From a virus: a stretch of DNA of 25,111 nucleotides. Shown piece by piece: positions 1 to 25,111 of this stretch. The stretch lies in IMG/VR virus record IMGVR_UViG_3300009128_000120, positions 1 through 25,111 of that record. One strand, given 5' to 3'. How positions within the stretch are numbered: position 1 is the stretch's first letter; the number at the start of each line of letters is the position of its first letter. The translations under genes were made by a program, and so were the position numbers. Under the pieces are notes generated by a model. That model made no database searches. It was not told the DNA's origin and worked only from the letters and a program-made list of their open reading frames with translations.

Positions 1-308
1 TGGAGTGGCGCAAATACGAAGGCCCTGTAGTGCCCTGGGATGAAGCGCATAAGGACTGCCGTACCAGCCGCATTCTCAACGAACTGCTGTTGCTCTGCGA
101 CCTGTCCAGGCCGGCTTCCTGGGATGCGCTGGTGCGCCTTGGGGAAAAACACGACACGCGATGGGTGGCGACCGGGCGGCGCTGTCCTGATGGACGGCAC
201 TACCACGGCACGGAGGCGGTTTGCATGGCCGCACGCGGAGAGCATTGGCACGCCCTGCGCAACGACCCCGAGGCGCTCGCCGCGGAGATCCTGGAGGTGC
301 TGGCGTGA
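1..308 (+). CDS. Unknown small phage protein, 5' end cut by window edge
   Basis: The frame is open from the first complete codon at position 3, so the gene starts upstream of the window. A GTG at 30 is only an internal candidate, because the residues before it (EWRKYEGPV) read as normal protein. About 101 residues are visible. They include a Leu-rich helix (RILNELLLLCDL), a Cys/His-containing stretch (RRCPDGRHYHGTEAVC) and an acidic C-terminal helix (DPEALAAEILEVLA). I do not recognise a family. The stop TGA at 306-308 overlaps the GTG start of the next gene at 305, so the two are translationally coupled. The gene belongs to a run of short overlapping accessory genes upstream of the packaging genes. 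The reading frame is well supported; the function is unknown. Confidence 0.7.
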   Translation, partial: EWRKYEGPVVPWDEAHKDCRTSRILNELLLLCDLSRPASWDALVRLGEKHDTRWVATGRRCPDGRHYHGTEAVCMAARGEHWHALRNDPEALAAEILEVLA

Positions 309-763
309 CCGACCTGTCCAAGATGACCGCCGAGGAGCGCGAGGCGCTGTTCAAGGAATGGGAGGGGCTATGCGCTGGGGCAGGGGAGGGGCCATGGAGG
401 CAGCACGATCACCCGTATGACTGGGAAGTTCAAATTCCAGATCAGCAGTTCACCATAGAGGTTTCGACGCGACCGGATGCCGCCTTCATCGCCGCCTCCC
501 GCACCGCGATGCCCGCCCTGCTGGCAGAGGTGCGCAGGTTGGAGGCCAGGCTGGCCGCTGTCGAGGCGGTGGCCAGGGAGATGGCCGTGCCTCTCGCCGC
601 GGAGTGTCGATGCGCTGACATCTGTGAGGGAGAGCGCGAGCCGCGCTGCGGCTTTCACGGCGCTTGCGACATCAAGGACGATCCGCGCTGCGACAAGGCT
701 CTTGCCGAAGCCCGACGCCTCGGCCTGCTGGACGAGGAGGGCGAAGACGATGACCAGGGATGA
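305..763 (+). CDS. Ea22-like small phage protein with coiled coil and Cys cluster
   Basis: This is a 152-residue protein starting at GTG 305, chosen because GGAGGT at about 293-298 sits at good spacing. A longer frame from ATG 221 would run inside the previous gene. Residues 58-95 contain FIAASRTAMPALLAEVRRLE followed by a Leu/Val heptad helix, a pattern common in Ead/Ea22-like proteins of phage accessory regions. Residues 101-129 hold six cysteines and a histidine (C101, C103, C107, C116, H119, C121, C129), which could bind metal. The C-terminus is acidic and ends RRLGLLDEEG plus an acidic tail; the GAG GAG GGC codons there serve as the ribosome site of the next gene. The family assignment is by pattern only, and the biochemical role is unknown. 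Confidence 0.72.
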   Translation: MTDLSKMTAEEREALFKEWEGLCAGAGEGPWRQHDHPYDWEVQIPDQQFTIEVSTRPDAAFIAASRTAMPALLAEVRRLEARLAAVEAVAREMAVPLAAECRCADICEGEREPRCGFHGACDIKDDPRCDKALAEARRLGLLDEEGEDDDQG

Positions 764-1106
764 ATGTCGGGAGCTGCTGGCCAAGTCCTATTACTGCGAG
801 TATGCGCGCATGGCGGAACTGGAGACCGCTCTACGGCAGACCGTGGAGAGGCTTGCCGATGTCGAACAGGCGATCATGACGGTGAGTGCGTGGCTTCCAA
901 AGGGATTGCCGGAGTGCGGGGGAATTGAGGGCACGGTGCAGTTCCGAGCGCAGTGGGTAGCAAAGAGGTTGCAGGAGGTGGAGGCAGTAGCGTTGGAGGC
1001 TTTGGTGTTGGCGTGCCAGCCTGTGCGCATGTTCGATGGGAGCGAAGAGGCGTTGTGCGAGAAGTTCCGCCGCCTCGGGCTGCTGGGCGAGGAGGGCACA
1101 CCATGA
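750..1106 (+). CDS. Small coiled-coil phage protein, relative of the preceding gene
   Basis: This is a 118-residue protein from ATG 750, overlapping the end of the previous gene by 14 nt. The start is set by GAGGAGG at about 734-740. Residues 15-45 form a helix (MAELETALRQTVERLADVEQ), followed by a second helix with VEAVALEAL. The C-terminus (FRRLGLLGEEG) matches the C-terminus of the preceding protein (ARRLGLLDEEG), and both share an L-x-x-VEAVA-x-E segment. The two are probably diverged paralogues of the Ea22-like accessory type. The stop TGA at 1104-1106 overlaps the next ATG at 1103. The molecular role is unknown. Confidence 0.68.
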   Translation: MTRDECRELLAKSYYCEYARMAELETALRQTVERLADVEQAIMTVSAWLPKGLPECGGIEGTVQFRAQWVAKRLQEVEAVALEALVLACQPVRMFDGSEEALCEKFRRLGLLGEEGTP

Positions 1107-1363
1107 TCCGCGCCTGCACACAGATGGAGTTGGACCGCGCGAGGGACGCCCTGCTACGCCTGCTAGAGGCCAAGGAGCGCGGCGAGGATTTGACGCACCG
1201 CAGGCACTCTCGGGACCTGCGGGACTATGGAGTTGTGTGGACGCAGTACGAGACGCGGGCGGCTCTGGCGGCTCACCAGTGCATGCTACGGCAGATGTAT
1301 GCCGAGGCTGGCTATCAGCCGGAGGACGTGCCCCCCGTCTACATCGGAGGCGACAAGCCATGA
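1103..1363 (+). CDS. Unknown 86-residue phage protein
   Basis: This 86-residue protein starts at ATG 1103 in an ATGA overlap with the previous stop. GGCGAGGAGG just upstream gives a ribosome site. It is largely helical and charged (ELDRARDALLRLLEAKERGE), followed by an Arg/His-rich stretch and a C-terminus rich in Pro and Tyr (PEDVPPVYIGGDKP). I see no transmembrane segment and no family motif that I recognise. Its stop overlaps the ATG of the next gene at 1360. The first 13 bases around its start (CATGATCCGCGCC) recur at the start of that gene. Confidence 0.62.
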   Translation: MIRACTQMELDRARDALLRLLEAKERGEDLTHRRHSRDLRDYGVVWTQYETRAALAAHQCMLRQMYAEAGYQPEDVPPVYIGGDKP

Positions 1364-1452
1364 TCCGCGCCCTGTACGCCTGCTGCTACCTGCTGGCCTG
1401 GACCGGCCTCGCCCTGGTTGTGAGGTGGAAGGAGAATCGCGATGCAACCTGA
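1360..1452 (+). CDS. 30-residue single-span membrane peptide
   Basis: This short frame encodes 30 residues from ATG 1360, between two genes whose ends it overlaps (previous stop at 1361-1363, next start at 1442). The peptide has a hydrophobic stretch LYACCYLLAWTGLALVV followed by basic and polar RWKENRDAT, the look of a small inner-membrane peptide with a positively charged tail facing the cytoplasm. Small one-span peptides like this are common in phage accessory clusters, with varied or unknown roles. The exact tiling between neighbours supports translation. The size makes it uncertain. Confidence 0.5.
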   Translation: MIRALYACCYLLAWTGLALVVRWKENRDAT

Positions 1453-1780
1453 CCAAAGGCTCATCCCCCGCATCCTATCCCTGCCCATCGAGTGCCGGAG
1501 GGCGCTTTGCGAGCAAGACGGCGCAGGCTGGTGGGTGGATCCCGACGGCAGAGATGTGCTGTCTGCGCGCGCGATACACGATGAGCACGACTGGAAGCTG
1601 CTCGCCGGGGGCTGGGCCTGGTGGCCTGCGGACTCGGCGGCGTGGATGCGGGCGACAGACAGGCGCTGGAAGGTTGAAGTATATCGAGACGGCCTCGTTG
1701 TCTGGGATGTTGCGAAAGGCTCCGGCTTTGGCAGCAGCGCCCCCGAAGCCGCGCTGGCGTACTGGGAGGGTGCAAGGTGA
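1442..1780 (+). CDS. Unknown Trp-rich phage protein
   Basis: This is a 112-residue protein from ATG 1442 with AAGGAG at 1429-1434. It carries repeated tryptophans (GWWVDPDG, DWKLLAGGWAWWP, RRWKVEVYRDGLVVWDV) and ends with APEAALAYWEGAR. The alternation of Trp/Tyr strands with short turns suggests a small beta-rich fold with a C-terminal helix. I do not recognise the family. Its stop overlaps the GTG start of the regulator-like gene at 1777, so they are likely coupled. Confidence 0.65.
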   Translation: MQPDQRLIPRILSLPIECRRALCEQDGAGWWVDPDGRDVLSARAIHDEHDWKLLAGGWAWWPADSAAWMRATDRRWKVEVYRDGLVVWDVAKGSGFGSSAPEAALAYWEGAR

Positions 1781-2415
1781 GCGACCTTCCTCGTCGGTAC
1801 GTGGGCGGTCCTGTCCGTCCTCCTCTCTCGCACCGCCTGGACGGCCGTGACCGGCTGGTGACGCCTGACTGGCACCTGGACGGCGAGGGGGACGTGATTC
1901 TGGTTCTGGAGGGACCTGGGGAGCCTTTGTCGGCGCCTGGGGTCTTGGAGGTGACGGAGGGTCCGCTGTCGGGTTCGTTGTTGGCGGTGGCTTTGGCGCT
2001 GGTGGTCTCGGTGGACGACGTTGGGGACTGCGCTCCGTCGCAGGCGGCGCTGATCCGCCGCTCGGGTCGGTCTCGCCGGACGGTCAAGCGAGCGCTGTCG
2101 TGGCTGGCTGGCAACGACGTTGTGAAGGTGGTGAGCCAGCCGGAGGGGAACCGGTATCTGTTGAACTGGGACCGGCTGGTCGGGCATCTTGCCTCCCCCC
2201 AGTATGACCGGCGTCAGCTTTTGCACGTCATGTTCTTCCGGTTGCCACCGAAGGAGGCAGCGGTGGTGTGGTTGCGTGCGAAGGAGGGCAAGTCTTTCAG
2301 CCAGGTGGGCGAGTGTTTGGGTTTCTCCAAGCAGCACGCCTGCAAGGTGTACCAGAGCGCGGTGGAGCGCATGAGAGGAGAGTTCGATGAAGGTGGTGAA
2401 GGAAGAGAAGCCTGA
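1777..2415 (+). CDS. Two-HTH DNA-binding protein (winged helix plus sigma-region-4-like), candidate small terminase or regulator
   Basis: This 212-residue protein starts at GTG 1777, overlapping the previous stop. Residues about 65-135 resemble an HTH_36-type winged helix: a helix (SLLAVALALVVSV), then PSQAALIRRSGRSRRTVKRA as the recognition unit, then a wing and YLLNWDRL. Residues about 155-202 look like sigma-70 region 4 (LPPKEAAVVWLRAKEGKSFS, then VGECLGFSKQHACKVYQSAV), where FSKQHACKVYQ would be the recognition helix. The N-terminal 60 residues are unassigned. The gene lies two genes before the large terminase, the usual place of the DNA-recognition small terminase, and no other gene here looks like one. 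It could equally be a late-gene transcription factor. DNA binding is well supported; which job it does is inference. Confidence 0.75.
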   Translation: MSDLPRRYVGGPVRPPLSHRLDGRDRLVTPDWHLDGEGDVILVLEGPGEPLSAPGVLEVTEGPLSGSLLAVALALVVSVDDVGDCAPSQAALIRRSGRSRRTVKRALSWLAGNDVVKVVSQPEGNRYLLNWDRLVGHLASPQYDRRQLLHVMFFRLPPKEAAVVWLRAKEGKSFSQVGECLGFSKQHACKVYQSAVERMRGEFDEGGEGREA

Positions 2416-2650
2416 GGAGCTGCACAAGCTCATCGTGAGGGCTCCTGACGGGACGGAGACGGAGGTCACCTCTGTCTGCGTGACCGGTCCTGACGGCATG
2501 GCGGTGCAGTGGAACCCTGCCGCCGCGATGTTCGACGAGGAGCGGGGGATGCTGGCGTATCCTTGCGATGCGCAGGCCTTGTCTCGGATGCGGTTCTGGG
2601 TGGCGTGGTGGGACAACTCCCTGCACGGGCAGCACCTGAAGGAGGTGTAG
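2387..2650 (+). CDS. Unknown 87-residue protein preceding the large terminase
   Basis: This frame starts at ATG 2387 with AGAGGAG at 2374-2380 and overlaps the end of the HTH gene by 29 nt. The 87 residues begin with a charged helix (MKVVKEEKPEELHKLIV), then beta-like stretches (TEVTSVCVTGPDGMAVQWNP) and a Trp-rich end (FWVAWWDNSLHGQHLKEV). No helix-turn-helix is obvious. Its TAG stop at 2648-2650 overlaps the GTG of the terminase at 2650, and its last codons supply the AAGGAGG site for that gene. It could be a packaging accessory factor or a small-terminase component. The function is not determinable from sequence. Confidence 0.65.
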   Translation: MKVVKEEKPEELHKLIVRAPDGTETEVTSVCVTGPDGMAVQWNPAAAMFDEERGMLAYPCDAQALSRMRFWVAWWDNSLHGQHLKEV

Positions 2651-4194
2651 TGCTCGGACAGGCCGCCCAGCGTCAGCAGGTGATGATGCGGTGCGCCGCG
2701 GACTACCGGTACTGGTGCGACCACTTCGTGCGGGTGTTCGACCAGCACAAGAAGCGTGTGGTGCCGTACCGGCCGTGGTCGGAGCAGGCGGAGCTCGACC
2801 TGTTGTGGCCGGAGCACGACAACATCCTGGGTCTGAAGGCTCGGCGCATCGGCTTTTCGTGGTGGGTGCAGACGAGGATGTTCTGGCAGTGGTACTTCGC
2901 CCGTGGGCCGGAGCAGTTCTTGGTGGCGGCGCAGTTGGACGGCACCGTGATGGACATCATCAAGCGGGACGCCAACAGCTTCTACGAGATGCTCTTGCGG
3001 CTGCCCAAGGGCTTGCAGCGGACCTTGTCTGTGCGGAACGCCCACAAGCTGCAGTTCGCGGACACCAAGGCCACCATCTTCGGCTTCAGCGAGAAGTCGG
3101 AGGGAGCCCGGGGCAAGGGTTGCAGCATGGCGTGGCTGACGGAGTACGCCTTCTACAGCCGGCAGGGCAAGTTCTACAGTTCGGTCGAGGCGGCCATCTC
3201 GGAGGCGGGCAAGTGCGTCATCGAGACGACGGTGAACAAGCCTGGGGACGACTACCACCGGGAGGTGGTCAAGGCGACGCAGGGGGATTCGGAGTTCCAC
3301 CTGGCGTTCTTCCCGTGGCACCAGCACGCCCGCTACCGGGCCCGCCGGATGGACAAGGACTTCGAGATGTCCGTGGACGAGCGGGAGTTCGCGGAGAGGT
3401 ACGGCTTGGACGAGCGGCAGGTGCTCTGGTATCGCCGCAAGCGGAAGAAGCACGGAGAGCGCACTCCTGCGGAGTACCCTTCGGACGTAGCGGACGCCTT
3501 CCGCATCGTGAAGGGTGTCTACTTCAAGCCGCACCTGCTGGACCCGGTGGAGGCGGTCCTGATGGCGGGCGAGGAGCTCGTGCTGGAGGAGGCCGCGGTC
3601 GGGGACGTGTACGGGCACGGGCTGGATATCGGCGGCGGTGTAGGTGCGGACGACAGCACGCACTACGTGGTCTCGGCCACGACGAAGCAGGTGGTGTACG
3701 TGAGGGCCACGAACCAGGTGTCCCCCGGCCAGTTCGCGGTGGAGCAGCTGGAGGTGATGCTGCGCTACCCGGGCATCGTGTGCATCGAGGCCTGGCCGGG
3801 ACCCGGCTCGGTGACCCTGGACCGGCTGCGCACGCTGGGCTTCGAGGAGGCCCGGCTGTGGAAATCGGCGCTGGAGAAGGACTGGCAGACGACGGCGCCG
3901 GCGAAGCTGGGGATGTACGAGCTGGTGAAGGACCTCTTGCACCACCAGGTCATCCAGCGGCTGCCTGCGCCGTGCGTGTTGCAGATGCAGGCGATGATCT
4001 GCCCGAAGGTGGCTCCGCAGCATCCGCCCGGAGGCAACGACGACCACCCGGACGGGCTGGGCCTGGCTCACCAGGCGGTCAAGAAGATCCCGTTCGAAGA
4101 GAAGATGACGGCCTCGAAGGAGAGGTCTCGCAACCTGAAGAAGCGCTACGACGCCGCTCGCGCGCGGCGGAAGCAGCTGCCCTGGGAGTTCTGA
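2650..4194 (+). CDS. terL: Terminase large subunit (packaging ATPase and nuclease)
   Basis: This 514-residue motor ATPase pumps phage DNA through the portal and cuts the concatemer. The start GTG 2650 follows AAGGAGG at 2638-2644; the frame extending upstream is a shadow of the previous gene. The Walker A-like motif is KARRIGFSW (63-71), the deviant terminase form with the lysine early. The Walker B-like motif is SMAWLTEYAFY (159-169), with Glu165 as the catalytic carboxylate and Thr in place of the usual Asp. IETTVNKPG (191-199) fits the coupling motif. The RuvC/RNase H-like nuclease runs from LDIGGGVGADDS (325-336, Asp326) through VCIEAWPGPGS (377-387, Glu380) to GGNDDHPDGL (461-470, Asp465/Asp468). 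Length is normal for the family. The portal gene follows one small gene later. The assignment is firm; the packaging strategy cannot be told from this. Confidence 0.95.
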   Translation: MLGQAAQRQQVMMRCAADYRYWCDHFVRVFDQHKKRVVPYRPWSEQAELDLLWPEHDNILGLKARRIGFSWWVQTRMFWQWYFARGPEQFLVAAQLDGTVMDIIKRDANSFYEMLLRLPKGLQRTLSVRNAHKLQFADTKATIFGFSEKSEGARGKGCSMAWLTEYAFYSRQGKFYSSVEAAISEAGKCVIETTVNKPGDDYHREVVKATQGDSEFHLAFFPWHQHARYRARRMDKDFEMSVDEREFAERYGLDERQVLWYRRKRKKHGERTPAEYPSDVADAFRIVKGVYFKPHLLDPVEAVLMAGEELVLEEAAVGDVYGHGLDIGGGVGADDSTHYVVSATTKQVVYVRATNQVSPGQFAVEQLEVMLRYPGIVCIEAWPGPGSVTLDRLRTLGFEEARLWKSALEKDWQTTAPAKLGMYELVKDLLHHQVIQRLPAPCVLQMQAMICPKVAPQHPPGGNDDHPDGLGLAHQAVKKIPFEEKMTASKERSRNLKKRYDAARARRKQLPWEF

Positions 4195-4472
4195 TGGAGA
4201 CCGAAGAGCTGTACGTCCTGATGGAGAGCGAACTTCTCATCGCTGGCCAGGTGTGGGAGGCGCCGGACGGGCAGACCATCATGGTCGAGAGGGTCCTTCA
4301 CACCATGCTCCACTGCAAGGGCAAGGACGAGAAAATCTATTCAGGTGCGAGCGACCTGAAGCATGAGAGGGAGTGGTTCGTCACCGACTGCCGGCTCATC
4401 TGGGATCCTCGCATCGGCAAGCCCCGCTTCGAGCTTGACCCTTCGGACCTTAGCAGGAGGCCTCCAGCATGA
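4194..4472 (+). CDS. Unknown 92-residue protein between terminase and portal
   Basis: This protein starts at ATG 4194, sharing one base with the terminase stop, and its own stop overlaps the portal ATG at 4469. It opens with an acidic helix (METEELYVLMESELLIAG). An apparent small beta domain follows (VWEAPDGQTIMVERVLHTML), then ASDLKHEREWFVTDCRLIWD. No motif is recognised. Its placement inside the packaging cluster, with coupled translation on both sides, suggests co-expression with TerL and portal. Confidence 0.65.
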   Translation: METEELYVLMESELLIAGQVWEAPDGQTIMVERVLHTMLHCKGKDEKIYSGASDLKHEREWFVTDCRLIWDPRIGKPRFELDPSDLSRRPPA

Positions 4473-6079
4473 AGCTCACCGTCTCGGCCGTCAGAAAGAT
4501 CCACCAGCACCACGTCAACTACTGGTCGGAGGGTTGGCGGCTGCAGGAGCTCCAGAGGCTGCACCGGGTGTACATGACCCGGTTCTGGCGGGACCAGGAC
4601 AAGGACGACCAGCTGACGGTGGAGACCTCGGACGCCTACGCCTACATCGAGAGCTACGTGGCCTCGTTGTACGCCCGGAATCCCGCGACGGTGTTCCGTT
4701 CCGGCTTGCGCAGCAAGGGCGACCTGGACAAGGCCGAGGCCTCGGGGAACCACTGGCTGTCGGAGTTCGCCCGCATAGACAGCGAGCGCACGAACCGGCT
4801 CGCGCTGATCTTCCCGTTCGCGGCGGTGAAGCTGTACCCGGTCCCTGACGAGCCGGACGTGTTCCGCCGCATCCGCATGTGCGTCATGATGCCCTGGGAG
4901 GTCATCGTGGACGAGCGGGCCGGCAAGTGGGACGACCAGCGCTGGATGGGCCACTGCTACTGGATGCCGCTGGGCAAGGCCATCGAGGTCTTCGGCCCCA
5001 AGCGCTTCGACGTGTCGAAGGACGAGGACTACTTTGAGCCGGACGAGCACTGGGAGGAGGAGTCTTCCATCGACGAGGACGACCCGGTGGACAAGAAGCT
5101 GTGGGGCAGCATCCAGGTGGTGGAGTTGTACCACGAGGGCCAGGTCTACTTCTGGTCTCCGCAGTACGCGGAGGGCAAGCGCTTCATCGCCACCAACCCG
5201 GTCTCCTTCATCAAGTGGGACGACCGACCGGTGGTACCCATCATCCCGATGTACATGAACTACGACCCCCGGGAGCCGCTGCGGGGATATTCGGCGTTGC
5301 GTCGGATCTACGACCAGCTTCGAGAGAAGAACACGCTGCGCACCTACAAGGCGAGCGGCGTGCGGAAGTCCGCGCGGGTGTACCTGGCCATCAAGGGCAT
5401 CCTGGAGGCCGACGACTGGGCGAACATCCAGACCGGCAAGGACGGGATGTACATCGAGATAGAGCCCCAGAAGCTGAAGGAGGCGGGGGTCAACAGCATC
5501 CACGAGGTGGTGGCCGCGCTGAAGTACGACCAGATGCCCGCGGAGTTGGACCGATACGGCGACGACGTGCAGCGCGACCTGGACAAGGGGTCGGTGCTGG
5601 CGCCGTTCACGCGCGGGGAGGCCACGAAGGCGACCGCGACGGAGGTCAAGGCGCTCGGGTTCTACAGCAGCACGGAGGTGGGTCGCATGGCTCGGGAGCG
5701 GGACGCGTTCCTCGAGCGGCTGGTGGAGACCTACCTGCCCATGCTCGCCTTGTACCTGGAAGAGGACGGCGAGGTGGTGGCCATCAACGGTCGCACGATG
5801 ACCATCCGCCCGGAGGACCTGCTCGGGGATTTCCGCATCTTCGCCAAGGACTCGGCGCGCACCCCGGTCACGGACGAGTCCAAGAAGGCCGAGTACCTGC
5901 AGCTGCTGGAGTTCATGATCGCGATGGGCACCCCTCCCGATGTGCTCAAGCGATACGCGGTGGACCTGTTCGACCTGCCCGAGGACTTCGCCTCGCTGTC
6001 CGCTCCCGCGCCCAAGGGCGAGCCCGGCAGCGCGCCCGCCGTGGCCGGGGGCCAGGTCGTCCAGATGCCTACGAGGTAG
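4469..6079 (+). CDS. Portal (head-tail connector) protein
   Basis: This 536-residue protein follows AGGAGG at 4455-4460. Portals form the dodecameric ring at one capsid vertex through which DNA enters and leaves. Supporting features are its position directly after the terminase block and before scaffold and capsid, its length (T7 gp8 is 536 residues), and its composition. There is an N-terminal helical clip/wing region with SDAYAYIESYVASLYARNPA, typical of podoviral portals. A central beta region follows (VVPIIPMYMNYDPREP, then SALRRIYDQLREKNTLR). A long helical segment contains GSVLAPFTRGEATKATATEV, then the stem/crown helices. Residues 183-208 are very acidic. The last about 25 residues are Pro/Ala/Gly-rich and probably disordered. 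The call rests on context and pattern rather than a single catalytic motif. Confidence 0.85.
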   Translation: MKLTVSAVRKIHQHHVNYWSEGWRLQELQRLHRVYMTRFWRDQDKDDQLTVETSDAYAYIESYVASLYARNPATVFRSGLRSKGDLDKAEASGNHWLSEFARIDSERTNRLALIFPFAAVKLYPVPDEPDVFRRIRMCVMMPWEVIVDERAGKWDDQRWMGHCYWMPLGKAIEVFGPKRFDVSKDEDYFEPDEHWEEESSIDEDDPVDKKLWGSIQVVELYHEGQVYFWSPQYAEGKRFIATNPVSFIKWDDRPVVPIIPMYMNYDPREPLRGYSALRRIYDQLREKNTLRTYKASGVRKSARVYLAIKGILEADDWANIQTGKDGMYIEIEPQKLKEAGVNSIHEVVAALKYDQMPAELDRYGDDVQRDLDKGSVLAPFTRGEATKATATEVKALGFYSSTEVGRMARERDAFLERLVETYLPMLALYLEEDGEVVAINGRTMTIRPEDLLGDFRIFAKDSARTPVTDESKKAEYLQLLEFMIAMGTPPDVLKRYAVDLFDLPEDFASLSAPAPKGEPGSAPAVAGGQVVQMPTR

Positions 6080-6082
6080 CCC

Positions 6083-6541
6083 ATGCCCATGTACGAGTAC
6101 CGGTGCGGTTGCGGGTGGCAGGACGACGAGATCGTCCCTCCGCAGTGCGAGCCGCCGTCGCACATCGAGTGCCCCCATTGCGGCGGGGACGCGAAGCGCC
6201 GCGGGTTCATCGCCATCGCCAGGTGCCCAGGCCTGTGGGCTCCGGTCGGGGAGGTCATTCCCGCGCTGGGCGGCCTGGTCAAGGGATCCCGGGATTTCGA
6301 CCGTCGCATGGAGGAGCGTGGCCTGGTGCGCGCCGAGGACGTGGAAGACCGGGTGGACAGCATCATGTCGAAGAACGAGGACGAGGCGGCGCAGTTCAGG
6401 CGGGACAGCGAGGAGATCCGTCGTCGCACCCGCGAGTACGGCGGCGGCCACGAGGCCGAGGCCAACGCCACCGCCGAGGTCTACAACCCCCATCGCCTGG
6501 AGGCCATGGTCTCCGAAGGCACCATCCCAGCACCGGAGTAG
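6083..6541 (+). CDS. FmdB-type zinc-ribbon protein within the head operon
   Basis: This 152-residue protein starts at ATG 6083; the MPMYEYRCGCGW opening fits the MPxYEYxC signature of FmdB-like zinc ribbons, which favours this start over ATG 6089. Likely metal ligands are Cys8 and Cys10 (spaced CxC instead of the usual CxxC) with Cys30 and Cys33 in CPHCGGDAKRRGF; Cys22 is also available. After residue 45 comes an unrelated helical, charged tail (RRMEERGLVRAEDVEDRVDS). FmdB-like ribbons were named from a transcriptional regulator of formamidase genes, but most members are uncharacterised. Here, between portal and scaffold, a structural or assembly role is as likely as a regulatory one. Zinc binding is well supported; function is open. 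Confidence 0.8.
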   Translation: MPMYEYRCGCGWQDDEIVPPQCEPPSHIECPHCGGDAKRRGFIAIARCPGLWAPVGEVIPALGGLVKGSRDFDRRMEERGLVRAEDVEDRVDSIMSKNEDEAAQFRRDSEEIRRRTREYGGGHEAEANATAEVYNPHRLEAMVSEGTIPAPE

Positions 6542-6544
6542 CAG

Positions 6545-7006
6545 ATGCCAGAGCAGACCCCCAACCCCGAGCAGGAGCTCGACTCCCTGGCCCAGGAGGC
6601 CGACGACCTGACCGCGCAGGCGCGAGGCATGGTCTTGCAGGGCGAGTTCAGCCCGCAGTCGGTGAGCGCCATGCTGGGCGCCCTGAACAAGGTGCTGCCT
6701 CTGTTCGAAGAGGAGCCTGTGGCCGACAAGCAGATCACCCCCGACGTGGTGGCTCGGCTGGAGATGGTGGACGCCGCCGCCCAGGACGCCGGGCTGGAAC
6801 CTCTGGAGCTCTCGGCCTCGGACGACATGGGCCTGGACATGCTGACCGGCCAACTGGAGACTCTGGCGGCCGACCCGGCCTTCAAGCGGTTCCTGAAGTC
6901 GCGGGCGCCGGAAGCCGAAGCTCCCCCACAGCAGGCCGAGGCCCCGGCGCCCGCGGCTCCTGCGGGAGGCGGCGACCTGGACGCCCTGTTCGCAAGTCGT
7001 GTCTGA
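6545..7006 (+). CDS. Acidic helical protein of the head cluster, unknown
   Basis: This 153-residue acidic protein from ATG 6545 lies three bases after the previous stop. It is helical at the start (EQELDSLAQEADDLTAQARG), with mid-regions such as ITPDVVARLEMVDAAAQDAG. It ends in a Pro/Ala-rich linker (residues about 125-145) leading to a short tail, GGGDLDALFASRV, that could be a docking peptide. Its position between portal and scaffold and its composition suggest an assembly or core protein rather than an enzyme. No family is recognised. Confidence 0.68.
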   Translation: MPEQTPNPEQELDSLAQEADDLTAQARGMVLQGEFSPQSVSAMLGALNKVLPLFEEEPVADKQITPDVVARLEMVDAAAQDAGLEPLELSASDDMGLDMLTGQLETLAADPAFKRFLKSRAPEAEAPPQQAEAPAPAAPAGGGDLDALFASRV

Positions 7007-7024
7007 CAACCGAAGGAGAGGGAA

Positions 7025-7963
7025 ATGCTGTGGAAAAACCTTTTCGCACCCGTCGCCCTACATGGACCTGGAGGTCTCCATGTCGTGGAAGGATCTCCAG
7101 AAGGAGACGATCCTGGTGGAGGTGGTGTGGAAGAACCCGAATCTTTCACTCCCGAGCCTGCTTCTGAGCCCGAGCCTGCGAAACCCGATGAGCCTGAACC
7201 TCCATCCTTCGAAGAGGTCCTCCAGGCGCTGAGCGAGAGCGACGACCCCGACCTGTCAGGGGACGAGCCGCTCAAGGGCGTGGACTACCAGGCCGTGCTG
7301 AACGACCCGGAGCTCGACCCCCGCGCCAAGGCCCTGCTGCGCGGCCTGAGGCAACTGGTCACCAAGAAGACCCAGGCCGTCTCCGAAGAGCAGAAGAGCC
7401 TGGAGCGCGCCAGGCAGGAGCTCGCCGAGCGGCAGAAGGCGCTGCTGGAGGGGGACTTCCAGGACGCCCTGAAGGCCCAGGCCGAGGGCCCCAAGGAGGA
7501 GGAGGCCGCCAAGTACGACCCCTACGACCCCGACAAGACCCAGGCCTACATCCAGCAGCAGATCCAGCAGGGCGTGGCGCAGGCCATGCAGCAGCTCACC
7601 GGCAAGCTGCAGGAGGTCCAGCAGCTGCAGACCAGGCAGCGGGCCCTGGACGAGTTCAAGGCCTCCAACCCGGACCTGACGGAGAACCAGGAGGTTCGGA
7701 TGGAGGTGGCCAAGCTGCTGGAGGCCAACGAGGGCATGAAGCTCGAGCACGCCTACGGGCTGGTCAAGGCCAGGGGAGCCAAGAGCGAGGTGGAGCGCCT
7801 GCGCGAGGAGAACCAGCGCCTGCGAGCGACCGCCCAGGAGCACGGCTACCGCACCGGAGGGGCGCCCGGCCCGGCCGGCTCGGACGTTCCCGCGGAGATC
7901 ATCGCGGACCCGGACCCCAACGTGCTGATGGCCTACCTGGAGGCGCAGCGCCAGAAGAAGTAG
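7025..7963 (+). CDS. Probable capsid scaffolding protein
   Basis: This frame of up to 312 residues lies immediately before the capsid gene, the usual scaffold position. ATG 7025 has AAGGAG at 7013-7018. From about residue 60 onward it looks like a scaffold: acidic, low in aromatics, with long coiled coils (SLERARQELAERQKALLEGD; QAYIQQQIQQGVAQAMQQLT; SEVERLREENQRLRATAQE) and a short C-terminal helix (NVLMAYLEAQRQKK) that could dock on the capsid protein. Scaffolds guide procapsid assembly and then leave. Residues 1-60 are suspect. They are Gly/Pro/Glu-rich with weak G/C bias at third positions, while another frame over 7040-7232 shows the usual strong bias. The N-terminus may therefore be mis-framed or dual-coded. 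The body of the call is solid; the start is not. Confidence 0.75.
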   Translation: MLWKNLFAPVALHGPGGLHVVEGSPEGDDPGGGGVEEPESFTPEPASEPEPAKPDEPEPPSFEEVLQALSESDDPDLSGDEPLKGVDYQAVLNDPELDPRAKALLRGLRQLVTKKTQAVSEEQKSLERARQELAERQKALLEGDFQDALKAQAEGPKEEEAAKYDPYDPDKTQAYIQQQIQQGVAQAMQQLTGKLQEVQQLQTRQRALDEFKASNPDLTENQEVRMEVAKLLEANEGMKLEHAYGLVKARGAKSEVERLREENQRLRATAQEHGYRTGGAPGPAGSDVPAEIIADPDPNVLMAYLEAQRQKK

Positions 7964-7990
7964 TTGACGCCCCGCCTCAGTACAGAGGCG
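7964..7990 (+). promoter_or_regulatory. Promoter-like element, copy 1 (before capsid gene)
   Basis: TTGACG at 7964-7969, 11 nt, then TACAGAGGC at 7981-7989, in the 118-nt gap before the capsid gene. CGCCTC (7973-7978) and GAGGCG (7985-7990) form a 6-bp dyad with a 6-nt loop. The same arrangement with identical spacing occurs at 9592 and 22330. The 11-nt spacing is too short for a sigma-70 -35/-10 pair. The likely role is a phage-type promoter, with RNA starting near G7985 and giving a leader of about 97 nt. The role is inferred; the recurrence is seen directly. Confidence 0.6.
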
Positions 7991-8067
7991 CCACTCCGAG
8001 GATCCCCCGGAACACGGCGGCTCCAGGACCCGCACCGCGGACACCCTGCGAACCACCCGACATCCGA

Positions 8068-8081
8068 AGAGGGATACCTCT
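8068..8081 (+). promoter_or_regulatory. Hairpin enclosing the capsid-gene ribosome site
   Basis: AGAGG (8068-8072) pairs with CCTCT (8077-8081) around a GATA loop, ending directly before ATG 8082. The AGAGGG Shine-Dalgarno sequence is in the 5' arm, so folding would hide it. This could tune capsid translation, although the 5-bp stem may be too weak to block a ribosome. The base pairing is seen in sequence; the effect is inferred. Confidence 0.4.
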
Positions 8082-9095
8082 ATGGCACAGCAGCAGGACA
8101 GCCTCACCACCACCCTGGAGCTGCGTGCGCGAAAGTTCAAGGATCTTCTGGAGGAGCAGCTTCCTCTGATCCAGGGCTTCAAGACGATGGAAGGCGGCCG
8201 GGACATGGTCGATGGAGGGGCCCGCAAGGGCTACCCCGTGGTCGTGACCGAGCACGCCGGAATCGTCGAGCACCAGACCGGGTACGAACCCACCATCCAG
8301 ACCGTCGCCGAGATCAGCCAGCTCGCGTACTTCGACCTGGACTTCTTCAGCACCGTGGTAGCGATCACGAAGAAGGACAAGGCTGAGAACAAGGGCAAGG
8401 CCGCGCAGCTCAGCATGCTGGACATGCGCATGAAGGCGCAGATGAAGAAGTGCTTCCGGGACTTCGAAGCGCACTACCTGCGCGACCAGGGCACCTTCGC
8501 CAACCTGCTCTCCCTGGACGGGATGAGCACGGGCAATACCACCGGCTTCCTCGAAGAGAACGCCGTGGGCGCCCAGACCAACACCGTCGGCGAGCTCTCC
8601 AAGGCCACCCACACCCCCTACCTGGACAACTTCGTCTACGACATCGCCGGAGCCTTCTCCACCAACGGCATCAACATGATCACGGAGGGGCACACGGACA
8701 TCTCCATGTACCGGGAGGGCCCCAACCGCGGGCTGTTCCTGATGGAGAAGGCCATGTTCGTGCTGTACGTCGCGGAGCTGGAGACCCAGCGCCGCTTCTA
8801 CAAGCGCGACGTGCTGGACTCCGGCATGATCGAGATGGTCGACAGCAACGGCGTCGTCTGCCGCCCCACGCCCAACCTGGGCTACACGGACGGTTCGGGC
8901 ACCCGGGTCTCCGGCATCCTGCTGGACGTGGGTGGCATCTTCGAGATCGTGGACAAGGACTACGACTGGGTGGTCGAGCCCCCCGAGGGCGTGTCCGGCT
9001 CCATCGTGATCGCCCGTGACATCCTGCGGCACAGCCAGCTCGGATTCCAGGGCGGCCTGCGGCACTCCACGGTCTTCCTCCGCGGCAACCTATAA
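8082..9095 (+). CDS. Major capsid protein (HK97-type fold expected)
   Basis: This 337-residue protein from ATG 8082 sits directly after the scaffold and before a small cement-like protein, the standard head order. Features common to HK97-fold coat proteins are a helical N-arm (RARKFKDLLEEQLPLIQGF), a Gly-rich loop region (GGRDMVDGGARKGYPVVVTE) and YEPTIQTVAEISQLAYFDLD leading into a long spine helix (MLDMRMKAQMKKCFRDFEAH). A beta-rich C-terminal P/A domain carries RDILRHSQLGFQGGLRHSTV near the end. About 335 residues followed by a cement protein recalls the BPP-1 and epsilon15 type heads. It is the first gene after the copy-1 promoter-like element and has its ribosome site in a hairpin, which would fit special regulation of the most abundant virion protein. 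The call rests on context and pattern. Confidence 0.82.
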   Translation: MAQQQDSLTTTLELRARKFKDLLEEQLPLIQGFKTMEGGRDMVDGGARKGYPVVVTEHAGIVEHQTGYEPTIQTVAEISQLAYFDLDFFSTVVAITKKDKAENKGKAAQLSMLDMRMKAQMKKCFRDFEAHYLRDQGTFANLLSLDGMSTGNTTGFLEENAVGAQTNTVGELSKATHTPYLDNFVYDIAGAFSTNGINMITEGHTDISMYREGPNRGLFLMEKAMFVLYVAELETQRRFYKRDVLDSGMIEMVDSNGVVCRPTPNLGYTDGSGTRVSGILLDVGGIFEIVDKDYDWVVEPPEGVSGSIVIARDILRHSQLGFQGGLRHSTVFLRGNL

Positions 9096-9104
9096 GGAGC
9101 AGCC

Positions 9105-9533
9105 ATGATCAACAATGCACGAGGACTTGGCATCAGCGACCGCCGCACGGTAGTCGTGACCATGCTGGCTGGTGGCGCCATCGTCGCCAAGCAGACCGTG
9201 GCTCTGGACACCTCCCAGACTGACGCGGACATGGCCGAATACGTGGTGCAGGCGCCCACCAGCTCTCCCTACGCGGTGGGCATCGCGCTCGAGGCGGCCA
9301 CCGGGGCCGGCGAATCCATCCGCGTGGCCCTGGCCGGTTTCGTTGAGGATGCGGTCGTGGACAACGTGACGGCCGGAGACCTGCTGGTCCTGGACGCCGC
9401 GTCCGCAGGCACGCTGCAAACCTACGTCAACACCGACACCAACCCGCAGTTCGCAGTCGCGCTGGAGTCCCACGCGTCGGCCGCGAATGTGTGGCTCTTC
9501 GGTCTTGGTCTCGGCCTGGCCGGCAGCATCTAG
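9105..9533 (+). CDS. Capsid cement/decoration protein
   Basis: This 142-residue protein from ATG 9105 has AAGGAG at 9094-9099, overlapping the capsid stop codon. The sequence is almost all beta strand with small residues (RRTVVVTMLAGGAIVAKQTV; GESIRVALAGFVEDAVVDNV; TAGDLLVLDAASAGTLQTYV). The V-x-AGDLLxxD-x-A-x-AG stretch is characteristic of small head-decoration proteins such as the DUF2190-like group. These bind outside the capsid lattice and stabilise it. Position right after the capsid gene and size both agree. A stable hairpin follows its stop, so the capsid and cement genes form one unit. Confidence 0.75.
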   Translation: MINNARGLGISDRRTVVVTMLAGGAIVAKQTVALDTSQTDADMAEYVVQAPTSSPYAVGIALEAATGAGESIRVALAGFVEDAVVDNVTAGDLLVLDAASAGTLQTYVNTDTNPQFAVALESHASAANVWLFGLGLGLAGSI

Positions 9534-9554
9534 CAGCGAGAGAAGGACAGCACA

Positions 9555-9583
9555 GGCTCGGCCCCCGGGCGGGGGGCCGGGCC
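9555..9583 (+). terminator. Very stable GC hairpin after capsid/cement genes
   Basis: GGCTCGGCCCCC (9555-9566) pairs with GGGGGCCGGGCC (9572-9583) around a GGGCG loop. This is a 12-bp stem with a single G-T wobble, 22 nt after the cement stop. No T-tract follows (the next bases are CCAATGCG), so it is not a textbook intrinsic terminator. In high-GC genomes U-less hairpins can still attenuate transcription or protect upstream mRNA from 3' decay. It separates the capsid unit from the next promoter-like element, 8 nt downstream. Confidence 0.6.
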
Positions 9584-9591
9584 CCAATGCG

Positions 9592-9622
9592 TTGACGGGC
9601 CACCCCCATACAGGAGGTGGCC
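9592..9622 (+). promoter_or_regulatory. Promoter-like element, copy 2 (before head-tail adaptor gene)
   Basis: TTGACG at 9592-9597, 11 nt, then TACAGGAGG at 9609-9617, matching the spacing of the copies at 7964 and 22330. GGCCACC (9598-9604) and GGTGGCC (9616-9622) form a 7-bp dyad whose sequence differs from copy 1 while pairing is kept. AGGAGG (9612-9617) also acts as the Shine-Dalgarno site for the downstream start at 9623, so promoter, dyad and ribosome site overlap here. Confidence 0.55.
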
Positions 9623-10849
9623 TTGCGCTTCATCGACATCTACAACGCCGCCAACCACCGCACCGCCCACGTCCCGGGCACCACCGTCCACAAGAACAGG
9701 GCCAGGGACTGGGTCAACGAAGACTACCAGGAGATGTTCTCGGACAAGCTATACGACTTCGCGCAGCGCGAGTCCGAGGTCAGCGTCTACTCCGATGCGG
9801 AGGCCAGCGACGGCGTCGTCACCAACGGCTCGCGCCAGGTCACCACGGCCACAGCGTTCTTCCTGTCCTGGATGCAGGGGCAGATCCTCGACATCGCCGG
9901 GACCGAGTACGAGATCGTCGTGGTCAACAGCTCCACCGAGGCGTACCTCACGGCCAACTACGCGGGAGCCACCGACACCGGGGTCGCGTTCACCGCCATC
10001 CATCGCCACGTCATCCTGCCCTTCGGGTGCGTGCAGCTGCTGAAGGCCTGGATCCCCGCCAACCAGGTGCTGCTGTACAACTACGCCCGGCTGGAGACCG
10101 AGAACTGGCAACTCGACGAGGACCTCACCGGGGTGCCGGACGCGTGGGCCAAGACTGACCCATTGGCCGTGCCCGGCCCGGTCGTCGCCCCCACTGCCGC
10201 GCTGACCGCCGGCGGCACGATGACCGAGAGCACCTACGAGTTCGCCTACAGCTGGAAGTACATGGGCCTGCGAGGGCCCTTGTCCTCGGGCGTGGAGATC
10301 ACCACCACCGCGGCGAACGCGACAGTCGATGTCACGCTGCCCGCCACCCCCGCAAACAGCGGGTTCCTCAAGACCCTGTGGGCCAAGATGACTGGGTGGG
10401 AAGCCTTCCGCCTGGTGGAGGACGACATCGACGAGGCCGCCAACCCGGCGCAGCTCACCGCTCCCATCGAGACCAACTGGGTGCGGGCGGCCAGAGCTCC
10501 CGAGCACGATGGGTTCCACCAGCGGTTCCAGCTCTGGTATCGGCAGGGCGACGACTACACCTTGCGCATCCGGTTCCAGTGGAGGCCGCCGAAGCTGCTG
10601 GAGGACAACGACGCCCCGCAGTTCCCCTCCGCTCGCCACAAGTACCTGGTGGCCAGGCTGGCGGCCCGCATGTTCCGGGCGAAGAACAACCCCGAGCTGG
10701 CAGCGGTGCAGGACCACAAGGCCGATTTCGAGCTCGCGAAGATCGGCGCCAACCACCTGTCAGTCAAGAGCAGGGTCCACCTCAAGGGAGACTGGGACGA
10801 GCCTTGGGGACGGAACGTGCGCCGTAGAACCTTCGTCCACGTGCCCTGA
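9623..10849 (+). CDS. Head-tail adaptor / tail-tube protein
   Basis: This protein has 408 residues from TTG 9623, which has AGGAGG five bases upstream. GTG 9617 would overlap that site and add two residues. The N-terminus (KNRARDWVNEDYQEMFSDKL) has the helical W-x-N-x-x-Y-x-E pattern of podoviral adaptors that sit under the portal. The middle is beta-rich (TEYEIVVVNSSTEAYLTANY), with an Ig/fibronectin-like segment at about residues 180-275. The last third is basic and mixed (RIRFQWRPPKLLEDND; ARHKYLVARLAARMFRAKNN). Its position before the nozzle-like protein matches T7 gene 11, although it is about twice as long as gp11. Role by context is good; family by sequence is moderate. It is the first gene after promoter-like copy 2. 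Confidence 0.68.
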   Translation: MRFIDIYNAANHRTAHVPGTTVHKNRARDWVNEDYQEMFSDKLYDFAQRESEVSVYSDAEASDGVVTNGSRQVTTATAFFLSWMQGQILDIAGTEYEIVVVNSSTEAYLTANYAGATDTGVAFTAIHRHVILPFGCVQLLKAWIPANQVLLYNYARLETENWQLDEDLTGVPDAWAKTDPLAVPGPVVAPTAALTAGGTMTESTYEFAYSWKYMGLRGPLSSGVEITTTAANATVDVTLPATPANSGFLKTLWAKMTGWEAFRLVEDDIDEAANPAQLTAPIETNWVRAARAPEHDGFHQRFQLWYRQGDDYTLRIRFQWRPPKLLEDNDAPQFPSARHKYLVARLAARMFRAKNNPELAAVQDHKADFELAKIGANHLSVKSRVHLKGDWDEPWGRNVRRRTFVHVP

Positions 10850-10851
10850 CC

Positions 10852-12924
10852 ATGAAGACTCGCAACTTCAAGGTCCAGCCCCTGCTCGGCATCGACGAGC
10901 GCGTGCCCCAGGACCCGATGGCCTGCACGGAGATCGTCAACTTCACGGTGGACGATAACGGTGCCTGGAGCAGCTGCATCGGCTACGAGAAGTTCTTTCC
11001 GGCCAAGACGACCTACGAGCCGTTCGAGCTCTACCCGGCCTTCGACAGCCTGTACGTCTGGAGCACCCACAGCGGCGCCCGGACCTACTACCTGTGCGAG
11101 AGCAACGGCTCGCTCTTCTTCGTCAAGGGCAATCCTGCGGCCGTGGAAGTGCTGACCGCTCTGCGCACCGTCCCAGCTGCCAACGAGATGGCGAGCGACC
11201 ACTCGGAGATGGGCCGCTGGCTCATCGTGGTTAATGGCCTCGACCAGCCGCTGAAGCTGGGAGAAGAGGGCAAGAAGAGGACCCTTGGTTGGTGGCAGGC
11301 TCCAAGCCCGCCAGCCCCCTGGGGGGTGGACGTCGTTCCAGCCATCGTGGACGCCGGATCCACGATGGTGGTGGCCGACGACGACGACGTGGGCCTGGGC
11401 AGCACCACGACAGGCGCCATCAACCGCTACCGCTGGAAGATGACCTACGTGAACGAGGACGGCTCGGAGAGCCCTATCTCGGAAGCCAGCGCGGAGGTGA
11501 TCTGGACCACTCAGGACTCGGCCACCTACGCCTACACCGGCAACAAGCGCATGGTCGTGTTGGTGGATGGGATCAGCCAGGGTCCACCCGGCACTGTCGC
11601 TTGCCGCCTCTACCGCACAAAGAACCTGGGCGACTCCGACGGCGACGAGTACGCAGACGAGCTCTTCTACTACGCGGGTCAGATCCCCAACAACACCGAT
11701 GATCGCTGTTGGGACAACGTGCCAGACGTGCAACTCGGTAGCGAGGCGCCCCTCGACAGCGACAGCATCGTCTTCCCCTGCTCCTCGGTGTTCACGGCGG
11801 CGGTGTTCAAGAACCGGCTGTTCACCATCGGCCGCAGCGACCCCACCCGGGTCTACTACTCTGTGGCCGGCTACGCGGACACGCATCGGGCGCTGGACAG
11901 CTTCGACATGGGAGCGCGCGCTGGCGGTGACGGCGTTAAGCTCTTCGCACACTACGACCTGCTGTTCGTGCTGCGCGAGAGGGCCGTGGAGGTCATCTAC
12001 GACCGCGGCAACGGCCCGGAGATAGCTCCCCTCGAAGGCAACATCGGCACCAAGGCCGGGCATGCTGTGGCTGGCGTGCCGGGCGTCGGGGTCCTCTTCC
12101 TCTCCTACGACGGCGTCTATGTCATCCAGGGCGGCATGGAGGGCGGCGCCAGGCTGGAGGTGAAGAAGATCACCACGGGGCTGCAGAAGACCCTGGACAA
12201 GCTCAATACGAGCACGATGGCCAAGGCCTGGGCCGAGTACAGCCACAAGTGGAGGGAGTGGCACTGCTACTTCCCCTCCTCGGGCAGCGACATCTGCAAT
12301 CTGGGGGTCGTCTTCCACCTGCGCAACCTGCAGTGGTCCACCAGGGAAGACTTCCCGGTTGGCTGCCTGGCCGCGGACCTGAAGGGCGACCTCATCTTCG
12401 GGCATAACTACGGCTACGAGGCGGCCACCAACACCTGGGAGACCGGGCTGTTCGTGATCAGCCGGCGCCGCAGCCTTGGCGAGACGGCGACGGCGGCATG
12501 GCCCGACATCGCCTTGGTGGACGCCGACCCACCCACCTCCCGTATCAAGAGCGCCTGGATCGACTTCGGCGTCAGCCTCATGAAGCAGATCCCCTACGTG
12601 GACCTGCACCTCATGACTCGCGGCGACAACACCATCACCGTGACCCAGTACAAGGACTGGGGATTCGACGGCGTGGACGGTCCCGCCCGCCGGCTGCAGC
12701 GCGCCTGGAACCCTGATCATCCGGTCTACGGCAAGACCAAGTGGAACGCCGTCGACACCTACTGGGAGGAGCCGATGCTGGCCGACATCCGCTTCAGCCA
12801 ACAGCACGGCAGCGACGGCATGCGCTTCTGCTGGGAGGTCGAGACAGACGAGGACTTGGTGGTGATGGGCTACTCCGCGCAGGCGGCCATCGGCCGCTCG
12901 CCCATCCCGGAGGGCAAGCCCTGA
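10852..12924 (+). CDS. Tail nozzle protein (T7 tubular B-like)
   Basis: This 690-residue, beta-rich protein from ATG 10852 lies two bases after the adaptor stop, with no clear ribosome site, so coupling is likely. It opens with FKVQPLLGIDERVPQDPMAC, then a pattern (N-x-x-V-D-x-x-G-x-W-x-x-C-x-G-Y-E) resembling the conserved start of podoviral nozzles, which form the hexameric tip of the short tail. Further hallmarks are an Ig-like insertion (RYRWKMTYVNEDGSESPISE) and propeller strands such as AVFKNRLFTIGRSDPTRVYY. These are followed by GDGVKLFAHYDLLFVLRERA and AGVPGVGVLFLSYDGVYVIQ. Length is close to T7 gp12 (794). Gene order (adaptor then nozzle) supports the call. Confidence 0.8.
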   Translation: MKTRNFKVQPLLGIDERVPQDPMACTEIVNFTVDDNGAWSSCIGYEKFFPAKTTYEPFELYPAFDSLYVWSTHSGARTYYLCESNGSLFFVKGNPAAVEVLTALRTVPAANEMASDHSEMGRWLIVVNGLDQPLKLGEEGKKRTLGWWQAPSPPAPWGVDVVPAIVDAGSTMVVADDDDVGLGSTTTGAINRYRWKMTYVNEDGSESPISEASAEVIWTTQDSATYAYTGNKRMVVLVDGISQGPPGTVACRLYRTKNLGDSDGDEYADELFYYAGQIPNNTDDRCWDNVPDVQLGSEAPLDSDSIVFPCSSVFTAAVFKNRLFTIGRSDPTRVYYSVAGYADTHRALDSFDMGARAGGDGVKLFAHYDLLFVLRERAVEVIYDRGNGPEIAPLEGNIGTKAGHAVAGVPGVGVLFLSYDGVYVIQGGMEGGARLEVKKITTGLQKTLDKLNTSTMAKAWAEYSHKWREWHCYFPSSGSDICNLGVVFHLRNLQWSTREDFPVGCLAADLKGDLIFGHNYGYEAATNTWETGLFVISRRRSLGETATAAWPDIALVDADPPTSRIKSAWIDFGVSLMKQIPYVDLHLMTRGDNTITVTQYKDWGFDGVDGPARRLQRAWNPDHPVYGKTKWNAVDTYWEEPMLADIRFSQQHGSDGMRFCWEVETDEDLVVMGYSAQAAIGRSPIPEGKP

Positions 12925-13529
12925 TGCGCTGGACAGAATACCACGCCCGGGACTCCAACCTCATCGAGGCGCCCGGCTACAACAAGGAGTTCAACGCCTA
13001 CAAGGGAGAGCTCAACGGCGACCTGCAGCGGGACAACCTGCCTGACAGCAGTGTGGCGAACGCCATGGTGGGTGCTGGCGCCAACCACCAGTTCTGGCTG
13101 CAATCCGACATGGAGATGGATTCGGCTCTCGTGCCTGCCTATGCCTCTGGCACGCAGGAATTGTTGGGCTGCACCTGGGAGACCTACCGTGGAGACTGGC
13201 ACGTCCACCAGGCCCAGAACGTGGACCAGACTTTCTATGAGGGCATGCTGGAGATCGAATTCCATTGCCTATGCCAGCGTTCCTCCCTCATCGGTGACGA
13301 ATGGACCCAGTGGCGGATCCTTTTCAACGGAGTGACGATCTGGGAGAGCGACCTGATCAAGCAGGTATTGTGGACTCAATATTGCTCTGTCAGCGTTCCG
13401 TGCCCCAGCGGGCCTGGCAAGGTGGAAGTGGCCTGGCGCACCAGCACTCCTGATCCGGGAGCCACCTCCACACTGCGAGCCTTCAAGTGGGCTGGTGGCC
13501 AACTTCTCGTCATCAACAGGTACAGGTAG
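12924..13529 (+). CDS. Beta-sandwich virion protein, tail appendage candidate (1 of 3)
   Basis: This 201-residue protein from ATG 12924 overlaps the nozzle stop by one base. The N-terminal part (KGELNGDLQRDNLPDSSVAN) resembles the short linker found in phage appendage proteins, followed by jelly-roll-like strands (LEIEFHCLCQRSS, EWTQWRILFNGVTIWESDLI). It ends LRAFKWAGGQLLVINRYR. The strand pattern parallels the 219-residue protein two genes downstream, so they are probably diverged copies. Between nozzle and internal virion proteins, such genes commonly encode tail appendages or head fibres. No enzyme motif is seen. Confidence 0.62.
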   Translation: MRWTEYHARDSNLIEAPGYNKEFNAYKGELNGDLQRDNLPDSSVANAMVGAGANHQFWLQSDMEMDSALVPAYASGTQELLGCTWETYRGDWHVHQAQNVDQTFYEGMLEIEFHCLCQRSSLIGDEWTQWRILFNGVTIWESDLIKQVLWTQYCSVSVPCPSGPGKVEVAWRTSTPDPGATSTLRAFKWAGGQLLVINRYR

Positions 13530-14324
13530 ATGAGCAGGATCGTCACCACGGACAGCGCGGTCGGAGCGGCCCTGGACGCCGTGGCGGCGCAAGCCATGTT
13601 CACCGTAGTGCAGTCGGCAACGGCAGCTGGCACGGTGGACGAAGAGAACGTCGGCGCCGAGGGCATCGACCAGCGCACCCTGGATGCCACCTTCAGGCTC
13701 TGCAAGCACATGCAGGAGCAGGACAACGATGCGGTGGCGGGTGCGCCGACGACCTACACCGATGGATGGACAGCTGGTGGCGGGGTGGGCGGCGATGGGC
13801 AGCATGCCTTGTCTCATGATTCAGGTCTGGAGCTTGATCTTGGGGCAAGCGGAATCATCCTGGAAGATGGAGACCTGCTGCGCGTCCACTGGCAGATCAG
13901 CCAAACCACCTTCTCGGCGGCCGGCACCTGGGTCTACGAAGGATGGGTCATCCAGCCTGAATGGGATATCACCGACAACACCCTGTCGAACTACGAGGCC
14001 GTGGACGGCAACGACAGGCAGGGCAACCCGTGGACCGCCCCGGGCCATGAACTTGACAAGTGCACGGGCGTCTCGATTCTGCCAACCTGCTACATCTCGG
14101 GAGGCTTCGGCACCTACTCGTTCTACTCGGTTCGTGGCGTCTGGAACTACAAGCACTCGGGTGCTTCCAAGACCATCTACGGCATTCAACTGTTCATCGC
14201 TGGCCCGTTCGCCATCAACTCGCCCATCGGTCAGACCACAGAGCGCTTCGTGCCTGTGCAGACGAACAGACCGGACGCCAACATCGAGCGCGGGCATGTG
14301 GCCTGCCAGGTCTTGAGGGCTTGA
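13530..14324 (+). CDS. Beta-rich virion protein, tail appendage candidate (2 of 3)
   Basis: This 264-residue protein has its ATG at 13530 directly abutting the previous TAG. It has a short helical N-terminus (SAVGAALDAVAAQAMFTVV), then NVGAEGIDQRTLDATFRL, similar in style to its neighbours, then Gly/Trp/Tyr-rich strands (AGTWVYEGWVIQPEWDIT; YSFYSVRGVWNYKHSG). It ends with FVPVQTNRPDANIERGHVAC. I find no catalytic signature. It is most likely a receptor-facing or decorating part of the tail. The weak similarity to the flanking genes suggests a family of three, which needs a structure-level test. Confidence 0.6.
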   Translation: MSRIVTTDSAVGAALDAVAAQAMFTVVQSATAAGTVDEENVGAEGIDQRTLDATFRLCKHMQEQDNDAVAGAPTTYTDGWTAGGGVGGDGQHALSHDSGLELDLGASGIILEDGDLLRVHWQISQTTFSAAGTWVYEGWVIQPEWDITDNTLSNYEAVDGNDRQGNPWTAPGHELDKCTGVSILPTCYISGGFGTYSFYSVRGVWNYKHSGASKTIYGIQLFIAGPFAINSPIGQTTERFVPVQTNRPDANIERGHVACQVLRA

Positions 14325-14325
14325 C

Positions 14326-14985
14326 ATGGGCTACATTCCCCCCAACACGCTGACATCAGGCCAGGTGGCGCAGGCCTTGGACGTGCAGGGGAACCTGCGC
14401 GCCATGCAGGACTACCTGACCACCATCTTGGGCGCGGACTTGAAGACCGCTGCTTGGGTGGAGCGCAAGCACCTCGTGCGTGGAAGCTACGAAGGCCTCC
14501 TCAATAGGCACCAGTTCATCACCGGCATGGTCGGTGGCAAGATGGTGACTCGCGGCCTGCGGCGCCCGCTCTACATGAGCACTTCCACCGCTGACAAACT
14601 GGTATCGGGCGCTTCGGACCTGACGGACATCTTGGCAGGCACCTCCTCCACCTTCGAACTGGACCTGAATGCTGACGTGTTCTTTCAGTTCGACGCAGAC
14701 CCCATCTGCACGGACGATGGCATCGGCGGCAATGATACAGCCTGGTTGAAAGTCTACCTGGACAGCGGGATGCCAGGCGAGACCGAATACGACTGCACCA
14801 TCGTGAAGACCCAGAAGGAAAACACCGGTTCGGAAAACGTCAGGCGCTCCTGGCACCTCTTCCGTATGCTGCCCAACCTCGCGGCCGGCCCTCACAACCT
14901 GGCCCTGCGCGGCAACAGCGGCAGCCTGAAGACAGTGATGTTCGCCTGGTCCGTGAACCTGCAGGTCTACTACCGGCACACGTAG
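14326..14985 (+). CDS. Beta-sandwich virion protein, tail appendage candidate (3 of 3)
   Basis: This 219-residue protein starts at ATG 14326, one base after the previous stop. A helical start (SGQVAQALDVQGNLRAMQDY) leads to a linker with NRHQF, then strands typical of a jelly roll: FELDLNADVFFQFDAD and DTAWLKVYLDSGMPGETEYD. The chain ends in a Gly-Pro turn and final strands (FAWSVNLQVYYRHT). These align by eye with the end of the 201-residue protein at 12924 (LRAFKWAGGQLLVINRYR). A tail appendage or cell-contact role is likely. Evidence is by pattern and position. Confidence 0.62.
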   Translation: MGYIPPNTLTSGQVAQALDVQGNLRAMQDYLTTILGADLKTAAWVERKHLVRGSYEGLLNRHQFITGMVGGKMVTRGLRRPLYMSTSTADKLVSGASDLTDILAGTSSTFELDLNADVFFQFDADPICTDDGIGGNDTAWLKVYLDSGMPGETEYDCTIVKTQKENTGSENVRRSWHLFRMLPNLAAGPHNLALRGNSGSLKTVMFAWSVNLQVYYRHT

Positions 14986-14994
14986 GAGCTTCTC

Positions 14995-15597
14995 ATGACC
15001 CCCTGGGCTGCAATCGCCGAAGCCATCCTGGAGAACGTCGGCAACATCGGGGCCGGCATCAGCAACCTGTACGGAGCCAAAGGCATCATGTCCGAGGAGG
15101 ACGAGGCCCGGCTGCAGGAGTTGAAGGCCAGGCAGGACCTGGGCGCCCTAGGCCTGACAGACGAGGAGATGGCCATCCTGGACCAGCGGGTCTTCGGCGG
15201 CCTGCGGGGCGCAGAGCGCGAGGGGCGCGCCCGGCGCTTCGAGGGGGTACAGGACACCGGGGCAGCGGAAGCCTTCCGCGCCCGGCAGGGGGAGGCCCAG
15301 CGCATGGCGCAGGCCCGGGCCCCCGGCCAGCAGGCTATCGCCCAGGCCCAGGAAGCCGAGCGCCGCGCCGAGGAGAAGGAGATCGTGGAGCTCGGCCGCA
15401 TCCGCCAGGCCGAGGAGACCGCCAAGCGGCAGGCCTGGGTGGACATCATCGTCGGGGCTGCAGGTGCAGGCGAGGACTACTACGATGCGCTGCAGAGCAA
15501 GAAGGCCGGCGAGGAAGAAATCGGTGGCCTGGAGAGCGTCATGTCCGAGGACGTGGACATGGGAGAGGCCTTCAAGTACCTGGAGAGCTACGCGTAG
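14995..15597 (+). CDS. Internal virion (ejection) protein, small, T7 gp14-like in size and place
   Basis: This 200-residue protein from ATG 14995 uses TAGGAG (14983-14988), which includes the previous stop. It opens with a hydrophobic, Gly/Ala-rich amphipathic helix (PWAAIAEAILENVGNIGAGI) suitable for membrane insertion. A long Ala/Gln/Glu/Arg coiled coil follows (about residues 75-150, with QQAIAQAQEAERRAEEKEIV), then DIIVGAAGAGEDYYDA and an acidic tail. T7 gp14 is 196 residues, likewise precedes two larger internal proteins, and forms the outer-membrane part of the ejection channel. The match here is in size, position and composition only. Confidence 0.6.
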   Translation: MTPWAAIAEAILENVGNIGAGISNLYGAKGIMSEEDEARLQELKARQDLGALGLTDEEMAILDQRVFGGLRGAEREGRARRFEGVQDTGAAEAFRARQGEAQRMAQARAPGQQAIAQAQEAERRAEEKEIVELGRIRQAEETAKRQAWVDIIVGAAGAGEDYYDALQSKKAGEEEIGGLESVMSEDVDMGEAFKYLESYA

Positions 15598-15605
15598 GAG
15601 CGACC

Positions 15606-17258
15606 ATGCCAGAGCAGTACACCAACCCCTACCTGCAGGCCTACCAGCAGCGCCGCTCCACGGCCATGTACTCCAACCAAGAGCGCTACCGGCACATCTA
15701 CCTGACCACCCACGTGGAGCGGGTGCGCAAGGCGAAGGTCATCGCCAGCAGCGAGGCCTGGAACGAGTTCAACCTCGCTCGCGAGCGCGAGGACTACCTG
15801 GACCGGCTCATCCAGCAGGAGCGGCAGTACATCCGCAGCATGCAGGAGGGGCTCGACCAGTACATGGCCGACCTCAACAGGGCGCGCACCTCCGAGGAGA
15901 AGGCCCTGGCCACCAGCGCCCACGACGACCGCCTCAAGCACCTGGTGGATCTGGCCAAAGCCGACGCCGACGAGTCCAACACCTCTGCCACCAACCGCAT
16001 CAGGGCTGCCGAGCTTGTGAAGAGCGAGTTCAGCGTGCCCGGGGAGATCCGCAGCGAGTACGCCGGGGCGCTCGGCGACGTGTCGAAGAAGGTCTCCACG
16101 GTCACGGAGCCTGGGGGCGTGGACCAGGCCATCCGCGATGCCGCCGCCGACCCCTTCATGCGGGTGGCGTTCGCCAAGATGACCGACAACCAGAAGAGGA
16201 CGGCAGCCCAGGAGCTCGCCAACAACATCCTGCTGGCCACCAAGAACATCGTGAACCCGGAACTGCGGCCCACCGCAGACCAGGTCAAGGCCAGGGTCGC
16301 CTTCGAGCTCGGGCTGAAGCCGGACGCCGAGTACATGGACCCCAACGCCTTGAAGGCCGACGAGCAGGCCTACGCGGAGGATCTCTACAGCAGGGCCAGT
16401 GGGAGCAGGCGGAAGATCGAGGAGGTGTTCGAACTGCTGAAGGGCGAGGTGGAGGGAGAGCGCAAGGCAGCCGAAGCAACCGTCGCGGTCGAGAAGGCAG
16501 AGGAGGCCACGAGTGCCGCCCAGGACCTGGTGGCCGACGCCCAGGCCTGGGAGCACATCCGGCGGGACCTGTCCGACGACGCGGAGATCAACGCCAGCGT
16601 TCCACTGCCCCCCGGCGAGAACCTGCAGGACCTGCAGGCCAGGTACAGGGAGGCGAGGGCCACCGCCAGCAGCCTGGACCCGAGGGACCAGCGCTACTTC
16701 GATGACCTCTTCCTGTCCCGGGTGGCAGAGATCGGAGAGGCCAAGGGCCGCATTGGGCGCATGGAGGAAGAGCGGGCTGGATACCGCGCCGTCGGGCTGC
16801 CTACGGAGGAGTTGGTGCGCCAGCGAGCTGCGGGCATCTACGCCCCCGAGCGCAGGCGCCCCATGCTGCAGAGCAAAAAGGGCAAGAGACGCTTCGACGA
16901 GGAGACCAGGGCCATCCAGGAGCGCAGCCAACTGCCGGACGTCCGTCAGCGTCAGGCTGTCAAAGCCGATTTCAAGGCCAAGTTCGATGCATTGAAGGAC
17001 GACCAGAAGATCGTCGTCCAGCAGGCCCTGCGCGCACAGCGGGCCCTGAAGACCGGCGAGCGCATGGGCGGGAAGGAAGCCCAGCGGGCCGAGGAGCTCT
17101 ACGAGCAGTACAAGGTCGAGAGCCTGCCGAAGAGCGACCTGGTGAAGCAGGCCACCGACCTGTCCCAGGGCGACAAGGACAAGCGGGACCGCATCATCCA
17201 GTACTTCATGATGCTTGACATGCAGGCCCTGGAAGCCGAGAAGTACCAAGCGGAGTAG
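15606..17258 (+). CDS. Internal virion (ejection) protein, medium
   Basis: This 550-residue protein from ATG 15606 again has TAGGAG formed with the previous stop. It is almost wholly alpha-helical and highly charged, with Gln/Tyr repeats at the start (PYLQAYQQRRSTAMYSNQER). Long coiled coils follow (NLAREREDYLDRLIQQERQY; KIEEVFELLKGEVEGERKAA). No signal peptide or enzyme motif is seen. As the middle member of three internal-type genes it occupies the place of T7 gp15, which lines the periplasmic ejection tube, although it is shorter (T7 gp15 is 747 residues). The assignment is by context. A stop-start gap of three bases couples it to the giant gene that follows. Confidence 0.6.
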   Translation: MPEQYTNPYLQAYQQRRSTAMYSNQERYRHIYLTTHVERVRKAKVIASSEAWNEFNLAREREDYLDRLIQQERQYIRSMQEGLDQYMADLNRARTSEEKALATSAHDDRLKHLVDLAKADADESNTSATNRIRAAELVKSEFSVPGEIRSEYAGALGDVSKKVSTVTEPGGVDQAIRDAAADPFMRVAFAKMTDNQKRTAAQELANNILLATKNIVNPELRPTADQVKARVAFELGLKPDAEYMDPNALKADEQAYAEDLYSRASGSRRKIEEVFELLKGEVEGERKAAEATVAVEKAEEATSAAQDLVADAQAWEHIRRDLSDDAEINASVPLPPGENLQDLQARYREARATASSLDPRDQRYFDDLFLSRVAEIGEAKGRIGRMEEERAGYRAVGLPTEELVRQRAAGIYAPERRRPMLQSKKGKRRFDEETRAIQERSQLPDVRQRQAVKADFKAKFDALKDDQKIVVQQALRAQRALKTGERMGGKEAQRAEELYEQYKVESLPKSDLVKQATDLSQGDKDKRDRIIQYFMMLDMQALEAEKYQAE

Positions 17259-17261
17259 GCC

Positions 17262-20200
17262 ATGCCCCTGACCGAAGAGCAGCGCCTCCGTGTGGAAGAG
17301 GTGAGGAAGGCCCAGGGGGACGCATACGCGGACGTGCTGCTGGAGGCCTACGAGACCCAGCGGCGCCCGGCCATCGAGACCGAGGGCCCCTCCCTGCCCG
17401 AGGACCCCAAGCACGACCCGAAGCTCATCCCGGGGCAGGCCCCCTTCGCTGCCGACCCGGGCCCACCGAGGCGGAAGACGACCACCCCGCGCCTGCTGGA
17501 GAGCCGAGCCCAGCTGGTGCGCATGGAGAAGAAGCGCCTGCAGGAAGGAGGGCTCTCCGAGGAGGAAGCGGACGCCAAGGCCCGGGAGAAGATGCGCCGG
17601 CTCTTCAAGCCACGGGAGCCCGGCTACCACGCGCGCCCATCCATCGCTCCCGCCAAGCGCAAGCCCTGGGAGTTGGAGGGGCTGTCGGCCCTGGGCGAGG
17701 CCTTCAAGCAGCAGCGCCTGGAGACGCCGGAGGAGCAGTTTGAGAGGAAGGAGTCCCAGCGCCAAGGCCGGGAGACGCGTCGCAGGCTGATGGAGGACTT
17801 CGACCGTGAGTCCAAGAGGTTGGGCGTCCCCGTCGGGGACCTGATCACCGCGCACCTCGCCCGCCAGCAGGCCCAGTTCCACCACGTGGCGCCGGAGTAC
17901 TACGAGCGGGCCACGAACAAGTCCATGGAGACGGCCACCCCTGAAGACATCAACGCGATGGGGAGGCAGCTTTACCACGACTACGTGCAGCAGGTCTTCC
18001 CCGAGCGCATGACCGAGGAGCAGCGCAGCCTGAAGAAGAAGGCCGTCTCGATGGCGAGCGATGTCCTGCAGAGCGCGCTGGTCAAGGAGGAGGAGGGCTT
18101 CCTCACCGAGACCCTGCTGGGCACGGTCATGCGGGATGTGGCAGGCATCTGGCGCACAGCCTTGACTCCGCTGCAGGAGGTCCTGACCTACGACGTGGAC
18201 GAGGAGGGCAAGCCGGTAGACCCGGAGGACATCGCCTACAAGATCGGCAAGTGGCTGGACGAGAAGGGCGCGCCTCCCGTGCTGACGGCGAAGGGCCTGC
18301 CGCTGGTGGCCCCCCGTCCCTTCCAGGCCAGGAAGCTCGACCCGGAGCGCCAGGGCTTGGACTACTTCCAGAGCGTGGCCAAGGACATCGCGCAGATGCG
18401 GTTCCTGGGCGACGATTTCACCGACCTGCCGTCCTACCAGGAGTGGTGGGAGGCGGCGGGCAACCCGAAGGCACCCTGGGTGGTGGGCCTGGGCGCCGAG
18501 CTGGTGCTGCCCATCGTGCCCCCGGTGGTCCGCTGGGCGCAGATGCTCATGAAGGGCGGGGCTTCCGTGGCTCGCGCAGGGCGCCTCGCCAAGGTGGCCG
18601 ACATCATCGACAAGGGAGCGCACCCGGTGCTCGGCATGCGGGCCGACAAAGCCAAGCGGCTGGTCATGTCCGCCACCGCCGGCACCGGAGAGGTGAAGCT
18701 CCCCACGGGCATCGACGCGCACAGCGTGCGGGCCGCCGGAGCCGAGCACCTCGGGAGGGAAGCTGCCGCCGCGCACATCCTGAACGCCACCAAGAACCCC
18801 GAGCGCTACGTCGGCAGGCTCGGGCTGGCCGAGACCGAGGTTGGCGCCCGGGTGGTGAGGGAGGGCCCGGATTTCCTGGAGGGCTTCGTCAAGGCGCTGG
18901 ACGACAGCGACAACCCGCTCACCAGGCGGGCCTCGGGCTGGGCGCGGCAAGCTCTGCGCTCGGTGCGCGAGGGCGACATCGAGGGCAGCAGGGCTGCCAT
19001 CACCGCGGCCAGGGCCACCGAGAGCCAGAAGGCTCTGCGCCAGGCAGAGCGCATCCTTGCGCGCACGGATCTGAGAGACGTTGAACGGGCCCGCGCACTG
19101 GAGGAACTGGCCAAGGCTCAGCCCAGGACGCCCACCGCGCTGGGCCAGGCCGTGCAGGACATCACGACCAGCAAGGTCTACCTGGAGCTGCTGGACCAGG
19201 TGCCCGGGGACATGGTCTTCGCCACCCCCACCACCGTGGTGAGCCGCAAGGCCTGGGGCCAGGTCAAGGGCCACGTGGAGCAGGGCGCCCGACGCCTGCT
19301 GAAGGGAACCTGGGACGACGCCGGAGAGTGGCGGGCCGCCACCCCCCAGGCGGCCAAGGAGTTGACCCGCATCATGGGCCCGCAGGCCATCCTGCGCTCC
19401 GAGGAGTTCTGGCTGCCCACCTGGCAGTCCCTGCGCGCGGGCACCCCCATCTCCCAGCGGGCCTACCAGGCGGTCTCGGATGCCATCGTTGGCGACCTGG
19501 TGCTGCGGGCGGTGGACGACTCGGCCACGCTGCAATGGCACGGGAAGGCCGCAGCCAGAGCCGCCAAGCCTGCCGAGCGTCGCCTCCCAGGAAGGGAGTG
19601 GGGAGACATCGGCCGAGGGATCCGGGAGGCCTTCAGGAAGGCGCCAGACCTGCAGCCCGGCAAGGTTGGGCTGCCCGCTGAGTTGACCGTCAAGGGCCGC
19701 ACACCGATAGCCATCGCCAACTGGATCAACCGCAGCAAGGAGCGTATCGCCAACCTGGTCGAGGAGTTGTCGCGGGACTTCGCCGCCACCCAGCGCGGCC
19801 CGGCTGGGTTCCAGCAGGTGCTCGACAAGTCGGTGGACCACCTCCTCGCCCCCATCAAGAAGCAAATAGACCAGGTGCTGGACGCCATGGAACAGCCGGG
19901 GCTGTCCAACAAGGCCAAGGACAGGCTACAGGCCCAACTCGAGAAGCTGGAAGAAGCGCGCCGGCTGGAGTTGGATGAGATCTGGGGCGATATGGCCAAG
20001 ATCTTCTTCGGCCCGGAGGCATGGCCAGTCGAGGGCTCCCCTCGCATCATCCGCCAGTTGTCTGGCAGCGCCGAGATCAACGCGCGCAACCTGCAGGCCT
20101 ACATCAAGAACGCTCGCGCATACTTCCACAAGGACCTGCCGAAGAAGGGCCTGGCTCCCAGCCACATCGGCAAGAGACAGGACGCTCTGTTTGAAACCCT

Positions 20201-22298
20201 CACCTCCTGGCTGGTGCAGATCAGGCGCAACCAGATGCTGAAGCAGCTCGGACACGAGGTGGTGCAGGAGACGCCGGAGCTTGCCTTCCCGGGGCGCCTC
20301 ATCGGCACCCCCTCCCTGGTGCAGGACGCCCTGGTGGCGGCCCCCCCCAACTTGCAGGTCGAGGCCCGCAACATCATGAACGCCGCCCTGCGGGAGGTGT
20401 CCGAGCAGAGGGCCCCTCTCAACGAGGCGATCCTCTTCGGCTCCGACGGCAACGGCGGCCTCATCGGACGCCAGCTTCTGCGGAACCGAAGACCAGCCAC
20501 CCTGCTGGATGTCATGGACGACGTGGAGTTCAAGGCGTTGGACGGAGTCAAGGGCCCCTTGAAAGACTGGGCCTACGACCTGAAGCAGTCCCTGCTGCGC
20601 CCTGCCTACGAGTTCCAGCTCAAGACCATGACCGAGCACGGGGTGCTGCGTGCCGGGAGACTGGGCGAGCCTGTGGCCTTCGAGCCAACGCACCTGTTCC
20701 GCATCGACGGGCAGGCGGTGGGAGCCCTTCTGGGTGAGCAGGCGGCCAAGCTCGTCGAGGACCTCGAGGAGGTGCTTAAGAGCGGGGCGGTGGGCAAGCA
20801 GCTCGAGCCCCTGCGGCGCATAGAGAAGGGCGCGGTGCATAGCAGGCTGTCAGCCACCTACGGTTGGGCAGCTTTCGTGGACACATGGAACACCCTGCGC
20901 CGGGCCACCGTCGGCGGCCTGTTGGGCGGCTTCGTGCTGCCAATCACGCGCTTCCACGCGATCAACTTCATGACCGCCCCCGTCATCATGGCCACCACGC
21001 TGGGGCCGAAGATGGCGGCCAAGGCCTCTGTCAGCGCCGTCGCGGACCTGGGATCCATGCTGGCGGCCAGGGCTCTACCAGGAGCAGCCGACGAGGTGCT
21101 CTTCGTGGCCGAGGGAACGGGCAGGGAGTGGACCCGTGGCGCCCTGGAGGCGGCCATCCTGCGGAACAACATCCGCTTCTCCCAGGTCAGCTTCGAGTTC
21201 GGCGACGTGATGCTCTTCGAGATGCGCCGCCTGCTGCGCACCGACTCCCGCATCCTCAAGAGCTTCAAGCCCTACGGCCCGCGGCAGGTCCTGCGCTGGC
21301 TGGACCCCACGAACAAGAACCTGTGGTCCACGCTGGCCGAGGCGAACGACAATCTCTTCAGGAAGAACGTCTTCACCACCGCCCTGAAGGAAGGGCGAAC
21401 CGAGGCTGAAGCCGCCCACCTGGCTCGCAACGCCTTGCTGGACTACGGCGCGATGGGTCAGAAGGAGAAGGAGATCATCGCCCGCATCATGCTGTTCTAC
21501 GCCTTCCGCAGGCAGATGGCGCTGGAGACCGCGCGGGCGGCGCTGAACAAGCCGGGCACCCTGCGCGCCATGATGCAGGCCCAGCAGCAGCAGCAGAAGG
21601 ACGCCGGGGTGTGGGCGCTGGCCCCCGAGGACTACCAGGTTCGGATGTGGGGCTACCTGTCCGACAAGATGCAGGACGACCAGGCCTTCACCGCTCACTT
21701 CGGGCCTGGCAACCCCACCATGGAGAGCTTCCAGGACATGCTGGCGGTGTTCGCCTTCATCGCCTCGACCCCCAAGGACTGGGGCACCCTGCGCCGGGGC
21801 ACCGAGGAGTTTCTCTTCTCGCCCGAGCTCGAGCTCTGGAAGGAGATCCGGCAGTGGGGGGCGAAGGAGAGGCACGGCGGGTTCGTGGACCCACGCTACG
21901 TGTCGACCATGATGGAGGCCGACCTGTGGCCCTGGTTCTACGACGCCTTCGACATCGAGGCGGTCAAGGGCGAGCAGCGCAGGGGAGGGGAGCCCACCTT
22001 CCACCAGGCGCAGTTCCGGTTCGGCTCGGCCGAGGGCGAGCACGCCTACCTGGGCTTCAAGTACGCAGCCCAGAAGTTGGCGCTGGAGCGGGGCTTCAAG
22101 GACTGGGCCACGGCGGCCATGATCGCCGGGGAGCTTGGGCCGGAGGGCTCGGACCTCAAGCGCTACGCCGACGAGAAGGGGTGGGGGCAGGCGCTGCAGT
22201 ACGCACTGACCCTGGATACGCCCATCAAGATCCCCGACGAGTTCGGCCGCAGGGCCGAGGTCATCAGGAAGATCGAGCGGGAGCTCACCGCCAGGTAG
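17262..22298 (+). CDS. Giant internal virion (DNA ejection) protein
   Basis: This 1678-residue protein from ATG 17262 is the largest gene in the window. It starts with a Pro/Lys/Glu-rich helical region and has an apolar segment at about residues 405-430 (WVVGLGAELVLPIVPPVVRW). Long helical stretches cover residues 430-1200. A hydrophobic Gly/Ala region spans about 1215-1275 (ATVGGLLGGFVLPITRFHAI and onward), and a conserved-looking helical end follows (RIMLFYAFRRQMALETARAA, then a Gln run). T7 gp16 (1318 residues) is the last and largest ejection protein and forms the inner-membrane channel; position and apolar segments here agree. I see no lysozyme or transglycosylase motif in the N-terminus, unlike T7 gp16. 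Some large phage polyvalent proteins look similar, so that remains an alternative. Confidence 0.65.
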   Translation: MPLTEEQRLRVEEVRKAQGDAYADVLLEAYETQRRPAIETEGPSLPEDPKHDPKLIPGQAPFAADPGPPRRKTTTPRLLESRAQLVRMEKKRLQEGGLSEEEADAKAREKMRRLFKPREPGYHARPSIAPAKRKPWELEGLSALGEAFKQQRLETPEEQFERKESQRQGRETRRRLMEDFDRESKRLGVPVGDLITAHLARQQAQFHHVAPEYYERATNKSMETATPEDINAMGRQLYHDYVQQVFPERMTEEQRSLKKKAVSMASDVLQSALVKEEEGFLTETLLGTVMRDVAGIWRTALTPLQEVLTYDVDEEGKPVDPEDIAYKIGKWLDEKGAPPVLTAKGLPLVAPRPFQARKLDPERQGLDYFQSVAKDIAQMRFLGDDFTDLPSYQEWWEAAGNPKAPWVVGLGAELVLPIVPPVVRWAQMLMKGGASVARAGRLAKVADIIDKGAHPVLGMRADKAKRLVMSATAGTGEVKLPTGIDAHSVRAAGAEHLGREAAAAHILNATKNPERYVGRLGLAETEVGARVVREGPDFLEGFVKALDDSDNPLTRRASGWARQALRSVREGDIEGSRAAITAARATESQKALRQAERILARTDLRDVERARALEELAKAQPRTPTALGQAVQDITTSKVYLELLDQVPGDMVFATPTTVVSRKAWGQVKGHVEQGARRLLKGTWDDAGEWRAATPQAAKELTRIMGPQAILRSEEFWLPTWQSLRAGTPISQRAYQAVSDAIVGDLVLRAVDDSATLQWHGKAAARAAKPAERRLPGREWGDIGRGIREAFRKAPDLQPGKVGLPAELTVKGRTPIAIANWINRSKERIANLVEELSRDFAATQRGPAGFQQVLDKSVDHLLAPIKKQIDQVLDAMEQPGLSNKAKDRLQAQLEKLEEARRLELDEIWGDMAKIFFGPEAWPVEGSPRIIRQLSGSAEINARNLQAYIKNARAYFHKDLPKKGLAPSHIGKRQDALFETLTSWLVQIRRNQMLKQLGHEVVQETPELAFPGRLIGTPSLVQDALVAAPPNLQVEARNIMNAALREVSEQRAPLNEAILFGSDGNGGLIGRQLLRNRRPATLLDVMDDVEFKALDGVKGPLKDWAYDLKQSLLRPAYEFQLKTMTEHGVLRAGRLGEPVAFEPTHLFRIDGQAVGALLGEQAAKLVEDLEEVLKSGAVGKQLEPLRRIEKGAVHSRLSATYGWAAFVDTWNTLRRATVGGLLGGFVLPITRFHAINFMTAPVIMATTLGPKMAAKASVSAVADLGSMLAARALPGAADEVLFVAEGTGREWTRGALEAAILRNNIRFSQVSFEFGDVMLFEMRRLLRTDSRILKSFKPYGPRQVLRWLDPTNKNLWSTLAEANDNLFRKNVFTTALKEGRTEAEAAHLARNALLDYGAMGQKEKEIIARIMLFYAFRRQMALETARAALNKPGTLRAMMQAQQQQQKDAGVWALAPEDYQVRMWGYLSDKMQDDQAFTAHFGPGNPTMESFQDMLAVFAFIASTPKDWGTLRRGTEEFLFSPELELWKEIRQWGAKERHGGFVDPRYVSTMMEADLWPWFYDAFDIEAVKGEQRRGGEPTFHQAQFRFGSAEGEHAYLGFKYAAQKLALERGFKDWATAAMIAGELGPEGSDLKRYADEKGWGQALQYALTLDTPIKIPDEFGRRAEVIRKIERELTAR

Positions 22299-22300
22299 TT

Positions 22301-22330
22301 GTCGGTGTCGGTGTCGGTGTCGGTGTCGGT
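22301..22330. repeat. Five perfect tandem copies of GTCGGT
   Basis: The hexamer GTCGGT is repeated exactly five times (30 bases), starting two bases after the giant-gene stop and ending on the first T of the TTGACG motif of promoter-like copy 3. Tandem hexamers can change copy number by slippage. Here that would alter the sequence just upstream of the element without touching a coding frame. Confidence 0.9.
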
Positions 22331-22355
22331 TGACGCACGACTCCTCTACAGAGGC
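22330..22355 (+). promoter_or_regulatory. Promoter-like element, copy 3 (before tail fibre gene)
   Basis: TTGACG at 22330-22335, 11 nt, then TACAGAGGC at 22347-22355, the same spacing as the copies at 7964 and 9592. CCTCT (22342-22346, reading C-T-C-C-T-C-T) and AGAGG (22350-22354) form the dyad. This copy also contains ACGACTC (22337-22343) upstream of TACAG, which recalls the T7 consensus ACGACTCACTATAGGG with one extra base; the other two copies lack ACGACTC. RNA starting near G22351 would have a leader of about 82 nt. The promoter role is inferred. Confidence 0.58.
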
Positions 22356-22401
22356 ACCAAGCCTCGTCCTGCGGCTGCGAGGGCAGCGCCCCGGAAGGGG
22401 T
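22351..22401 (+). other. Structured 5' leader of the fibre transcript
   Basis: GAGGC (22351-22355) can pair with GCCTC (22361-22365) around ACCAA, placing a hairpin at the expected RNA 5' end. Further on, GCCCC (22388-22392) pairs with GGGGT (22397-22401, one G-U) around a GGAA tetraloop of the GNRA type. Such leader hairpins commonly stabilise phage late mRNA. The folding is by eye only. Confidence 0.4.
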
Positions 22402-22432
22402 CGGGCAGGGACCACACGGTTCGGAGGAACGA

Positions 22433-23803
22433 ATGGCCTGGTTGAAGACACGCGACGTGCGAACCAACTGCATCATCGCACGGCACATCACCGCCAACAT
22501 CATCGCCTACGACAAGCTCACCATCACCGAGGGGAACATCCTCATCGGCGACAGCAGCAACAACGGCGAGCTGCTGGACGTAGGCGCTGCGGCCGGAGCC
22601 CTGGCCATCGGCGACGGGGCTGGAGACATCACCGTGCGCCAGCTGTCGGGAGCCATCTCCCTGTCAGCCACGGGCGTAACCGCGCTGACGGGTTTCCTGC
22701 CCACGGCGGGCTCCAAGCAGACCATCTCAAGCGGAACCCTGACCCTGGGCGGCGTGCCTGTCGCGCTGGTCGAGGGCGAGGCCGGAGCGGCTGACAACCT
22801 GGACACCATGGCGGGCATGGCGGATGGCGAGATCGCCTTCCTCTACTGCTACGACGCAGCCGCCAACATCACCATCCGAGACAACGCCGTCGGTGGTGGC
22901 AACATCTACACCCCCCGGGCCGCCAGCATCGTGCTGGACGTGGTCCAGGACGGCGTGGTCATCCAGCGCCAGGGCACCGACTACATGGTGCTGGCCAAGA
23001 TGCTGCAGGCCGGCTGGGGCACCACCACCCAAGCGCCGGGCACCTCCGACAGCGGCACCGCCAGCATCACCATGGGCGGTAGCACCGCCAGCGGCACGGC
23101 TTCCATCTCCATGGGAGGCAATACCGCCAGTTCGACGGCCACCGTCACGGAGAACAACCCCGATCCCAGCATGTCGATGTGGATGAACCCGGGCGCCGCG
23201 GGCGGCGTAAACCTGGTCCCGCAGAAGGCGGTGGACTTCGACGAGAGCACCTGGGGCAACATCACCCAGATGAACGAGTCTCCCCGGAACGTGCAGGCAG
23301 ACTTCAGCGGCACCTGGGATGGCGGCAACATCGAGATCACCGGCCTGGACAGCACCGGAGCGGACACCACCGAGACCATCACCGCCAGCGCTGGCTCGGT
23401 GGTGCAGGGAACCAAGGGCTGGCACAAGGTACGGCGCATCCGCAACCTGGGCACCCGCACCGCCGGCACCGTGGACGTGCAGGACGGAGACAAGATCGGC
23501 GTGCATGTCGGCAGCCTCACTCCCGGCAACCTGGAGGCATACGAGCTCTCCGCTGGTGGCCGGGACGCGGGCGCCAGCATTGCCTCCAGCGGTCTGATCA
23601 CCTTCAGCACCGCCCTGAACGGTGCGCGCGACTACTACGTCACGTTCACGCTGGCCAACGCCTACACCGACGCCGGCCACACCCACGGCGCCACCGGGCT
23701 CACCGCCACGGACAGCGGCCACACCCACGGTGCCACGGGGTTGACCGCCACGGATGCGGGGCACACCCACACCCACAGCGCCACCCACATCCACACGGTG
23801 TAG
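22433..23803 (+). CDS. Tail fibre with C-terminal HxH repeats
   Basis: This 456-residue protein from ATG 22433 has GGAGG at 22423-22427. The start (IIARHITANIIAYDKLTITE) is followed by NILIGDSSNNGELLDVGAAA and GDITVRQLSGAISLSATGVT, short beta repeats typical of trimeric fibre shafts. Two 13-residue repeats (GTASITMGGSTAS, GTASISMGGNTAS) lie at about residues 208-233. The C-terminus has GHTHGATGLTATD repeated and ends AGHTHTHSATHIHTV. HxH motifs in T4 fibres coordinate iron along the trimer axis, so the same is expected here. It follows the internal virion genes as T7 gene 17 does, with promoter-like copy 3 in front. No T7-type N-terminal tail-attachment domain is evident. This is probably the main receptor-contact protein. 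Confidence 0.8.
   Translation: MAWLKTRDVRTNCIIARHITANIIAYDKLTITEGNILIGDSSNNGELLDVGAAAGALAIGDGAGDITVRQLSGAISLSATGVTALTGFLPTAGSKQTISSGTLTLGGVPVALVEGEAGAADNLDTMAGMADGEIAFLYCYDAAANITIRDNAVGGGNIYTPRAASIVLDVVQDGVVIQRQGTDYMVLAKMLQAGWGTTTQAPGTSDSGTASITMGGSTASGTASISMGGNTASSTATVTENNPDPSMSMWMNPGAAGGVNLVPQKAVDFDESTWGNITQMNESPRNVQADFSGTWDGGNIEITGLDSTGADTTETITASAGSVVQGTKGWHKVRRIRNLGTRTAGTVDVQDGDKIGVHVGSLTPGNLEAYELSAGGRDAGASIASSGLITFSTALNGARDYYVTFTLANAYTDAGHTHGATGLTATDSGHTHGATGLTATDAGHTHTHSATHIHTV
23054..23131 (+). repeat. Two 39-nt tandem repeats in the fibre shaft
   Basis: Two adjacent copies encode GTASI(T/S)MGG(S/N)TAS at 23054-23092 and 23093-23131. The DNA has drifted at several positions (for example GGCGGTAGC against GGAGGCAAT) while the protein pattern is kept, so the duplication is old and under selection. 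Confidence 0.75.
23675..23758 (+). repeat. Two 42-nt tandem repeats encoding HxH motifs
   Basis: Each unit encodes 14 residues, GHTHGATGLTATD plus one residue, at 23675-23716 and 23717-23758. A partial third unit follows (GHTHTH). Copy number could change the length of the metal-binding tip without a frameshift. Confidence 0.85.
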
Positions 23804-23804
23804 C

Positions 23805-24110
23805 GTGCAGCTGCTCTTCTTCCTGGTCCTGGCCGCCATCACCACGGCGGCCTGGGCTCAGGGGTTGGAGCCGCCGGCGCCGGCCGCGCAGGCGACCTTC
23901 GACCCGTTCGGGATCGGGGATGTCTCCTTCCCGGCCGCGCTGGTGATCTGCACCTGGCTCCTCACCAAGTGGCATCCGGAGTTCAGGTTCCACGTGGAGT
24001 TGGGGTCGGAGGCCCGAGCCACGGCCGAGTCCATGACGGACCGGCTTGCCAAGGTGCTCGAGACCCTGCACAACAACGCCGCCCTGTTCTTCGGCAAGAG
24101 GTCAGCATGA
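23805..24110 (+). CDS. Holin-like small membrane protein
   Basis: This 101-residue protein starts at GTG 23805, one base after the fibre stop. The longer frame from ATG 23754 lies inside the fibre repeats and is unlikely. No Shine-Dalgarno is evident, so coupling to the fibre gene is expected. The first 18 residues (MQLLFFLVLAAITTAAWA) look like a signal sequence or a first membrane span with a possible cleavage after AWA. A Pro/Ala linker, a second apolar stretch (FPAALVICTWLLTKW) and a charged amphipathic helix follow (ESMTDRLAKVLETLHN). Two spans with a charged C-terminus fit a class II-type holin; a spanin-like role is less likely. Position after the fibre parallels T7 gene 17.5. Confidence 0.6.
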   Translation: MQLLFFLVLAAITTAAWAQGLEPPAPAAQATFDPFGIGDVSFPAALVICTWLLTKWHPEFRFHVELGSEARATAESMTDRLAKVLETLHNNAALFFGKRSA

Positions 24111-24598
24111 ACCTGGAAGTTCAGCGCTTCTCGAGCGACAGCGACAGCACCCTCGGCCTGCTCTTCCAGGTGGTGCTGGTGGGTCGGCGCGTCCTGCGCC
24201 GGTTCCTCTGCTTCACCCTGGAGGACGAGCACCGCACCGTCAAGGTGTCTGGTGAGACCCGCATCCCCGCCGGCAACTACCGGCTGACCCTGCGCAAGGA
24301 GGGCGGTCACCACCAGCGGTACGGCAAGAGGTACGGATCGTGGCACAAGGGCATGCTGTGGGTGCGCGAGGTGCCGGGCTTCGAGTGGATCCTCATCCAC
24401 GTGGGCAACGACGACGACGACACCGCCGGCTGCCTGCTGGTGGGCGACAGCGCCCGGCAGAACATCTCCCAGTCTGGTCAGATCCAGCAGTCTCGCAAGG
24501 CCTACGAGCGCATCTACCCGGAGATCGCCGCCTCCATCGAGAGGGGCGACGACGTGTGGATCACGTACATCGACCACGACACCGCCAAGGAGCAGTGA
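24107..24598 (+). CDS. DUF5675 family protein, lysis cassette candidate
   Basis: This 163-residue protein from ATG 24107 overlaps the previous stop. It carries the DUF5675 pattern: STLGLLF (14-20), RFLCFTLED (32-40), VKVSGETRIPAGNY (45-58), WHKGMLWVREVPGFEW (79-94), ILIHVGNDDDDTAGCLLVG (95-113). The family is common in phages and its function is not established. The H98-x10-C109 arrangement (IHVGN, then DTAGC) resembles the His and Gly-Cys active-site layout of YkuD-type L,D-transpeptidases. A cell-wall-acting role next to the holin candidate is therefore an attractive inference. No conventional endolysin is visible in the window. Confidence 0.8.
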   Translation: MNLEVQRFSSDSDSTLGLLFQVVLVGRRVLRRFLCFTLEDEHRTVKVSGETRIPAGNYRLTLRKEGGHHQRYGKRYGSWHKGMLWVREVPGFEWILIHVGNDDDDTAGCLLVGDSARQNISQSGQIQQSRKAYERIYPEIAASIERGDDVWITYIDHDTAKEQ

Positions 24599-24599
24599 C

Positions 24600-24785
24600 A
24601 TGGCCATCGACAGTCAAGAGAAGCAGGTCATCGGGCGCAAGCTGTACAAGCTGGGGCTCTGGCTCTGCTCGTGCTTCGCCCCGGACGAGGACGGCTCCAT
24701 CAGCTTCGACGACACGGAGTTCAAGCTGGCGAAGAAGAAGCTGCGCAAGTTGCTCTTCTACGTGGTGATCTCGGCCATCGACTGA
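24600..24785 (+). CDS. Unknown 61-residue protein closing the late cluster
   Basis: This 61-residue protein from ATG 24600 lies one base after the DUF5675 stop. It has a basic start, an apolar patch with two cysteines (KLGLWLCSCFAPDEDG), an acidic loop DEDGSISFDD, and a Lys-rich amphipathic helix ending in LLFYVVISAID. The acidic loop resembles part of an EF-hand but lacks the first Asp and the final Glu. It may be membrane-associated and belong to the lysis group. Its last 28 bases overlap the end of the minus-strand gene. Confidence 0.6.
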   Translation: MAIDSQEKQVIGRKLYKLGLWLCSCFAPDEDGSISFDDTEFKLAKKKLRKLLFYVVISAID

Positions 24786-24973
24786 GGACACAGCCTGCGC
24801 TGCGCCCGCTCGGCGAACATGAGAGCCACCCGGTGGTCGCTCACCACCAGGTAGCGGCGCCCGGTCTCGACCTTGTTGTAGGCGGCGTCGTGCCCGTGGC
24901 AGACCGCCATCAGGATCTGGTAGGGCTCGTGCGGCTTCGTGCCGGGCAGGGGTCCTTGCACCAGCTCAATCAT
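24758..24973 (-). CDS. Unknown 71-residue minus-strand protein
   Basis: This gene reads leftward from ATG at 24973, with GGGAGGTG upstream on the minus strand at good spacing and the stop of the upstream gene immediately before it. The 71 residues include YQILMAVCHGHDAAYNKVET and GRRYLVVSDHRVALMFAERA, which suggests a mixed alpha/beta fold. Codon third positions are strongly G/C in this frame, as in the phage's other genes, which argues it is not a shadow. It meets the last late gene tail to tail with a 28-base overlap. No family is recognised. Confidence 0.68.
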   Translation of the reverse strand: MIELVQGPLPGTKPHEPYQILMAVCHGHDAAYNKVETGRRYLVVSDHRVALMFAERAQRRLCPQSMAEITT

Positions 24974-25111
24974 TCAGCACCTCCCGCACAGTGCCACGGA
25001 GCCCCGCGGCCCTGTGAAGGTCACGTCGGCCTTCTCTTCGCACAACCAGCAGACGCGCCAGAGGATCTCTCGGGTCCCTGGACGGCTGGGGACGAGGTGG
25101 ATCTTGGTGGT
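24974..25111 (-). CDS. Minus-strand zinc-finger-like protein, 5' part beyond window
   Basis: The frame is open on the minus strand from the right edge (25111) to TGA at 24976-24974, giving the last 45 residues of a gene that begins outside the window. It contains CWLC near the middle and ends LCGRC, a CxxC-x17-CxxC arrangement typical of a small zinc ribbon. About 87 percent of its third codon positions are G or C by hand count, matching real genes here. Its stop abuts the ATG of the next minus-strand gene and its final codons carry that gene's GGGAGG site, so the two form an operon running against the late genes. Confidence 0.7.
   Translation of the reverse strand, partial: TTKIHLVPSRPGTREILWRVCWLCEEKADVTFTGPRGSVALCGRC

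Follow-up and report, generated by a model that had tools for sequence, protein, structure and literature searches.

A sigma-70 region 4-like protein and a repeated DNA element as candidate parts of a late-gene switch in an uncultured phage

What is the function of a predicted DNA-binding protein that is encoded beside the terminase of an uncultured bacterial virus: does it recognise pac or cos DNA during packaging, or does it direct the transcription of late genes? Both roles were proposed in the original prediction for gene 1777-2415 of IMG/VR virus record IMGVR_UViG_3300009128_000120. The whole record, a linear contig of 25,111 bases, was analysed and is referred to as the window. Its tightly packed plus-strand genes are ordered as small accessory genes, gene 1777-2415, a gene for an 87-residue protein (2387-2650), and the genes for the terminase large subunit (TerL, 2650-4194), portal protein (start at 4469), a scaffold-like protein, and the major capsid protein (start at 8082). 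TerL was identified from its match to phrog_2 (E 2.6e-21) and its 47% identity to TerL of the related locus L014, and the capsid protein from its match to phrog_9953 (1.6e-9). The portal gene was named mainly from its place, with phrog_1216 matching at just 0.007, and the scaffold-like gene from its place between the portal and capsid genes. The 87-residue protein has no Pfam or PHROGs match up to E 1. The capsid gene is followed on its 3' side by tail-type genes with weak matches, one of which starts at 9617, by a gene for a 1678-residue protein (17262-22298), and by gene 22433-23803, which perhaps encodes a fibre, judging from its place alone.

Several other genes have features of interest. 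The small protein encoded at 6083-6541, between the portal and scaffold-like genes, has a zinc-ribbon-like start (CxC...CPHCGG) and relatives in L008 and L014. The position of the 1678-residue protein suggests an internal virion protein; it has partial relatives in loci L011 and L012 and no PHROG match up to E 0.1. Frame 23969-24598 strongly matches phrog_1501 (E 1.3e-24), a family of unknown function.

Relatives of the phage were collected through other proteins of the window. A scan with the 690-residue protein opened the clade with six loci, and a TerL profile then provided the best 80 of 175 confirmed loci; a second TerL profile added solely L094 (21%). As single queries, TerL, the capsid and portal proteins, and the 1678-residue protein found no relatives in the viral_contigs set, TerL found none in genome_contigs, and the capsid, portal, 690-residue, and 1678-residue proteins found nothing in the phages set. 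The closest relative is L014 (10,365 bases), whose TerL, portal, and capsid proteins are 47%, 52%, and 53% identical to those of the window. Comparison rows from the query g4193, which was read in a wrong frame with X at its stops, were left out.

A sigma-4-like protein encoded upstream of the terminase

Gene 1777-2415 encodes 212 residues on the plus strand. It begins with a GTG codon, preceded by a GGGAGGG stretch, and its start overlaps the end of the preceding gene by 4 bases. The length of the frame is no proof of a gene, because such long open frames are common in GC-rich DNA: the window contains 36 frames of at least 245 codons, compared to a mean of 22 in random models. The existence of the protein can be regarded as confirmed through homology and conservation.

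The C-terminal third of the protein is firmly predicted from its sequence to form a sigma-70 region 4-like domain (about residues 150-203, 2224-2385). Pfam model Sigma70_r4 matches residues 155-200 with E 7.9e-6 and 25.7 bits, above its cut-off of 24.1, and the domain is also matched in PHROGs and NCBIfam and is conserved in L014. The best NCBIfam matches are SigB/F/G, ECF, and planctomycete sigma models, all of them far under their full-length cut-offs. These models align through their C-terminal ends alone, in the proteins of both the window and L014. Sigma region 2, which is responsible for -10 binding and melting, gave no match up to E 1 in either protein, and no polymerase-binding part was found in the 1777-2415 protein.

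The middle of the protein probably forms a winged helix (about residues 63-135, 1963-2181), which has weaker support than the sigma-4 domain. Residues 80-140 match phrog_270, 'replication initiation protein', with 3.7e-7, and HTH_36 matches with 3.1e-4, under its Pfam cut-off. Single-sequence AlphaFold models have low confidence, with a mean pLDDT of 45.8 for the whole protein and 58.4 for a fragment of residues 60-208. Both low-confidence models have the order H-H-H-E-E in this region; in the fragment model, the three helices and two-strand wing are followed by further helices. Much of the VIA list for this model consists of winged-helix regulators, the best being 8ioi_A (Z 6.5, rmsd 3.3, 74 aligned residues), a middling Z value that can mean merely a common arrangement. 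Foldseek searches of PDB and BFVD returned nothing at E 0.001. Since the VIA rows cover mostly the winged-helix half of the protein, the sigma-4 half rests on sequence rather than structure.

The sister phage L014 encodes a homologue of 126 residues (1297-1677) immediately upstream of its TerL. The homologue matches Sigma70_r4 better than the window protein does (2.5e-7, 30.6 bits), and its best NCBIfam matches are sigma factor models. A phmmer search of 4,700 frames identified the homologue as the sole match (4.1e-7), whereas BLASTP over the same frames found nothing at E 1, the homologue included. The N-terminal segment of the window protein that begins with RRYVG (residues 6-45, 1792-1911) is 45% identical to that of L014 over 42 columns in BLASTP, with a pairwise E of 6e-4. 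None of 2000 shuffles reached the N-terminal score, and none of 2000 reached that of the sigma-4 domain. The first pairwise BLASTP piece and a MAFFT alignment set the N-terminus of the L014 protein against the winged helix of the window protein; the N-terminal homology rests on the second BLASTP piece and the shuffles. The winged-helix part has no counterpart in L014, with equally good scores in 1731 of 2000 shuffles. As judged from these comparisons, the core common to the two proteins is the N-terminal segment together with the sigma-4 domain. The winged helix was either gained in the lineage of the window or lost in that of L014. The fusion of an HTH_36-like winged helix to a sigma-4-like domain described in the original prediction therefore stands as a sigma-4 domain above the Pfam cut-off with a probable winged helix, and the combination is not conserved in the sister phage.

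Direct relatives of the 1777-2415 protein were found neither in phages (tblastn, E 1) nor in viral_contigs or genome_contigs. The L014 homologue matched 19 records in phages at E 10. The matches listed cover the sigma-4 part alone, and the annotated ones among them are mostly sigma factors of Bacillus phages.

A bipartite element upstream of head and tail genes

The sequence TTGACG-N11-TACAG, which the original prediction had suggested as a possible target of the protein, occurs in three exact copies in the window, all on the plus strand, compared to a mean of 0.00 in 100 shuffles. The copies are positioned upstream of the major capsid gene (7964-7985), the tail-type gene that starts at 9617 (9592-9613), and gene 22433-23803 (22330-22351), and they occupy the three gaps longer than 80 bases that separate annotated genes. 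A degenerate copy (4435-4456, plus strand) lies 12 bases upstream of the portal gene and has a profile score of 14.0, whereas the next site of the window, not a member of the set, reaches 6.1. No element is present in the last 326 bases at the right end of the contig. Within the window alone the element is modestly significant: a shared 24-mer was found in 0 of 300 shuffles, yet 7 of 300 random triples were equally good.

L014 provided an independent test of this fixed pattern. Its genome contains three exact copies, upstream of the portal (3307), capsid (7725), and tail-type (9388) genes, and the contig ends before the point corresponding to the third exact copy of the window. The numbers of exact copies expected from composition are about 0.005 for the window and 0.002 for L014, and shuffles of L014, like those of the window, have a mean of 0.00. 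In the capsid and tail-type copies, the half-sites of the two phages match at 6/6 and 5/5 positions. In contrast, the 11-base middle matches at 3/11 and 4/11 positions and is conserved less than the 40-base flanks (18-24/40). The portal copies match at 5/6, 6/11 (middle), and 3/5 positions. Within L014 the middle is nearly identical across all three copies, whereas it differs among the copies of the window. Directly after TACA, three of the six exact copies continue with GAGG and the other three (window 9592, L014 3307 and 9388) with GGAGG. The GGAGG is probably the Shine-Dalgarno sequence of the next gene.

Two other explanations of the element were discarded. An ordinary promoter does not fit, as inspection by eye revealed no -10-like hexamer 17 bases past TTGACG in the six exact copies. 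An RNA hairpin is not a common feature: GAGG can pair with an upstream CCTC in some copies, and the folds differ between copies. The surroundings of the element contain a tandem repeat and GC-rich DNA. Both phages have a very GC-rich stretch just upstream of the tail-type-gene element, at about 9562-9585 in the window (CCCCCGGGCGGGGGGCCGGGCCCC) and about 9358-9387 in L014, which might terminate transcription behind the capsid genes. At 22300-22329 of the window, TGTCGG is repeated five times in tandem and abuts the third exact element on its upstream side.

The sigma-4 gene and the element have the same two carriers. Matches to Sigma70_r4 above the cut-off were found in 2 of 34 records and in none of 50 further records (4 of the 88 records were left out of this count). 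The exact element occurs in 2 of the 34 whole records and in one of the 86 loci L008-L093, which is L014. In each case, the carriers are the window and L014. Copies of the element with one mismatch are present in 11 other loci, on both strands and in scattered places, and were attributed to chance. A search for shared elements in 44 loci covered the 121 bases in front of each portal, capsid, and tail-type gene, with 20 shuffles for comparison. L014 reached 13, with a shuffle maximum of 11, although the 121-base limit missed its real capsid copy. L064 reached 11 compared to 10, an excess of one base that was attributed to chance, and the rest were not above their shuffles. No convincing shared element was found in the other relatives among the 44 loci within this distance. 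The joint presence counts as one event, which links the gene to the element without proving that the protein reads it. It may be mere descent, because within this set the two carriers are sister phages.

Candidate functions of the 1777-2415 protein

The 1777-2415 protein is quite probably a transcription regulator of some kind. The preferred reading, to which we give close to an even chance, is that of a phage sigma-4-like late-gene regulator acting through TTGACG-N11-TACAG, with the binding predicted. We infer DNA binding, polymerase contact, and late timing. The support comes from the domain, its conservation in the sister phage, the presence of the element at matching places, and the joint presence of gene and element in the two phages. 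The gene of this regulator would sit at the transition from small accessory genes to packaging and head genes. Its sigma-70 region 4-like domain probably binds DNA in the way that sigma region 4 binds the -35 box, with the TTGACG half of the element as the most likely target. Once bound, the protein would recruit RNA polymerase to late genes for the head and tail, and the TACAG half may be read by a second factor or by the resident sigma. The winged helix would be an extra part that L014 manages without. A TTGACG box is a natural target for a region 4-like domain, because the -35 box of sigma-70 is TTGACA. The recognition-helix stretch is SKQHACK in the window and TRQGACR in L014. In an alignment by eye, its first basic residue falls on R584, a residue of E. 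coli sigma-70 that makes contact with the -35 box.

Several properties of the element speak against the late-regulator reading. Ordinary -35/-10 pairs are spaced by 16-18 bases, and 11 bases would be too few for them. With TACAG as a -10 box, the transcripts of the tail-type gene would begin at or beyond its probable Shine-Dalgarno GGAGG. The middle is near-constant in L014, as in a contiguous promoter, and the portal copy of the window is degenerate. An arrangement in which the winged helix and the sigma-4 domain read one half-site each is not essential, since L014 keeps the element and lacks the winged helix. Of the late-gene idea in the original prediction, the link to the element has gained from the matching places in L014 and from the identical carriers; the winged helix has turned out to be dispensable to it, and the binding is putative. 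It is possible, and we regard it as a speculative extension, that the protein is a stand-alone sigma-4 module split from a sigma factor, which works with a partner for the other half-site on a new class of late promoter with 11-base spacing, and into which a winged helix was inserted in one lineage.

The main rival reader of the element is a single-subunit RNA polymerase encoded off the contig, which would start transcription at the TACA/G junction. The sigma-4-like protein would then regulate something else, for example host or early transcription. We consider this unlikely, at roughly one chance in a handful. A start 6-8 bases past TACAG would lose the GGAGG, so that initiation at TACA/G by a single-subunit polymerase, which would keep the Shine-Dalgarno sequence in the messenger, fits better. 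The GAGG or GGAGG that follows TACA in all six exact copies is purine-rich, as are T7-type start regions, and T7 promoters are also found upstream of capsid and tail-fibre genes. The three copies in L014 are near-identical, the middle included, and two of them contain TTACAGGAG, which is also part of the strong KP34 polymerase promoter (PMC6834552). Against this reader, the polymerase family PF00940 was detected in none of the 34 records, window included; the KP34 and CRP-7 controls were positive, and the window and L014 are fragments. Furthermore, the middle of the element, which corresponds to a region that T7-type polymerases read, is conserved neither between the phages nor among the copies of the window.

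It is about equally unlikely that the protein is another DNA-binding regulator unrelated to the element, such as a repressor or switch of accessory or early genes. The base composition of the gene is consistent with such a role, as it is with the late-regulator reading. Its third-position GC of 0.77 groups it with three accessory genes read in frame (0.74-0.77) and apart from terL (0.93), in a comparison that left out the rows starting at 751, 1104, 1363, 4193, 7090, and 24062, the frames of which were wrong or uncertain. In L014 the values are 0.69 for the sigma-4 gene and 0.85 for terL. A small protein with two DNA-binding domains would also be compatible with a repressor. However, the terL-adjacent slot is common to the window and L014, and the gene co-occurs with the element, albeit in just two sister phages.

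That the protein is a small terminase (TerS) recognising pac or cos DNA is very improbable, given that it scores 0.5 bits with a TerS profile and that L014 has a separate TerS-like gene end. The place of the gene just upstream of the packaging genes had favoured this role, and the slot before terL of related phages usually encodes a TerS-type protein. Of 83 loci with a TerL frame, 65 have an upstream frame of 100 residues or more, and the nearest such frame was taken as the slot protein; in L014, this rule selects an overlapping frame (1398-1703) in place of the sigma-4 gene. The slot proteins of 52 of the 65 loci form one BLAST cluster, and a PHROG terminase small subunit was the best match for 9 of 10 sampled members, with none for L090. 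Pfam labels of the slot proteins are mostly HTH or transposase-HTH, and two proteins (L038 and L064) pass the Terminase_5 cut-off. The low-scoring profile was built from the 52 clustered proteins, and PHROG TerS models gave no match to the 1777-2415 protein up to E 1. Among 536 frames of the window and L014, the best match to the profile was L014 1-285 (E 0.002, a weak match), which aligned from just past the HTH to near the end. This frame looks like a TerS gene that has lost its start to the edge of the contig, and it lies about 1 kb upstream of the sigma-4 gene. By analogy, the TerS gene of the window would lie beyond the left end of the contig. As originally noted, no TerS is visible in the window in PHROG and TerS-profile searches, and its contig ends upstream.

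The HTHs of the relatives' TerS proteins resemble sigma region 4. Weak Sigma70_r4 matches (12.4-13.6 bits) were found in four of 50 records and fall inside the TerS gene in each of them, and TerS of L034 matches Sigma70_r4_2 with 20.8 bits (cut-off 25.7). A weak sigma-4 match alone would not exclude TerS, because TerS HTHs touch sigma-4 models in this way. The proteins of the window and L014 exceed the Sigma70_r4 cut-off across nearly the whole domain. The HTH of the window protein is C-terminal, and in the low-confidence model of the whole protein just one helix and six residues lie beyond it. TerS proteins of Bacillus phages Sam46 and Sam112 contain an FtsK_gamma winged helix, according to PMC8190038, and resemble the window protein as small proteins encoded upstream of terL that combine a winged helix with a second DNA-binding part. 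They differ in having Terminase_2, whereas no terminase model of Pfam or PHROGs matches the window protein at E 1 or better. As a separate observation on the slot, L012 (1-896) and L013 (1-1651) have near-identical terL genes and different upstream genes, with just about the last 23 residues in common, and the slot looks to have been swapped by recombination.

Comparison with known phage regulators

Small sigma-like or other late regulators encoded beside packaging genes are already known. The xpf gene of Bacillus subtilis prophage PBSX is positioned just upstream of the PBSX terminase genes. Xpf is a small protein with sigma region 4 and is named positive control factor in PMC10141391, and the 1777-2415 protein resembles it as a small phage protein with this region. 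However, the Xpf model PRK06930 matches the L014 homologue with 12.5 bits (cut-off 136), and the window protein is not among its matches. Xpf is listed with sigma regions 2 and 4, with no winged helix in that listing, whereas the window protein has no region 2 match.

ArpU is another late transcriptional regulator of Gram-positive phages. The RinA and Ltr families switch on late genes in such phages, and RinA is encoded upstream of terS, as summarised in PMC13123087. The genes of these regulators and the gene described here share a place upstream of packaging genes, with one 87-residue gene in between in the window and none in L014. For the window and L014 proteins, no RinA, ArpU, or Ltr model was listed by NCBIfam with E 1 or better, in a library that may not cover all of these families. 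Ltr genes are located immediately upstream of their promoter, whereas the element nearest to the window gene is the degenerate copy 2 kb downstream.

Bipartite promoters and split sigma factors provide further parallels. SaPh711_gp47, the sigma factor of phage 7-11, contains region 4 and directs late genes from the bipartite promoter GTAAtg-(16)-aCTA, according to PMC8948821. It shares with the present system a phage protein with region 4 and a bipartite late promoter, here a candidate element. It differs in its spacing of 16 instead of 11 and in acting as a sigma factor in vitro; the present protein gave no region 2 match. In phage T4, the MotA box of middle promoters is positioned 12 +/- 1 bp from the -10 box, as stated in PMC2988021, a spacing close to the 11 bases of TTGACG-N11-TACAG. 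T4 gp33 is described as a sigma-4 mimic that forms a split sigma with gp55 in PMC2988020, although it has no discernible sequence similarity to sigma proteins. No sequence relation of the window protein to MotA or gp33 is claimed, and TACAG is a poor -10 box. No single family covered by the searches matches the exact combination, the element with its 11-base spacing, and the additional winged helix, and these did not come up in searches of open full-text literature that were not built to prove absence.

Through genome comparison, a sigma-4-like orphan protein of a phage is linked to a defined DNA element, which opens the putative late-gene switch of these uncultured phages to direct tests. It also serves as a warning that an HTH gene 5' of terL is not automatically a small terminase. 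If the sigma-4 module works at the 11-base spacing, it would extend the knowledge of how phages split and re-use sigma factors.
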